Source: Sagittula marina (lineage in GTDB: Bacteria; Pseudomonadota; Alphaproteobacteria; Rhodobacterales; Rhodobacteraceae). Taken from it: 64,000 bases of DNA. Numbering within the stretch: the first letter of the stretch is position 1; each line of letters starts with the position of its first letter. The stretch spans positions 62,001 to 126,000 of the forward strand of contig NZ_JACIEJ010000005.1 in assembly GCF_014196795.1 (NCBI RefSeq), in the 5' to 3' direction. Made by a program: the position numbers and the translations under genes. Below, piece after piece: positions 1-64,000 of this stretch. A model generated the notes under the pieces. That model made no database searches. It saw only the letters and a list, made by a program, of their open reading frames with translations, and was not told the origin of the DNA.

Positions 1-1025
<1,025 letters not shown>

Positions 1026-1116
1026 TGGGCAACGCAACGTACAAGGCGCAGCAGTGCCAAGCCCGCCCTTTCAATGAGGTCACGACGACGACCGAGCGTC
1101 TGGGAGGAACCGACTG

Positions 1117-1989
1117 ATGCAAAAGACAGTCAATCAAAAGGCATGGTTTCTGGTTTTGCCAGTGCTTTTGCTGGTCGCCTTTTCCGCCGTCATCCCGCTG
1201 ATGACCGTGGTGAATTATTCCATTCAGGACACCTTCGGTGGCCAGTTTTACCCGCTCGACGACAAGCTCATGTGGTTCAGCGATCTGCTTGAGGACGAAC
1301 GCATGTGGGGCGCGCTTCAGCGCCAGCTCATGTTCTCCGGCATCATCCTGGCCATCGAGATCCCGCTGGGCATCTTCGTGGCGCTGAACATGCCCAAGTC
1401 CGGCTTCTGGTCCAGCTTCTGCCTTGTGGTGATGTCGCTGCCGCTTTTGATCCCCTGGAACGTGGTGGGCACGATCTGGCAGATCTTCGGCAGGGTGGAT
1501 ATCGGCCTGCTGGGTTATGTGCTGGACAAGATCGGCATCGATTACAACTACACGCAGAACACGTTTGACGCATGGGTGACGATCATTGTCATGGACGTCT
1601 GGCACTGGACCTCGCTTGTGGCGCTGCTGGCCTTTGCCGGGCTGAAGTCCATCCCCGACGCCTATTACCAGGCGGCCAAGATCGACCAGGCCAACCGTTG
1701 GAAAGTGTTCCGCTTTATCGAGCTGCCCAAGATGATGGGTGTCTTGATGATCGCGATCCTGCTGCGTTTCATGGACAGCTTCATGATCTATACCGAGCCG
1801 TTCGTCGTCACCGGCGGTGGCCCCGGCAACGCCACGACGCTGCTGTCCATCGACCTTGTGAAAATGGCGCTGGGACAGTTTGACCTTGGTCCTGCGGCGG
1901 CCTTCAGCTTGATGTACTTCTTGGTTATCTTGTTGATTTCGTGGGTGTTTTACACCGTGATGACCAACCTCGACAAAAAGGGCATGTGA
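1117..1989 (+). CDS. glpP: Glycerol ABC transporter permease GlpP
   Basis: Inner-membrane permease of the MalF/UgpA type, 290 residues with about six hydrophobic segments, the first at residues 8-30. The cytoplasmic EAA-type loop is seen around IPDAYYQAAKIDQANRWKVF. The start is set by GGGAGG a few bases before ATG 1117; a longer ATG in another frame has no support. Its stop overlaps the start of the next permease (TGATG), so the two are translationally coupled. Position between the GlpT ATPase and GlpQ, GlpU and GlpV supports a glycerol transporter rather than a maltose or glycerol-3-phosphate system. Confidence 0.88.
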   Translation: MQKTVNQKAWFLVLPVLLLVAFSAVIPLMTVVNYSIQDTFGGQFYPLDDKLMWFSDLLEDERMWGALQRQLMFSGIILAIEIPLGIFVALNMPKSGFWSSFCLVVMSLPLLIPWNVVGTIWQIFGRVDIGLLGYVLDKIGIDYNYTQNTFDAWVTIIVMDVWHWTSLVALLAFAGLKSIPDAYYQAAKIDQANRWKVFRFIELPKMMGVLMIAILLRFMDSFMIYTEPFVVTGGGPGNATTLLSIDLVKMALGQFDLGPAAAFSLMYFLVILLISWVFYTVMTNLDKKGM

Positions 1990-2852
1990 TGACGGACACC
2001 ACGATTCCCGAAAACCTGACCGCCCAGGGGTCCAACACCCGCAAGCGGTTCAAGGTGAATACATCGGCCATTGTCATGGGCTTGTACCTGCTGTTCCTGA
2101 TGCTGCCGCTCTACTGGCTGCTGAACATGAGCCTGAAGACCAACACCGAGATCCTGAACGATTTCACCCTGTTCCCGCGCAATCTGACGCTGGACAACTA
2201 CCGCACGATCCTGACCGATCCGTCGTGGTACATGGGCTATGTGAATTCGCTGATCTACGTGGTGATGAACATGGTGATCTCGCTTTCGGTGGCGCTGCCG
2301 GCGGCCTATGCGTTCTCGCGCTACAGCTTCATGGGGGACAAGCATCTGTTTTTCTGGCTGCTGACCAACCGCATGGCCCCGCCTGCCGTCTTTGCGCTGC
2401 CGTTCTTTCAGCTGTATTCGTCGGTCGGCCTGTTCGACACGCACATCGCCGTGGCTTTGGCGCACTGCCTGTTCAACGTGCCGCTGGCGGTCTGGATCCT
2501 GGAGGGCTTCATGCGGGGCGTCCCGAAGGAAATCGACGAGACCGCCTACATTGACGGCTACTCCTTCGGCGGCTTCTTTGTGAAGATCTTCATGCCCCTG
2601 ATCGCCAGTGGCATCGGTGTGGCGGCGTTCTTCTGCTTCATGTTCTCGTGGGTGGAGCTGCTGCTGTCGCGGACGCTGACCACGGTGGATGCCAAGCCCA
2701 TCGCCGCGATCATGACCCGGACCCAAGGGGCGTCCGGCATCGACTGGGGCGTACTGGCCGCAGCGGGCATCCTGACCATCGTGCCGGGCGCGCTCGTGAT
2801 CTACTTCGTGCGCAACTACATCGCCAAGGGCTTTGCTCTGGGGAGGGTGTGA
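1989..2852 (+). CDS. glpQ: Glycerol ABC transporter permease GlpQ
   Basis: Second permease (MalG/UgpE type), 287 residues. A hydrophilic N-terminus of about 22 residues is followed by six membrane segments. The EAA loop reads EIDETAYIDGYSFGGFF near residues 175-195. ATG 1989 overlaps the glpP stop by one base; an in-frame ATG 48 bases upstream lies inside glpP and would only add residues read from its coding sequence. Together with glpP it forms the membrane channel. Downstream, before glpU, the operon contains an unusual perfect palindrome (2887-2912). Confidence 0.88.
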   Translation: MTDTTIPENLTAQGSNTRKRFKVNTSAIVMGLYLLFLMLPLYWLLNMSLKTNTEILNDFTLFPRNLTLDNYRTILTDPSWYMGYVNSLIYVVMNMVISLSVALPAAYAFSRYSFMGDKHLFFWLLTNRMAPPAVFALPFFQLYSSVGLFDTHIAVALAHCLFNVPLAVWILEGFMRGVPKEIDETAYIDGYSFGGFFVKIFMPLIASGIGVAAFFCFMFSWVELLLSRTLTTVDAKPIAAIMTRTQGASGIDWGVLAAAGILTIVPGALVIYFVRNYIAKGFALGRV

Positions 2853-2886
2853 TGATGCAGGGACATCCGCGCAACGAACGTCCCAT

Positions 2887-2912
2887 CCAGAATTGTCAGC
2901 TGACAATTCTGG
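2887..2912. promoter_or_regulatory. Perfect 26-bp palindrome between glpQ and glpU
   Basis: The two 13-base halves are CCAGAATTGTCAG and CTGACAATTCTGG, a fully self-complementary sequence with no spacer. It lies in the 102-base gap between the glpQ stop and the glpU start. As DNA it could be an operator, since TTGTC-N4-GACAA resembles GntR-type half sites. As RNA it would form a hairpin that could protect or attenuate the transporter mRNA. No T-tract follows, so it is not a standard terminator. Function is inference; the palindrome itself is certain. Confidence 0.6.
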
Positions 2913-2954
2913 GCACGGACACCACGACGCAATTTGAAACGAGGAGCGCCTGAC

Positions 2955-3230
2955 ATGGAATGGATGGCATGGACCTGGCCGACCGCGATCTTCTTCATGG
3001 TGATCGCAAGCCTGCTGATCCTCTTCACGATCCTCGCGATCAAATTCCCGGAGACGCCGCGCACCGGCATCCTTCGGATCGAAACGACACGAGGCGACCG
3101 CCTGTTCATCACGCTTCTGGGAAGCGCCTTTATCAATCTTGCGTGGCTGGGGCTGGTTGGCGCCGACACGCAGCCGTGGGCGCTTGTCGTCTGCGGGGTC
3201 TACGCCGCGGCGGTGTTCCGCTGGGTGTAA
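2955..3230 (+). CDS. glpU: Small membrane protein of the glycerol transporter (GlpU, DUF2160)
   Basis: A 91-residue integral membrane protein with three likely hydrophobic segments (residues about 5-25, 48-62, 68-85). DUF2160-type proteins are found only with glycerol ABC transporters of this kind, and the position between glpQ and glpV fits. ATG 2955 was chosen because GAGGAG precedes it; an upstream in-frame codon at 2934 would start within that ribosome-binding sequence. Its exact role in transport is unknown to me. Confidence 0.82.
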   Translation: MEWMAWTWPTAIFFMVIASLLILFTILAIKFPETPRTGILRIETTRGDRLFITLLGSAFINLAWLGLVGADTQPWALVVCGVYAAAVFRWV

Positions 3231-3303
3231 GACAGACTTGCGCGTGGTCCCAGCCTTGGGGCGCGCGGCCTAAACAAAAGTTCACATAAGGGAGGAAACC
3301 AAT

Positions 3304-5025
3304 ATGAACTTTACGTTGAAATCCACCACCGCACTGGCGGTGGCGCTTAGCCTGACGGGCGGAGCGGCATTTGCGGACATGGAAGCCGCGAAGAAGTTCC
3401 TCGACGAGGAAATCGGCGACCAGTCGGCCCTGACCCGCGAAGAGCAGGAGCAGGAGATGCAGTGGTTCATCGACGCAGCCGCGCCGATGGAAGGGATGGA
3501 GATCAAGGTCGTCTCCGAGACCATCACCACCCACGAATACGAATCCCAGGTGCTCGCACCGGCGTTCGAGGCCATCACCGGCATCAAGATCACACACGAC
3601 CTGATCGGCGAAGGTGACGTGGTCGAAAAGCTGCAAACCCAGATGCAGTCCGGCGAGAACATCTATGACGCCTACGTCAATGACTCCGACCTGATCGGCA
3701 CGCACTGGCGCTACCAGCAGGTGCGTAACCTGACCGACTGGATGGCGAACGAAGGCGCGGACGTGACCAACCCCGGTCTCGACCTCGACGACTTCATCGG
3801 CACGGCCTTTACCTCTGCGCCCGATGGCAAGCTGTACCAGTTGCCGACGCAGCAGTTCGCGAACCTCTACTGGTTCCGCTACGATTGGTTCAACGACGAA
3901 AAGAACAAGGCCGATTTCCAGGAGAAATATGGCTACGAGCTGGGTGTTCCGGTGAACTGGTCCGCCTATGAGGACATCGCCGAATTCTTTACCGGTCGTG
4001 ATCTGTCCCACATGGGCATCGACGACGAGATCTATGGCAACATGGACTACGGCAAGAAAGACCCGAGCCTTGGCTGGCGCTACACCGATGCGTGGCTGTC
4101 CATGGCGGGTGCAGGGTCCAAGGGTGAGCCGAACGGCCTGCCAGTCGACGAATGGGGCATCCGTGTGAACGAGCAGTCCCAGCCCGTGGGCTCCTGTGTC
4201 GCCCGTGGTGGTGCCACCAACGGCCCCGCAGCGGTCTACGCTGTGACCAAAGCCATCGAATGGCTGGAAAAGTACACGCCCCCGGCGGCGGCTGGCATGA
4301 CCTTCTCCGAGGCAGGCCCGATCCCGGCGCAGGGCAACGTGGCCCAGCAGATGTTCTGGTACACCGCCTTTACCGCGGACACGGTCAAGCCGGGTCTGCC
4401 GGTGATGAACGAGGACGGCACGCCCAAGTGGCGCATGGCCCCCAGCCCGCACGGCGCATATTGGGAAGAGGGCACCAAGATCGGCTATCAGGACGTGGGC
4501 TCCTGGACGCTGATGAAATCCACCCCGGTGGACCGTGCAAAGGCCGCGTGGCTCTATGCGCAGTTCGTGACCTCCAAGACGGTGGACACCAAGAAGTCGC
4601 ATGTGGGTCTGACCTTCATCCGCGACAGCTCGATCAACCACGAGTCCTTTACCGAGCGTGCCGACAAGCTGGGTGGCCTGGTGGAATTCTACCGTTCGCC
4701 CGCACGCGTGGCCTGGTCGCCGACCGGCACCAACGTGCCTGACTACCCCAAGCTGGCACAGCTGTGGTGGCAGAACATCGGTGACGCCATGTCCGGCGCC
4801 AAGACCCCGCAGGAGGCGCTCGACGCCCTGTGCGAGGACCAGGAAGATGTCATGGCGCGCCTCGAACGTGCTGGCATTCAGGGCGAAATCGGCCCGAAGC
4901 TGAACGAAGAGCGTGATCCGGAATACTGGCTTTCTCAGGAAGGTTCGCCCAAGGCGAAGCTGGAGAACGAGGAAGAAGAGCCCGAGACCATCTCTTATGA
5001 TGAGCTGATCAAGTCCTGGCAGTAA
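3304..5025 (+). CDS. glpV: Glycerol-binding periplasmic protein GlpV
   Basis: Extracellular solute-binding protein of 573 residues, long for the family. A Sec signal peptide covers residues 1-24 (hydrophobic core ALAVALSLTGGAAFA, cleavage after AFA). It is expected to deliver glycerol to GlpPQ in the periplasm. The start has a strong GGGAGGAAACC site. A strong hairpin with a T-tract follows 10 bases after the stop and separates the transporter genes from glpK. The C-terminus is acidic (NEEEEEPE). Confidence 0.87.
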   Translation: MNFTLKSTTALAVALSLTGGAAFADMEAAKKFLDEEIGDQSALTREEQEQEMQWFIDAAAPMEGMEIKVVSETITTHEYESQVLAPAFEAITGIKITHDLIGEGDVVEKLQTQMQSGENIYDAYVNDSDLIGTHWRYQQVRNLTDWMANEGADVTNPGLDLDDFIGTAFTSAPDGKLYQLPTQQFANLYWFRYDWFNDEKNKADFQEKYGYELGVPVNWSAYEDIAEFFTGRDLSHMGIDDEIYGNMDYGKKDPSLGWRYTDAWLSMAGAGSKGEPNGLPVDEWGIRVNEQSQPVGSCVARGGATNGPAAVYAVTKAIEWLEKYTPPAAAGMTFSEAGPIPAQGNVAQQMFWYTAFTADTVKPGLPVMNEDGTPKWRMAPSPHGAYWEEGTKIGYQDVGSWTLMKSTPVDRAKAAWLYAQFVTSKTVDTKKSHVGLTFIRDSSINHESFTERADKLGGLVEFYRSPARVAWSPTGTNVPDYPKLAQLWWQNIGDAMSGAKTPQEALDALCEDQEDVMARLERAGIQGEIGPKLNEERDPEYWLSQEGSPKAKLENEEEEPETISYDELIKSWQ

Positions 5026-5035
5026 GCCTGACTTT

Positions 5036-5069
5036 GCCGGGGCCTCCAGTCGCGAGGCCCCGGCGTTTT
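5036..5069 (+). terminator. Terminator or attenuator between glpV and glpK
   Basis: An 11-bp perfect stem (GCCGGGGCCTC / GAGGCCCCGGC, arms 5036-5046 and 5054-5064) with a 7-base loop is followed by GTTTT. It sits between glpV and glpK on the same strand. It may end most transporter transcripts and lower glpK expression relative to the abundant binding protein. Confidence 0.75.
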
Positions 5070-5156
5070 GACATTTCGGCGGTGTGATTGTTTTCTGGCC
5101 TCTCTGCGGATTGCAGGCCACAACGCGACACCGCCCCCGACACGGAGTTTCCCCAC

Positions 5157-6659
<1,503 letters not shown>

Positions 6660-6767
6660 GCGTTGCGGTGCCCACGGGCCCGTGACCCGGCGGCTGGCGC
6701 GCAATCCATGATGTGAGCCGGGGGCGGGGTGGAACCGCACGAGGTTATTTTGGCCCGCGCTCGGGGG

Positions 6768-7784
6768 TTAGCTGCTCAGCGCCAAGAGGTCCTGATAGAG
6801 CGTTTCCGATATTTCCACATAGCCCCGCGCGGCATTGCGCGCACGCGCCGCGTAGCGCCGCTCGGATGGCAGGCGCGCACCCTGTCCCCCGATCTCGGCA
6901 AAGAGCCGTTCGGCGCGGGCGTCGCTGTCTGCCACCGCGCCGCCTGACAGCCGGTCCGGGTCGAAGGCCAGCAGGATTTGTCCGTGATAGGGGGCTTCGG
7001 GGCGGCCTTCGGCATAGGCCATGCTGTCGAGGCTGGTGAGATCGCCAATCAACGGCCCGGCCATGAGTTCGACCATGAGGGACAGCGCCGACCCCTTGTA
7101 GCTGCCAAAGGTGCACATGGCCCCGTCCATCGCAGCCTCTGGGTCCGTGGTGGGCTGACCGTTCGCATCGAGCGCCACGCCCTCGGGAAGGGGCTTGTTT
7201 TCACGGCGATAGAGTTCGATTTCTCCACGGGCAAAGGCAGAAGTCGCGAAGTCAAAGACAAAGGGATCGCCGTTGCGCGGCCAGCCGAAGGAAATCGGGT
7301 TGGTTCCAAGCGCCCCGCGCGTGCCGCCCGCGGGAGCAACCCATGCGTGGCTAGGCGTCATGGAGAGGGCCGACAATCCGTGGCCTGTCAGCTGTTCGAC
7401 CTCGGGCCAGAGAGCGGAAAAATGGTAGCACCGGGTCACCGCCAAAGCCGCGACACCAAACCGTTTTGCGCGGTCCACAAGGTGGGGCATGGCGGCCTGA
7501 ACGGCGAGCAATGAGATCGCCCCGCCCGCATCAGCACGCACCACGGCACTGTCGTCCAAGGTCAGAGCGGGGTCCGCCTGCGGATCGACGCGCCCGGTGC
7601 GGGTGGTTTCGGCGCACATGAACAGGCGAAAAAGCCCGTGGCTCTGGCAATCGTCCATCTGGCAGGTGGTCAACATGTCCGCGATGGCCTGAACATGACG
7701 CGGGCCGTAGCCTACAGCCTGCAAGGTGCGGGTGGCGAGTCCGTGAACCTCGTCTCGGGATAGGCGGCGCATGGTCATGGACAT
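6768..7784 (-). CDS. Ldh2-family NAD(P)H-dependent oxidoreductase (malate/lactate dehydrogenase-like)
   Basis: A 338-residue member of the malate/L-lactate/ureidoglycolate dehydrogenase family. Family landmarks include DDCQSHGLFRL near residue 50, the loop GGTRGALGTNPISFGWP, and GSYKGSALSLMVELMAG. The family also contains delta1-piperideine-2-carboxylate and delta1-pyrroline-2-carboxylate reductases, and the substrate cannot be told from sequence alone. GGGAG lies directly before the first ATG, so the second or third Met (7778 or 7772) may be the true start. Monocistronic, convergent with glpK. Confidence 0.8.
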   Translation of the reverse strand: MSMTMRRLSRDEVHGLATRTLQAVGYGPRHVQAIADMLTTCQMDDCQSHGLFRLFMCAETTRTGRVDPQADPALTLDDSAVVRADAGGAISLLAVQAAMPHLVDRAKRFGVAALAVTRCYHFSALWPEVEQLTGHGLSALSMTPSHAWVAPAGGTRGALGTNPISFGWPRNGDPFVFDFATSAFARGEIELYRRENKPLPEGVALDANGQPTTDPEAAMDGAMCTFGSYKGSALSLMVELMAGPLIGDLTSLDSMAYAEGRPEAPYHGQILLAFDPDRLSGGAVADSDARAERLFAEIGGQGARLPSERRYAARARNAARGYVEISETLYQDLLALSS

Positions 7785-7832
7785 TCTCCCGGCGGTGATC
7801 TGCCCCAGAGCTACCCGATTCTGCGCGGCTTC

Positions 7833-8534
7833 TCAAACCCCTGCGCGGGGGAGGTCGCATTCTATGCAGCATCCCCAACCGGCGGGCGATTCCAAAACGC
7901 CAATGTGCCCACCGAGCAAAGTCACCACTTTCCGCGCGATGGCGAGGCCCATGCCTGCCGTGCCGACCTCGTCCTTTGGGCGCAGCGTGTAGAGCGGCTG
8001 AAAAATCTTTTCCTCGTAGCCCTCGTCAATGCCCGGTCCGTCGTCCAACACGCGCAGCATGACACGATGCCCGTCCTCTCGTCCGGAAACGCGGATCTTG
8101 CCGCTGCGCGTGCCGTGGTGGATGATGGCGTTGGACAGCAGGGCCTCGATCAGGCGATCCAGATCGTTCTGCGGGGCCTGCACCGTGCCCACGACGCCAG
8201 ATAGATCCAGATCGAACCCCACGTTGTCAGACATGCGGGCCCAAGCTGCGCCGATCGCACTGCACAGGCTGATCGCGCTATGCGGATCGGACAGTCTTCC
8301 GACGCGAGACAAATCTGTCAGCCCGTCCAACATGCGGTCCATGCCCTGAGCATAGGATTTGAGCATCGACATATGAGTGACGACCTCCTCGGGAAGTGTC
8401 ATGCCGGCGCCATGGAGATCTTCTTCGATCCATTCGGGAATAACGCGCATCGCGCGGGAATATGTCTTCAAATCATGCGTGATAATATAAAGATAGGATT
8501 CAAAATCCTGTTGATCTGTCTCCACATCCTTCAT
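7833..8534 (-). CDS. Soluble sensor histidine kinase
   Basis: 233 residues with no membrane segment. The H-box is ITHDLKTYSRAMRVIPEWI at residues 18-36, followed by a dimerisation helix. The ATPase part has an N-box (LIEALLSNAIIHHG), G1 (DDGPGIDEG) and G2 (GTAGMGLAIARKV). I chose ATG 8534; the frame stays open to a TTG at 8708, but that extension has no recognisable domain. Divergent from a receiver protein gene at 8723, its likely partner. There is no separate sensor domain, so the signal probably comes through another protein. Confidence 0.75.
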   Translation of the reverse strand: MKDVETDQQDFESYLYIITHDLKTYSRAMRVIPEWIEEDLHGAGMTLPEEVVTHMSMLKSYAQGMDRMLDGLTDLSRVGRLSDPHSAISLCSAIGAAWARMSDNVGFDLDLSGVVGTVQAPQNDLDRLIEALLSNAIIHHGTRSGKIRVSGREDGHRVMLRVLDDGPGIDEGYEEKIFQPLYTLRPKDEVGTAGMGLAIARKVVTLLGGHIGVLESPAGWGCCIECDLPRAGV

Positions 8535-8722
8535 TTTGCTTGATCCGATCAAAGCAGCTCTTGTTATCAAAGTGATATCAGCCCAATTGCGGCCGGGCAA
8601 ATGCCATGGCCAGTGAATTTTCATAAATTTCGATGAAATAGCAAGGAATGCACTGTTTGAATTGAAGGGTGCACGTAGCGTAAGCTCATGCGGAGTGGGT
8701 TTGGGCAATGGAGATAGTGGTC

Positions 8723-9406
8723 ATGGCAGATAAAACCAAGGATGCAGAGCTGGCCGCGATACGCGCAGCGTACCGCAAAGACGGCTTGCAGGACCGACAG
8801 CGCGCATCCTTCGAGGTTCTGGTGCTAGATGATAGCCGGTTTGATCAAAACCAGATCAAACGGGCCTGCGGCAAAACTGGCTTGCCAGTGACGACGCGGC
8901 TGACCTCCGACATGGACGAGTTCAGTCAAGCTCTTGATGAAAAAGCGTATGACGTCATCCTGATCGACTACATGCTGCCCAAGGGCAATGGCTTGGCTGC
9001 GCAACGTCTGGTGAACAATCACGCCATGAATTTTGGCGCTGCCGTTGTCATGATCTCGTCCGAGATGCGAACCGATGTTGCGGTGGCGTCAATGAAAAAG
9101 GGCTCGATGGACTGCCTCAACAAGGATGCACTGGATCCGGAAAAGCTGCGTGAAATCATGATGGCCTCTGCGAAGATTTTTTCCGAGGCCTCGCGTCATT
9201 GGATCGGGGAATTGCTGGCGCAGCAGCGCGTACAAATCGCACAAGACGTGGCGAAGGTCGTGCGGGACGAAATGGAGTTCGGACGATTTGTGGATACAAT
9301 AGATAAGAGAATTATCGATATGCTGGCGAGTAAAGGTTTTACAGAACCGGAAAATTGGAACGTTTCTTATCTTTTTGATGCGGATGAACCATTGAAGTTC
9401 CGTTAA
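8723..9406 (+). CDS. Response regulator with a receiver domain and uncharacterised C-terminal extension
   Basis: 227 residues. The receiver domain spans about residues 30-155: acidic pair LDDS, phospho-acceptor Asp in ILIDYMLP, switch Ser in MISSEM, and Lys in LNKDAL. A leader of about 30 residues precedes it. The last 70 residues form an amphipathic, probably helical tail with no DNA-binding domain I recognise, so output is probably by protein contact. Start 8723 has GGAG nine bases upstream; ATG 8708 is the alternative. Lower G+C at the 3' end than in neighbouring genes. Pairs with the divergent kinase. Confidence 0.75.
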   Translation: MADKTKDAELAAIRAAYRKDGLQDRQRASFEVLVLDDSRFDQNQIKRACGKTGLPVTTRLTSDMDEFSQALDEKAYDVILIDYMLPKGNGLAAQRLVNNHAMNFGAAVVMISSEMRTDVAVASMKKGSMDCLNKDALDPEKLREIMMASAKIFSEASRHWIGELLAQQRVQIAQDVAKVVRDEMEFGRFVDTIDKRIIDMLASKGFTEPENWNVSYLFDADEPLKFR

Positions 9407-10311
9407 ATTTATATGGCGTTTTGAAGTGGGGTTGTCGCGTGTATGTTATATTCAAAGCGGTGGCCAGCCGTTTCAGAACCAACTCAGGATTGTCTTTTTT
9501 GACCGTTTTCATTGTCCGCAATGACGTGCCAACATCCAAGGCTGATTGCGGAAGCTGCCTATCGTCGCGCTCCTAGCGGAATTGAGGGCTTTGCAGCACC
9601 TCATTGATCGGAACCGCGCGAGCCGCTGAGCGCGTGATGATTCCATCCAGTCACTGAAAGGACGCCTGCGGGCTGGGGAATTCAGTCGCCGCCTGCAAGC
9701 AGGTCGTTAAGCGACATGAGCAGCGACTCTGGCAACGCGACGGTCTACTGCGCTGGCGTCAGCGCACTATGCAACGCATGCTCATGTGGCGCTTGGCTGC
9801 GACTTCCCCCAAAGTCGCGCTTGCGCCGCTTTTTGACGGTTCGCGCGGTCACGCCCAAGCCTTCTGCAATATTCTTCTTTGCATCACCGATGGCCTGAAA
9901 GGGGCATACGTGCTTTGGTCTTTGTATGGCCCTGACGGTCTATGGATCAAAATTGTCACGCGGGATTCATCACGTGGCTCCCAGGCCCGCTGTCGGCAAA
10001 ATGCCTTCAGGTGCCGCGAAACCCTCTTCGTTTCAGGGCATTCAAAGCCGACATTCGCCGTCAAATTCCATCACGCGCAAGGCGCCTCTTTTTTCGGCTG
10101 GGTAATTGTTCTGCCGGTTTGGGGGACGCGCAACAGGAGCCTTGTGTCACGGTCTTATCTCGCTAGTGTTCAAATATGCGGCGCAGTCGTCCCAGACTGC
10201 CTGTAAAATGAACAAAGCGTGCCGCGCTGGGTCATGTGTCTCGGGCTTCATCTGTCACAGCCCCAGCGCGCTGACAGAAATGGGCGCGTATAAATCACGG
10301 GGAGAGACACC
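9407..10311. other. 905-bp stretch with no intact gene
   Basis: No frame here looks like a complete gene. The part at 9580-9905 is a decayed transposase (listed separately). On the minus strand, 9407-9600 has a 60-residue open frame rich in Lys/Arg that I cannot place. The last 250 bases probably hold the promoter of the ABC importer at 10312. Base composition is lower in G+C than the flanks, consistent with insertion and decay. Confidence 0.5.
9580..9905 (-). pseudogene. Decayed IS481-type transposase fragment (N-terminal part)
   Basis: The minus strand encodes GLGVTARTVKKRRKRDF, then ALTPAQ, an in-frame TAG, and SLLMSLNDLLAG. These match, as I recall the family, the N-terminal helix-turn-helix and linker of IS481-like transposases (VTEQTVWKWRKRD, LTPAQE, LLLPLDDLLA). 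At least two stops and a frame change follow, and the catalytic DDE domain is missing. No terminal inverted repeats were seen. It marks an old insertion; not functional. Confidence 0.5.
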
Positions 10312-11313
10312 ATGCTGCATCGTAGTTTGATCGGCCTCATGGGCATCGCGCTGGCCGCACCTGCCTTTGCTGAAACCGACATGCCTTTTGCGCTGGACTG
10401 GAAGTTCGAAGGGCCGGCCGCGCCTTATTTCACGGCTATCGACAAGGGCTTTTTCGCGGACAAGGATCTGACGGTCGAGATTACCGCAGGGCAGGGGTCG
10501 CTCGACGCAATTCCCAAGGTCGCCACGGGCGCGTTCCCGGTGGGCTTTGCGGACATCAATTCGCTGATCAAGTTCCTCGACCAGAACCCCGATGCCCCGG
10601 TGATCGCTGTTATGATGGTCTACGACAAGCCGCCCTTCGCCATTGTGGGCCGCAAGTCGCTGGGTGTCGAAATGCCCAAGGACCTCGAAGGCAAAGTGCT
10701 GGGCGCACCGCCGCCCGATGGCGCATGGGCGCAATTCCCGATTTTTGCCGCTGAGAACGACCTCGATATGGACGCGATTACGGTTGAGCCGGTGGGCTTT
10801 CCGACGCGCGAGCCGATGCTGGCCGAGGGCAAGGTCGCCTCGATCACCGGGTTCTCCTTCTCGTCGTTCCTGAACCTCGTGCGCCTTGGTGTGCCGGAGG
10901 ACGATATTTCCACCATCCTGATGGCGGATCATGGTGTTGACCTTTACGGCAACGCGATCATCGTGAACACGAACTTCGCCGACGAAAACCCCGAGGCCGT
11001 GACGGGCTTCCTGGAGGCCATCGCAATGGGGTGGAAAGACGCCATTGCCGATCCCGAAGCGGCCACCGCCAGCCTGGTGGAGCGCAACCCCGCCGCCGAT
11101 GCGGAGCTGGAGCAGCGCCGCCTGCAACTGGCGATCGACGCCAATGTGGTCACGGATTGGACGCAGGCCAACGGTATGGGGCGCATCGACGACGATCGTT
11201 TCGCCAATGCGCTGGAGCAGATCAAGCTGACATACGAGTTCCAGAACGAACCGGACGCCAGTGCGTACTTCACGGATGCCTATCTGCCAGAGGGTGGATT
11301 TTCGCTGGATTAA
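10312..11313 (+). CDS. ABC transporter substrate-binding protein, NMT1/SsuA type
   Basis: Periplasmic binding protein of the NitT/TauT/thiamine-precursor class, 333 residues. Signal peptide residues 1-20, cleaved after AFA. The mature protein begins with the class signature LDWKFEGPAAPYFTAIDKGF, close to NMT1/THI5 domains. RBS GGGAGAGACACC precedes ATG 10312. The substrate is not evident: sulfonates, pyrimidine thiamine precursors or other small anions are all possible. First gene of a three-gene importer, followed by a hairpin that likely lets it be made in excess. Confidence 0.82.
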   Translation: MLHRSLIGLMGIALAAPAFAETDMPFALDWKFEGPAAPYFTAIDKGFFADKDLTVEITAGQGSLDAIPKVATGAFPVGFADINSLIKFLDQNPDAPVIAVMMVYDKPPFAIVGRKSLGVEMPKDLEGKVLGAPPPDGAWAQFPIFAAENDLDMDAITVEPVGFPTREPMLAEGKVASITGFSFSSFLNLVRLGVPEDDISTILMADHGVDLYGNAIIVNTNFADENPEAVTGFLEAIAMGWKDAIADPEAATASLVERNPAADAELEQRRLQLAIDANVVTDWTQANGMGRIDDDRFANALEQIKLTYEFQNEPDASAYFTDAYLPEGGFSLD

Positions 11314-11339
11314 GGTTCGGTGAGGTAAATCCAATATAT

Positions 11340-11365
11340 GACCGGGCGCATCTGCGCGCCCGGTC
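11340..11365 (+). terminator. Intra-operon hairpin after the binding-protein gene
   Basis: A perfect 10-bp stem (GACCGGGCGC / GCGCCCGGTC) with loop ATCTGC lies between the binding-protein gene and the ATPase gene. No T-tract follows, so partial termination or mRNA stabilisation is more likely than full termination. Confidence 0.55.
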
Positions 11366-11381
11366 CCGCTAAGAGGCAGGC

Positions 11382-12164
11382 ATGAACAAACTCATCGAAA
11401 TCAAGAACGTGCGCCACACCTACCAGACCCAGAACGGGCCGCTGCCGGTGCTGGACGGGCTGAACGTTTCTGTTCCCGAAGGCGGGTTCGCCGCCGTGGT
11501 CGGCCCCTCTGGCTGTGGGAAATCCACGCTGACGCGCCTGATCGCGGGGCTGATGAAGCCCGACGAAGGTGAAGTCTGGTTGCACGGGGAACGGGTGAAG
11601 GGGCCGCGCTCCACCGTTGGGATGGCCTTTCAGAACCCGGTCCTGCTGGAATGGCGGACGATCCTGCAGAACGTAGTTCTGCCGTTGGAAATCGTGCCGA
11701 CCAAGCTGAACCGCAAACAACAGGAAGACCGCGCCCGCTATCTGCTATCGCTCGTTGGCCTAGACGGGTTCGAGGACAAGCGCCCCTCGGAGCTTTCTGG
11801 CGGGATGCGCCAGCGCGCCTCGCTGTGCCGGGCGCTTGTGCATTCGCCCGACGTGCTGATCCTCGATGAACCCTTCGGCGCGCTGGATGCCTTCACGCGC
11901 GAGGATCTCTGGCAGACGATGCATCAGGTGAAGGAAAAGGAGCCGTTTACCGGCGTGCTCATCACACATGACCTGCGCGAGTCGATCTTTCTTGCCGATC
12001 AGGTGATTGTGCTGTCGGGTCGCCCCGCACGCACCCAGTTCCTGCTCGATGTGCCCAACACCGGGCGTCGCACGCTGGACGACCTTTACACGGTTCAGGC
12101 GACCGAAATGCTGCACACCCTGCGGCATCAGATCGAAATCGCGCAGGGCCGCGCCGCCGCCTGA
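11382..12164 (+). CDS. ABC transporter ATP-binding protein, NitT/TauT type
   Basis: 260 residues. Walker A GPSGCGKST, signature LSGGMRQRASL, Walker B VLILDEPFGALD, H-loop LITHDLRES. Energises the importer with the binding protein before it and the permease after it. RBS AGAGGCAGGC. A copy of a dispersed intergenic repeat begins 8 bases after its stop. Confidence 0.88.
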   Translation: MNKLIEIKNVRHTYQTQNGPLPVLDGLNVSVPEGGFAAVVGPSGCGKSTLTRLIAGLMKPDEGEVWLHGERVKGPRSTVGMAFQNPVLLEWRTILQNVVLPLEIVPTKLNRKQQEDRARYLLSLVGLDGFEDKRPSELSGGMRQRASLCRALVHSPDVLILDEPFGALDAFTREDLWQTMHQVKEKEPFTGVLITHDLRESIFLADQVIVLSGRPARTQFLLDVPNTGRRTLDDLYTVQATEMLHTLRHQIEIAQGRAAA

Positions 12165-12171
12165 CAGGCGT

Positions 12172-12203
12172 CCTGCTTCTCTGCTTTCCCAAGTACTCAC
12201 TCC
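12172..12203 (+). repeat. Dispersed intergenic repeat, copy A (short)
   Basis: Contains GCTTCTCTGCTTTCCCAAG and then TACTCACTCC. It shares the core GCTTCTyTGCTT...TACT with copies at 13013 and 54891, and in part with a reverse copy near 25406-25460. It lacks the G-rich hairpin of the other copies. Confidence 0.5.
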
Positions 12204-12243
12204 CTGCCGCACCAGATGCGACCGATATGACGAGACCCCGACC

Positions 12244-13005
12244 ATGCGCCTGAGATCCTTCCTGACCCCCCTGATTGCCGTGGTCGTTTTCCTTGTCCTG
12301 TGGGAGGCGCTTGTCTGGGTCATGGGCTGGCCAGATTACAAGATGGCCTCTCCCTCTGACCTCGGTCCGGCCTACACCCGCTACTGGGAGCTGTTCCTCG
12401 TGATGGGCTGGCAGACGCTGTGGCGCACCGTGGTGGGGCTGCTGTTGGCCATCGTCGTGGGGGTCATGTTTGGCATGGTCATGGGCTTTTCGCGCACGAT
12501 GCGGGACGCGCTCTATCCGCTGTTGGTGGGGTTCAACGCGGTGCCCAAGGCGACAGTGGTCCCCATCGTGGCGCTGATGTTCGTGGGGATGCATGACTTC
12601 AACACGGTGCTGATCGCTTTCATGATCTCCTTCTTTCCCATTGCCGTGTCGATCTCCATCGGGTTGTCGACGCTGGAACCGGAATACCGTGACATCCTGC
12701 GGTCTCTCGGCGCGTCACAAACCACGATCTTCTGGAAAATCGCCCTGCCGAAAACCTTGCCGGAGTTCTTCGGAGCGTTGAAGGTGGCCGTCACGCTGGC
12801 CTTCATCGGCACCAACCTGATGGAGATCGTCTCCCCCCACGGGCGGGGCCTTGGCGCGCTGTTCGACAGTGGCAAGACCAACTCCGACTATCCGCTGATG
12901 TTCGCGGTTCTCATTGCCTTGGCCTTCCTTGGGATCGTTCTTTATTACGTCGTCGTGGCGCTGGAGAAGATCTTTGCCGGCTGGGCAGAGCGTCAGCCCG
13001 GCTAA
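12244..13005 (+). CDS. ABC transporter permease, NitT/TauT type
   Basis: 253 residues with about six membrane segments, the first at residues 7-25. The BPD_transp_1 cytoplasmic loop is LEPEYRDILRSLGASQTTIF. I start at ATG 12244 because residues upstream of it in the same frame belong to the 3' end of the ATPase gene. A copy of the dispersed repeat follows 8 bases after the stop. Completes the importer; substrate unknown. Confidence 0.85.
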   Translation: MRLRSFLTPLIAVVVFLVLWEALVWVMGWPDYKMASPSDLGPAYTRYWELFLVMGWQTLWRTVVGLLLAIVVGVMFGMVMGFSRTMRDALYPLLVGFNAVPKATVVPIVALMFVGMHDFNTVLIAFMISFFPIAVSISIGLSTLEPEYRDILRSLGASQTTIFWKIALPKTLPEFFGALKVAVTLAFIGTNLMEIVSPHGRGLGALFDSGKTNSDYPLMFAVLIALAFLGIVLYYVVVALEKIFAGWAERQPG

Positions 13006-13012
13006 AGGCCCC

Positions 13013-13070
13013 TCGCTTCTTTGCTTTCCAAATACTTCGGGGGCGGCCGTAGGCCGGGGCAGCGCCCCCA
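13013..13070 (+). repeat. Dispersed intergenic repeat, copy B
   Basis: TCGCTTCTTTGCTTTCC then AAATACTTCGGGGGCGG, ending in a G/C hairpin GGGGCAGCGCCCC. It begins 8 bases after the permease stop. A GC-rich, hairpin-prone tail continues to about 13150. Confidence 0.55.
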
Positions 13071-13175
13071 CTGCGCAAAGCAATTTTGGCGAAGCCGCTT
13101 TTTTTCGCGGGCGCAGCCCGCGCCGGTCGTCCTGCCGCAGGCAGGGCGAAACCCTTCTGTCCGACCTTGGATGCG

Positions 13176-13212
13176 TTGACACGACTCGACAATATTGTTT
13201 ACGTGTGAACAA
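13176..13212 (+). promoter_or_regulatory. Promoter with MarR-type operator before the crotonase-marR pair
   Basis: TTGACA (13176-13181) is a good -35 box. Thirteen bases later comes the 18-bp imperfect palindrome TTGTTTACGTGTGAACAA (13195-13212), which covers the expected -10 position. The same arrangement, with the same 13-base gap, occurs at 24360-24396 before the amidohydrolase. The likely repressor is the MarR protein at 14025. Sequence and spacing are seen; binding is inferred. Confidence 0.6.
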
Positions 13213-13246
13213 AAGGGCGCCGCAACAGGCCCTGTGGGAGGACATC

Positions 13247-14032
13247 ATGGACACGACAGAAACGCTCGTCACCTACGAGCTGCAAGGCGACGTTGCGCTG
13301 ATCGGGCTGAACCGCCCTGAAAAGCGCAATGCGATTTCGGACCGTTTCGTCGAAGCGATCCATGACGCCGTGCAGCGCGCCCAGTCGGAGGCCCGTGCCG
13401 CGGTGATCTTTGGCCATGGCAAGCATTTCTGCGCCGGTCTCGATCTCGCCGAACATTCCGAAAAGCCGCTGTTCGAGGCGGTCAAAGGGTCGCGCCGGTG
13501 GCATGCGGTTTTTGACGGCATCGAACGTGGCCTGATCCCCTTTGTGGCGGCGATCTCTGGCGCGGCCGTGGGGGGCGGGTTTGAACTGGCGGCCTCTGTG
13601 CAGGTCCGTGTCGCAGAGGAAACCGCGTTTTTTGCTCTGCCAGAAGGGCAGCGCGGCATTTTTGTCGGCGGCGGCGGCTCGGTGCGGATTTCGCGCCTGA
13701 TCGGACCGGCGCGGATGGGTGACATGATGTTGACGGGGCGCGTGCTGAAGGCTTCGGAAGCTGAGGCCTGGGGTGGCGTGTCCTATGTGGTGCCGGAGGG
13801 CGGCGCGCTGGACAAGGCGGTCGCGCTGGCGCAGCAAATGGCGACCAATGCGGAATTCACCAACTACTCGGTCATCAATGCACTGCCGCGTATCGCGGAT
13901 ATGTCGTCCGAGGACGGGTTGTTCACCGAAGCGATGGTGGCCTCGCTGGCGACCATGACCGACGACGCCAAGGACCGCCTGCGGGCCTTTCTCGACAAGC
14001 GCGCGGCCAAGGTGCAGGACCCCAATGCCTGA
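13247..14032 (+). CDS. Crotonase-family enoyl-CoA hydratase, probable hydroxycinnamoyl-CoA hydratase-lyase
   Basis: 261 residues. The crotonase fold is shown by NRPEKRNAISDRF, the oxyanion-hole region HFCAGLDLAEH, and GAAVGGGFELAA. The segment FALPEGQRGIFVGGGG places a Glu where feruloyl-CoA hydratase-lyase has its catalytic Glu. With a feruloyl-CoA synthase-like ligase at 22478 and a MarR regulator overlapping its 3' end, the likely role is hydration, and possibly retro-aldol cleavage, of p-hydroxycinnamoyl-CoA thioesters. Start ATG 13247 has GGGAGG. Generic crotonase activity is the alternative. Confidence 0.75.
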   Translation: MDTTETLVTYELQGDVALIGLNRPEKRNAISDRFVEAIHDAVQRAQSEARAAVIFGHGKHFCAGLDLAEHSEKPLFEAVKGSRRWHAVFDGIERGLIPFVAAISGAAVGGGFELAASVQVRVAEETAFFALPEGQRGIFVGGGGSVRISRLIGPARMGDMMLTGRVLKASEAEAWGGVSYVVPEGGALDKAVALAQQMATNAEFTNYSVINALPRIADMSSEDGLFTEAMVASLATMTDDAKDRLRAFLDKRAAKVQDPNA

Positions 14033-14483
14033 GGGGAAGGGCGCTCTGGGGTACGGCGTCCTGAGCGACAGCTTTGGCTTTTTGCTGCGGCTGGCGCAGT
14101 TGCGCAGCTTTGCCGAATTCTACGCCGACATGGGGCCGGAGGACATCCGTCCCGGAGAAATGACCATGCTGTTTGTGCTGGCGGAAAATCCGGGCGTGCG
14201 CCAAGGGGTTCTGGCCAAGGCCTTGCAGATCAAGCGCGCTCACATGACCAAGATGGTGCACGGGATGGAGGCCGAGGGCCTGTTGGAACGCACCGTGCCC
14301 CAGGACGACAAACGCTCGGTGGAGCTGTGGTTGACCGACTTGGGGCGCGCGCGGATTGATACGGTGCGCCCGGTTTTTGTTCGGCACGAGGCACGCGATG
14401 TGCCGGGATTGGAAAGCGCCGAGGTGGCGGAGCTGAAGCGGCTCTTGCGGCGTTATGTCGGGATCGACCCCGAGGAAAAATAG
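14025..14483 (+). CDS. MarR-family transcriptional regulator (HcaR/CouR-like by context)
   Basis: 152 residues. The winged helix-turn-helix spans about residues 45-105, with GVLAKALQIKRAHMTKMVHG as the recognition region and the wing TVPQDDKRSVELWLT. Its start lies 8 bases inside the crotonase gene, so the two are translationally coupled. MarR repressors of hydroxycinnamate genes (HcaR, CouR) respond to the CoA thioester made by the ligase. The shared operator in two promoters of this window is the main hint that it controls both groups. Confidence 0.8.
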   Translation: MPEGKGALGYGVLSDSFGFLLRLAQLRSFAEFYADMGPEDIRPGEMTMLFVLAENPGVRQGVLAKALQIKRAHMTKMVHGMEAEGLLERTVPQDDKRSVELWLTDLGRARIDTVRPVFVRHEARDVPGLESAEVAELKRLLRRYVGIDPEEK

Positions 14484-14489
14484 GCGATC

Positions 14490-14757
14490 ACGGGGCGTGT
14501 CCTGATCGCTGGCGGCGGCATTGGTTGCCCGATGATGGCGCTAATTCTGCACCAGATCGGCGGGCCCGGCCTCATTTGAAGAGGCGAAGGTCGAAGCCGC
14601 TGGGCGTTGGTATCAACCTTCAACCCAACGCGACGTCGGGCTTTGCCAGGGACACGTTGAACACCGCGCGGCCCGCGTGATTCCCCAAGAGGCGCGGCTG
14701 CGTGAGCCGTCAGCGGCTGAACGGCTGAAACCGGGGTCGATTGTCGCCCCGGTCTGA
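14490..14757 (+). pseudogene. Remnant of an FAD-dependent monooxygenase
   Basis: Bases 14490-14579 encode RVLIAGGGIGCPMMALILHQ, a Rossmann FAD-binding start (GGGIG) of UbiH/salicylate-hydroxylase type, then a stop. In another frame, 14588-14680 encodes PLGVGINLQPNAT, the next conserved block of the same family, about 30 residues too close. A third frame continues to a stop at 14757. A deletion and frameshifts have destroyed the gene. It probably once belonged with the aromatic-catabolism genes around it. Confidence 0.6.
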
Positions 14758-14997
14758 AAACCACATCTTGAACGCTCCTTTTTCCGGCTTTCGCTCCATG
14801 TGACTTCGCGTCATGCGGGAACGAATATTTGCCAGCAGGTCAAATTTGTATCTAGCCTGTTACAGATCGTCGCTACCGCAAGGGGCGACAGGTGGGGGTG
14901 GTTTCATCATGGGTGCATCGGGTGATCCGATCGCGGCCAAGGGTTGCCGTCATGGCCCTCCGCCGTTTGTAGCGCCAAAAGCTGATGGATCTTGAAC
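14758..14997 (+). other. Intergenic region before the modular nuclease gene
   Basis: 240 bases with no gene. A run of lower G+C around 14815-14870 (CGAATATTTGCC, AAATTTGTATCTAGCC) is the likeliest promoter. No operator or riboswitch was recognised. Confidence 0.4.
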
Positions 14998-17900
14998 ATG
15001 CCGCTGAAAACGATGAAGACCGCCAACGCTCACTCCAAGGGGTTTTTCTCTGATATTTCTGATTGGGGGCACAGCCTGCTGCTTTTCCAGCAGACGGATT
15101 GGAATGATTTCTTCAGCCAGATCAAACGTGGGCTGGCGCAGATCTTCAGCGGCAAACACCATGGTCAAACGACGGTGACCGAAACGTTTGATGCGGATGG
15201 CAACCTGATCCGGGTGGAGGAGGTGGACAAGCGTGGGTTGACCACGACAACCACATTTGATGCGGAGACCGGGGTGAAAACCAGCGTCACCGAGACCAAG
15301 CGCGACGGACGTATCATCGAAACGCTCTATGATGGGGAGACCGGGGTCAGAACCTCTGTCACTGTGACGGATGGGGCCGACAACCGGTCATGGGAGACCA
15401 AAGAGAAGATTTACGATGATGACGGGCGGCTGGCCCAGTTTACCTATACCTTCGACAATGGCCGCGTGGTGGAGCAGCGTCTGCGCAACATCGATCCGGA
15501 TGCGGCAGATGACGCGACCAGCACGGCATCCGGTGCAGCGGTTGCCGTGGATGTTCTGGCCAATGATATCGACCGCAACGGCGATGTTCTGGCGGTGGAC
15601 AGCTTTACCCAAGGGGCGCTGGGGACAGTGACGCTGGACGACAACGGCACGGCGGATACCAGCGACGACCAGTTGATCTACACCGCCAGTGCCGGTGTGG
15701 CGGGCACCGACAGCTTTACCTACACGGTCAGCGATGGTGACGGTGGCACCGACACGGCAACGGTCACTGTGACCGTGACCAACGAGGCGCCGGAGCTGTC
15801 GGTCGAGGCGGCAGTCAGCGTCGAGGAAGGCACCACCGAGGTGGCCGCCATGATCGCGGGCACCGACGCCGAAGGCGACACGCTGACCTATTCCATTGCG
15901 GGCGGGGCGGATGCGGAGCTGTTCACCATCGACGCCAACACCGGGGCGCTGTCGTTCATCGCGGCCCCGGATTTTGACACACCGGCGGATGCGGGTGAGG
16001 ACAACACTTACGACGTGGTGATTGGCCTGTCGGACGGGGTGAACCCGACCGTGACCCAGAGCGTGGCCGTGACCGTGACCGAAGCACCGGTCGTGGGACC
16101 AGAACGCGAGACTGTCGCCTTCGATCTGGTGGGCTCTGCCAGCCAGGGGCTGACCAGCTACACAAATTTTGCGCCGACCTTCAACTCGGCGGGCGATGGG
16201 TTCGGCGTGTATCAGGTGGGTGTGTCGGGCTCGATCCCGTTCAGCCTGCTGGACGACAGCGCGGGCGTCTTTGCGAGCGATTCCCTGGGGATCATCGACT
16301 CGGCTGCGAACCTGGACGCGTTCTTTGGCGCGACGGATACGGTGAACAGCGACACCACGGGGCCGGTTTCGGCAACTTGGGTTTTTGATATCTCCGGCTA
16401 TGCCGATCTTGGGCTGAACATCGACTTCGGCGCGATGGGGGACTTTGAAAGCAGCGATACCTTTACCGTCAGCTATTCCATCGACGGTGGCGAGACGCAG
16501 GTGGCCTTTGATTTCACCGCCGACGAAGACGATAGCCAGACCTATACGCTGGCGGGCGGCGCGGTTGAGGTGCTGGACGATCCGCTGGTCGAGACGCTGA
16601 CCGGCACGACCCTGTCGAACATGTTGCAGACCCTGTCTGCCAGAATCGAAGGCAGTGGCAGCGAACTTGCGCTGACCGTGACGGCCGATACCAACGGCGG
16701 GACCGAAGCCTTTGCCATGCAGAATGTCACCATCGATGGCGTGGCGCAGTCCGTCACAGGGGTCATCGCCTTTGATATGGTCGACGGAACGAGCCGGAAC
16801 CTGACCGGCACGGCGACCACGGCGCCGACGTTCAGCAGTCCGGGCGACGGGTTTGGCATCTTTCAGGTAGGGGTGGGCAGCGTGCCCTTCAGCCTGCTGG
16901 ATGACAGTGCGGGGGTCTTTGCCGCGGACACGCTGGGCATTGTGGACAGCGCAACGAACTTCGGCACGTTCTTCGGTGCGACCGATACGGTGAACAGCGA
17001 CAACAGCGATCCGGTGTCCTACACATGGAGCTTTGACGTGTCCGGCGCGACGGATCTGTCGCTGGCCATCGACGCAGGGGCGATGGGCGATTTTGAAAGC
17101 TCGGACGTGTTTTCCATCGCGTACAGCATCGACGGGGCAGAGGCCGTGACCCTGTTCGACTTCATCGCCGACGAGGCGGCGGCGCAAAGCTACACGCTGG
17201 CGGGCGGGACAGTGGTGTCGCTGGATGATCCCTTGATTGAGACGACGACGGGCCTGTCCCTGACAAACGTCTTTCAAACGCTGGAAGCGGATCTTGCGGG
17301 CACCGGCAGCACGCTGGAGGTCATTGTCACCGCGGACACCAACGGTGGCACCGAAGCGTTTGCGCTGCAAAACCTGCTCATCACGGGCACGACGGGGGGC
17401 GGTGGCACGCCAGTTGCCCCGACCTATGCCGTTGCCACCTCTGACACCCAGGGGTTCGAGGGCGGCAGCTTTGCCTTCACGGTGACGCGCTCCGGCGATA
17501 CGTCGGTTGCAGGCAGCGTGGAGTACACCATTGGTGGCGATGTGGATGCCGACGATATCAGCGGCGCGCTGGCCGGGACGGTGGATTTTGCCGCGGGTCA
17601 GACCTCGGCGACGGTCACTGTGAACACGCTGGATGATGACCTCAGCGAGGCGCTCGAGACGCTGAGCCTGACCCTTTCCAATCCGGTGGAAGGCACCATC
17701 ACGACCGCCAGCGCCAGCGTGTCGGTGCAGGACAACGATACGATCACGCTGATCTCTGCCGTGCAGGGGGCGGGGGACGTGTCCGGTTTCGTCGGGCAGG
17801 ATGTGACGGTGTCGGCGGTCGTCACCTACACCTTCCGGGATGGGTTCTTTGTCCAGGAAGAGGTCACGGACAGCGACGGCAACCCGATCACCTCCGAGGG

Positions 17901-19680
17901 GATCTTTGTGTTCACCGACAGCTTGCCCAGCGTCGCCCTGGGCGATCTGGTGCAGGTCACCGGTGGCGTCAGCGAGCGGTTCGAACGGACGCAGATCACG
18001 GCGACGGATATCGTGACCGTCAGCAGCGGCAATGCGATCCCGGACTATACGTCGATCTCGCTGGATCCGGCCTCGGCCCCGAATTTCGAAAGCCTCGAAG
18101 GCATGTTGGTGAGTGTCGACAGCGGCACGTCCGATCCGCTGACGCTGATCACCAACTTCAATCTGGACCGCTTTGGCGAATTCTGGGTGTCTGCGGGCGG
18201 CCAGACGCAGCCGACGCAGCTTTTTGATGCGCAGACCGAGCTGGCCGAGGTTCAGGCGCTGATGGAGGCGAACGAGAACGCGCGCCTGTTGATCGACGAC
18301 GGGTCGAGCACGTCCAACCCGACGGAGTTCCAGTACATTCCGAACACCACCGATGGCGACAACGGCAACGGTTATCTGGACGCGGGCGACACGTTCACGG
18401 CGGATGGCGCAACCTTCCGGATCGGGACCGAGTTCACAGCACCGCTGACCGGCGTGATGGATTATGCGTTCTCTGAATATCGTTTGCAGCTTGATGACAT
18501 GGTGCAGATCGACGAGAGCACGAATTCTGGCGCGCGTCCGGTCGATGCGCCGGATGTCGGCGGCAACGTGCAGGTGGCGTCGTTCAACGTGTTGAACTTC
18601 TTCACCTCCTTGTCGGACGCGGAGGCCAACAACCCGGCGGGACAGGCGCGCGGTGCGGCAAGCGAAGCCGATCTGATGCGTCAGGCAGAGAAGCTGGCCA
18701 ATGCGATCCTCGACAGCGGGGCCGAAGTGGTCGCCTTGCAGGAGCTTGAAAACAACGGCGCAGAGGCCCTGACCTACCTGCTCAGCGCATTGGAGGCCGA
18801 GGCCCTCGAACGCGGTGTTACGGACCAATACGACTGGAGCGCCGTGGCGACGGACGCGGGGACGTTCTCTGGCCCGTATGGCGGCGACGCCATCACCACG
18901 GGCGTGATCTACAACGCGGCGGCGGTGGCTTTGAACGACGCGGATTACCACGTCTTTCATGAGCCGTCAGGCGCGGTGACGGCAGAGCTTGCCGGGCTGT
19001 CGGCGGATCAGTTCAACCGCCCTGCCATTGGCGCGACCTTCACCCATCTCGACACGGGAGAGACCTTTACCGTGGTGTCCGTGCACTTCAAATCGAAGGG
19101 TGACAGCGGGCTGGCCTCGGCGGTGTCGGCGGCAGACGCGGCTGTTGCCGCAGGCACCGCGTCGGCGGATCAGATCGCGCTGCTGTCCGATCCCAACGTC
19201 GATCAGGGCAATGGTCAGGGCTACTGGAACCAGGTGCGCACCGATGCCGCCGAAGAGCTGATGGCCTGGCTCGAAGGCACCAATGCGGACCCGGCGGACA
19301 ATTTCCTTGGCACCGGTGTCGAGAACGGTGAGTTCCTGATCCTCGGGGATTTCAACGCCTATGCCGAAGAAGATCCGACGCAGGTGTTCTCTGACGATGC
19401 GGATTACGTCGATCTGCTGGAGTTCTACGTCGGCACGGAAAACGCCTACAGCTATGTCTTTGACGGGCAGGCGGGCGCGCTGGATCAGGCCATCGCCACG
19501 GATGATCTGGCGCTGTCGATCACCGGTGCGGCCGAGTGGCACATCAACGCCGCGGAGCCGGACCTGCTGAGCTACAGCAGTGCCTTCAACGACGAGCGCT
19601 TTTACAGCGACGATGTGTTTGCCGCCTCCGACCACGATCCGGTGATCGTTGGTTTGCAGCTGGAGGCGGCTGTCGCCTGA
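14998..19680 (+). CDS. Very large modular protein with a C-terminal ExeM/NucH-type nuclease domain
   Basis: 1560 residues. About 60-130: two short Thr-rich repeats (FDAETGVKTSVTETKRDGR, then YDGETGVRTSVTVTDG). 165-262: a cadherin/VCBS-type module with VDVLANDIDRNGD. 262-362: a second cadherin-like module. 370-580 and 588-800: two ~215-residue tandem repeats sharing SIPFSLLDDSAGVFA-like and GAMGDFESSD motifs. 810-916: Calx-beta. 917-1190: a beta-rich NucH-type region. 1194-1560: an endonuclease/exonuclease/phosphatase fold with ASFNVLNFF, ALQELEN, HFKSKG, LGDFNAYAEEDP and ASDHDPV, the metal and catalytic residues. There is no Sec signal and no RTX nonapeptides, so export may be type I or unusual. 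Start ATG 14998; a TTG two codons upstream is possible. Likely extracellular DNase/phosphodiesterase for nutrient scavenging. Confidence 0.82.
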   Translation: MPLKTMKTANAHSKGFFSDISDWGHSLLLFQQTDWNDFFSQIKRGLAQIFSGKHHGQTTVTETFDADGNLIRVEEVDKRGLTTTTTFDAETGVKTSVTETKRDGRIIETLYDGETGVRTSVTVTDGADNRSWETKEKIYDDDGRLAQFTYTFDNGRVVEQRLRNIDPDAADDATSTASGAAVAVDVLANDIDRNGDVLAVDSFTQGALGTVTLDDNGTADTSDDQLIYTASAGVAGTDSFTYTVSDGDGGTDTATVTVTVTNEAPELSVEAAVSVEEGTTEVAAMIAGTDAEGDTLTYSIAGGADAELFTIDANTGALSFIAAPDFDTPADAGEDNTYDVVIGLSDGVNPTVTQSVAVTVTEAPVVGPERETVAFDLVGSASQGLTSYTNFAPTFNSAGDGFGVYQVGVSGSIPFSLLDDSAGVFASDSLGIIDSAANLDAFFGATDTVNSDTTGPVSATWVFDISGYADLGLNIDFGAMGDFESSDTFTVSYSIDGGETQVAFDFTADEDDSQTYTLAGGAVEVLDDPLVETLTGTTLSNMLQTLSARIEGSGSELALTVTADTNGGTEAFAMQNVTIDGVAQSVTGVIAFDMVDGTSRNLTGTATTAPTFSSPGDGFGIFQVGVGSVPFSLLDDSAGVFAADTLGIVDSATNFGTFFGATDTVNSDNSDPVSYTWSFDVSGATDLSLAIDAGAMGDFESSDVFSIAYSIDGAEAVTLFDFIADEAAAQSYTLAGGTVVSLDDPLIETTTGLSLTNVFQTLEADLAGTGSTLEVIVTADTNGGTEAFALQNLLITGTTGGGGTPVAPTYAVATSDTQGFEGGSFAFTVTRSGDTSVAGSVEYTIGGDVDADDISGALAGTVDFAAGQTSATVTVNTLDDDLSEALETLSLTLSNPVEGTITTASASVSVQDNDTITLISAVQGAGDVSGFVGQDVTVSAVVTYTFRDGFFVQEEVTDSDGNPITSEGIFVFTDSLPSVALGDLVQVTGGVSERFERTQITATDIVTVSSGNAIPDYTSISLDPASAPNFESLEGMLVSVDSGTSDPLTLITNFNLDRFGEFWVSAGGQTQPTQLFDAQTELAEVQALMEANENARLLIDDGSSTSNPTEFQYIPNTTDGDNGNGYLDAGDTFTADGATFRIGTEFTAPLTGVMDYAFSEYRLQLDDMVQIDESTNSGARPVDAPDVGGNVQVASFNVLNFFTSLSDAEANNPAGQARGAASEADLMRQAEKLANAILDSGAEVVALQELENNGAEALTYLLSALEAEALERGVTDQYDWSAVATDAGTFSGPYGGDAITTGVIYNAAAVALNDADYHVFHEPSGAVTAELAGLSADQFNRPAIGATFTHLDTGETFTVVSVHFKSKGDSGLASAVSAADAAVAAGTASADQIALLSDPNVDQGNGQGYWNQVRTDAAEELMAWLEGTNADPADNFLGTGVENGEFLILGDFNAYAEEDPTQVFSDDADYVDLLEFYVGTENAYSYVFDGQAGALDQAIATDDLALSITGAAEWHINAAEPDLLSYSSAFNDERFYSDDVFAASDHDPVIVGLQLEAAVA

Positions 19681-19703
19681 GACTGTCTGGCGTAAGAAAT
19701 ATG

Positions 19704-19733
19704 GACCGGTCCCCGCGTGGGGCCGGTTTTCTT
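19704..19733 (+). terminator. Rho-independent terminator after the nuclease gene
   Basis: Stem ACCGG-t-CCCC / GGGGCCGGT with one bulged T and a 4-base loop (arms 19705-19714 and 19719-19727), followed by TTTTCTT. Placed 24 bases after the stop codon. Confidence 0.7.
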
Positions 19734-19854
19734 ATGCTGTGCGTACATTCCGTCAGCAAAGACGACACGATTGCAGCGTGGCAAGCAGCGGGACACTTTA
19801 CTTTGCCTGCCTCGCGGATAAGCGTGACGCCAACACACGACGAAAGGATGCATC

Positions 19855-20850
19855 ATGCTGAAACGCAAGCTGGGGGCCGATGGGCCAGAAGTGTCGGCGC
19901 TGGGACTTGGCGGCATGTCATTTTCGAATTTCTACGGCCCGGTGAGCGAGGCGGAGGCACATGCGGTGCTGGACGCGGCGGTGGAGGCCGGGGTAAACCA
20001 TGTGGACACGTCGAACATCTACGGCATGGGCCGGTCAGAGGAGGTCATCGGGTCATGGCTGGCCAAGCGCGGCGGCGACAACCCGTTCCGCATTGCGACC
20101 AAGGCCGGGATCACCACCGATGCCAATGGGCAGCGCGCCTACGACAACACGTTCGAGCATCTCGCGTCGGAACTGGATGGCAGCCTGGCACGGCTGGGGC
20201 TGGAGCAGGTGGATCTGTTCTACGTGCATCGGCGCGACCCGAGGCTGGAGATCGAGGAGGTGGTTGAAAGCCTCGTCGCCTTGCAACAGACCGGCAAAAT
20301 CAAGGCCTTCGGGTTTTCGGAGATCGCGCCGACCTCGTTGAAACGCGCGGCGGCGGTGGCGCCTGTTGCGGCGGTGCAGTCGGAGTATTCGCTCCAGACG
20401 CGCCTGCCGGAACTGGGGCTGATCCAGATGTGTGAGGCGGTGGGCACTTCGCTCGTGGCGTTTTCGTCGGTTGGGCGGGGGCTGCTGACGGATCGCCCGC
20501 CGCAGCCGGGGCAGTTTGCCGAAGGGTCGTTCATGGCGACCAACCCGCGGTTTTCCGGCGGTAACCTGGAACGCAATCTGACAGTGACCGAAGGGCTGCG
20601 GGATCTGGCGCGGGATGTCGGGGTGCCCACCGCCTCGCTGGCGATTGCATGGGTGCTGGGCCAGTCCCCGGCGATCCTGACCATTCCGGGCACACGGTCG
20701 GTCGATCACTTTGGCGAGCTGGTCACAGGGGCAGAGTCGCTGTTGGACCCGGATCTGCTGATCGAGATCGAAAAGCGCCTGCCGGTGGGCTGGTGTCATG
20801 GCGACCGATACGCGGATGCACAGAACGTGGGACCGGAGCGGTACTGCTGA
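19855..20850 (+). CDS. Aldo/keto reductase
   Basis: 331 residues, TIM-barrel NADPH-dependent oxidoreductase. The catalytic tetrad is present: Asp and Tyr in HVDTSNIYG, Lys in IATKAG, His in YVHRRDP. Cofactor-binding segments FSSVGRGLLT and IPGTRS are also seen. RBS AAAGGA before ATG 19855. Nothing in the sequence names the substrate. Convergent with the acyl-CoA dehydrogenase gene; its placement inside a split aromatic-acid locus may be incidental. Confidence 0.82.
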   Translation: MLKRKLGADGPEVSALGLGGMSFSNFYGPVSEAEAHAVLDAAVEAGVNHVDTSNIYGMGRSEEVIGSWLAKRGGDNPFRIATKAGITTDANGQRAYDNTFEHLASELDGSLARLGLEQVDLFYVHRRDPRLEIEEVVESLVALQQTGKIKAFGFSEIAPTSLKRAAAVAPVAAVQSEYSLQTRLPELGLIQMCEAVGTSLVAFSSVGRGLLTDRPPQPGQFAEGSFMATNPRFSGGNLERNLTVTEGLRDLARDVGVPTASLAIAWVLGQSPAILTIPGTRSVDHFGELVTGAESLLDPDLLIEIEKRLPVGWCHGDRYADAQNVGPERYC

Positions 20851-20918
20851 GCGCGGCGCGCCTGCGCGTTACAGGTGATCCGCCGGGACTGCCCCCGGCG
20901 GTTCGGGAACGGGCGACC

Positions 20919-22481
20919 TCAGGTTGAGAGCGCCCAGTCGACCGTGGCCTCTGCCTGCGCCATGTCGGAGGGGGCAAGGGCGCGCCAGAGCGTGAGCGCC
21001 TGTGCCGCGCCGGAGTGATCCGCGATGCGCTGGGACAGCAGGTCCGCCGTCGCGCACCAGCACGCCCGCAGCATGGCGTCGGCGGCGAGGGCCTGTTGTG
21101 AATGTGCGGCGGTCGCAAGCCGTTCGATGAGCGTCTGTATCCGGTCGAGCAGGGGCGACGTGCCATACCGGGAAACAACGGCGTTCATCGTGTCCGGGGA
21201 TTTCAGCAACCGGCGAAAGAGGATGTCCTGCGCCTGCATCCCGGTGGTGCCTTCGTAAATCGTCATGATGCGCGCATCGCGAAAGTGGCGCTCTGCGGGC
21301 CATTCGCGGGTGTATCCCGCGCCGCCCAGCACCTGAATGGCGGCATCGGCATTGGCCTGTCCCAATTCGCCGCCGAAGGTCTTGGCCATGGGCAGAAGGA
21401 ACGGAGCAAGGGTCCGGGCCTGCGGGTCGCCTGCCTGCGCCTGTTGCAGGGTGACGGCGGTTTCCACGAGCAGCGCCGCCAGAATGTGGGCGCGGGCGTC
21501 CATCATCATCAGTTGGCGCTGTACGTCCGGGTGGTCGATGATTGCGACCGGGGGCTGGGCGGGGTGGCCGCCTTGTTTGCGGTCCTCGGCGTAGCTGCGC
21601 GCCAGAGTGGCTGTGGTGGCGGCAATCCCGGCCCCTTGCGTGCCGACCTGCAGGCGCATCAGCTCGATCATGTTGAACAGCGCAGGCAGGCCGCGCCCCT
21701 CGGTGCCGATCAGCGTGCCTTTGGCGGCGTCAAAACGCACAACGCAGGTGGGGGAGCCATGCAGGCCGAGCTTTTCTTCGATGCGCTCCACGTGGGTGCC
21801 GTTTTGCGGCCCGCCTTCGATCAGGAACAGCGACAGGCCCCGCGTGCCGTCCTCAACCGTGCCGGTGCGGGCGAGGCAGAGGTGGCCGATACGCTCTGCC
21901 ATGTCGTGATCGCCGAAGCTGATCCAGCATTTTGTGCCTGAAATAAGGTAGGCGTCGCCGTCGGCGGTGGCCCTGGTGCGGATGCGCCCCACGTCGGAGC
22001 CTGCGTCGGGTTCCGAGATACAGATGGTGGCCGCCCATGTGCCGTCGGCCAGTTTCGGGCACCACTGCGTCGCCAGCTCCGGGGCAGTGGCGGCAAGGCA
22101 ATGGGCGGCGGCGCGCGTTGATCCCAGCGCCATCATGAAGGGCAGGGCCGCGCCCTCCATCTGCGACGAGGCCGTGACGTGCAGTGCCAGAGGCAACCCC
22201 ATGCCGCCCAGATCCGGCGCTAGGTCCGGGGCGATCCAGCCGTCTTCGCCCATTCGGCGAAATGTTTCGGCATAACCTGCCGGGGTTTTGACGCGCCCCT
22301 CCTCGATCCGGCAGCCTTCGACATCGGCGCGGGCCGCGAGCGGTTCCAGTTGGGTCCTTGCAAACTTGGCGGCCTCGCTCAGCACGTGCAATGTCGCGGT
22401 GTCGTCAAGATCGCTGGCGGCGGCTTGTTCGGCCCAGCCCGGCGTGGCGTTGAGGATGCTCAGCAGCGTTTCCGGCGTCAT
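20919..22481 (-). CDS. Acyl-CoA dehydrogenase, possibly for phenylpropanoyl-CoA
   Basis: 520 residues, longer than classic 380-residue enzymes because of extra N- and C-terminal helices. The FAD-binding middle domain has CISEPDAGSDVGRIRT and GTKCWISFGDHD; the C-terminal part has VLGGAGYTREWPAERHFRDA and IYEGTTGMQAQDIL. ATG 22481 overlaps the stop of the ligase gene by four bases, so both are one operon. By analogy with HcaD of Acinetobacter, it could oxidise dihydrocinnamoyl-CoA thioesters so that saturated phenylpropanoids enter the route. Substrate is inferred from context. Confidence 0.8.
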   Translation of the reverse strand: MTPETLLSILNATPGWAEQAAASDLDDTATLHVLSEAAKFARTQLEPLAARADVEGCRIEEGRVKTPAGYAETFRRMGEDGWIAPDLAPDLGGMGLPLALHVTASSQMEGAALPFMMALGSTRAAAHCLAATAPELATQWCPKLADGTWAATICISEPDAGSDVGRIRTRATADGDAYLISGTKCWISFGDHDMAERIGHLCLARTGTVEDGTRGLSLFLIEGGPQNGTHVERIEEKLGLHGSPTCVVRFDAAKGTLIGTEGRGLPALFNMIELMRLQVGTQGAGIAATTATLARSYAEDRKQGGHPAQPPVAIIDHPDVQRQLMMMDARAHILAALLVETAVTLQQAQAGDPQARTLAPFLLPMAKTFGGELGQANADAAIQVLGGAGYTREWPAERHFRDARIMTIYEGTTGMQAQDILFRRLLKSPDTMNAVVSRYGTSPLLDRIQTLIERLATAAHSQQALAADAMLRACWCATADLLSQRIADHSGAAQALTLWRALAPSDMAQAEATVDWALST

Positions 22482-24313
22482 GGATGCACCTTGATGATGC
22501 GCGGGTCTTCTGCCCAGAGCGCGTCCACCAGATCGGCGCGGTGGCGCAGGACGGCACGCTGATTGATGGAGCCCTTGTCGGTCACTTCGCCCTTGTCGAA
22601 GTCCAGCGGTACGGCCATGTACATCGCCCGCATCACGCGCGACGCGGAGCCGCCAGATGTCTGGGCGGCCGCAGTGAGCCGATCTTGGGTGGCCTTTTGC
22701 ACGGCAGGGTGGGCCAGCAGCGCCTCACCGTCGAGGCTGTCGTCGCCAGCGATCTTGCGCAGGGCGGAGTGGTTTGGCACCAAAAGCGCGCCGAGTTCTG
22801 TGTGGCCTTCCCCCGCAATCACGCAGTCGGAGGCGAGGCCGCCCATGGCATCGGTCAGCTTGGCCCGCAGCGGCCCGACCGCGACCCATGTGCCGGAGGA
22901 GAGTTTGAAATTCTCCGCCAGCCGTCCATCGAACATCAGTCCCTTGGCCGGATCATCGGGATCGGCAAATTTGAACGCGTCGCCAAAGCAATAGAACCCT
23001 TCTTCGTCAAAGGCTTCGGCGGTGAGCTCTGTATTCCCCCAATAGCCGGGCGTGATGGAGGGGCTTTTTATGCGGGCCTCCAGCTTATCGCCCTGGGGCA
23101 CGAGTTTGATCGTCACCCCGTGGGCGGGCAGGCCGATGTTGCCTGCGGTCTGCTGGCGGGTTGTGTTGATCGTGGCAAAGGGGCCGGTTTCGGTTGAGCC
23201 AAAGCCTGTGGTCAGCAACAGGCCGCCCGGCACCATGTCGTTGGCCACATGGGTGATGCGATCCCAGACGTGCTGTCCCATACCTGCGCCGGCGTAGAAC
23301 AGCATCTGCAACCTTTTGAAGAACGTCTCGCGCAGTTGATGGTCCGTTTCGAACGCGTCGAGCAGCATCTGATAGCCGAGCGGCACGTTGAAATACCATG
23401 TTGGCGAAACCTGCCTCAGGGTTTCGATGGTCTTGCCGATGGCCTTGGGTGTGGGGCGACCATCGTCGATGTAATAGGTGCCGCCGTTGTAGATCACCAT
23501 GTTGAAGACCTTGTTGCCGGAGGCCGTGTGGTTCCACGGCGCCCAATCGACCACGACCGGCGGTGTGTCCACCATGAAGGTGAAACACTGCTGGATGATC
23601 TGCTGATTGGAGCAGAGCATGTCGTGCGTCTGGGTGACGGCCTTTGGCGATCCTGTGGTGCCGGAGGTGAAGAGGAACTTGGCGACCGTGTCCGGTGTGA
23701 CGGCGGCGGCGGCATGTTTTTCCTCGGGCCCGGGAGGGGTGGCGAGCAGCGTGTCGAACGCAATCGTTTCGTGCCCCTCGACCGCGCCAGAGAGGCTGAC
23801 GACCGGAATGTCGTCGCCGAAGACCGCGCGGATGGCGGGCGCGAAATCCTCTGCCGCATCCGCAAAGATCACGCCGGGAGACAGCTGGGCCGCGATGTCG
23901 CGCAGTTTCAGATAGTCGCCGCCGGAGAGCGCGTAGGCTGGGGCCAGCGCGGCGGAGGGCACGCCCACATGCTGCGCCCCAAGCGCCATGACGGCATGTG
24001 CGGTGGAATTGCCTGACAGGATCAGAACGGGGGTGTCTTCGGTCAGTCCGCGGGCGGACAGCCATTGGCCGACGCTGCGGATTTGCGCCCAGCCTTCGGC
24101 GTAGCTCAGACGGTCCCAGCCCCCTGCGCCGTCCTTTTGGGCCATCCACGTCTGGTCAGGGGTGGTTTCGGCCCAATGGGCAAACCGGTCTGACAGGCAG
24201 CGCGGCCATTCGGCCAGCGGGTCTTTCTGTGCCAGCAGGATGGTGCCGTCGGCGCGACGGTCCACGGTGAGATGCGGCGTCCAAAAGGACACCTCACGCT
24301 GAGATGTTGTCAT
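22478..24313 (-). CDS. fcs: Feruloyl-CoA synthase-like acyl-CoA ligase
   Basis: AMP-forming ligase, 611 residues, the length of the feruloyl-CoA synthase group. The P-loop is LFTSGTTGSPKAVT near residue 200; the A5-type motif is TTGFGSTETGP, followed by KSPSITPGYWGN. It activates hydroxycinnamates such as ferulate or p-coumarate to CoA thioesters. ATG 24313 has a perfect GGAGG site; an in-frame ATG 45 bases upstream does not. First gene of a two-gene minus-strand operon, divergent from the amidohydrolase across a shared operator region. Confidence 0.82.
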   Translation of the reverse strand: MTTSQREVSFWTPHLTVDRRADGTILLAQKDPLAEWPRCLSDRFAHWAETTPDQTWMAQKDGAGGWDRLSYAEGWAQIRSVGQWLSARGLTEDTPVLILSGNSTAHAVMALGAQHVGVPSAALAPAYALSGGDYLKLRDIAAQLSPGVIFADAAEDFAPAIRAVFGDDIPVVSLSGAVEGHETIAFDTLLATPPGPEEKHAAAAVTPDTVAKFLFTSGTTGSPKAVTQTHDMLCSNQQIIQQCFTFMVDTPPVVVDWAPWNHTASGNKVFNMVIYNGGTYYIDDGRPTPKAIGKTIETLRQVSPTWYFNVPLGYQMLLDAFETDHQLRETFFKRLQMLFYAGAGMGQHVWDRITHVANDMVPGGLLLTTGFGSTETGPFATINTTRQQTAGNIGLPAHGVTIKLVPQGDKLEARIKSPSITPGYWGNTELTAEAFDEEGFYCFGDAFKFADPDDPAKGLMFDGRLAENFKLSSGTWVAVGPLRAKLTDAMGGLASDCVIAGEGHTELGALLVPNHSALRKIAGDDSLDGEALLAHPAVQKATQDRLTAAAQTSGGSASRVMRAMYMAVPLDFDKGEVTDKGSINQRAVLRHRADLVDALWAEDPRIIKVHP

Positions 24314-24359
24314 GTTTCCTCCGTCCCGGCGTCCTCCTGCCGGGTCTCCTCGGGACACG

Positions 24360-24396
24360 TTGACTCAGATTGGAATTTTTGTCTACTAGGAAACAA
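24360..24396. promoter_or_regulatory. Promoter-operator in the fcs/amidohydrolase divergent region
   Basis: On the plus strand, TTGACT (24360-24365) is followed after 13 bases by TTGTCTACTAGGAAACAA (24379-24396), an 18-bp imperfect palindrome. It matches the operator before the crotonase gene at 13 of 18 positions and has the same distance from its -35 box. One bound MarR dimer could block both divergent genes. Downstream, GTTCCGTG / CACGGAAC forms a small inverted repeat. Confidence 0.6.
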
Positions 24397-24498
24397 TACG
24401 GTTCCGTGTTGCCGCACGGAACGGAACAGACCCGGTCAAGGGGGCTTGGAGGCGGCGCTGGGCCGTGCCACCCTATGGGTCGCTGAACGGGAGGTTCC

Positions 24499-25377
24499 AT
24501 GAACATCGACGATCTTGTCGCCATCGACTTTCACACCCATGCCGAGGAGCCTTGCTGTGGTCCGCGCGACGACGGCTATGGTGATTTTCAGGCTGCCATG
24601 GCCAAGTATTTCCGCAACCCCGCGGGGGCGGACGGGATGCTGCCCAGCGTACAGCAAACCGCCGATTATTTCCGCGAGCGCAAAATCGGCGCGGTGATCT
24701 TTCCGGTGGATGCGGAGCGCGAGACCGGGTTTCGCCGCTACTCCAACGAGGAAGTGGCGCAGATCGCGGCGGAAAACGACGACATCCTGATCCCCTTTGC
24801 CAGCATTGATCCGCATAAGGGCAAGGCCGGCGCACGTGAGGCGCGGCGACTGGTCCGCGAGTTCGGTGTCAAAGGGTTCAAGTTCCATCCGACCATGCAG
24901 GGTTTTTTCCCCAACGACCGCGAAGCGGCATACGCCATCTATGAGGCGATCGCCGAAGAAGGTGCGATCATGCTGTTTCACACCGGACAGACCGGTGTCG
25001 GGTCAGGCATGCGCGGTGGCATGGGGATGCGGCTGAAGTATTCCAACCCCATGTACATTGACGATGTGGCCGTGGATTTTCCCGACACGCCGATTGTCAT
25101 GGCGCATCCGTCATTCCCCTGGACCGAAGAGGGGCTGGCCGTCGCGCAGCATAAGCCCAACGTCTATCACGACATGTCGGGCTGGTCGCCGAAGTATTTC
25201 CCGCCGCTCTTTGTGAAATACGCAAACTCGATCCTGAAGCACAAGATGCTGTTTGGATCGGACTGGCCGGCGATCACACCGGACCGCTGGTTGAAAGATT
25301 TCGAGGAGATCGGCATCAAGGACGAGGTGAAGCCTTTGATCCTGAAAGAAAACGCGCGGCGTATCCTGAAGATGTGA
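24499..25377 (+). CDS. Amidohydrolase-family metal-dependent hydrolase, possible beta-ketoacyl-CoA hydrolase
   Basis: 292 residues, amidohydrolase_2 TIM barrel. The first metal site is DFHTHAEE; others are GFKFHPTMQGFF, MAHPSFPW and the Asp of GSDWPAITPDRW. CouO and PhdB proteins of this superfamily hydrolyse p-hydroxyphenyl-beta-ketoacyl-CoA in beta-oxidative hydroxycinnamate breakdown, and the promoter shared with the crotonase-marR genes suggests a similar task. A ring-cleavage product decarboxylase of the same fold is the alternative. RBS GGGAGG before ATG 24499. Confidence 0.72.
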   Translation: MNIDDLVAIDFHTHAEEPCCGPRDDGYGDFQAAMAKYFRNPAGADGMLPSVQQTADYFRERKIGAVIFPVDAERETGFRRYSNEEVAQIAAENDDILIPFASIDPHKGKAGAREARRLVREFGVKGFKFHPTMQGFFPNDREAAYAIYEAIAEEGAIMLFHTGQTGVGSGMRGGMGMRLKYSNPMYIDDVAVDFPDTPIVMAHPSFPWTEEGLAVAQHKPNVYHDMSGWSPKYFPPLFVKYANSILKHKMLFGSDWPAITPDRWLKDFEEIGIKDEVKPLILKENARRILKM

Positions 25378-25405
25378 GTTTCGCCTCGCGTGCGCGAGGC
25401 GACCG

Positions 25406-25460
25406 GCTGGGGGGCTTTGCCCCCCAGCCCCCCCCAAAGTACTTTCCGAAAATAAGGGGC
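25406..25460 (-). repeat. Dispersed intergenic repeat, copy C
   Basis: Read on the minus strand: TTATTTTCGGAAAGTACTTT, then a G-run and the hairpin GGGGGGC-AAA-GCCCCCC. It begins about 7 bases after the cobS stop, in the same orientation relative to the gene as copies A and B. A further stem TCGCCTCGCG / CGCGAGGCGA (one A mismatch possible at the loop) follows to 25380. Confidence 0.45.
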
Positions 25461-25466
25461 GCTGCC

Positions 25467-26198
25467 TCAGGTCATGGAGAGAGCGACCAGTGCGCCGGTT
25501 TCCGACAGCAGCTGGGTGGCGCCGCAGACGTCTCCGGTCTGGCCGCCGATGCGCATGAGGGCGCGGTGGGCCAGGAAGGCCGTTGTGAGCGTCATGCCCA
25601 GCAGCGCGGCGATGGCCGGAACCCCGAGCGGTATCATCAGGAGCGCCGTCAGAACGAGGCCCGCCCCATAGGCGCGGCGGGAGGTGCTGGCGGATTGGCC
25701 AAGACCGTCCTCGCGGGCGGAGGGCAGTTCAGTCAGCACAACCAGCATCGCCATGCGGCTGGCGACGGCGAGGGCCAGCAGCGAGAGCGGGGCGTGAGAG
25801 GTGTCCGCCAGCGCGACCACCCAAGCAAGTGAGACCACAGCCAAAGCCAGCGCGCCGTAGCTGCCCAGACGGCTGTCGCGCATGATGTCGAGCGCATGGG
25901 CCCGGTCCCGCCCGCCGCCGAGACCGTCGGCCACGTCTGCGAGCCCATCGTGGTGCAGCGCGCCTGTCACCATGGCTTGCGCACCGAAGGTCAGGGTGGC
26001 TGCCAGAAGGGGCGAGGCCCCCAGCGCCGAAAGTGCCATCCAGACCAGCGCCGTGATCCCGCCCACCAGCAGGCCCACAACTGGGAAAGCCCAGCGCGCA
26101 TCTGACAGATCGGGGACGGGATCGGACAGGCGTCCCACCGGCAGGCGCGTGAGGAAAACCACCGCCAGCCGGAGCTCTTCAAGGTGGCGGTTAACCAC
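25467..26198 (-). CDS. cobS: Adenosylcobinamide-GDP ribazoletransferase (cobalamin synthase)
   Basis: Joins adenosylcobinamide-GDP and alpha-ribazole(-phosphate), the last step of the nucleotide loop. Membrane protein of 243 residues with about six hydrophobic segments. The acidic signature is ALHHDGLADVADGLGGG followed by RDSRLGSYG. GTG 26198 overlaps the cobT stop by 8 bases; a longer frame upstream only reads through cobT and lacks family similarity. Third gene of the cobU-cobT-cobS minus-strand operon. Same protein as CobV in aerobic-pathway naming. Confidence 0.9.
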   Translation of the reverse strand: MVNRHLEELRLAVVFLTRLPVGRLSDPVPDLSDARWAFPVVGLLVGGITALVWMALSALGASPLLAATLTFGAQAMVTGALHHDGLADVADGLGGGRDRAHALDIMRDSRLGSYGALALAVVSLAWVVALADTSHAPLSLLALAVASRMAMLVVLTELPSAREDGLGQSASTSRRAYGAGLVLTALLMIPLGVPAIAALLGMTLTTAFLAHRALMRIGGQTGDVCGATQLLSETGALVALSMT

Positions 26199-27207
26199 CG
26201 GAGACCTGCGCCTCGGCAAAGGTCGCCATGCCATTGTGACACTCCAGAGCCGCGCGCAGCACGCCAAGCGCCAGAGCCGCGCCGGACCCTTCGCCCAAGG
26301 CCATGTCAAGGGTCAGGACCGGCTGCTTGCCCATGGCGTCGAGCAGGCGCGCGTGGCCGGGTTCGGCGCTTTGGTGGCCGACGATGCAATGGTCCAGAAA
26401 GGCCGGATTGGCGGCGAACAACGGCACCACAGCGGCGGTGCAGATGTAGCCGTCAAGGATCACCGGAATGCGGCGGGCGCGGGCCTCGATCACGGCGCCG
26501 CAGATGGCGGCCTGTTCGCGGCCCCCGTAGGCGCGCAGCAGGTCGAGGCCGCGCGCCTTGGCGTGCAAGCTGCGCCCTTGTTCGATCACGCGGGCCTTCA
26601 GCGCCTTGCCGTCGTCGTCCGATCCGGTGCCACGTCCGACCCAGTCGGCGGCGTCCCCGCCAAAGGCGGCGCAGGCGAGGGCGGCGGCAACGGTGGAATT
26701 GCCGATGCCCATTTCGCCAAGGATCAGGATGGACGCGCTGGGCGGAATGGCTTTTGCCCCGGCCTGCATGGCGCTGAGCACTTCGGCCTCGGTCATGGCC
26801 TCGGTCTCCGAGAAATCGGCAGTGGGGGCGTCAAGCTCCAGCGCAACCACGTCAAGGTCCGCGCCAGACGCGCGACACAGTTGGTTGATCGCGGCGCCCC
26901 CGGATTTGAAGTTGGCGACCATCTGGGCTGTGACCTCTTGGGGGAAGGGGTTCACCCCCTTGGCGCAGATGCCGTGATTGCCCGCGAAAATCAGCGCCTG
27001 TGCCTGACCGATGGAAGGGTGCGCGCTCTTTTGCCATCCTGCCATGAAGCTGGCCAGATCCTCGAGCCGGCCCAGAGATTTCGGCGGTTTGGTGAGGTTG
27101 CCCTGACGGGTTTCGGCCGCCGCGATGGCGTCCGTGTCCGCCTGTGGCAGCGTTTCGGCAAGGGCTGCAACCTCGGCCAGCGTGGTCAGATCAGAGAGGG
27201 TTGTCAT
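26191..27207 (-). CDS. cobT: Nicotinate-nucleotide--dimethylbenzimidazole phosphoribosyltransferase
   Basis: Makes alpha-ribazole-5'-phosphate from dimethylbenzimidazole and nicotinate mononucleotide. 338 residues, normal length. Motifs: TKPPKSLGRLEDLA near the N-terminus, FAGNHGICAKGVN, EMGIGNSTVAAAL, and the C-terminal LGEGSGAALAL holding the catalytic Glu. Start overlaps the end of cobU by 17 bases. Confidence 0.93.
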   Translation of the reverse strand: MTTLSDLTTLAEVAALAETLPQADTDAIAAAETRQGNLTKPPKSLGRLEDLASFMAGWQKSAHPSIGQAQALIFAGNHGICAKGVNPFPQEVTAQMVANFKSGGAAINQLCRASGADLDVVALELDAPTADFSETEAMTEAEVLSAMQAGAKAIPPSASILILGEMGIGNSTVAAALACAAFGGDAADWVGRGTGSDDDGKALKARVIEQGRSLHAKARGLDLLRAYGGREQAAICGAVIEARARRIPVILDGYICTAAVVPLFAANPAFLDHCIVGHQSAEPGHARLLDAMGKQPVLTLDMALGEGSGAALALGVLRAALECHNGMATFAEAQVSGG

Positions 27208-27715
27208 TGGGTTTCACCTTGATTGGGCAGCCTGCGACGGTGAGGATCACGGTGTCCGAGACCTCTGCCACGCGGCGGTTGAGCCATCCTGCGGCGTCGC
27301 GAAAGTCGCGCGCCAGCTTGTTTTCGGGGACGATCCCTGCGCCGACCTCGTTGGTCACCAGGACCACGGGGGCCGTCTGGCGGGTCAGCGCATCGGCGAG
27401 GGTTTCCCCCGCCGCACGCCAGTCGTGATCGCCGAGCATCAGATTTGTCAGCCACAGTGTCAGGCAATCCACCAGCCGAGGGTCGCCGCCGTCGGTGCGG
27501 CCCAGCGCCTCCACCAGATGGAGCGGCACGTGATGGTTGGACCATTCCGGGCCGCGCCGGGCCTGATGGGTGGCGATACGGTCGCGCATCTCGTCATCCC
27601 AGGCCTCCGCCGTGGCGATATAGACCGCGCGACCTGTGGCACGCAGGGCCAAGCGTTCGGCCAGTTCCGATTTGCCAGAGCGCACGCCGCCGGTGATGAG
27701 TATCGACTTTTCCAT
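27191..27715 (-). CDS. cobU: Adenosylcobinamide kinase / cobinamide-phosphate guanylyltransferase
   Basis: Bifunctional enzyme that phosphorylates adenosylcobinamide and then transfers GMP. 174 residues. P-loop TGGVRSGKSELAE near residue 8; GMP-accepting region ATAEAWDDEM; NEVGAGIVPENKLARDFRD near the C-terminus. ATG 27715 was chosen because the family begins a few residues before the P-loop; the open frame to 29011 is antisense to the plus-strand genes. First gene of the cobU-T-S operon, divergent from the phosphatase gene 73 bases away. Also called cobP. Confidence 0.92.
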   Translation of the reverse strand: MEKSILITGGVRSGKSELAERLALRATGRAVYIATAEAWDDEMRDRIATHQARRGPEWSNHHVPLHLVEALGRTDGGDPRLVDCLTLWLTNLMLGDHDWRAAGETLADALTRQTAPVVLVTNEVGAGIVPENKLARDFRDAAGWLNRRVAEVSDTVILTVAGCPIKVKPNDNPL

Positions 27716-27788
27716 TGCGTCGTGAAAAAGCAGGTTCGCTCCGGTTTGAAAAGCCTCAAAATCCGTGGGCGTTCGGCTGGGGAGCGAC

Positions 27789-28370
27789 ATGACCGACAGA
27801 CGACCTGAACTGGTCCTGATACGACACGCCCCTGTGGCGGTGCCCGGACGGCTGGCAGGGCGGACCGATTTCCCGGCGCGGCTTGATCCAGAGGCTGTGG
27901 CGCGCCTGCAGGGGCTGCTGCCGGACGTGGCTGCGGTGATCTCCAGCCCGGCGCAGCGTTGTGTCACGACGGCCGCAGCGGTGTTTTCGGGCGCGGATGT
28001 GGCAACGGATGAACGGCTGTGGGAGCAGGACTTCGGGACGTATGACGGTGCGCTTTTGGCGGATTTGCCAGATCTTGGCGCGCTCTCGTCCGAGGCGCTG
28101 GCCGCGCACCGCTGGCCGGAGGGAGAGAGCTTTTCCACGGTATCCTCGCGGGTTGCCCCTGCGTTGTCTGACGCGGCGATGCGGGCACAAACCGAAGGAG
28201 CTGTGGCGGTCGTGGCCCATGCGGGCGTGATCCGGGCGGCCTTGGCGCTGGTTCTCGGGCATGTGCCGGGGGCGCTGGCCTTTGAAATTGCTCCTTTGTC
28301 GGTGACGCGTTTGGGGGTCTGGGAAGGCCGCCCGGTGTCGATCCGGCAGGTGAATGGGGGCGGGCTGTGA
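27789..28370 (+). CDS. cobC: Histidine phosphatase, probable alpha-ribazole phosphatase
   Basis: 193 residues. Phosphoglycerate-mutase-like fold: LIRHAPVAVPGRLAGRTD (catalytic RH), the acid residue in WEQDFGTYDG, second His in VVAHAGVIRA. Position at the head of a cobalamin operon suggests removal of phosphate from alpha-ribazole phosphate or adenosylcobalamin phosphate. Start 27789 has GGGGAG. The stop overlaps the GTG start of the next gene. Confidence 0.8.
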   Translation: MTDRRPELVLIRHAPVAVPGRLAGRTDFPARLDPEAVARLQGLLPDVAAVISSPAQRCVTTAAAVFSGADVATDERLWEQDFGTYDGALLADLPDLGALSSEALAAHRWPEGESFSTVSSRVAPALSDAAMRAQTEGAVAVVAHAGVIRAALALVLGHVPGALAFEIAPLSVTRLGVWEGRPVSIRQVNGGGL

Positions 28371-29131
28371 CCTCGGTTGCCGGGCATTTCGGGGAATGGC
28401 TGCAAGGGCTTATGGGCGGACGCGTGGTGCTGGTGACGATGGCGTGCCCTGCGTTGCAGGCGCATGCGGGCGGCGCGCTGCGTCTTTTCCCTGCGGACGC
28501 GATGGTGCGGTTTTGCGAGCTGCTTGGGCTGGCCGGGCCGGTGCCGGGCGTGACGCTGGACATGCCTGCGGGCGGCGGGGCCGGGGCCTCGACCGCCGCA
28601 CTGGTGGCCGTTGCGCGCGCCATGGGGTTCGAGGGAAGCCCCGAGGATCTGGCCCGCGCCTGCCTGAAGACCGAAGGGGCCTGTGATCCGCTGATGTTTA
28701 ACGCGCCGGATCAACTGGTCTGGGCGTCGCGCACCGGGGAGATTGTCGATCGGTTGCCCGCACCACCACGGGCGGAGGTGGTCGGAGGCTTCTGGGGGCC
28801 GCCGCTGCGGACCAATGGCGAGGATTGTGGTTTCCCGGATGTGACGGACCTGGTGCAAGCGTGGCGCGAGGCGGTCACTTGCAGCGATTTGCCGGCGGCA
28901 GCGTCGGTGGCGACGGCCTCCGCGCAGCGCTGTGATACCCTGCGCGGCCCGGCGGATCCGATGGCTGTTCTGGCCGGTGACTTGGGCGCCTTGGGCCGGG
29001 TCCGGGCGCATACGGGGTCGGCACGCGGGCTGATCTTTGCGCCCGGCGAGGTGCCGGAGAGGGCCTGTGATATGCTGCGCGAAGCGGGTCTGACGGGTGT
29101 GCTGCGCTTTACCACGGGGGGGGACGCATGA
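28367..29131 (+). CDS. GHMP-family kinase, probable L-threonine kinase (PduX-like)
   Basis: 254 residues, starting with GTG inside the cobC stop. The GHMP kinase ATP motif is PAGGGAGASTAALVA near residue 66; the N-terminus VAGHFGEWLQG matches PduX-type proteins. PduX phosphorylates L-threonine to L-threonine-O-3-phosphate, the precursor of the aminopropanol linker of cobalamin. The linker enzymes CbiB and CobD are encoded directly after it. Shorter than Salmonella PduX (about 300 residues). The assignment combines family and context. Confidence 0.75.
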   Translation: MTSVAGHFGEWLQGLMGGRVVLVTMACPALQAHAGGALRLFPADAMVRFCELLGLAGPVPGVTLDMPAGGGAGASTAALVAVARAMGFEGSPEDLARACLKTEGACDPLMFNAPDQLVWASRTGEIVDRLPAPPRAEVVGGFWGPPLRTNGEDCGFPDVTDLVQAWREAVTCSDLPAAASVATASAQRCDTLRGPADPMAVLAGDLGALGRVRAHTGSARGLIFAPGEVPERACDMLREAGLTGVLRFTTGGDA

Positions 29132-30054
29132 GCGCGCTGGCGATGTTGCTTGGGCTGGGTGCAGAGGCGGCCGTAGGCTGGCCTGACGGGCTGTTTCGTC
29201 GGATTGGCCATCCGGTGGTCTGGATCGGTCGGCTTATCTCGGCCTGTGAGAAACGCTGGAACACCGGGGGCCGCGTCCGACGGATCGCGTTCGGCGCGCT
29301 GACGGTTGTGGTGATTGTCGCGGTTTGCGCCTGTGGGGCGGCGCTTGTCGCCGGTGTTTTGCCCGGAGGATGGATCGGCGCAGTCCTGACCGGGGGTCTG
29401 GCATGGCCCTTTCTTGCGGTGCGGTCCCTGCATGATCATGTCGACGCTGTGGCAAAACCCTTGGCTCAGGGCGACTTGGCAGGCGCGCGTCAGGCGGTGT
29501 CCATGATCGTGGGGCGCGATGTGTCCCGCTTGGACCGCGCTGGCGTCGCCCGTGCCGGGATCGAAAGCCTGGCCGAGAATGCCTCTGACGGGGTGATCGC
29601 GCCGCTGTTCTGGGGCGTGTTTGCGGGGTTGCCCGGTATCGTGGCCTACAAGGCGATCAACACGATGGATTCGATGATCGGCCACCGTTCTGACCGGTAC
29701 GAGGCCTTTGGCAAGGTTGCGGCGCGGGTGGATGACGTGGCCAACTGGATCCCCGCGCGGCTGACGGGCGCGTTGTTCGCGCTGGTGGGGGGGATGCGGG
29801 CGTGGTCCGTGATGTGGCAGGATGCGAGGGGGCATCGTTCGCCCAACGCAGGCTGGCCAGAAGGGGCCATGGCCGGGGCCTTGGGCGTGCGGCTGTCCGG
29901 CCCGCGCGTCTACGAAACCCACACCGCGCAGGAGCCTTGGTTGAACGCAGGCGCGGCTGATCCGGACGGGGCAGCGATGCTGCGGGCCTTGCGTCTTTAC
30001 CGACGCGCGATGATGCTGGCGGCTGCTGTGCTGGCCTGTCTGGCGCTGATCTGA
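29128..30054 (+). CDS. cbiB: Adenosylcobinamide-phosphate synthase CbiB
   Basis: Attaches aminopropanol (phosphate) to adenosylcobyric acid. Integral membrane protein of 308 residues. Motifs: HPVVWIGRLI at the N-terminus, GIESLAENASDGVIAPLFWG in the middle, then YKAINTMDSMIGHRSDRY. Overlaps the kinase gene by four bases. Called CobD in the Pseudomonas denitrificans nomenclature, which conflicts with Salmonella naming. Confidence 0.93.
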   Translation: MSALAMLLGLGAEAAVGWPDGLFRRIGHPVVWIGRLISACEKRWNTGGRVRRIAFGALTVVVIVAVCACGAALVAGVLPGGWIGAVLTGGLAWPFLAVRSLHDHVDAVAKPLAQGDLAGARQAVSMIVGRDVSRLDRAGVARAGIESLAENASDGVIAPLFWGVFAGLPGIVAYKAINTMDSMIGHRSDRYEAFGKVAARVDDVANWIPARLTGALFALVGGMRAWSVMWQDARGHRSPNAGWPEGAMAGALGVRLSGPRVYETHTAQEPWLNAGAADPDGAAMLRALRLYRRAMMLAAAVLACLALI

Positions 30055-30063
30055 GGAGCGGAT

Positions 30064-31029
30064 ATGCGAGATCACGGAGGCAACCTCGACGCGGCGATGG
30101 CGCGGTTTGGAGGCGGGGACAGCGATTGGGTTGACCTGTCCACAGGCATAAACCGCGTGCCCTATCCCGTGGGGCCGCTTCCCGCGCGCGCCTGGACGGC
30201 CTTGCCAACGCGCAGCGACATGACCCGGTTGGAGGACGCGGCGCGGCAGGCCTATGGAAGCACGGCAGAGGTTGTCCCGCTCACCGGTGCGCAAGCGGCG
30301 ATCCAGTCGGTGCCGTTTCTGCACACCCCCGGAGAGGCGCGGGTTTTATCGCCCACCTACAACGAGCACGCAGCGGCCCTGCGCACCGGTGGCTGGCGCG
30401 TGACACAGGTCGGCGTGATGTCGGACCTCGCGGGTGCGGATCTGGCGGTGGTGGTGTCGCCGAACAACCCCGATGGCCGGAGTTTTGCGCCGGGTGCATT
30501 GCGCGATCTGGCGCGGAGGGTCGGCCTGTTGGTGGTGGACGAAAGCTTTGGCGATGCCCGGCCCGGTGCCTCAGTGTCGCGCGATGCGATGCCGGAGAAC
30601 GTGGTGGTGCTGCGGTCGTTCGGAAAGTTCTACGGGCTGGCTGGTGTGCGGCTGGGGTTTGCCTTGGGGCAGGGGGCGTTGATGGACCGGATGCGGGCGT
30701 TGGCGGGGCCCTGGCCGGTGTCCGGTCCGGGGATCGAGATCGCCTGCACGGCCCTGTCCAACCGCGCATGGCAGGCACAGACCATAGCGCGCCTGCAGGA
30801 GGATTGCGTGCGTATGGATGGCTTGGCATCCCGCGCGGGCTGGACACTGGTGGGGGGAACCGAGCTGTTCCGGACATATGCCACGCAGGATGCGGTCCGG
30901 ATACAAGAGCAGCTGGCCGAGGCGCACATCTGGAGTCGGGTGTTCCCTTATGACCCGACGTGGATCAGGCTGGGACTGCCAGCGCCGGAAGAATGGGCGC
31001 AGGTGGAGGCGGGCTTTGCGAGCCTGTGA
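30064..31029 (+). CDS. cobD: L-threonine-O-3-phosphate decarboxylase
   Basis: PLP-dependent class I/II aminotransferase-fold enzyme, 321 residues, which decarboxylates threonine phosphate to (R)-1-amino-2-propanol phosphate for CbiB. Signatures: HGGNLDAAMARFGGG and DLSTGINRVPYP at the N-terminus, VVSPNNPDGR, and the PLP lysine in SFGKFYGLAGVRLGF. It starts 9 bases after cbiB, last of four coupled genes. Named cobC in the P. denitrificans system. Confidence 0.9.
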   Translation: MRDHGGNLDAAMARFGGGDSDWVDLSTGINRVPYPVGPLPARAWTALPTRSDMTRLEDAARQAYGSTAEVVPLTGAQAAIQSVPFLHTPGEARVLSPTYNEHAAALRTGGWRVTQVGVMSDLAGADLAVVVSPNNPDGRSFAPGALRDLARRVGLLVVDESFGDARPGASVSRDAMPENVVVLRSFGKFYGLAGVRLGFALGQGALMDRMRALAGPWPVSGPGIEIACTALSNRAWQAQTIARLQEDCVRMDGLASRAGWTLVGGTELFRTYATQDAVRIQEQLAEAHIWSRVFPYDPTWIRLGLPAPEEWAQVEAGFASL

Positions 31030-31180
31030 CGTCAAGGCCGGTTTCTGAACGCTCCGTGATATGGCCTGATGCGTGCCCTTGTCCCAAGGGCGGGCGGGAT
31101 TGAAATCGAGCCGCGCCGGACCCCTTTCGGGTCTGGTCGCTTTCCGGAAACCGGGAAGGGGCCTTAATGGTCAAACGCAA

Positions 31181-31213
31181 AAGGGCGAGGCCATCGGCCC
31201 CGCCCTCGTTTTC
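31181..31213. terminator. Terminator between convergent cobD and carboxyspermidine dehydrogenase genes
   Basis: Stem GGGCGAGGCC / GGCCCCGCCC (31183-31192 and 31196-31205, one mismatch) with a 3-base loop, followed by TCGTTTTC on the plus strand and flanked by AAAA on the left, so it may act in both directions. Another stem, GACCCCTTTCGGGTC, lies just upstream near 31119. Confidence 0.65.
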
Positions 31214-31229
31214 TGGAAGATAAGGCCGA

Positions 31230-32483
31230 TCAGCCTTTGTAGTCGGTCCAGGCCATGTCTTCGCCGGTCAGGCCGCCCTTCATGACGCGCGTCGGCAGGC
31301 CGATGCCATCAAGCAGGGTGAAAAATGGCTTCGGGTCCAGTTCTTCGACGTTTTTCATGGTCTTGGCGTCCCATTCGCCGGTGGCCACCAGCATCGCGGC
31401 TGCCACCGGGGGCACGCCTGCGGTGTAGGAAATGCCTTGCGAGCCGACCTCTTCGTAGGCCTCCTTGTGGTCGGCCACGTTGTAGACGAAGAGTTCTACG
31501 TCCTGACCGTCCTTGGTGCCCTTAACCAGATCGCCGATGCAGGTCTTGCCGGTGTAATCGGGGGCGAGCGAGGCGGGATCGGGCAGGCAGGCTTTGACCA
31601 CCTTGAGCGGCACAACTTCGCCGCCATCAGCCAGTGTCACGGACTGTTCGGACAGCAGGCCAATGTTTTTCAACACGGTGAACACATTGATGTAGTGGTC
31701 GCCAAAGCCCATCCAGAAGCGCACGTCCGCCTGCGGGTAGTTGGTTGCCAGCGAATGCACTTCGTCATGGCCCGACTGGTAGGCTTTCGACGGGCCGACC
31801 ACCGGCAGATCCCACTCGTGGCCGGAGGCGAACATGGTCGTCTCCTTCCACTGCTGATCTTCCCAGTAATACACCACGCCGGTGAATTCGCGGAAGTTGA
31901 TCTCCGGGTCGAAGTTGGTGGCGAAGAACTTGCCGTGCGAGCCCGCGTTGATGTCCACGATGTCGATGGATTTGACCTCGTCCATCTGATCGATGGCAAA
32001 GCGCGCGAATGCGTTCACGACGCCGGGATCAAAGCCCGCGCCGAGGATCGCGGTCACGCCTTTTTCGGCACATGCGTCGCGGCGCTTCCATTCGTAGTTG
32101 GCATACCACGGCGGCGTTTCGCAGATCTTGTCGGGTTCTTCGTGGATCGCGGTGTCGATGTAGGCGACGCCGGTTTCGATGCAGGCGTCGAGCACGTGCA
32201 TGTTCACGAAGGCGGTGCCGACATTGATGACGATCTGGGCGCCGGTTTTGCGGATCAGCTCGGCCACCTGATCCGATTGCGTCGCATCAACGGCATGTGC
32301 CGTGAAAGGGCCGTCCACCTTCATGGCGGATTTTTCATGCACGGAGGCGATGATCTCGTCGCATTTGGACTTTGTCCGGCTGGCGATATGGAGGTCCCCA
32401 AGCACATCGTTGTTCTGGGCACATTTATGCGCCACCACTTGCGCGACGCCCCCGGCGCCGATGATGAGAACGTTCTTCTTCAA
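31230..32483 (-). CDS. Carboxyspermidine (carboxynorspermidine) dehydrogenase
   Basis: Condenses putrescine (or diaminopropane) with aspartate semialdehyde and reduces the product: first step of the SAM-independent spermidine route. 417 residues, saccharopine-dehydrogenase fold with Rossmann motif LIIGAGGVAQVV, then INVGTAFVNM and GAGFDPGVVNAFA. The start codon is TTG at 32483, supported by GGGAG seven bases upstream and by the family N-terminus; no ATG is suitable. Followed upstream by the matching decarboxylase gene on the same strand. Confidence 0.88.
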   Translation of the reverse strand: MKKNVLIIGAGGVAQVVAHKCAQNNDVLGDLHIASRTKSKCDEIIASVHEKSAMKVDGPFTAHAVDATQSDQVAELIRKTGAQIVINVGTAFVNMHVLDACIETGVAYIDTAIHEEPDKICETPPWYANYEWKRRDACAEKGVTAILGAGFDPGVVNAFARFAIDQMDEVKSIDIVDINAGSHGKFFATNFDPEINFREFTGVVYYWEDQQWKETTMFASGHEWDLPVVGPSKAYQSGHDEVHSLATNYPQADVRFWMGFGDHYINVFTVLKNIGLLSEQSVTLADGGEVVPLKVVKACLPDPASLAPDYTGKTCIGDLVKGTKDGQDVELFVYNVADHKEAYEEVGSQGISYTAGVPPVAAAMLVATGEWDAKTMKNVEELDPKPFFTLLDGIGLPTRVMKGGLTGEDMAWTDYKG

Positions 32484-32526
32484 GCCAGAACTCCCTTTGT
32501 TGAAGGCCCCTGAACGGGGCGGTCAA

Positions 32527-33618
32527 TCACGACAGGGCCGCCGCGAAATCGTCATATGTGAAAGAGCGGACAAGCCGCTCCGTGCCGTCCAGCTCGCGAA
32601 TCGCGATAGAGGGCATTTGCAGGCCGTTGAACCAGTTTTTCTTAACCATCGTGTAACCGGCGGCATCCTGTATCGACAGGCGGTCGCCGGGCTTCAGCGC
32701 ATGGTCGAATTTGAATTCGCCAAAGATATCGCCAGCCAGGCAGGACTTGCCGCAGATCATCCACTCCTGATCGCCGGCTTCCTGCATCTTGGCACTTTCG
32801 CGATAGATCAGCAGGTCGAGCATATGCGCCTCGATCGAGCTGTCCACGATGGCGAGGTTCTTGCCGTTGTACAGCGTGTCGAGCACCGTGAGTTCCAGCG
32901 TGGTGGAGTTGGTGATCGCCGCCTCGCCGGGTTCAAGGTAGACCTGTACCTCGTTTTCGCCCGCAAAGCGTTTGAGCCGCTCGGCAAAGCGGTCCAGCGG
33001 GTAGTTTTCGCCGGTGAAATGAATACCGCCGCCGAGGCTGATCCACTTCATGCGTTTGATCAGCGGGCCAAAGCGCGCCTCGATCTGGCCGAGCATCTCG
33101 TCGAACCGCTCGAAGCTGTCGTTTTCACAGTTGTTGTGGAACATGAATCCGGAGATCAGATCCGCGACCGGTTCGATGTCTTCGGGCGTGTGTTCGCCCA
33201 GACGGCTGAACGGGCGCGCCGGGTCGGCAAGGTCAAAGCCGGAGGTCGAGACGCCGGGGTTCACACGCAGACCACGGGTGTGATTGCGCGACTTTTCCTC
33301 GAACCGCTGCAACTGCTGCGCGGTGTTGAAGATCACCTTGTCCGAATTGGCCAGCACTTCGTCGATTTCATTTGGCGCCCAGGCCACGGAATAGGCGTGG
33401 GTTTCGCCGGGAAATTTCTCGCGTCCCAGCTTCATCTCGAAGAGCGAAGAGGAGGTCGTGCCATCCATGTACTCGCTCATGAAGTCGAAGACCGACCACG
33501 TGGCAAAACATTTGAGTGCAAGCAGGGCCTTGGCGCCGGACTGCTCCCGAAGGTGAGCGATCTTCTCCATGTTGGGAAGGAGGCGCGATTTGTCGACGAG
33601 GTAATATGGGGTCATCAT
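32527..33618 (-). CDS. nspC: Carboxynorspermidine/carboxyspermidine decarboxylase
   Basis: PLP-dependent alanine-racemase-fold decarboxylase, 363 residues, which forms spermidine from carboxyspermidine. PLP lysine region ALLALKCFATWSVFDFM near residue 40; phosphate-binding WISLGGGIHFTG; EPGEAAI; cysteine motif MICGKSCLAGDIFGEF. Start is one of two consecutive ATGs (33618 or 33615); the ribosome-binding site is weak. First gene of the pair with the dehydrogenase 43 bases downstream. Confidence 0.9.
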   Translation of the reverse strand: MMTPYYLVDKSRLLPNMEKIAHLREQSGAKALLALKCFATWSVFDFMSEYMDGTTSSSLFEMKLGREKFPGETHAYSVAWAPNEIDEVLANSDKVIFNTAQQLQRFEEKSRNHTRGLRVNPGVSTSGFDLADPARPFSRLGEHTPEDIEPVADLISGFMFHNNCENDSFERFDEMLGQIEARFGPLIKRMKWISLGGGIHFTGENYPLDRFAERLKRFAGENEVQVYLEPGEAAITNSTTLELTVLDTLYNGKNLAIVDSSIEAHMLDLLIYRESAKMQEAGDQEWMICGKSCLAGDIFGEFKFDHALKPGDRLSIQDAAGYTMVKKNWFNGLQMPSIAIRELDGTERLVRSFTYDDFAAALS

Positions 33619-33714
33619 GGGGGTCGGGCCTTTTCTGACGCGAGAAACGACGGCGGTTCGCGCCGCGTGTACCCTGCCTGTTGTCGTGTCGCAATGACCG
33701 TAGGACATATGCCG

Positions 33715-35160
33715 TCAGCGCGCGAGGTCCAGAAGGCCGGGCACATTCAGGTGGGTTTCGAGGTGTTCGGCCAGCGCATCCAGCGTGGCATCCACGGTGC
33801 TGTCGTAGCTGTCGCCGGAGGCCGTGACCTGCATCGCGCGCAACCAGGCGGCGCGAAAACCATCGTCGGTGAACATGCCGTGCAGGTAGCTGCCCTGAAC
33901 CCGCCCGTCGGGGGAGGCCGCCCCTTCGGGTGCACCGTCCAGCGTGGCAAAGGGGCGTGCGCAGTCGGCGCCATCGGTGCGGCCGATGTGGATTTCGTAG
34001 CCGTCAAAGGGCAGCCCGGTGGCGGCATGGGTGGCGGTAACGCGGGTGAGGCGTTTGTCGTCGGTCATGCGGGTGGCCACGTCGAGCAGGCCAAGGCCGG
34101 GGGTCTCGCCTGCCGGTCCCTCTATGCCATCGGGATCCGAGACGGATTGCCCCAGCATCTGGTAGCCGCCGCAGATGCCCAAAGTTCGTCCGCCGCGCCT
34201 GTGATGTGCCATCAGGTCCACGTCCCAGCCTTGGGCCCGCAGAAAGGCCAGATCGCCACGCGTGCTTTTGGTGCCGGGCAGGATCACCAGGTCAGCGTCA
34301 CCGGGGATCGCCTCTCCCGGCTCCAGCATGGTCAGCCGCACGCCCGGCTCTTGTGCCAGCGGATCGAGGTCGTCGAAATTGGCGATGCGCGACAGGTGCA
34401 GGCAGACGATATGAAACCCGTCCGGCTTGGGGGCGGAGCGAATGTCCAGCGCGTCCTCCGCCGGCAGTTTCCACGCTTCGCTGAACCAGGGGGCGACGCC
34501 GAAACCGGGCCAGCCGGTGCGCTCGGCGATATAGTCGTAGCCATCGTCGAACAGGCGCGGGTCGCCGCGAAACTTGTTGACGATGAAGCCCTTGATCAGT
34601 GCGTTGTCTGGCATTGACAGGACCGCCTGCGTCCCGACGATCTGGGCGATTACGCCGCCACGATCAATGTCACCGATCAGGACAACCGGCACGCCGCAGG
34701 CCTCGGCGAAGCCCATGTTGGCTATGTCATTGGAACGCAGATTGATCTCTGCCGGGGATCCCGCGCCCTCGACGATGACCAGATCATAGGCGTCGCGAAG
34801 GCGGGTAAAGCTGTCCTTCACGGCGTCGCGCAGCCGGGGTTTCAGCGCGGGATAATCGCGCGCCTGCGTGCTGGTCACACGCTGGCCCTGCACCACGACC
34901 TGCGCGCCATGCTCGGTCTCGGGTTTGAGCAGGACGGGGTTCATGTGCACCGACGGCTCCAGACCGCAGGCGCGGGCCTGCAACGCCTGTGCGCGTCCGA
35001 TTTCGCCACCATCCGCCGTCACGGCGGCGTTGTTGGACATGTTCTGCGGTTTGAACGGCGCGACCTTCAGGCCGCGGCGCAAGGCAGCCCGGCACAGCCC
35101 GGCCACCAGCATGGATTTCCCGACATTGGAGCCGGTCCCCTGAAACATGAGCGCGGGCAT
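33715..35160 (-). CDS. cobQ: Cobyric acid synthase
   Basis: Glutamine-dependent amidation of adenosylcobyrinate a,c-diamide at four carboxylates. 481 residues. ATP-binding start [11 protein letters not shown], then [13 protein letters not shown]; glutaminase half with nucleophile Cys in [11 protein letters not shown] and His in [11 protein letters not shown] 35160 follows GGAGG; a frame open 120 bases farther upstream is not needed. Separated from the other cobalamin genes by the spermidine pair. Confidence 0.95.
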
Positions 35161-35218
35161 CTGGCCTCCGGTCCTGCGTGCTGCGGCGGTGATAGAGCGC
35201 GCGCCCGCTTGGGTCCAG

Positions 35219-35494
35219 TCAGTCCTCGTCCTCGTCGTCACCGGGCAGCGGCAATTGGGCCAGATGATATTCACGGGCAAAGCGGGAGGCTGGCTTGGCC
35301 ACGAACAGGGCTGAGCCGATGACGAACAGCCAGGTGGCGGAGTACATGGTGGACTCCCAGAAAAACAGGATCGACCCGATCAGAAAGGCCAGCCCCGCCA
35401 GCATGTCGATGGTGGTGTAGAGTTTTTCATAAAACCCGTAGACTTTTTCATGTTTGCGTGTGGCGTCGTGCAGTTCACTTTTGAACATTCTCAT
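35219..35494 (-). CDS. YrhK-like small membrane protein
   Basis: 91 residues with two hydrophobic segments (about 29-48 and 52-68) and an acidic end (GDDEDED). Resembles the YrhK domain, which has no established function. Overlaps the HAD hydrolase gene by four bases and is the last gene of a four-gene operon. A second ATG two codons in is also possible. Confidence 0.7.
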
Positions 35495-36108
35495 TCCTTG
35501 GTTAGTCCCAGTCGTTCGGGCAAGTTAGCGCGCGTGTCTGGGCTGAACAGGAAAGCTTGCCAACCCCGTTTGCGCGCGGCGGCAATGTTTTCCGGGGCGT
35601 CGTCCACCAGCAGGATCTGCGAAGGTGGCAGCGCGGCCCAGCGTTCGATCCGGGCAAAGAAGCCGGGGTCCGGTTTCGCCACGCCCATCCGCCCGGAGCT
35701 GAAGACGTGTTCGACAAGCGCGGCGTAGCCCATCTGCGTTTCGATATAGGCGCTGCGGCGTGTTTCGTTGTTGGTCCCGATGACATGGCGGGCCGGGTGC
35801 CGTTGCAGCCAGCCCAGTACTTCTGCGTCGGGCAGGGCGGCCTTTTGGAACCAATAGCTTAGCAGGTCTTCTGCTGTGACGGAGCCCCCTTGGGTCGCCA
35901 GCCAGGCCGCCACTGTGTCGTTCAGGTCGCGCCGTCCGCGCATGATGTCGCGAAGGCGGCCCGAGGCGTTGAGGTGAGCCGACAGGCTCGCGGTGTCCAA
36001 TCCCAGATCCGCTTTCAATGTTGCGGCCCACGAGAGGTGCCCGCCGCGCATGTTGGCGTTGAGAACGCCGTCGAAATCCCAGACAATCAGCTGTGGCGAC
36101 TGGGTCAT
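35491..36108 (-). CDS. HAD-superfamily hydrolase
   Basis: 205 residues. Motif I is WDFDGVLNAN (nucleophile Asp), motif II VIGTNNE, motif III Lys in GVAKPDPGFF, motif IV LLVDDAPENIAAA. Phosphatase of subfamily IA with a helical cap; small-molecule substrate unknown. ATG 36108 overlaps the stop of the Lin0512 gene by four bases. The open frame farther upstream is antisense or overlaps its neighbour. Confidence 0.82.
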   Translation of the reverse strand: MTQSPQLIVWDFDGVLNANMRGGHLSWAATLKADLGLDTASLSAHLNASGRLRDIMRGRRDLNDTVAAWLATQGGSVTAEDLLSYWFQKAALPDAEVLGWLQRHPARHVIGTNNETRRSAYIETQMGYAALVEHVFSSGRMGVAKPDPGFFARIERWAALPPSQILLVDDAPENIAAARKRGWQAFLFSPDTRANLPERLGLTKE

Positions 36109-36443
36109 GACTGTGCGGGCAGGAAGGCCTCCACCGCCGCTTGCGCAATGACCGAGACCTCTCCGCTGTCCGGATTGGTGATGTCCAGCCCGCCGTGTGT
36201 CGCCGTGACAGTGGCGCGGCCACGGGGCAGACTGGCGGACAAGGCGGCGCAATCCACGGCGTCGGGCTGTTGCACGCCGATGGTCACACGGACCTCCATC
36301 TGTGTGTGGTCGATGCCCAGGCTCGCCAGCATCGGGATCGACGAATGCCGCAGGGCGTCCTCGATCGCGCGCGCGGCGGCTTTGGTGTAGTCCTGTCCAT
36401 GCAGGTCGTTGCCCATGCCCATTTCGATGATGAACCGCTGCAT
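36105..36443 (-). CDS. Lin0512-family protein, copy 2
   Basis: 112 residues. Begins RFIIEMGMGNDLHGQDYTKA, typical of Lin0512/TIGR02058 proteins, whose function I do not know. Contains VTIGVQQPDAVD and ATHGGLDI, shared with the gene upstream at about one residue in three. The start overlaps the stop of copy 1 by one base. Probably forms an oligomer with copy 1; that is inference. Confidence 0.7.
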   Translation of the reverse strand: MQRFIIEMGMGNDLHGQDYTKAAARAIEDALRHSSIPMLASLGIDHTQMEVRVTIGVQQPDAVDCAALSASLPRGRATVTATHGGLDITNPDSGEVSVIAQAAVEAFLPAQS

Positions 36444-36784
36444 CAGATCCCCTCCAGCGCGACGGAAATCGCCACGTTTGCCATGACCGTGGGCAACCCG
36501 TCACCATCCGGGCGCGGCACGTCCAGCCCGCCCTTTGTGACGGTCACCGTGACAGTGCCATATGGAAAGACCAGCGCCACGGCGTCGGTATCCACGCGGT
36601 CCGGCTGCTGCACGCCCACATCGACGGTGATGCGCATGTCGGTCTTATCCCTGCCGAACAGCTCCGCCAGATTGATCGAATTGTGCCAGAGCGCGTTTTC
36701 CACGGCACGGCAGGCGGCTTGGGTATAATCCTGGCGGCGCAGGCTCGTGCCCATGCCGAATTCGGTCAGTAGACGTTTTGCCAT
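36443..36784 (-). CDS. Lin0512-family protein, copy 1
   Basis: 113 residues, paralogue of the following gene: RLLTEFGMGTSLRRQDYTQA at the start, VDVGVQQPDRVD and VTKGGLDVPRPDGDG in the middle. ATG 36784 was chosen by alignment with copy 2; a frame open 60 bases upstream adds an unrelated segment. First gene of the operon Lin0512-Lin0512-HAD-YrhK. Function unknown. Confidence 0.7.
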   Translation of the reverse strand: MAKRLLTEFGMGTSLRRQDYTQAACRAVENALWHNSINLAELFGRDKTDMRITVDVGVQQPDRVDTDAVALVFPYGTVTVTVTKGGLDVPRPDGDGLPTVMANVAISVALEGI

Positions 36785-36889
36785 CGGTCGTCCTTTGCGG
36801 GTTGGGTGCGGCGCGATGAAAGGCTGTTGGGCCGCGCTCTGCAAGGCTTGTCTGGACCAGCGCTGACCGATCCATCGGAATGTGTGGCG

Positions 36890-38293
36890 CTATGTCGCGT
36901 AGCGGGTTGCGCCCCGGCGTGAGGTGTCCACGGGTTTCGACAGCACCAAGGCCTGATGCGCACGCTGGTCGCAGTTGGCGCGCGGGCAGATCCGGCAATT
37001 GATGCCGATCTCGGTGGCGCGCGCCTCTGTCAGGTTCAACGTCTCCGCATAGCCCAGGTCCCGGGCGTGTTCGGTGGCGCAGCCGATGGCCACGGCCAGC
37101 CGCATATCCTGGGTGTGGCGGGCAAAGCTGGGGCGATCCACCGTGCGCGACAGCACAAAGAACGACGTACGGTCCGGCATTTCCACCACCTGCGGCACGA
37201 TCCGTCCCGGCGTTCTGAAGGAGGCGTGCACCTCCAGCCGGGGGCAGGCGCCGCCGTGCTCTGCGAGGTGAAAGTCGGTGGCGTTGAACCGCTTGGTCAC
37301 GTTGCCTGCCTTGTCGATGCGCAGGAAAAAGAACGGGATGCCGCGATGCCCGGCGCGTTGCAGGGTGGTGGCGCGGTGGCAGGCCTGTTCGAACGACACG
37401 CCGAACCGCACGGCCAAGTGGTCAAAGTCGTATTTGGAGGCGCGCGCTTCCCTGAGGTAGTGGTCGTAGGGCATCAGCACGGCGGCGGCGAAATAGTTGG
37501 CCAGTTCAACGCGGCACCGGGCCTGCCCGGTGGGGTCGGACATACCAGCCTCGCCAAGGATGTCTTGCAGCAGATCCTTTTGTTCGATCAACGCTGCGAC
37601 ATGCACCAGCTGGAAGAGGCGGTTGGGATGATCGAGCGCCTCGGACAGGCGAACCTCGCCTCGGGGCTCGTCGTATTCGCGCAAGGAATCCGGCATTTCG
37701 GAGACGGGGACCAGCCGCACGCGCAGGCCCAACTGTTGCCGCAAGCGGGTCTTCAGCGCGAAATACATGTCGTCGGAGGCAACGGTTTCCCCCTCCCAGA
37801 ACTGTTCGGCGGCGGTCTCCAGGCGTGGAAAGTGATTCTGGTTGCGGCGAAAGAAGTGATGCACTGTGGCCTCTGGATTGGCGGCGAGCATGTGCGCGCT
37901 GTCCTCCCCGGTTCCGGCCACCGACATAAGTTGATCCGTCGCCGCCAGATAGGCGCGGTGCAGTTTGACAAAAGCGCCCGCCAGATCAGGGCTATGCGCC
38001 ATCGCCGCCCGCAATTGTGTCAAATCCGGCCGCGATCCTTCGAACAACGGGTCCTGGAGCGCACCGCGAATATCTGCCAGCGCGGCCGTATCTTCATCCT
38101 CTGCAATGTCGCGCCAGTCGACGCCGTAAGCCTCGAACAGCTTCAAAAGCACCGGCACGGATACCGATCTTTCGTTCTTTTCCAGCAGGTTGACATAGGA
38201 CGTTGAAATGCCGAGTTCGCGCGACATCTGGACCTGTGTGTGGCCATGTTCAATGCGCAAGCGGCGCAGGCGGGGTCCGATGAATGTCTTCAT
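36890..38293 (-). CDS. XRE-family regulator of the ScfR/RamB/ICL type
   Basis: 467 residues. N-terminal helix-turn-helix at residues 8-62 (GHTQVQMSRELGISTSYVNL), a DUF955-like middle region with ELANYFAAAVLMPY, and a C-terminal ScfR-type domain with a Cys cluster (CRICPRANCDQ). Relatives (RamB, ScfR) control acetate, propionate and glyoxylate metabolism in response to CoA esters. Divergent from the sga-mcl-mtk operon, so it likely controls that operon and itself through the palindrome between them. Confidence 0.82.
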   Translation of the reverse strand: MKTFIGPRLRRLRIEHGHTQVQMSRELGISTSYVNLLEKNERSVSVPVLLKLFEAYGVDWRDIAEDEDTAALADIRGALQDPLFEGSRPDLTQLRAAMAHSPDLAGAFVKLHRAYLAATDQLMSVAGTGEDSAHMLAANPEATVHHFFRRNQNHFPRLETAAEQFWEGETVASDDMYFALKTRLRQQLGLRVRLVPVSEMPDSLREYDEPRGEVRLSEALDHPNRLFQLVHVAALIEQKDLLQDILGEAGMSDPTGQARCRVELANYFAAAVLMPYDHYLREARASKYDFDHLAVRFGVSFEQACHRATTLQRAGHRGIPFFFLRIDKAGNVTKRFNATDFHLAEHGGACPRLEVHASFRTPGRIVPQVVEMPDRTSFFVLSRTVDRPSFARHTQDMRLAVAIGCATEHARDLGYAETLNLTEARATEIGINCRICPRANCDQRAHQALVLSKPVDTSRRGATRYAT

Positions 38294-38322
38294 GGTATTT
38301 TACAGTATACAGATTGTGACAA

Positions 38323-38348
38323 GTTTACAATTGTGGATGTTTGTAAAC
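38323..38348. promoter_or_regulatory. Inverted repeat between the ScfR-like gene and sga
   Basis: Perfect 8-bp arms GTTTACAA and TTGTAAAC separated by 10 bases, in an AT-rich segment of the 141-base divergent region. A related TTTACAG occurs on each side (near 38300 and 38356). RamB/ScfR-type regulators bind A/T-rich boxes of this kind, so it is the best candidate operator for both divergent promoters. Confidence 0.55.
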
Positions 38349-38434
38349 TTTCGCATTTACAGCGCGACCCGGAACCATTTCCCACACGGCTCAGGCGTGT
38401 GTCATGACCTGTGTATTGGCGGAGGAGAACGACC

Positions 38435-39637
38435 ATGCACAGCGGACACAGCCACCTGTTTATTCCCGGACCCACCAATGTGCCAGAAGCGGTGCGTCAG
38501 GCGATGAACGTCCCCCAGCAGGACATGCGCGCAGCGGATTTCGGGGACCTGACCCTGCCATTGTTCGACGGGCTGAAGCGTGTGTTCAAGACGACCGAGG
38601 GGGAGGTCATGATCTTCCCCGGTTCCGGCACAAGCGCCTGGGAGGCCGCGATCACCAACACGCTCAACCCCGGCGATAAGGTGTTGATGGCGCGCTACGG
38701 CCAATTTTCGACCCTCTGGGTGAAGATGGCAGAGATGCTGGGGCTGGAGCCGATCGTGGTCGACGTGCCCTGGGGCGCGGGCGTGCCGTGGAAGGAAATC
38801 GGCCGCATTCTGGGCCGCGACAAGGATGACGAGATCAAGGCGGTCTTCGTCACCCACAACGAGACCGCGACCGGTGTGGTGAGCGACATCGAGGCGGTCC
38901 GCCGCGTGATGGACGAGTGTTTTCACGAGGCGTTGCTGTTTGTGGATGGCGTCTCCTCCATTGGATCACTGGATTTTCGCATGGATCAATGGGGCGTCGA
39001 TCTGGCGGTCACAGGGTCGCAGAAGGGGCTGATGATGCCCGCCGGTCTGGGCATACTCGGCGTGTCTCAAAAGGCGCTGGCGGCGTCCAAAGCCAACACA
39101 ATGCGCCGCGCCTATTATGATTTTGCCGACATGCGGCAGTTCAACAAGGACGGCTATTTTCCCTACACACCGCCAACGCCCTTGCTGCACGGGCTGCGCG
39201 CGGCGCTGGGCCTGATCGACGCGGAGGGGCTGGACAACGTCATCGCCCGCCACGCCCGTCTGGCAGAGGGCATCCGACGCGGGGTGGCGGCCTGGGGGCT
39301 GGACATCGTGGCCGAGCATCGCTCGCTACAGTCCAACACGGTGACAGCCGTGCGCGTGCCCGACACGGTGGATGCGCGCGAGGTGCTGCGCATCGCCTAC
39401 GAGGATCTCAACTGCTCCTTCGGATCAGGTCTCGCCCGTCTGGCGGGCAAGGTGTTCCGTATCGGGCATCTGGGCAGCTTTAACGAAGGGATGGCGCTGA
39501 CCGCGCTGTCGCTGGCCGAGCTTGCGCTGGTCAAGGCCGGCGCAAAGGTGCCGCTGGGCGCAGGCGTGGCGGCGGCATCTGGATGGTTGGCTCATGGGGC
39601 GCAGACCCCGGACAAGCTGGTCCTCGCCGCCGAATAA
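38435..39637 (+). CDS. sgaA: Serine--glyoxylate aminotransferase
   Basis: Class V PLP aminotransferase, 400 residues, converting serine and glyoxylate to hydroxypyruvate and glycine. Landmarks: LFIPGPTNVPEAV at the N-terminus, PGSGTSAWEAAI, and the PLP lysine in AVTGSQKGLMMPAGLG. Start has GGAGGAGAACGACC. BhcA aspartate-glyoxylate aminotransferases are close relatives, but the other bhc genes are absent and malyl-CoA genes follow, so the serine-cycle role is favoured. First of six same-strand genes. Confidence 0.85.
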   Translation: MHSGHSHLFIPGPTNVPEAVRQAMNVPQQDMRAADFGDLTLPLFDGLKRVFKTTEGEVMIFPGSGTSAWEAAITNTLNPGDKVLMARYGQFSTLWVKMAEMLGLEPIVVDVPWGAGVPWKEIGRILGRDKDDEIKAVFVTHNETATGVVSDIEAVRRVMDECFHEALLFVDGVSSIGSLDFRMDQWGVDLAVTGSQKGLMMPAGLGILGVSQKALAASKANTMRRAYYDFADMRQFNKDGYFPYTPPTPLLHGLRAALGLIDAEGLDNVIARHARLAEGIRRGVAAWGLDIVAEHRSLQSNTVTAVRVPDTVDAREVLRIAYEDLNCSFGSGLARLAGKVFRIGHLGSFNEGMALTALSLAELALVKAGAKVPLGAGVAAASGWLAHGAQTPDKLVLAAE

Positions 39638-39733
39638 CGCGGCCCACCGCACATCAAGATTTCTGGAGCCAAGGAGGCCGGACGCTGCGACGCGACCGGA
39701 CAGGGAGGCTCTGACTTTCAGGAAGGACACCAA

Positions 39734-40693
39734 ATGTCTCATACGCTTCATCCTTTGCGCAAACAGCGCCTGCACCGTTCTGAACTGGCTGTGCCCGCGT
39801 CGAACCCATCCATGGTCGAAAAGGCGGCCGACTCCGCCGCCGACGTGGTGTTCCTTGACCTCGAAGACGCCGTCGCGCCGCCTGAGAAAGATCAGGCCCG
39901 CAAGAACGCGGTGCAACTGCTCAACGACATTGACTGGGCCGGCAAGGGCAAGACCGTGTCGGTTCGGATCAACGGGCTCGACACGCATTACATGTACCGC
40001 GATGTGGTCGACCTGATGGAGCAGGCCGGCGACCGGATCGACACGCTGCTGGTGCCCAAGGTCGGCGTGCCGTCCGACCTTTATATGGTCGAGGCGATGG
40101 TCAACCAGATCGAACAGGCCTGCGGTCTGACCACCCGTGTCGGACTAGAGGCGCTGATCGAAACCGCGCTGGGCATGGCCAATGTCGAGGCCATCGCGCA
40201 GTTCGGCGGGCGCCTGGAATGTCTGCACTTCGGCGTAGCGGATTATGCAGCGTCGATGCGCGCCCGGACCACCAACATTGGCGGCCTGAACCCCGACTAT
40301 CCGGGCGATCAGTGGCACGCGTCCATCACCCGCATGGTCATCGCCTGCCGTGCTTATGGCCTGCGTGCGGTCGATGGCCCGTTTGGTGATTTCTCTGACC
40401 CTGAGGGCTACATCGCCGGGGCCAGACGCGCCGCCGCGCTGGGCTGCGAGGGCAAATGGGCGATCCATCCCAGCCAGATCGACATGGCGAACGAAGTGTT
40501 TTCCCCGCCTCAGGCCGAGGTGACGAAGGCCCAGCGCATCATCGAGGAGCTGAAGGCGGCAGAGGCCGCAGGCAAGGGTGCGGCCAGCCTCGACGGCAAG
40601 ATGATCGACGCCGCGTCCGAGAAGATGGCGCAGAACGTGATCGACGTGGCCAATGCCATCGCGGCCAAGGAGCGCCCCATCGCCGCCGAGTGA
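39734..40693 (+). CDS. mcl: L-malyl-CoA lyase
   Basis: Cleaves L-malyl-CoA to acetyl-CoA and glyoxylate; Mg-dependent HpcH/HpaI-CitE barrel of 319 residues. RLHRSELAVPASNPSMVEKA at the N-terminus, VFLDLEDAVAPPEKDQARK, INGLDTHYMYRDVVDL, HFGVADYAASM, AVDGPFGDFSDPEG and KWAIHPSQIDMANEVF resemble, as I recall it, the methylotroph serine-cycle MclA more than the Mcl1 of Rhodobacter. Supplies glyoxylate for SgaA; the ligase genes that make its substrate follow directly. Confidence 0.88.
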   Translation: MSHTLHPLRKQRLHRSELAVPASNPSMVEKAADSAADVVFLDLEDAVAPPEKDQARKNAVQLLNDIDWAGKGKTVSVRINGLDTHYMYRDVVDLMEQAGDRIDTLLVPKVGVPSDLYMVEAMVNQIEQACGLTTRVGLEALIETALGMANVEAIAQFGGRLECLHFGVADYAASMRARTTNIGGLNPDYPGDQWHASITRMVIACRAYGLRAVDGPFGDFSDPEGYIAGARRAAALGCEGKWAIHPSQIDMANEVFSPPQAEVTKAQRIIEELKAAEAAGKGAASLDGKMIDAASEKMAQNVIDVANAIAAKERPIAAE

Positions 40694-40807
40694 CACCGGG
40701 CCATCGGGGCGCGTCCCCGACGTGAGATATCCACCGAGGGCCCGACACAGGGCCCCGGCTTCGACAGCGGGCTGCTTGCCCGTCCGACGGTTTGGAGGAG
40801 ACGACCA

Positions 40808-41989
40808 ATGGACATTCATGAGTATCAGGCAAAGGACATCCTGAGGGGCTTTGGCGTGCCGGTGCCGCGCGGGCATCTGGCTTATTCGCCGGAACAGGCC
40901 GCCTATGCCGCACGCCAGTTGGGCGGGCAGGGGCCCTGGGTGGTGAAGGCGCAGATCCATTCCGGGGGGCGTGGCGAGGCGGGTGGTGTCAAGCTGTGCA
41001 AGACTGAGGCGGAAATAAAGGATTACGCCGCAAGTCTCCTCGGCCAGCAGCTTGTGACCAAACAGACAGATGCCAACGGCAAGGGGGTGTACCGCCTGTA
41101 TGTCGAGGAGGCCTCTGACATTGCGCAGGAGCTGTACCTTGGCTTTGTTCTGGATCGGAGTTCCGAGCGTATCATGATCGTCGCTTCCGCCCACGGCGGG
41201 ATGGAGATCGAGGATCTGGCTGAGAGCGACCCCGACAGCCTTGTGCGCTCGGTCATCGACCCTGCGGTCGGTCTGGCGGAGTATCAGGCGCGGGACGTGG
41301 GCTTTCGCCTTGGTCTGACCGGCATGCAGGTGATGCAGTTCACCACCTTCCTGAAAGCGTGCTACCGCGCCTATCGCGACCTTGACGCGATGATGGTGGA
41401 GATCAATCCGCTGGTGATCACCGGCGCGGGTGATCTGATCGCGCTGGATGCAAAGATGTCCTTTGACACCAATGCGCTGTACCGCCGTCCGCAGGTCGAA
41501 GCCTTGCGCGATGCCAGCCAGGAAGACCCACGCGAAGCGATCGCCGCCGACAACGGTCTGGCCTATGTCGGTCTCGACGGTGACATCGGCTGCATCATCA
41601 ACGGCGCGGGCCTTGCCATGGCGTCGATGGACATGATCCAGCTGGCCGGCGGGCAACCGGCCAACTTCCTCGACATCGGCGGCGGCGCCTCGCCCGAACG
41701 GGTCTGTCAGGCGTTTCGCACCGTGCTGTCTGACCGCAACGTCAGCGTGATCCTCGTGAACATCTTTGCGGGCATCAACCGCTGCGACTGGATCGCAAAC
41801 GGAGTGATCCAGGCCTATCGCGAGGTCGGCATCGACCTGCCCGTGGTGGTGCGCCTGTCCGGCACCAACGTCGAGGAGGGGCAAAAGATCATCCGCGAGA
41901 GCGGCCTTCCCATCATCAGCGCCGACACGCTGGCCGAAGCGGCAGAGAAAGCCGTGGCCGCCGGTGCCCAGAAAATCGCAGCGGAATAA
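40808..41989 (+). CDS. mtkA: Malate--CoA ligase beta subunit (malate thiokinase)
   Basis: 393 residues, ATP-grasp subunit homologous to Suc[21 protein letters not shown] at the start, [16 protein letters not shown], and the ligase half with [13 protein letters not shown] and [14 protein letters not shown]. Neighbouring malyl-CoA lyase distinguishes malate thiokinase from succinyl-CoA synthetase, which normally sits with sdh/suc genes. Good RBS GGAGGAGACGACCA. Confidence 0.87.
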
Positions 41990-42001
41990 GGGGTCAGACA
42001 G

Positions 42002-42898
42002 ATGGCAATCCTAATCAAGGAAGATACCAAGGTCGTCGTTCAGGGCCTGTCCGGGCGCATCGGCCAATTTCACGCTCAAGAGATGATTGAATACGGCACC
42101 AAGGTCGTCGCCGGGGTCACGCCGGGCAAGGGCGGCTCCACCGTGCTGAACCGCCCCGTCTTCAACACGGTGCGCGAGGCTGTGGAGGCTACCGGCGCCA
42201 CCGCGTCGCTGCTGTTCGTGCCGCCTGCCTTTGCCGCCGATGCGATGATGGAGGCCGCAGAGGCCGGCATTGAAACCGCCGTCTGCGTCACCGATGGCAT
42301 TCCCGCGCAGGACATGATGCGGGTGAAGCGGTTCCTCCGTCGGTATCCGCGCGCGCGCAAGATGCGCCTGATCGGTCCCAACTGCGCGGGGATCATCTCC
42401 CCCGGTCAGGGCTTCATGGGGATCATGCCGCCGCATATTTATGAGCCGGGCCGCGTCGGCATCATCGGACGCTCCGGCACGCTGGGGTATGAGGCGGCCA
42501 GCCAGATGAAGGCGCTGGGCGTCGGCATCTCGTCGTCCATCGGGATCGGCGGCGATCCGATCAATGGCTCCTCGTTCCGCGATATTCTTGAGCTGTTCGA
42601 AAACGATCCCGACACGGATGCGGTCATGATGATCGGGGAAATCGGCGGTCCGCAGGAGGCGGAGGCCGCCGCCTATGTGCGCGATCACATGAAAAAGCCC
42701 GTCGCGGCCTACATCGCCGGTCTCGCCGCGCCGAAAGGGCGCCAGATGGGCCATGCGGGGGCGATCATCTCGGCCTTTGGCGAGAGCGCGCAGGAGAAGG
42801 TCGATCTGCTCTCCTCAGTCGGCATCACCGTCGCGCCGAACCCGTCGTCGATGGGGGACACCGTGGCGCGGATGCTGGGATCGAGGGAAACGGCATGA
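42002..42898 (+). CDS. mtkB: Malate--CoA ligase alpha subunit
   Basis: 298 residues, SucD-like. CoA-binding domain VVQGLSGRIGQFHAQEM, then RLIGPNCAGIISPGQG, and the phosphohistidine in QMGHAGAIIS. Works with MtkA to make malyl-CoA from malate, CoA and ATP. Starts 12 bases after mtkA, and its stop overlaps the next gene by four bases. Confidence 0.88.
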   Translation: MAILIKEDTKVVVQGLSGRIGQFHAQEMIEYGTKVVAGVTPGKGGSTVLNRPVFNTVREAVEATGATASLLFVPPAFAADAMMEAAEAGIETAVCVTDGIPAQDMMRVKRFLRRYPRARKMRLIGPNCAGIISPGQGFMGIMPPHIYEPGRVGIIGRSGTLGYEAASQMKALGVGISSSIGIGGDPINGSSFRDILELFENDPDTDAVMMIGEIGGPQEAEAAAYVRDHMKKPVAAYIAGLAAPKGRQMGHAGAIISAFGESAQEKVDLLSSVGITVAPNPSSMGDTVARMLGSRETA

Positions 42899-43794
42899 GC
42901 GCGCAATCCCTGATGGAGCCTGACTACACCGATTGGATCGGGCGTCAGGACACCCGCGAGGGGGGCGTCACGCCCAACCTTGCGGCGATGCTGAACGCGG
43001 CCGTGTCGCATGATCTGTCCCCGATGCATCATATTGCACCGGGCATGGTGCTGCCCTCTCTCTGGCACTGGGTCGCCTTCAACGAATTTGTTCCCATGAG
43101 CGATATTGGCCGTGACGGTCACCCGGCGCTGGGCGGCTTTCTCCCGCCGTTGCCGTTTCGGCGGCGCATGTGGGCGGGCGGTGATGTCCGCTTTGACGGA
43201 CAGTTCCACGTGGGCGAAAAGCTGACCAAACTCAGCACCATCCGCGCGGTCACCATGAAAGAAGGCTCGACCGGCAAGATGGCTTTTGTCACCGTCGATC
43301 ACGTCACAACAGGCGCCCAGGGCGGTGTGGTCGAGGAAGAGCAGAACATTGTCTATCTCGACATGCCAAAGTCCTTTCGTCCGCCAAAGCAGACCCCCGT
43401 GCCGGAGCGTCTGGCCTATGACGAGCGCGTGCCGATGAACGAGGTCCGCCTATTCCGCTACTCGGCGGCGACCTACAACGCCCACCGTATCCACTACGAT
43501 CTGCCCTACGCCCAGCAGGTGGAAAAATACCCCGCCCTCGTTGTGCATGGCCCGATGCAGGCGACCATGGCCATAGAGGCCGCCGAACGCCACACCGGCA
43601 AGACACCTGTGCGCTTCAGCTACCGTGTGGTGCATCCGTTGTTTCACGACAGCGACATGCGTGTGGTGGGGGCCCTCGACCCCGCAGGCGGGGCGATCGA
43701 CATCGGAACGGCCACGTTTGAGGGCTACTTCGGTCTGAAAGCCCGCATGGAATGGGACACGGGCGCGCGACCATCGGGGGAGCGGGTGACATGA
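42895..43794 (+). CDS. MaoC-type acyl-CoA hydratase (mesaconyl/itaconyl-CoA hydratase-like)
   Basis: 299 residues, two hot-dog domains: an N-terminal FAS1-like dehydratase part (about 10-150) and a C-terminal part with the hydratase motif RYSAATYNAHRIHYD near residue 185. The architecture resembles mesaconyl-C4-CoA hydratase and itaconyl-CoA hydratase, which hydrate C5 dicarboxylyl-CoA esters to citramalyl-CoA. Lies between malate-CoA ligase and a CoA-transferase with overlapping ends, so it shares their pathway. Exact substrate unproven. Confidence 0.72.
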   Translation: MSAQSLMEPDYTDWIGRQDTREGGVTPNLAAMLNAAVSHDLSPMHHIAPGMVLPSLWHWVAFNEFVPMSDIGRDGHPALGGFLPPLPFRRRMWAGGDVRFDGQFHVGEKLTKLSTIRAVTMKEGSTGKMAFVTVDHVTTGAQGGVVEEEQNIVYLDMPKSFRPPKQTPVPERLAYDERVPMNEVRLFRYSAATYNAHRIHYDLPYAQQVEKYPALVVHGPMQATMAIEAAERHTGKTPVRFSYRVVHPLFHDSDMRVVGALDPAGGAIDIGTATFEGYFGLKARMEWDTGARPSGERVT

Positions 43795-45026
43795 GCATCC
43801 TGACAGGAATGCGTGTGGTCGAAAGCTCGGCCTTTGTGGCTGTGCCTTTGGCGGGGATGACGCTGGCGCAGATGGGGGCGGATGTGATCCGTTTTGACCT
43901 GCCTCAGGGCGGGATGGACGCGAAACGCTGGCCGGTGACCGCCACGGGCGAAAGCCTGTTCTGGGCGGGGATGAACAAGGGCAAGCGCTCCGTCGCGCTG
44001 GACGTGAAATCCCCGCGCGGCCGCGAAATCGCGCAAGAGATCATTTGCGCGCCCGGACCGGATGCCGGGCTGTTCATCACCAACCTCGCGGTGAAAGGCT
44101 GGACCGATTACGAGACGCTCACAAACCGTCGCAAGGATCTGTGCATGGTGCAGCTGCGCGGCGACCGCAATGGGCGTCCGGCGGTGGACTACACCGTGAA
44201 CCCCAGCCTGGGCTTTCCCATGGCGACCGGGCCGAAAGGCTCTGACGATCCGGTCTGCCATGTGCTGCCCGCCTGGGACTGCATCGCGGGCAATATGGTG
44301 GTCTCGGGCCTGCTGGCCGCCGAACGCCACCGCCTGCGCACGAGGGCAGGCCAGTTTGTCGACCTCACGCTGAAGGACGCAGCGGCGGCCATGCTCGGCA
44401 ATCTTGGCATCATCGGAGAGGTCGCGGTTAACGGCCAGTCCCGCGAGAAACACGGCAATGCGCTCTATGGGGCCTATGGGCAGGACTTCGAGACCGCTGA
44501 TGGTCGGCGCGTCATGGTCATTGCCCTGACCGCGCGCCAATGGAAAAACCTGATGCGGGTGACCGGCACCGAAACCGACATGAACTATCTGTCGGGCCGC
44601 ATGAACCGTGATCTGTCGCAGGAAGGCACGCGCTGGGAGTGTCGCCATGAGATCACCAAGGTGCTGACCCCGTGGTTCAGGGCGCGCAGGCTGGCGGATT
44701 TTACGGAGACGTTTGACCGTGCAGGGGTCACGTGGTCGGTGTTCCGCAGCTTTGCCGAGGCGCTGGCAGAGGACGCTGATCTTTCCACCCAGAACCCGAT
44801 GTTCAAGGACGTGGACCAACCGGGCATCGGGCGGTACCTGACGCCGGGGTCTCCATTTACCTTCGCTGGGTATGGACGCGATGACCCGCGCCCCGCGCCG
44901 ATCCTTGGTCAACATACGGAGGCGGTCCTGGCCGATGTGGCGGGGTTGCCGGAGACGGAGATCAACAGCTTGATCGACGCCGGGGTTGCCATGCAAATGC
45001 GGGGCGACGTGCGCCTTGCCTCCTGA
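43791..45026 (+). CDS. Family III (CaiB/BaiF) CoA-transferase
   Basis: 411 residues. Family signature VVESSAFVAVPLAGMTLAQM and ADVIRFDLPQGG at the N-terminus; the nucleophile Asp is expected in FVDLTLKDAAAAML. Transfers CoA between carboxylic acids. Candidates are mesaconate, itaconate or malyl-CoA-linked transfer with the neighbouring hydratase and lyase. ATG 43791 overlaps the hydratase stop. Last gene of the operon. Confidence 0.78.
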   Translation: MSILTGMRVVESSAFVAVPLAGMTLAQMGADVIRFDLPQGGMDAKRWPVTATGESLFWAGMNKGKRSVALDVKSPRGREIAQEIICAPGPDAGLFITNLAVKGWTDYETLTNRRKDLCMVQLRGDRNGRPAVDYTVNPSLGFPMATGPKGSDDPVCHVLPAWDCIAGNMVVSGLLAAERHRLRTRAGQFVDLTLKDAAAAMLGNLGIIGEVAVNGQSREKHGNALYGAYGQDFETADGRRVMVIALTARQWKNLMRVTGTETDMNYLSGRMNRDLSQEGTRWECRHEITKVLTPWFRARRLADFTETFDRAGVTWSVFRSFAEALAEDADLSTQNPMFKDVDQPGIGRYLTPGSPFTFAGYGRDDPRPAPILGQHTEAVLADVAGLPETEINSLIDAGVAMQMRGDVRLAS

Positions 45027-45242
45027 AACCGGGCGCGTTGCGCGCCTGACAGCATCCTGCGGCGTTCATTGCGCAACAATCGCGCCGCAAGATTTCCCGC
45101 GCCATTTTGTTTTGCGGCGTGGGACAACCGGTCGGAACGGCCCCCCCGATCCGGCCGGTTTCCATACCTGACCTTTCGGTCCTCACGCGGTCTGGGTGCT
45201 GACGGTGAACCCTCCAGACGGTTGCCCGCGCGATGACTACGC

Positions 45243-46136
45243 TCAGGCCGTCAGACCCACGTCCTTTGCCACTTCTGAAATGCGATAGAACTGGTCCGCC
45301 AGGGGAGAAGAGTTGCGCCAAACCATGCCAATCATGCGCTTTGGTTGCGGCTCGGCAAAGCGGGCCACAGAAACCGGGGCCGAACCGGTTTCCACCCGCA
45401 CGGCCATCTCCGGGATCAGCGTCACACCAAGGCCCACGCCCACCATTTGCACCAGCGTCGTCAACGACGACCCGTCCAGCCCGTCGCGCGGCATGTTGCG
45501 CCCGGTCTGGCAAAACGACAACGCCTGATCGCGAAAGCAGTGCCCCTCCTCCAGCAGCAACAGCCGCATCTCGGCCAGCGCCTGCGCATCGGGGATGGGG
45601 CGGTCTGCCTCATCTGCGGGGCGCACCAGAACAAAGCTCTCCTCGAACAGCGGCACTTCGGTCAAGGACGGCTCGGAAATCGGCAGCGCCAGAAGCGCCG
45701 CGTCAATGCGCCCGTCAATCAGTTCCGTGATCAGCCGGGGCGTCAGCGTTTCCCGAACATGCAGGTCAAGGCCGGGAAATTCCGCCGTGATATGGCCGAT
45801 CAGGCGGGGCAGCAGATACGGTGCGATGGTCGGGATGATGCCCAGCCGCAGCCGCTGCATCATGGCACCGCGTGCGCTGCGGGCAAAGTCGCCAAGATCA
45901 TCCACCTGCTTGAGGATGTCTGTCACACGGGCGAGGAAACTTTCGCCAAACGCGGTCAGACGCACCTGTCGCGGGCCGCGTTCGACCAGCGGCTGGCCCA
46001 ACTCCGCCTCCAGATCGCGGATCTGCACCGACAGCGCTGGCTGCGAGATGGCGCAGGCGCTGGCGGCATGTCCGAAATGGCCGTGACGCGCCAAGGCCTG
46101 AAAGTAGCGCATCTGTTTCAATGTGATGTTTCTCAT
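45243..46136 (-). CDS. oxyR: OxyR-type hydrogen peroxide sensor (LysR family)
   Basis: 297 residues. N-terminal LysR helix-turn-helix (MRYFQALARHGHFGHAASAC). The redox cysteines are conserved: in EEGHCFRDQALSFC they stand nine residues apart, as Cys199/Cys208 of E. coli OxyR. Divergent from katG, its classic target. Oxidation by peroxide should switch katG on. Confidence 0.9.
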   Translation of the reverse strand: MRNITLKQMRYFQALARHGHFGHAASACAISQPALSVQIRDLEAELGQPLVERGPRQVRLTAFGESFLARVTDILKQVDDLGDFARSARGAMMQRLRLGIIPTIAPYLLPRLIGHITAEFPGLDLHVRETLTPRLITELIDGRIDAALLALPISEPSLTEVPLFEESFVLVRPADEADRPIPDAQALAEMRLLLLEEGHCFRDQALSFCQTGRNMPRDGLDGSSLTTLVQMVGVGLGVTLIPEMAVRVETGSAPVSVARFAEPQPKRMIGMVWRNSSPLADQFYRISEVAKDVGLTA

Positions 46137-48560
<2,424 letters not shown>

Positions 48561-48577
48561 TGTGTCGTCCATAAACC

Positions 48578-48612
48578 GGAAAGGCCCCCGATAGGATCGG
48601 GGGCCTTTTGCA
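48578..48612. terminator. Bidirectional terminator between katG and cobO
   Basis: Perfect 12-bp stem AAGGCCCCCGAT / ATCGGGGGCCTT with a 3-base loop (arms 48581-48592 and 48596-48607), followed by TTGC on the plus strand and by TTTCC on the minus strand. Serves both convergent genes. Confidence 0.8.
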
Positions 48613-48626
48613 CTGTGGCGAGGGTC

Positions 48627-49244
48627 TTAGTACTCGGTGCCCTTTTGCGCGACGATCCCGTCCTTGAACGGATGTTTGGTCAGCTTCATCTCTGTCACCA
48701 GATCGGCGGCTTCGATCAGCTCCGGCTTGGCGTTGCGTCCGGTCAGGCAGACGTGGGTCATCTCCGGCTTTTGCGTCAGCAGAAAATCGACGACCTCGTC
48801 GATGTCGAGGTAATCGTAGCGCAAGGCGATGTTGATCTCGTCGAGCAGCACGAATTCGATCTCCGGATCGAGGATCTGCTCCTTGGCGATCTTCCAGCCG
48901 TTCTGCGCGGCGGCAATGTCGCGCTCGCGGTCCTGCGTTTCCCAAGTGAAACCTTCGCCGGAGACAAAGAACCGGCATTCATCGGCAAAGCGTTCACGCA
49001 GAATGGTCTTTTCGCCCGTGACCCAATTGCCCTTGATGAACTGCACGACGGCGCAGGGCATCCCGTGCCCGATGCAGCGCATGATCATGCCAAAGCCGGA
49101 GGAGGATTTGCCCTTGCCATTGCCGGTGTGGACCATGATCAGGCCCTTATGCTCGGTCTTGGTGGCCATCATGCGATCGCGGGCGGCTTTGATCTTCTTC
49201 ATTTTTTCCGCGTGGCGGGCGTTCGCGTCCTCTGCATCGGACAT
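48627..49244 (-). CDS. cobO: Corrinoid adenosyltransferase
   Basis: Adds the 5'-deoxyadenosyl group to cob(I)yrinate a,c-diamide. 205 residues of the CobO/BtuR family. P-loop VHTGNGKGKSSSGFGMIMR near residue 38; also QFIKGNWVTGE and the Walker-B-like FVLLDEINIALRY. Convergent with katG. Start has AAGGAAACGAC. Confidence 0.93.
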   Translation of the reverse strand: MSDAEDANARHAEKMKKIKAARDRMMATKTEHKGLIMVHTGNGKGKSSSGFGMIMRCIGHGMPCAVVQFIKGNWVTGEKTILRERFADECRFFVSGEGFTWETQDRERDIAAAQNGWKIAKEQILDPEIEFVLLDEINIALRYDYLDIDEVVDFLLTQKPEMTHVCLTGRNAKPELIEAADLVTEMKLTKHPFKDGIVAQKGTEY

Positions 49245-49511
49245 GTCGTTTCCTTTTGGTTGGGTCAGCGGCGCGGGTTTTGCCGAACCTGCTGTTGTTG
49301 CTGTGTCTGTTGGTAACAGTCAGTGCGAGAAAGGGAAGCCTCTGACGCGCGTGCGGTGTCAGCACAGCGTATTTCGCGGTCACCTGCCGGATTTGGCCCG
49401 ATTTCAGACCCCGGACCGCAAGCGATGCGGGATTTTAAGTGTTTTAAGTGGATAATAGGCGACGACATTGCCACTAATAGGTCCACAATGCAGGAAACGT
49501 GAGAGCAGAGT

Positions 49512-49874
49512 ATGATCGTAGCAGGATTCGGATGCCATGACGGGGCGAGCGTGGCCAGTTTGGGCAATGCCTACCGGCGCGCGCGTCTGGGTCAGGACGC
49601 GGTGGTCCTCGCCACAATCGAAGAGGGGTTGACCCTGCTGCAACAACTTTCACACGAGATGCAAACTCCGGCTGTGAGTGTGTCTGACAAATACATGTCG
49701 CTTCAGGAAACAAAGACCCAGTCCGAAGCGGCGCTGATGGCCCGTGGTGTCGGCTCCGTGGCAGAGGCCGCAGCGCTGGCGGCGGCGGGTCCGGGCGCAC
49801 GGCTTTTGTCGACGCGGGTCATGTCAGAAGACGGCTGCGCCACATGTGCCTTTGCCATCGGCGAGGAGGAATGA
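49512..49874 (+). CDS. cobE: Cobalamin biosynthesis protein CobE (CbiG C-terminal-like)
   Basis: 120 residues. MIVAGFGCHDGASVASL at the N-terminus and GVGSVAEAAALAAAG, typical of the CobE/CbiG C-terminal domain. Needed in the aerobic pathway, with a poorly defined role around ring contraction. Stop overlaps the cobA start by four bases, so the two are coupled. No cobalamin riboswitch could be recognised in the 267 bases before it. Confidence 0.8.
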   Translation: MIVAGFGCHDGASVASLGNAYRRARLGQDAVVLATIEEGLTLLQQLSHEMQTPAVSVSDKYMSLQETKTQSEAALMARGVGSVAEAAALAAAGPGARLLSTRVMSEDGCATCAFAIGEEE

Positions 49875-50590
49875 CCGGTTTCGTGTCCTTTGTCGGCGCC
49901 GGTCCCGGCGATCCGGAGTTGCTGACGCTAAAGGCGGTCGACCGGCTCGGGCGCGCTGATGCCGTGTTGTTCGACGACTTGTCCTCCGGTCCGATCCTGG
50001 GCCATGCGCGCGACGGTGCGACGCTGGTCGGGGTGGGGAAGCGGGCCGGGCGGCCCTCGCCGAAACAAGCCGAGGTGAGCCGCGTGCTGGTGGAACATGC
50101 GCAGGCCGGCCAACATGTGGTGCGGCTGAAAAGCGGCGACAGCGGGATTTACGGTCGGTTGGAGGAGGAGTTGGACGCCCTCAAATCCGCCGGTATCAAG
50201 TACGAGATCATTCCCGGTGTGCCCTCTGCCATCGCAGCCGCGGCGGCGGCGGGCATTCCGCTGACCCGAAAGCACGCGGCGCGCCGTGTGCAGTTCATCA
50301 CCGGCCATGATGTTGTGGGCGCGCTGCCCGAGGATCTGAACCTTGCGGCACTGTCGGACCCGAATGCCGTGACGGTCGTGTTCATGGGCAAGGGCACCTT
50401 CCCGCAACTGGCGGAATTGCTGATGGCCAATGGATTGCCCGACGACACGCCCGCGCTGCTGGCGGAGGATGTCTCCGGTCCTGACCAAAAGATCACGCAG
50501 GGCACTGTGGGCGAGCTGGCGCGTCAGCTTGCTGCCTCTACGGGTCAGAAGCCTGCGCTGATCCTTTATGGGGCGCTTGCCGAGAGTTAG
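49871..50590 (+). CDS. cobA: Uroporphyrinogen-III C-methyltransferase
   Basis: Makes precorrin-2 from uroporphyrinogen III with two SAM; entry to corrin synthesis. 239 residues, monofunctional (no CysG oxidase half). Motifs FVGAGPGDPELLTLKA at the start, VRLKSGDSGIYGR, and EIIPGVPSAIAAAAAAGIPL. ATG 49871 lies in the cobE stop; it overlaps no later gene, and degenerate DNA follows. Confidence 0.94.
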   Translation: MTGFVSFVGAGPGDPELLTLKAVDRLGRADAVLFDDLSSGPILGHARDGATLVGVGKRAGRPSPKQAEVSRVLVEHAQAGQHVVRLKSGDSGIYGRLEEELDALKSAGIKYEIIPGVPSAIAAAAAAGIPLTRKHAARRVQFITGHDVVGALPEDLNLAALSDPNAVTVVFMGKGTFPQLAELLMANGLPDDTPALLAEDVSGPDQKITQGTVGELARQLAASTGQKPALILYGALAES

Positions 50591-52063
50591 GCGGCGCGCG
50601 CCGTAGCCCTTGTCAACGCGCGCTGCGCGTGCAGAGCCAGCTCCATAACCAATCAGAGTGATCTGCGCCCCCCTCGAAGATATGGGCGAGGCCGCATGGA
50701 TCGACCTGCGGCGCGCCGTCGATCGGACATATGCCGATCCTGTGAAAACCAGAAACAGGTCAAAGCGCGCACTGCCCATGACCGCCCCCTGCGGGCGGTG
50801 CATCGGTTGGTCATGTGCGAGTGCCTTGTCGAAATACGTGGATCGGTTGGAGACTGATTTTGAACAAGGTGGTGGAGCGGCACGGCGGCAGGCTGGATCT
50901 GATCCCACAGCCAGAGGGAGCCCGTTTTCGGGATGCCCCGCGACGTTCTACGGTCCTCGCATCCGCAAAAAATGCCACCACTACCCCGCGTTTTTGCGCC
51001 GGTCAGTGCCTGGCAACATGGGACGACGCCAACGCGCGCTAAGACTACAGCCTGTACAAGATGGGCCGCAACGGGACGATCAGGTACAACGCCTGATCCA
51101 CAGTGCGTTGGAACGAGGGCGTGTCCTTGCCTACACAATCCGGCCATGGTTGTTTTGGCTGCTCGGAGGATGGTTTCTGGGAACATGGGGCGTTCTATGA
51201 TCGCGTGACAGACCAGACCCAAATCGCCGCCGAGAAGAGTGTCGACCAGATCGGTCTGGCCGCCGCAGTGATGGCCGAACGACGGGCCTTTCCCGACAGT
51301 GTGACCCTGCGCGAAGGCTAGGGGCCAGTGCTCATTGGAAAGGCGATTAACGGGACCTAGGGCCGGGTTACGAGGTGCCTTCTGTTTGGGTCAGCGGCAT
51401 CTTCGATCGTCTCGTGGGCGAACAGGTGTCTCGGATAGGCGGATCAGGTATTTTTCGCGCTCTTTGAAGTACTTGGCGGCGCGGTCGGCGGACTTGTCCG
51501 CCAGTTCCCCGACCGTTCATTGGACCACGCGACCGCCCACCGATATGCCACAGGCCTTTTCATCCTGTCGCTGGGGGAGCACGGGTGTGTCCGCGCATTC
51601 TGGTGCAGTTAGAACAATTGCGGGTCGGCGCGTACGGCGTCCATTCGTTGCAACGCTCCTCCAACCTGTTTTGCCAGGAGGTTTAGCAACGGTGTAAGGG
51701 AATGGTCCGTGGCAGATTAACAGTTGCGGGCTTTCGATGCCGCCTTCGGTCATGGCATTGCAGATCGGGCGGGTCCGGCTGTCATCCTCCGCCAATGTGA
51801 TCTGTCCACTGAAACGGTCCCTCAAGGTGCCAATTCTCTGCCGAAAGCGGGCCAAGCGTCTCCGTACCGGCAAACGCGGTGTGGACCGCAAGGTTTGCCA
51901 TTTTCGGGTCGCCGACCACTGCGCAGGGGGCCCGTTCGCGCGGCTCAAGAAGAGGCGATCAGTTGCATTGGTATCGCCTCAGCAGCATTTCGGAAAAGCG
52001 TTCAGGGCAAGCTGAGACATCTCCTCTGAGGTGAGCGGCGGTTGAGCAGGGCGGCATAGCCAG
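50591..52063. other. 1.47-kb degenerate region between cobA and the cox operon
   Basis: All six frames are broken into overlapping, unlikely ORFs. The recognisable part is the end of a hydrogenase small subunit (51010-51321). On the minus strand, 51400-51540 has GELADKSADRAAKYFKE, a gene-like segment I cannot place, cut by a stop. The region lies directly downstream of the cox operon and where coxG might have stood. Most likely a graveyard of deleted genes. Confidence 0.5.
51010..51321 (+). pseudogene. hupS: C-terminal remnant of a [NiFe] hydrogenase small subunit
   Basis: One frame reads DYSLYKMGRNGTIRYNA, a TGA stop, [37 protein letters not shown] and a further 30 residues to TAG at 51319. 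This matches the FeS-cluster end of uptake hydrogenase small subunits of the Isp type as I recall them ([38 protein letters not shown]). Two cluster-ligand cysteines are gone: MGC has become MGR, and the Cys of NACST is the TGA stop. A further TAA precedes at 51040. No large-subunit gene is present in the window. Confidence 0.75.
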
Positions 52064-52080
52064 TCAAGCAGTCGTTTCAT
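51979..52080 (-). CDS. Possible 33-residue peptide overlapping the end of coxF
   Basis: ATG at 52080 lies 17 bases inside the coxF end and opens a 33-codon frame starting MKRLLDWLCRPAQPPLTSEE and ending in KCC. It could be a genuine small coupled gene, a truncated 5' end of a lost coxG-like gene, or chance. No ribosome-binding site other than coding sequence of coxF. Confidence 0.25.
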   Translation of the reverse strand: MKRLLDWLCRPAQPPLTSEEMSQLALNAFPKCC

Positions 52081-52852
52081 CGGTTTCCTCCAGGGTATGG
52101 GGGTCTGAGTTGCGCCATTGAACGATCTCCGCCAGCACCGACAGGGCTATGTCATGTGGGTCGATGCCGCCAAGATCGAGCCCGGCGGGTGACTTCAACC
52201 GCCCGGCCAGAGGGGGCGTGTCGAGTTTTGCGACCAAGGCGGCCGCCTTCCGCGCCGAGGCGATCATTGATACGCGACGCACGGGGCTGGACAGGGCGGA
52301 CTTCAGCGCATCAAGGTCGCCCGCGCCTTGGGTCGCGATCACCACGAAATCCTGTGGGCGCATCTGCGTCAGCTCGCGATCCACGGCCTGCGTTTCGCTC
52401 AGCTCGAGGGCCGGATCGCAGGCCACGCGCAGACCGGCCAGCGCTGCGTGCTGTGCAATGGCCCGCGCGATGGGGGTTGTCCCGAAAAGCGCCAGCATCG
52501 GTGGCAGTTCGTACGGTTCGATCAGCAGGTCCACTGTCCCGCCAGAGGGGCAGCCAGAGCGAAAGACCTGCGCGCCGTCCTCGTCGGTCAATGCCACAAC
52601 CTTGGCCGAGGGTTTGACCCGGATTACGGTGGTGGCCCCGGTCGCGATGGCCTCAAAGGCGGCCTCGCGCACCGCGCGTGTGACGCAACCGCCGCCCAGA
52701 TGGCCCATGATTTCGCCGTCATTGGTGATTGCGGCCTTCGCCCCTGCCTTGGCAGAGGTCACATCGGCGGTGCGTACCACGGTGGCGACACAAAATGGCG
52801 CGCCGGTCTGGCGCAGAGCGGCGATGGTGTCGAAGATGTCGAGCTTGCTCAT
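52064..52852 (-). CDS. coxF: XdhC/CoxF-family maturation protein
   Basis: 262 residues. N-terminal XdhC_CoxI domain (APFCVATVVRTADVTSAKAG, GHLGGGCVTRAV) and a C-terminal Rossmann XdhC domain with IATQGAGDLDAL. Family members help sulfurate or insert the molybdenum cofactor of xanthine-oxidase-type enzymes; here it serves CO dehydrogenase. ATG 52852 has AGAGG eight bases upstream; the ATG five codons earlier overlaps that site. Last intact gene of the cox operon. Confidence 0.82.
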   Translation of the reverse strand: MSKLDIFDTIAALRQTGAPFCVATVVRTADVTSAKAGAKAAITNDGEIMGHLGGGCVTRAVREAAFEAIATGATTVIRVKPSAKVVALTDEDGAQVFRSGCPSGGTVDLLIEPYELPPMLALFGTTPIARAIAQHAALAGLRVACDPALELSETQAVDRELTQMRPQDFVVIATQGAGDLDALKSALSSPVRRVSMIASARKAAALVAKLDTPPLAGRLKSPAGLDLGGIDPHDIALSVLAEIVQWRNSDPHTLEETDETTA

Positions 52853-52863
52853 GTCAAAACCTC

Positions 52864-54033
52864 TCATAACCTCGCGAATTCAGGTTCCAGCCGGGCCAGG
52901 GCATCCAGCGTATTGGCCGGCAGGTGCGCGTCCAGATGGGGCAGCGCGGCCTGCATCGCAGCGTTGACAGGCGCGTAGTCGCGCCAACCCATCAGCGGAT
53001 TCAGCCAGACGATGCGCCGCGTTTTGCGTCGCAGACGGGCGAGGCTTTGGGACAAGGCCTCTGGCGCGCCGGTGCAGTATCCATCCGACAGGATCAGCAC
53101 GATGCTGCGTCCGGTCAGCGCATAGCCATGGCGGTCTGTCAGTGCGTTGATGGCGGCGCCAATATCGGTCCCCCCGCCAAAGCCCTCGGCCATGAGCGAA
53201 AGCCGGGTCGCCGCGCGCAGGCTGTCGTGATCCTGCAGGGCCTGTGTCACCCGCATCAACCGGGTGTGAAACAAAAACGCCTCTGCGCCGGTCTGGGCGT
53301 CCAGCAGCCCCTTGAGGAAGGCCAGGAACACCCGTGCATAGACGGTCATGCTGCCGGAAACATCACACAGCGCCACGATGCGCATCGGGCGCGGCGGCTG
53401 GGTGCGATGGTGTAAATCAAACGCGTCGCCCTTGGAAATCGCAGCGCGCAGGGTGCGCCGCATATCAAGCTCGCGTCCCCGTCTGGCCTGCCTGCGCCGC
53501 CGGGAACGCCGGTCCCGAATGGCGCGCGCGATTTTGCGGGCAGCAGCTTGGGCCTCTCGCAGCGATGCCTCATCCATCAGATTGCGCAGATCCCGTTGCG
53601 ACAGCGCCTCCGTCCGGGTCGCAATCAGGTTGCCCTCGACGCCTTCGGCCTCGCCATCCTCCGTGCTGGGGGTCATGTCGGCCTCTGTGTCGTCGCCGCC
53701 GGACGACGCAAAGTGCGGTTGCCACAGCGTCGGGCGCGAAGACCTGCTGTGCACACTGGCCTGTGTGGTGCCCTCACGCGTCTTGCCAAGGTTGAACCAA
53801 AAGGCATCAAACAGCGCGTCGAAGCCGCGCCAACGGTCCGCATCCGGCACCAGCAACACCTTCAATGCGCGGCGCACTTCCTCGGGGGACAGTGCATCCA
53901 CATGGGTCAGCGCCTCCAGTGCTGCCGCGCCCTCAGTGGGGCCAAGCGGCATCCCGTTCATCCGCAGATGCGCGATGAAATCAGCCATGCGCTCCGACGG
54001 CGTGGCGCGCGCGGGAAAGCGGGTGGTCTGCAT
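52864..54033 (-). CDS. coxE: CoxE, von Willebrand factor A domain protein
   Basis: 389 residues. The C-terminal VWA domain has the MIDAS motif DVSGSMTVYA near residue 221, plus GGGTDIGAA and LILSDGYCTG. Together with the MoxR ATPase CoxD it assembles the CuSMo active site of CO dehydrogenase in Oligotropha. Overlaps coxD by one base (TGATG); a GTG one codon upstream is possible. Confidence 0.88.
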   Translation of the reverse strand: MQTTRFPARATPSERMADFIAHLRMNGMPLGPTEGAAALEALTHVDALSPEEVRRALKVLLVPDADRWRGFDALFDAFWFNLGKTREGTTQASVHSRSSRPTLWQPHFASSGGDDTEADMTPSTEDGEAEGVEGNLIATRTEALSQRDLRNLMDEASLREAQAAARKIARAIRDRRSRRRRQARRGRELDMRRTLRAAISKGDAFDLHHRTQPPRPMRIVALCDVSGSMTVYARVFLAFLKGLLDAQTGAEAFLFHTRLMRVTQALQDHDSLRAATRLSLMAEGFGGGTDIGAAINALTDRHGYALTGRSIVLILSDGYCTGAPEALSQSLARLRRKTRRIVWLNPLMGWRDYAPVNAAMQAALPHLDAHLPANTLDALARLEPEFARL

Positions 54034-54887
54034 CACGCCACCTTGCCCACGATGCGCGCCATGACTTCGGACGGGCAGGCGTCACGGTCCGTCGCGGTCT
54101 TCAACAGGCAGACCAAAGTCGCCTGCAAGGATTTCGGGTCGCCAGACAAATCATTCACACCAAGCCCGGACAGGGCCGCCGCCCAATCCAGCATCTCCGC
54201 GATGCCTGGTGTCTTTTCCAACTCTTCGCGGCGCAAAGCCTGCACCACGGCCACGACCTGCTGCGCCAGTCGATGCTCCAGATCAGGGGCGCGGGCGGTC
54301 AGGATCGCCAGCTCCGTTTCCCGATCAGGGAAATCCAGATAGGCGTACAAACAGCGCCGCCGCAGCGCGTCCGACAGGTCCCGCGTGCCGTTCGCCGTCA
54401 GGATCACCACCGGCTTCGTCACCGCCGTGATCGTTCCCATCTCCGGGATCGTCACCTGGAAGTCCGACAAAACCTCCAGCAAATAGGCCTCGAACTCCAT
54501 ATCCGCGCGGTCGATCTCATCGATCAACAACACCGGCGCTTCCTCTTGCGTAATCGCCTCCAGCAAGGGGCGCTTCAGCAAGTACTTGTCGGAAAATAGC
54601 GTGTCCTCTTGCGCCTCCTCTGCGCGGATCGCCAACAACTGTCGCTGATAATTCCACTCGTAAATCGCGTGCGAGGCATCAAGTCCCTCGTAACATTGTA
54701 ACCGGATCAGCCGCGCGGCCAGCACCCTGGACAGGGCCCGCGCGACCTCCGTCTTGCCCACACCGGCAGGCCCCTCAACCAGCAGCGGTCGCCCCAGCAT
54801 CATCGCCAGGTGCAACGCCATCACCAGCGTCTCGTCTGCCACGTACCCCACGCCCGCCAGCGCGTGCTTCAGCTTCGCCTGATCCAT
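54033..54887 (-). CDS. coxD: CoxD, MoxR-type AAA+ ATPase
   Basis: 284 residues. Walker A VEGPAGVGKTEVARA, Walker B VLLIDEIDRAD, sensor 1 ILTANGTRDLSDALRRRC. Chaperone-like ATPase for active-site maturation of CO dehydrogenase, partner of CoxE. ATG 54887 is the most likely start, but its ribosome-binding site is poor, and the dispersed repeat begins just upstream. Confidence 0.88.
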   Translation of the reverse strand: MDQAKLKHALAGVGYVADETLVMALHLAMMLGRPLLVEGPAGVGKTEVARALSRVLAARLIRLQCYEGLDASHAIYEWNYQRQLLAIRAEEAQEDTLFSDKYLLKRPLLEAITQEEAPVLLIDEIDRADMEFEAYLLEVLSDFQVTIPEMGTITAVTKPVVILTANGTRDLSDALRRRCLYAYLDFPDRETELAILTARAPDLEHRLAQQVVAVVQALRREELEKTPGIAEMLDWAAALSGLGVNDLSGDPKSLQATLVCLLKTATDRDACPSEVMARIVGKVA

Positions 54888-54890
54888 AGC

Positions 54891-54950
54891 CTGCTTCTTT
54901 GCTTCAAAATACTCTGGAGGGGGCCGGGGGAGGCAAAGCCGCCCCCGGTC
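54891..54950 (+). repeat. Dispersed intergenic repeat, copy D
   Basis: CTGCTTCTTTGCTTCAAAAT then ACTCTGGAGGGGGCCGGGGG and a hairpin around GGGGG...GCCGCCCCC. Lies between coxL and coxD within the operon, in reverse orientation to both. Core shared with copies A and B. Confidence 0.55.
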
Positions 54951-54984
54951 GATCACCTCGGCACGATGGCCGAGGCGATGCCCA

Positions 54985-57405
54985 TCATCCGTGCAGCCCC
55001 AACTCATCTGCAATGCGCCACACCCGCCAGTGGTCGTGTGGCATATGCGACTGTACCAGACCAAACGCGCGAAAAGCATCGTGCACCGCATTGGAAAACG
55101 CCGGAACCGAGCCGACGTTCGGGCTTTCGCCCACACCCTTCGCCCCGATGGGATGGTGCGGCGATGGCGTCACGGTAAAGTCCGTCTGATAGGTCGGCGT
55201 CTCCATCGCTGTGGGCACAAAAAAGTCCATCAGCGTCGCGGTCTTGTGGTTGCCCATTTCGTCGTAGGCAATTTCCTGACCCATGGCGATGGCGTAGCCT
55301 TCGGTCGCGCCGCCATGCACCTGGCCTTCGATGATCATCGGGTTGACCCGCGTGCCGCAGTCATCCAGCGCATAGAACTTGCGGATTTCGTGCTCGCCCG
55401 TGTCCACGTCCAGCTCCATGACGCAGATATACGCGCCAAACGGGTAGGTCATGTTTGGCGGATCGTAATAGCTGACCGCCTCCAACCCCGGCTCGACCCC
55501 GGGGATCGCCTGATTGTACGCGGCAAAGGCGATCTCCTTCATGGTCTTGAACCGTTCCGGATTGCCCTTCACCGCAAACCGATCCACGTCGAATTCCACG
55601 TCATCGTCGTGCACTTCGAGCAGATAGGCCGCGATCATCTGGGCCTTTGCCTTGATCTTGCGCGAGGCCATGGCCGTGGCCGCCCCCGCAACCGGCATCG
55701 AGCGCGAGCCATAGGTCCCCAGACCATATGGGGCGGTATCGGTGTCGCCTTCCTCCAGTGTGATATCATCGGCCGGGATACCGATCTCCGAGGCGATGAT
55801 CTGGGCAAAGGCCGTGGCGTGCCCCTGACCTTGGGAAATGGTGCCAAGCCGCGCAATCGCAGACCCCGTGGGATGAATACGGATTTCGCAACTGTCGAAC
55901 ATCCCAAGCCCGAGGATATCACAGTTTTTCACTGGCCCCGCGCCGACGATCTCGGTGAAAAACGACAGCCCGACCCCCATCAGCTTGCGCGTCTTGCCGG
56001 CTTTGAAATCCTCGATCCGCTGTGCTTGTTCAGCCCGCAGCGCCTTGTAATCCACAGCCTCCAGCGCCTTGTCCCAGGCGGTGTGATAGTCGCCGCTGTC
56101 GTATTCCCAACCCAGCGCAGACTGATAGGGGAACTGCTCCTTCTTGATGAAGTTGATGCGCCGCAGCTCGGCGCTATCCATGTCCAGCTTGATTGCCAGC
56201 ACTTCGATCATGCGCTCGATGAAATAGGCAGCCTCCGTCACCCGGAACGAACAGCGATAGGCCACGCCGCCCGGTGCCTTGTTGGTATAGACCCCATCCA
56301 CCGACAGGTAGGCCGTGGGAATGTCATAAGACCCGGTGCAGATGTTGAAGAACCCGGCCGGGAATTTGGTCGGGTCCGCACAGGCGTCAAAGCCGCCGTG
56401 GTCGCCGATCACATGGCAGTGCAGACCGGTGATCTTGCCTTCCTTGGTGGCGGCGATCTTGCCTTTCATCCAGTAATCGCGGGCAAAGGCGGTGGACATC
56501 AGGTTGTCCATCTTGTCCTCCACCCACTTCACCGGCTTGCCCGTGACGATGGAGGCGACAACCGAACAGACATAGCCGGAATAGGCCCCGACCTTGTTGC
56601 CGAAACCGCCGCCAATGTCCGGGGACACCACGCGGATCTTGTGCTCCGGAATTGACGAGATCAGCGAGACAATCGTGCGGATCGCGTGCGGCGCCTGAAA
56701 CGTCCCGTACAGCGTCAGCTTGCCGGTCACCTTGTCCATCGACGCCACACAGCCGCAGGTTTCCAGCGGATTGGGGTGCGTGCGGTGGTAATAGACCATC
56801 TCCTCGGCCACCACGTCAGCGGTGCTCATCACCTGTTCGGTGGCCGCCTCGTCGCCTTGTTCCCAAGTGAAAATATGGTTGTGATGCTTGCGCGGACCAT
56901 GTGCGCCTTCGGTCTGGCCTTCGAGGTCTTCGCGCAGCACCGGCGCGTCCGGCTCCAGCGCCTTGAACGGATCGGTGACCACGGGCAGATCTTCGTAATC
57001 GACCTCCACCGCTTCGACCCCGTCAGAGGCCGCATAGCGATCATTGGCCACCACAAAGGCCACTTCCTGCCCCTGGAACAGCACCTTGCCATCGGCCAGG
57101 ACCATCTGCTTGTCGCCTGCCAGCGTGGGCATCCAGTGCAGGCCAAGCGGCGCCAGATCCTCGGCGGTCAGAACGGCGACCACGCCCGGAATGGCCAGCG
57201 CGGCCTCCTTGTTGATGCTTGTGACACGGGCGTGCGCATACGGCGAGCGCACGAAATCGCCGAACAGCATGCCATCCATCTTGATGTCGTCGACGTAGTT
57301 GCCCTTGCCTTGGGTAAAGCGCACATCCTCGACGCGTTTGCGCGCGCAGCCCATGCCCTTGAGGTTCTCGCGGCGTTCCTCGGTGCTTGTGACCTCGTCC
57401 TTCAT
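54985..57405 (-). CDS. coxL: Aerobic carbon monoxide dehydrogenase large subunit, form I
   Basis: 806 residues, the molybdopterin-binding catalytic subunit oxidising CO to CO2. The active-site loop reads [23 protein letters not shown] with the Cys that carries the Cu-S is diagnostic of form I (true CO dehydrogenase), unlike AYRGAGR of form II. Also [30 protein letters not shown]-type cofactor loop ([13 protein letters not shown]), and [16 protein letters not shown] with the conserved Glu. Start overlaps coxS by four bases. Confidence 0.96.
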
Positions 57406-57896
57406 TCCGCGGCCTCCTTCTGCGCGTTAAGCTGGTCAGCAGCGGCCAGCACAGCCTTCACGATGTTCTGGTAGCCGGTGCAGCGGCACAGGTTGCCCGC
57501 GATGCCAAAGCGCACATCTTCCTCGGTCGGGCTGGGGTGCTCCTGAAGCAGGCGGTGAACGCGGGTGATCATACCCGGCGTGCAGTATCCGCACTGAAGA
57601 CCGTGATGCTCTCGAAACATTTCCTGGATCACCGACAGCGTGCCATCGGGATTGGTCAGCCCTTCGATCGTGGTGACGTCCGCCCCGTTGGCCTGCGCCA
57701 CAAAGACGGTGCAGGATTTGACCGACTTGCCATCCATATCCACGGTGCAGGCCCCGCAGTGCGAGGTCTCGCAGCCGATATGGGGGCCGGTGATGCGCAG
57801 GTTTTCGCGCAGAAAGTGGATCAGCAGCGTGCGCGGTTCCGCCAGCCCTTCGACCTCTTCCCCGTTCAGGGTGAACTTGACGTGCATCTTGCTCAT
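57402..57896 (-). CDS. coxS: Carbon monoxide dehydrogenase small subunit
   Basis: 164 residues carrying two [2Fe-2S] clusters. Plant-type cluster [16 protein letters not shown] (with a following C), and the alpha-helical cluster [10 protein letters not shown] plus [13 protein letters not shown]. Passes electrons from the Mo site to FAD. ATG 57896 has AGGA eight bases upstream; the open frame farther up reads antisense coxM. Confidence 0.95.
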
Positions 57897-57900
57897 GCTC

Positions 57901-58737
57901 TTATCCTTTCGCTCGGGTGAGGGCGCGCTCCATGGCGCGACGGATGACAACGCCGGCAACGTGGCGTTTGAAGGCGATGGGGCCACGCATGTCTTCTTGT
58001 GGGTCGATGGCCGCGAGGGCCGCAGCCACGGCACCATCCACATCCCCGGCGGCCAGCGCCGTACCGGCTTGCTCGGACCAGATCGGCGTATCGGCAAGGT
58101 TGGTCATCGCCACAGAGGCACCATCGCCGCTGACGATCACACCGCAGGCGGCCGTGGCGTAATCCCCGACCTTGCGCTTTTGCTTTTCATAGGCAAAGCC
58201 ATGACCGGCAGCGGGCAGGGGGATCGTGACCTTGGTCAGGATCTCCTCCTCCTCGCGGGCGGTGAAATAGGCGCTTTCGTAGTACGCCCGCGCCTTGATC
58301 TCGCGCGGACCATCCGCACCTTCGACGGTAAAGCGCGCGTCGAGGCACTGCATCAAGCCGGGCATGTCGTTGCCGGGATCGCCGTTGGCGACGTTGCCGC
58401 CCAGCGTGCCCATGTAGCGCACCTGCGGATCGGCAATGAGCAACGCGGCCTCGCGAATAATCGGCAAGGCCGTCGCCAGCGCGTCACTGGTGATCAGCTC
58501 GTGCTGGGTGGTCATGGCGCCGATGACAACGCTGTCCGATGTGACTTCGATGCCCCGGAGCGACGCGATGTCCTGAAGGTCGACCAGATGCCCGATCTCT
58601 GTCATGCGCAGCTTCATCATCGGGATCAGGCTGTGACCACCGGCGACGACCCTGGCCTCGTCCCCATGCGTGTTGAGAATGGAAAGCGCCGACGCAAGGT
58701 CGGCCGGCCGATGGTATTCGAACGCGGCTGGTATCAC
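57901..58737 (-). CDS. coxM: Carbon monoxide dehydrogenase medium subunit
   Basis: 278 residues, FAD-binding. FAD pyrophosphate loops [16 protein letters not shown] (near 32) and [20 protein letters not shown] (near 110). Begins with GTG at 58737 preceded by GGGAGGGACAGATC. First gene of coxM-S-L-D-E-F. The upstream 243 bases contain a direct repeat that may bind the LytTR regulator encoded just before. Confidence 0.94.
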
Positions 58738-58832
58738 GATCTGTCCCTCCCTGTGGTCATCATGATCTGTGCCGGAATGCTATCCGGTCGCCGATGGGGA
58801 CAAACGGTTTGGCCATGAAACACAGGGGGTCT

Positions 58833-58860
58833 TGCACGAAATGCGAATGGGCTGCACGAA
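58833..58860. promoter_or_regulatory. Direct repeat upstream of coxM, candidate LytTR (CoxC) site
   Basis: TGCACGAA occurs at 58833-58840 and again at 58853-58860, exactly 20 bases apart (read toward coxM: TTCGTGCA twice). LytTR domains bind pairs of short direct repeats about two helical turns apart. It lies 96-123 bases before the coxM start, just downstream of the gene for an MHYT-LytTR protein. Confidence 0.55.
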
Positions 58861-58980
58861 CGGCGTACCTTCTGATCTGGTGCGGCGGCTTTGTCCGGTT
58901 CGTTTTGGGTGCGCAGATGCGGCATCTCGTGCCGCAGTGCAGCAGCGCAGAGGGCGGAATCCTGGGACTGGAGGCGCGCC

Positions 58981-60108
58981 TCAGATGCCGAGCGCGTTGC
59001 GCACCTCAGAAAGGCGCGACCGGCTGACCGGGACCTTTTGCAGGGACGCGGTGGAGGCGAGCAGGCAGACCCCGGTGTCTTTCTTGCGCTCGAACCCGGT
59101 GACGAAACTGGGATTTATCAGGTAGCTGCGGTGGCTGCGGATAAAGTGCGACGGAGCCAGACGGCTCTCCGCCTCGGAGATCGACCAGGGGCAGAACAGT
59201 TTCTCTGACCCTGCATACAACAAGGTATAATGCCCCTCCGCCCGCACCGCCGCGATGGACTTGCGGTCAAGGAATTGCGTCCGCCCTTCCTTCTCGAACG
59301 GCACGGGTGGCAGCGAAGGCTCTTCAATCTCGTGACCCGGATCGGCTGGCGCGCGTGGCTCCGGGACGGCAGGTGTGCTGACGGCCTCCGCGACCGGCTC
59401 CAGAAAACTCACCCCGGTCAGCAGGAACGCGCCGGAGATGACAAAGGCGGTGACAGTGACGCCCATGGCCATCACCTCGTTGGAGATTTCAGGCCCCACC
59501 GCAAAGGCGTCATTTGGAACAAACCCGGTGCCCGCCATCGCAATGTAATGCACCGCGCCGACAGAGACCGCGAAACACACCGTGCCCAGCAGCGTGTTGC
59601 CCCGCGTCCGCGCGCCATAGGCCACCCAAATCGCCAGGTTCGACAGCAACAGCGCGCTCAACACCGACACCGCCACCCCGGTGAGGTCAAAAACCGGCGC
59701 GCACAGCTCCATCCCCAGCATCCCGACGTAATGCATGGCCGCAATGCCAAGGCCCATGATGCTGCCCGCAGTCGTCAGGGTCACAGCGGTCCGGTTGCGG
59801 AAATGCAGGATCAGCAGGGCGAGACCCATCATCAGGATCGCAATGAGCGCCGAGACCAGCGTCATCAGACCGTCATAGTAAAACCGGATCGGCAGTTCGA
59901 GGCCAAGCATGGCAACGAAGTGCATTGACCAGATCCCGCCGCCCAGAACGATGGCCGCGATCACCAGGGTCATCTTGCGCTGCAAACTTGGAAGGCGCGA
60001 CGCCCCCCGCGTCAAAGACAGGCCGCTGAACCCGGCCATCAAAGCGATGGCCAGAGACGCCATAACAAGCCAGGCGTTATGCGATATCTCCAACAGCGTC
60101 TGGTCCAT
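58981..60108 (-). CDS. coxC: MHYT-LytTR membrane regulator (CoxC/CoxH-like)
   Basis: 375 residues. N-terminal half: seven likely membrane segments with three MHYT-type motifs (WSMHFVAMLG, AAMHYVGMLG, GAVHYIAMAG), proposed metal sites for sensing CO, O2 or NO. A Pro-rich linker follows. Residues about 275-375 form a LytTR DNA-binding domain (IRSHRSYLINPSFVTGFERK). Oligotropha CoxC and CoxH have this build. ATG 60108 begins just before the first membrane segment; a 25-codon longer frame is possible. Same strand as, and directly before, coxMSL. Confidence 0.8.
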   Translation of the reverse strand: MDQTLLEISHNAWLVMASLAIALMAGFSGLSLTRGASRLPSLQRKMTLVIAAIVLGGGIWSMHFVAMLGLELPIRFYYDGLMTLVSALIAILMMGLALLILHFRNRTAVTLTTAGSIMGLGIAAMHYVGMLGMELCAPVFDLTGVAVSVLSALLLSNLAIWVAYGARTRGNTLLGTVCFAVSVGAVHYIAMAGTGFVPNDAFAVGPEISNEVMAMGVTVTAFVISGAFLLTGVSFLEPVAEAVSTPAVPEPRAPADPGHEIEEPSLPPVPFEKEGRTQFLDRKSIAAVRAEGHYTLLYAGSEKLFCPWSISEAESRLAPSHFIRSHRSYLINPSFVTGFERKKDTGVCLLASTASLQKVPVSRSRLSEVRNALGI

Positions 60109-60537
60109 CCCTTTTATACCAAGGGGTAGGGCAACACTGCCTGTCGCGCAACGATCATGGTTGCATCCAGGGTCATAATGCACTCATGGGTTGTTATGCG
60201 GCATTGCGGCAGACGCCATGCGCGAGAACCGGTCCCGCTTGGCACTGGCTGGAGTGGGTCGAAAGCTTCAGGATCTCGGTGGCTGGCGTCAAGGCACGGC
60301 CTGCAAATTGTCAGAAGGCCGCGCCAAACGCCCGGTGCACCGGTGATGGGAAGTGGCAGCTTGCGTAGGGCGCATCGAGCGATCAGACCGCCTATGCCCC
60401 TGCAAGATCGTTTCGGCTTAGGGAAACAATCAGTACGGCTCTCGATCACGTCGACATGATGGTCGACAGACGACATCGGCAAGCACCCGATCCAAACCCA
60501 GACAGGATCGAGTGCTTACACTTTCAAGGTCAGTGCT
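60109..60537. other. 429-bp region without a gene between ilvE and coxC
   Basis: No frame has coding character. It holds the end-of-ilvE stem-loop (60481-60517) and presumably the coxC promoter. GTCGAC occurs twice 12 bases apart near 60450, of unknown meaning. The TGCACGAA repeat seen before coxM is not present here. Confidence 0.45.
60481..60517 (-). terminator. Stem-loop after ilvE
   Basis: AAGCACCCGATCC / GGATCGAGTGCTT (60481-60493 and 60505-60517), 13 positions with one mismatch, 11-base loop. It begins about 20 bases after the ilvE stop. A clear T-tract is absent. Confidence 0.55.
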
Positions 60538-61410
60538 TCAGGCGCGCACGAGCGCCTCATAGGTCTCTGCGATGTCGCGGGTGATCTTGCCCACTTTAAA
60601 GACATAATCGCCAATTTGACCGACGGGCGTGACCTCTGCTGCGGTGCCGGTCAGCCAGCATTGCTCAAAGCCTTCCAGCTCCTCGGGCATGATGTGACGC
60701 TCATGCACGGTCAGGCCCTTTTCCTTCAGCAGCTCGATGACTGTCTGACGGGTCAGACCGTTCAGGAAACAATCGGGCAGCGGCGTGTGGACTTCGCCAT
60801 CCTTGACGAAAAAGATGTTCGCGCCGGTCGCTTCGGCCACGTAGCCGCGATAGTCCATGAACAACGCGTCAGAGCAGCCCTTGGCTTCTGCCGCGTGCTT
60901 CGATGTGGTGCAGATCATGTACAGGCCGGCGGCCTTGGCATGAACGGGGATCGTTTCGGGCGAGGGGCGCTTCCACTTGGAGATATCCAGCTTCGCGCCG
61001 ACCGTTTTCGCATCGCCGTAGTAGTTGCCCCAGGACCATGCAGCGATGGCCAGACGCACCGGGTTGCGCGCCGACGCGACGCCCATGTCAGGACCCGCGC
61101 CGCGCCATGCCACCGCACGCACGTAGGCGTCGGTCAGGCCGTTGGCCTTCAGCACCTCGGCCTTGGCCGCTTCGATCTGGTCCACGGTGTAGGGAATTTC
61201 GAAATCCAGGCAGCTTGCGGAATAGTGCAGCCGCTCCGAATGCTTGCGCGACAAGAAGATCTTGCCATTATAGGCACGTTCGCCTTCGAAAACAGAGGAG
61301 GCATAATGCAAGCCATGGGTCAGGACATGGACCTGCGCGTTGCGCCAGTCTACCATCTGGCCGTCGAGCCAGATCTTACCGTCGCGGTCATCGTATGAGG
61401 CCTCTGCCAT
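60538..61410 (-). CDS. ilvE: Branched-chain amino acid aminotransferase
   Basis: 290 residues, class IV PLP enzyme for the last step of valine, leucine and isoleucine synthesis. Features: THGLHYASSVFEGERAYNG, the PLP lysine in VHAKAAGLYM, EATGANIFFVKDGEVHTP, NGLTRQTVIELL and LTGTAAEVTPV. ATG 61410 has GAGGAG seven bases upstream; a GTG one codon earlier is less likely. Confidence 0.93.
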   Translation of the reverse strand: MAEASYDDRDGKIWLDGQMVDWRNAQVHVLTHGLHYASSVFEGERAYNGKIFLSRKHSERLHYSASCLDFEIPYTVDQIEAAKAEVLKANGLTDAYVRAVAWRGAGPDMGVASARNPVRLAIAAWSWGNYYGDAKTVGAKLDISKWKRPSPETIPVHAKAAGLYMICTTSKHAAEAKGCSDALFMDYRGYVAEATGANIFFVKDGEVHTPLPDCFLNGLTRQTVIELLKEKGLTVHERHIMPEELEGFEQCWLTGTAAEVTPVGQIGDYVFKVGKITRDIAETYEALVRA

Positions 61411-61569
61411 CACGTATCTCCTCAGCTTGCGTCACGAGCGATTGTCGAAAGTTGCGCAAAAAGGGTCGTGTCTGGACACATAGTTGCGCCTAAGCTGGCG
61501 ATCGCTACCAATTCGCGCTTGGAATGTCAACAAGGCTGACTTAAAATGCCTGAAAAGACGGAGGCAGTT

Positions 61570-62073
61570 ATGGCCGAAGGGCGAGCAGGGCAGGGCGAGA
61601 GTCTTCTGTACCTGACGGACGAGCAATTGCGCCAGGGTGCGGAGGCGATGTTTTTCGCCTACCGCGGCTTTACCGCCGATCCGGACAGAATCCTCGCCGG
61701 GCTGAGCTACGGGCGGGCGCATCACCGCGCCCTGCACTTTATCCATGGCGCGCCGGGAACAACGGTCAACAACCTGCTGGCCATTCTGGGCGTGACCAAA
61801 CAATCGCTGAACCGGGTGCTGCGGTCCCTCATCGAGGATGGGCTGGTGGAAAGCCGCGTGGGGCGCACGGACAAACGGGAACGTCATTTGTACCTGACGG
61901 CCGAGGGCGAAGACCTTGAGCGTGAGCTGACAGACGCGCAACGCCTGCGCATGCGGGCGGCCTTTCGCGACGCCGGGCCAGAGGCCGTGGCCGGGTTCCG
62001 GCGCGTTCTCGAAGCGATGATGGACCCGGAGATGCGTCATCAGTATCAAAGGCTCAGGGAGGGCCGGGGATGA
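61570..62073 (+). CDS. petP: MarR-family regulator PetP
   Basis: 167 residues. Winged helix-turn-helix with TTVNNLLAILGVTKQSLNRV and wing VGRTDKRERHLYLT. Overlaps the following OmpR-type regulator by four bases, the petP-petR arrangement of Rhodobacter capsulatus, where the pair is required for cytochrome bc1 gene expression. Start 61570 has GGAGG five bases upstream, far better than ATG 61546. Confidence 0.8.
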   Translation: MAEGRAGQGESLLYLTDEQLRQGAEAMFFAYRGFTADPDRILAGLSYGRAHHRALHFIHGAPGTTVNNLLAILGVTKQSLNRVLRSLIEDGLVESRVGRTDKRERHLYLTAEGEDLERELTDAQRLRMRAAFRDAGPEAVAGFRRVLEAMMDPEMRHQYQRLREGRG

Positions 62074-62771
62074 GTGACGGTGATGCACATCTGTTGATCG
62101 TCGATGACGATGAGCGCATTCGAGGGCTTTTGCAGAAATTCCTGATGCGAAATGGGTTTCTGGTCAGCGCGGCGCGCGACGCGGCCCATGCGCGGCGGCT
62201 TCTGGCCGGTCTGGATTTCGATATGCTGGTTCTGGATGTGATGATGCCGGGCGAGGATGGCGTCAGCCTGACGCGCGGGGTCCGGGAAACCTCTACGGTG
62301 CCGATACTGCTGCTGACCGCCCGGTCTGAAACGGAGGACCGCATCAAGGGGCTGGAGGCCGGGGCGGACGATTACCTCGCCAAGCCCTTTGAGCCAAAGG
62401 AATTGCTGTTGCGGATCAACGCCATTTTGCGGCGGATGCCCGACGTCAACCCGCAGGAAACCGCGCCCAAGCTGTTGACGCTCGGCGATATCCGGTACGA
62501 CATTGAACGCGGCGAGATGTGGCAGGGGGAGGAGCTGGTGCGCCTCACCGCGACAGAGGCGCAGTTGATGCGGATTTTCTCGGCCAAGCCGGGAGAGGCG
62601 CTGAGTCGCTCGACCCTCGTCGAAGAGCTGGGGCGTGACAAAGGCCAGGCGCAGGAGCGCGCGGTCGATGTGCAGATCACCCGCCTTCGGCGCAAGTTGG
62701 AGACCGACCCGAAACAGCCGCGCTACCTGCAAACGGTACGCGGATCGGGATACATGCTGGCACCTGACTGA
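62070..62771 (+). CDS. petR: OmpR-family response regulator PetR
   Basis: 233 residues. Receiver: VDDDER, phospho-acceptor Asp in VLDVMMPGEDG, Thr in LLLTARSE, Lys in LAKPFEP. C-terminal winged helix from about 140 with LTATEAQLMRIFSAKPGEAL and TVRGSGYML. No histidine kinase gene is next to it, as in Rhodobacter petPR. The petABC genes are not in the window. Confidence 0.85.
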   Translation: MSDGDAHLLIVDDDERIRGLLQKFLMRNGFLVSAARDAAHARRLLAGLDFDMLVLDVMMPGEDGVSLTRGVRETSTVPILLLTARSETEDRIKGLEAGADDYLAKPFEPKELLLRINAILRRMPDVNPQETAPKLLTLGDIRYDIERGEMWQGEELVRLTATEAQLMRIFSAKPGEALSRSTLVEELGRDKGQAQERAVDVQITRLRRKLETDPKQPRYLQTVRGSGYMLAPD

Positions 62772-62825
62772 CGTGTCAGGAGTTCACGTTTTGCCAAGAA
62801 CGAAAAATGAAGGGGAGGCGCGCAT

Positions 62826-63755
62826 ATGGCGACGGCATTGATCACCCACGCGGACGGTTTGGACCACGTCACGCCGAGCGGCCACCCGGAACGGGTGGCG
62901 CGGTTGGAACATGTGCTGCATGCGTTGCAGCCGCTGGAGTTGCAGCGTGTGACGGCAAGGGAGGCCAGCGAAGAAGAGCTGCTGCGCTGCCATCCGCAGA
63001 CCTACATCGATCGGGTGCGCAACGCCGTGCCGGAACGTGGGCAGCACCAGCTCGATTCGGACACATGGCTGTCGCCGGGGTCCTTTCGGGCGGCATCGCG
63101 CGCGGCGGGCGGTGCCTGCCAGGCGGTGGACATGGTGCTGGGCGGCGAGGTGGCCAACGTCTTTTGCGCCACACGACCGCCGGGTCACCATGCGGAGCGT
63201 GAGACCCCAATGGGCTTTTGCCTGTTCGGCACGGCGGCCATCGCGGCCAAACACGCCTTGGAGCATCACGGGTTGTCGCGGGTGGCCGTCGTTGATTTCG
63301 ACGTGCATCACGGCAACGGCACGCAGGATCTGCTCTGGGATGAGGCCCGCGCGCTGTTCATCACCTCGCAGCAGATGCCGCTTTGGCCCGGCAGTGGTGC
63401 GCCTGAGCAGCGCGGCGCGCATGACAACGTGATGAACCTGCCTTTGCCACCGGAAACCGGCGGGGCAGAGATGAAGGCACGGTACGAGGCGGAGGCCTTT
63501 CCCCGGCTACGCGCCTTTGATCCCGAATTGCTGATCATTTCCGCCGGGTTCGACGCGCATCAGGACGATCCGCTCGCCAACCTCAACTGGACGGTGGAAG
63601 ACTTCCGCTGGATCACCGAACAGCTTTGCCAGATCGCGCAGGCCTCCGCCGCAGGCGGGCGCGTGGTCTCGACTTTGGAGGGCGGGTATGATCTTGCGGG
63701 CCTGAGCGCGTCGGCGAAGGCGCATGTGGAAGTGTTGATGGAGGCGGGCGCATGA
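62826..63755 (+). CDS. Histone deacetylase-family (acetoin-utilisation type) amidohydrolase
   Basis: 309 residues, class II HDAC fold. Catalytic His pair in RPPGHHAE, zinc ligands in VVDFDVHHGNGTQ and SAGFDAHQDDPLA, Tyr region TLEGGYDL. Removes acetyl or other acyl groups from polyamines or proteins; bacterial substrates are mostly unknown. Given spermidine synthesis in this genome, acetylpolyamine is one candidate. RBS GGGGAGG. Its stop overlaps xseB by four bases. Confidence 0.87.
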   Translation: MATALITHADGLDHVTPSGHPERVARLEHVLHALQPLELQRVTAREASEEELLRCHPQTYIDRVRNAVPERGQHQLDSDTWLSPGSFRAASRAAGGACQAVDMVLGGEVANVFCATRPPGHHAERETPMGFCLFGTAAIAAKHALEHHGLSRVAVVDFDVHHGNGTQDLLWDEARALFITSQQMPLWPGSGAPEQRGAHDNVMNLPLPPETGGAEMKARYEAEAFPRLRAFDPELLIISAGFDAHQDDPLANLNWTVEDFRWITEQLCQIAQASAAGGRVVSTLEGGYDLAGLSASAKAHVEVLMEAGA

Positions 63756-64000
63756 GCGAAGCGCAAACACCGGTCGAAGAGATGTCATTCGAGCAGGCCA
63801 TGGCCGAGCTGGAGCGCGTCGTTGGCGCGTTGGAGCGCGGCGACGTGGCGCTCGAAGACTCCATCACGCTTTATGAACGCGGTGCCAAGCTGAAGGCGCA
63901 CTGCGACCGCAAGCTGAAGGACGCCGAGGAAAAGGTCGCCGCCATCACACTGGACGGCGAGGGCAATCCCGTGGGGGCGAAGCCGGTCGAAGGGCTCTGA
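63752..64000 (+). CDS. xseB: Exodeoxyribonuclease VII small subunit
   Basis: 82 residues. SFEQAMAELERVVGALERGD and ALEDSITLYERGAKLKAHC are typical of XseB, which binds the XseA coiled coils. The TGA stop ends exactly at base 64000, so the gene is complete. The next gene, probably ispA in this group, lies outside. Confidence 0.93.
   Translation: MSEAQTPVEEMSFEQAMAELERVVGALERGDVALEDSITLYERGAKLKAHCDRKLKDAEEKVAAITLDGEGNPVGAKPVEGL

Follow-up and report, generated by a model that had tools for sequence, protein, structure and literature searches.

Organization of the cox region in the window

The window analysed here is the whole 64,000-nt stretch of Sagittula marina DNA. On its minus strand it carries a gene for a CoxC-like regulator, followed by coxM, S, L, D, E and F in this order (Table 1). 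The gene adjoining coxM had been predicted to encode a CoxC-like MHYT-LytTR protein, and the domain search bore this out: PF03707 and, at the C-terminus, PF04397 scored above the Pfam cut-off, and in an alignment the protein is 35% identical to CoxC of Afipia, with a conserved LytTR end (VPVSR). Its MHYT motifs read MHFVAM, MHYVGM and VHYIAM, the third having V for M. The sensor of RcoM is a heme-binding PAS-type domain; no RcoM-type sensor domain was found in the CoxC-like protein by Pfam at E 0.001, which gave MHYT and LytTR only. Comparison with solved structures returned a single weak match, 3d6w, in the LytTR region. The translation of coxL contains the motif AYRCSFR, which we take to mark form I. 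No coxB was found next to coxC in the window.

One other LytTR gene is present in the 5.04-Mb genome (match G000:C3:185119-185394; L226:1605-2510, minus strand). It encodes a protein of about 301 aa with a hydrophobic N-terminal half and lies away from the cox genes.

Table 1. Features of the coxC-cox region, with positions in the window
Feature	Position	Strand	Basis and remarks
coxC-like regulator gene (MHYT membrane sensor plus LytTR)	58981..60108	-	Pfam MHYT 117.4 bits, LytTR 58.5 bits; open frame extends to 60183
Box I CGCCGTTCGTGCA	58853..58865	-	Unit of 13 bp whose core TTCGTGCA occupies 58860-58853; 18.0 bits against a matrix built without the window
Box II CGCATTTCGTGCA	58833..58845	-	Core at 58840-58833; offset from box I by 20 bp; 23.2 bits against a matrix built without the window
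Putative box III TTCATGGC	58812..58819	-	21 bp from box II; weak, -6.5 bits alone
Putative -35 TTTGTC	58799..58804	-	7 bp after box III; our reading
Putative -10 TAGCAT	58777..58782	-	Spacer 16; offset +58 from box II; our reading
Putative coxM ribosome-binding site GGGAGGG	58745..58751	-	Sequence; G/A-rich family columns 92-96 after box II
coxM, CO dehydrogenase flavoprotein subunit	57901..58737	-	Pfam FAD_binding_5, CO_deh_flav_C; start aligned with relatives
coxS, iron-sulfur subunit	57402..57893	-	Pfam Fer2_2
coxL, molybdenum subunit	54985..57405	-	Pfam MoCoBD_1, MoCoBD_2; AYRCSFR in translation
coxD (MoxR-type AAA), coxE (VWA), coxF (XdhC/CoxI family)	52064..55136	-	Pfam AAA_5, VWA_CoxE, XdhC_CoxI; coxD start within the block tentative

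A spaced direct repeat upstream of coxM

The stop codon of the coxC-like gene (58983-58981) and the coxM start are separated by a gap of 243 bp, which contains two copies of an 8-bp sequence. On the coxM (minus) strand the arrangement is TTCGTGCA-N12-TTCGTGCA, with the copies at 58860-58853 and 58840-58833; read on the plus strand it is TGCACGAA at 58833-58840 and 58853-58860, offset by 20 bases. The original prediction of an exact repeat with a 20-base offset, 96-123 bases 5' of the coxM start at 58737, agrees with the sequence. At up to 3 mismatches the spaced pair is unique in the window, where window shuffles gave 0.86 such matches on average, and in the 5.04-Mb genome the coxM site is the sole perfect match, one further place having 2 mismatches.

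The frequency with which such a repeat arises by chance was estimated from 2000 dinucleotide shuffles of the 243-bp coxC-coxM gap. An exact 8-mer direct repeat was found in 0.6% of the shuffled gaps at spacing 20 and in 2.9% at spacing 18-23, and the proportion rose to 19% at spacing 10-60 and to 40% at spacing 8-235. The repeat in this one sequence is therefore weak evidence by itself, too little to exclude chance, and it is the comparison across loci described below that makes the case strong and by which chance was ruled out.

A more specific expectation comes from RcoM1. At the Paraburkholderia xenovorans LB400 cox promoter the sites of this regulator are direct repeats of TTCNNGCA that have 12-13 bp between them and lie upstream of the -35 element (as cited in PMC11347149). 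A pair fitting this consensus at period 20-21 occurred in 0 of the 2000 gap shuffles and exactly once in the 64-kb window, at the coxM site. A search for TTCGTG-N14/15-TTCGTG, which covered 60 of the 97 coxC-bearing family genomes and whose matches were read by eye, gave 3 matches in the genome studied here: the cox site and two identical copies of TTCGTG-N15-TTCGTG elsewhere (G000:C6:20504-20530 and G000:C13:108673-108699), which score 7.9 bits as a box pair. An ORF near the first of these two copies (L224) resembles a transposase by eye.

The conserved unit is a 13-bp box with a period of 20 or 21 bp

The regulator was searched for in 394 genomes of the family and matched in 101 of them. Four matches (G356, G351, G130 and G309) were set aside, as only the MHYT part matched, in frames of 793-1054 aa, and the other 97 were counted as coxC-like. 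We kept the 92 loci in which coxM lies at most 900 bp downstream of the coxC-like gene on the same strand; the five excluded ones have no coxM within 900 bp, either at contig ends (L018, L090) or with coxC displaced (L027, L055, L063).

When periods of 14-30 were allowed, the best TTCGTGCA-like pair had a period of 20 in 44 loci and of 21 in 41 (85 of the 92 together). A pair matching at least 13 of 16 positions was present in 88/92 loci, while the controls gave 5/92 for the reversed sequence and 1/92 for the opposite strand. From 84 pairs of the 92 loci a 13-position family matrix was built, according to which the conserved unit is the 13-bp box CGCAnTTCGTGCA. With this matrix and periods of 19-22, period 20 was obtained in 48/92 loci and period 21 in 44/92. 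In 90/92 loci the pair, with its period of 20 or 21, reached 18 bits, a threshold that L092 (16.5 bits) and L099 (9.1 bits) missed; this count is to be read with the fact that these loci largely built the matrix that scored them. No second pair of at least 18 bits was found in the 792,661 bases of the 92 loci, both strands included. In the window, boxes I and II together score 41.7 bits, and the best pair without these boxes scores 5.4 bits. Of the 8-bp, two-copy unit first proposed for this site, both copies are real; the conserved unit is longer, 13 bp, and a weaker third copy had been overlooked.

Among the family loci, conserved columns occur only at the boxes, in the region of the third box, at one isolated column and at the ribosome-binding site. 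Box II precedes the coxM start by 99-113 bp in 74/92 loci, whereas the interval between the coxC stop and box I varies from -14 to 236; the array is thus kept in register with coxM. An overlap of operator and coding sequence is seen in 23 of the 92 loci (e.g. among L050-L058), in which the coxC stop codon ends 11 or 14 bases after the start of box I.

A putative third box and the proposed layout of the coxM promoter

The site in the window has two strong boxes and one weak one, and the position of the third is enriched in the family. The II-III pair reaches 17.0 bits in the window because box II contributes this score. In the nearest relatives (L003-L008), TTCAT[GA]GC stands at the box III position in all six, and TTC is found at +20 or +21 from box II in 46/90 family loci, the mean being 2.2% per offset. 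Box-like scores average -8 at +18 to +23 and between -21 and -24 in six further ranges of offset. Many rhizobial loci have a clearer third box, for example TTCGTGCC or CTCGTGAC, 19 bp further on. We consider from these sequence comparisons that the boxes before coxM probably number three rather than two. Boxes I and II match TTCNNGCA and TTNNNGCN exactly, and TTCATGGC matches TTCNNG only, not the C at position 7. The spacers, 12 bp between boxes I and II and 13 bp between II and III, agree with the 12-13 bp of the RcoM1 repeats.

A scan for consensus sigma-70 promoters found none at the coxM site, the putative -35 and -10 included. The elements in Table 1 have counterparts in other loci: a TTTG or TTGG hexamer stands at the matching distance after box III in 6/6 of L003-L008, and TAnnnT at +57 to +60 from box II (summed) is found in roughly 19% of 90 loci, the per-offset average being 0.6%. 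All three boxes lie upstream of the putative -35.

The boxes outside the family and at rearranged loci

We further scored 50 out-of-family loci, hand-picked by organism name or handle, with the family matrix, allowing periods of 10-40 and using 100 shuffles per locus. Among the 44 with coxM, the best pair lay at 19-21 bp in 42, of which 38 reached at least 18 bits, and 43 beat 100/100 shuffles, L201 being matched by 1/100; in these counts L167 and L204 have the same sequence, as have L110 and L169, and the assignment of the MAG contigs L127 and L141 may be wrong. The exceptions were L178 and L198, with a period of 31, and L153, L192, L201 and L206, below 18 bits. Of the 6 loci lacking coxM, L113 and L185 have a pair and L174 has one with period 31. 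Class-wide matches to the MHYT part alone (L208-L223 among them) were left out of the comparison. Absence of the repeat from related cox promoters had been named in advance as the result that would speak against an operator; the repeat is present in 90/92 family and 42/44 out-of-family loci.

Loci in which the regulator and the cox genes have come apart serve as natural experiments. In four of four loci with coxC displaced, the pair still precedes coxM (L104, 44.1 bits; L105, 40.2; L106, 45.2; L231, 32.4), and no pair was found in the 300 bp after distant MHYT-LytTR genes whose loci have no coxM (L168, L188, L203). Conservation owed to the 3' end of coxC was ruled out on these two grounds. The overlap of box I with the coxC end in 23/92 family loci and the 40% of shuffled gaps that contain an exact 8-mer repeat at some spacing would favour a chance repeat or a mere by-product of coxC coding sequence; the near-constant period over 92 loci, the persistence of the pair before coxM when coxC is elsewhere and the restriction of conserved columns described above all argue against either, and we regard such an origin as extremely improbable.

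In the genome of L231 coxC lies downstream of the cox genes. This locus also has a second pair in the opposite orientation (14085, plus strand, 27.7 bits), near the pair at 13997 (minus strand, 32.4 bits) before coxM.

Four coxL operons without an adjacent coxC match (L101, L232, L233, L234) showed no box pair. A fifth coxC-less locus, L100, has a degenerate pair of 15.7 bits that nevertheless beats 100/100 shuffles and looks like a remnant. Other coxL genomes without a coxC match were left out (G008, G110, G732; coxL at contig end); G354 (L102) ends inside coxM, and L103 (G102) has just 69 bp 5' of coxM.

At five loci the regulator is followed by an EAL-domain gene instead of coxM, and box pairs were scored at all of them: Sinorhizobium meliloti L113 (33.2 bits) and L227 (35.2), Rhizobium leguminosarum L229 (28.1) and L230 (13.1), and Nitratireductor luteus L185 (41.0). 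Since the boxes are retained at these loci, they track the regulator and not the cox genes only. The combination of regulator and EAL gene may form a gas-sensing switch of cyclic-di-GMP breakdown. In L185 a coxM-like stretch overlaps the start of the EAL frame, as though cox genes had been replaced.

These loci bear on whether the boxes could be bound by a regulator other than CoxC, either the second LytTR protein or an unlinked factor, with CoxC acting elsewhere. The second LytTR gene at G000:C3:185119-185394, the possibility that related LytTR proteins share targets and the remnant kept by L100 without a coxC match are consistent with such a factor. Against it, the boxes co-occur with coxC and are missing from four coxC-less cox operons, they remain beside coxC-like genes where the cox genes are gone, and the family matrix ranks first an Afipia promoter known to bind CoxC (see below). 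Another regulator at the boxes is therefore improbable in our judgement.

Re-examination of the Afipia cox region

The original prediction held the DNA targets of CoxC to be undescribed. This is out of date, since binding of CoxC of Afipia (Oligotropha) carboxidovorans OM5 to direct repeats at the promoter PcoxB has been published. According to the main text of PMC11347149, the LytTR domain of CoxC has an apparent KD of about 25 nM for PcoxB, CoxC represses PcoxB in E. coli, and CO relieves both repression and binding via the MHYT domain with copper. The repeats reported at PcoxB are three, of the form TTNNNGCN, with 18-21 bp between them and overlapping the predicted -35 (PMC11347149). As PMC11347149 cites, canonical LytTR sites consist of two 9-bp direct repeats that stand 10-13 bp apart.

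A 17-kb region that includes the Afipia cox genes (L108, pHCG3) was scanned on the cox strand with the family matrix at periods of 19-22. The first-ranking hit was the PcoxB operator (22.8 bits, at 6189, period 21), which supports the reading of the family box as a CoxC operator; the second was the coxC-coxM gap (21.7 bits, at 9229, period 20), and the next scored 6.1 bits. In the coxC-coxM gap (L108:9229-9276) the boxes are TTCGTGCA, TTGGTGAC and CTGGTGCG at 20-bp periods. The name PcoxM is not present in the main text of PMC11347149, and our literature searches gave no other paper relevant to the coxM promoter site. The widespread CoxC-type site at coxM is apparently new, and so is its copy in Afipia.

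The positions of the published PcoxB repeats were inferred from the bases changed in the primers of PMC11347149. They start at 6201, 6230 and 6256, which leaves gaps of 21 and 18 bp, matching the stated 18-21 bp, and gives start-to-start distances of 29 and 26 bp. The conserved register places the boxes instead at 6189, 6210 and 6230, in steps of 21 and 20 bp, with scores of 14.9, 7.9 and -8.5 bits, the third being weak. The published register of repeats may need revision. Of the three bases changed in the probe PcoxB1, one is the G that conserved box II has at position -4, and G occupies this position in 99% of the training boxes. PcoxB1 showed weak CoxC binding (PMC11347149), which agrees with the conserved register, as a near-invariant G of box II was changed, and is not proof of it.

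In the conserved register PcoxB has a layout nearly identical to that of the coxM site, box III being followed after 6 bp by TTTGAT. Both belong to cox clusters with an MHYT-LytTR regulator and have direct repeats, three at PcoxB and probably three in the window; PcoxB precedes coxB, while the site in the window precedes coxM, fits CGCAnTTCGTGCA and lies upstream of the putative -35. The soluble activator RcoM1 is heme-based, unlike the MHYT protein of the window, in which Pfam gave no other sensor domain; the RcoM1 consensus is fitted exactly by boxes I and II. Direct repeats about two helical turns apart are also shared with canonical LytTR sites, from which the window site differs by a 13-bp box with an added CGC, often a third copy, and a one-component gas-sensing regulator.

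The layout admits two opposite signs of regulation. CO-bound CoxC at the same site could activate coxM in the manner of Paraburkholderia RcoM1, by contacting RNA polymerase upstream of the -35: RcoM1 and most LytTR regulators are reported to bind there and to activate (PMC11347149), the putative -35 follows 7 bp after box III, a spacing common to L003-L008, and the distance from box II to coxM is steady (99-113 bp in 74/92 loci). On the other side stand the repression of PcoxB by Afipia CoxC and its relief by CO (PMC11347149), the near-identical layout of that promoter in the conserved register, and the putative nature of the coxM promoter elements, at which the consensus scan found nothing. 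We regard activation as possible but rather doubtful, and with modest confidence prefer CO-relieved repression, given that CoxC acts as a repressor at PcoxB, whose layout is almost the same.

Discussion

The genomes compared here show directly the boxes upstream of coxM, how they are conserved, spaced and placed, and that they are linked to coxC. Taken together, these features indicate that the boxes very probably serve as the operator for CoxC, the MHYT-LytTR protein whose gene adjoins them on the upstream side. A repeat of this kind had been proposed as a candidate operator of the adjacent CoxC-like protein, and the conservation before coxM and the Afipia CoxC precedent support that proposal. 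Several points weigh against it: the L100 remnant that beats its shuffles, the 2/92 family and 6/44 out-of-family loci that fall below 18 bits or depart from the period, the weakness of box III, the presence of a second LytTR protein in the genome, the activator-like position of the boxes upstream of the putative -35, and the consensus scan that gave the proposed promoter elements no support.

By analogy with Afipia, we infer CoxC binding, the response to CO and the sign of regulation at the coxM site. In the preferred model, repression relieved by CO, CoxC anchored in the membrane would occupy boxes I-III through its LytTR domains, immediately 5' of the coxM promoter. The spacing of about two helical turns between the boxes, two strong 13-bp ones and a weaker third, would let these domains align along a single face of the helix. 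Without CO, CoxC on the boxes would keep coxMSLDEF expression low, as Afipia CoxC does at PcoxB. When CO is sensed by the copper-dependent MHYT domain, CoxC would be released from the boxes.

The Afipia comparison suggests a broader reading, towards which we lean slightly. The widespread, possibly ancestral CoxC operator would be the 13-bp CGCAnTTCGTGCA array at 20-21 bp before coxM, and Afipia would have it too, apparently unreported, besides PcoxB, so that the CO dehydrogenase genes would own a CO-switched promoter inside the cox cluster. On the same reading the published PcoxB repeats would be out of register, the real boxes being TTCATGCG, TTGGTGGA and TTTGGGCA at 21 and 20 bp, and the loss of binding to PcoxB1 would reflect the altered near-invariant G of box II.

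Bacterial aerobic CO oxidation is reported to remove much of the CO entering the atmosphere (PMC6794299), and in the literature located CoxC binding has been assayed at one promoter of one carboxidotroph. The view that the coxM site is a known kind of CoxC operator, with a better-defined box and at a new, widespread location, is well supported by the sequence comparisons. The sharpness of the conserved box would make CoxC targets predictable in other orders and, within one family, in some ninety genera, and it indicates a checkable correction of the published CoxC operator map. The site at coxM makes the sign of CoxC regulation testable at the CO dehydrogenase gene itself.
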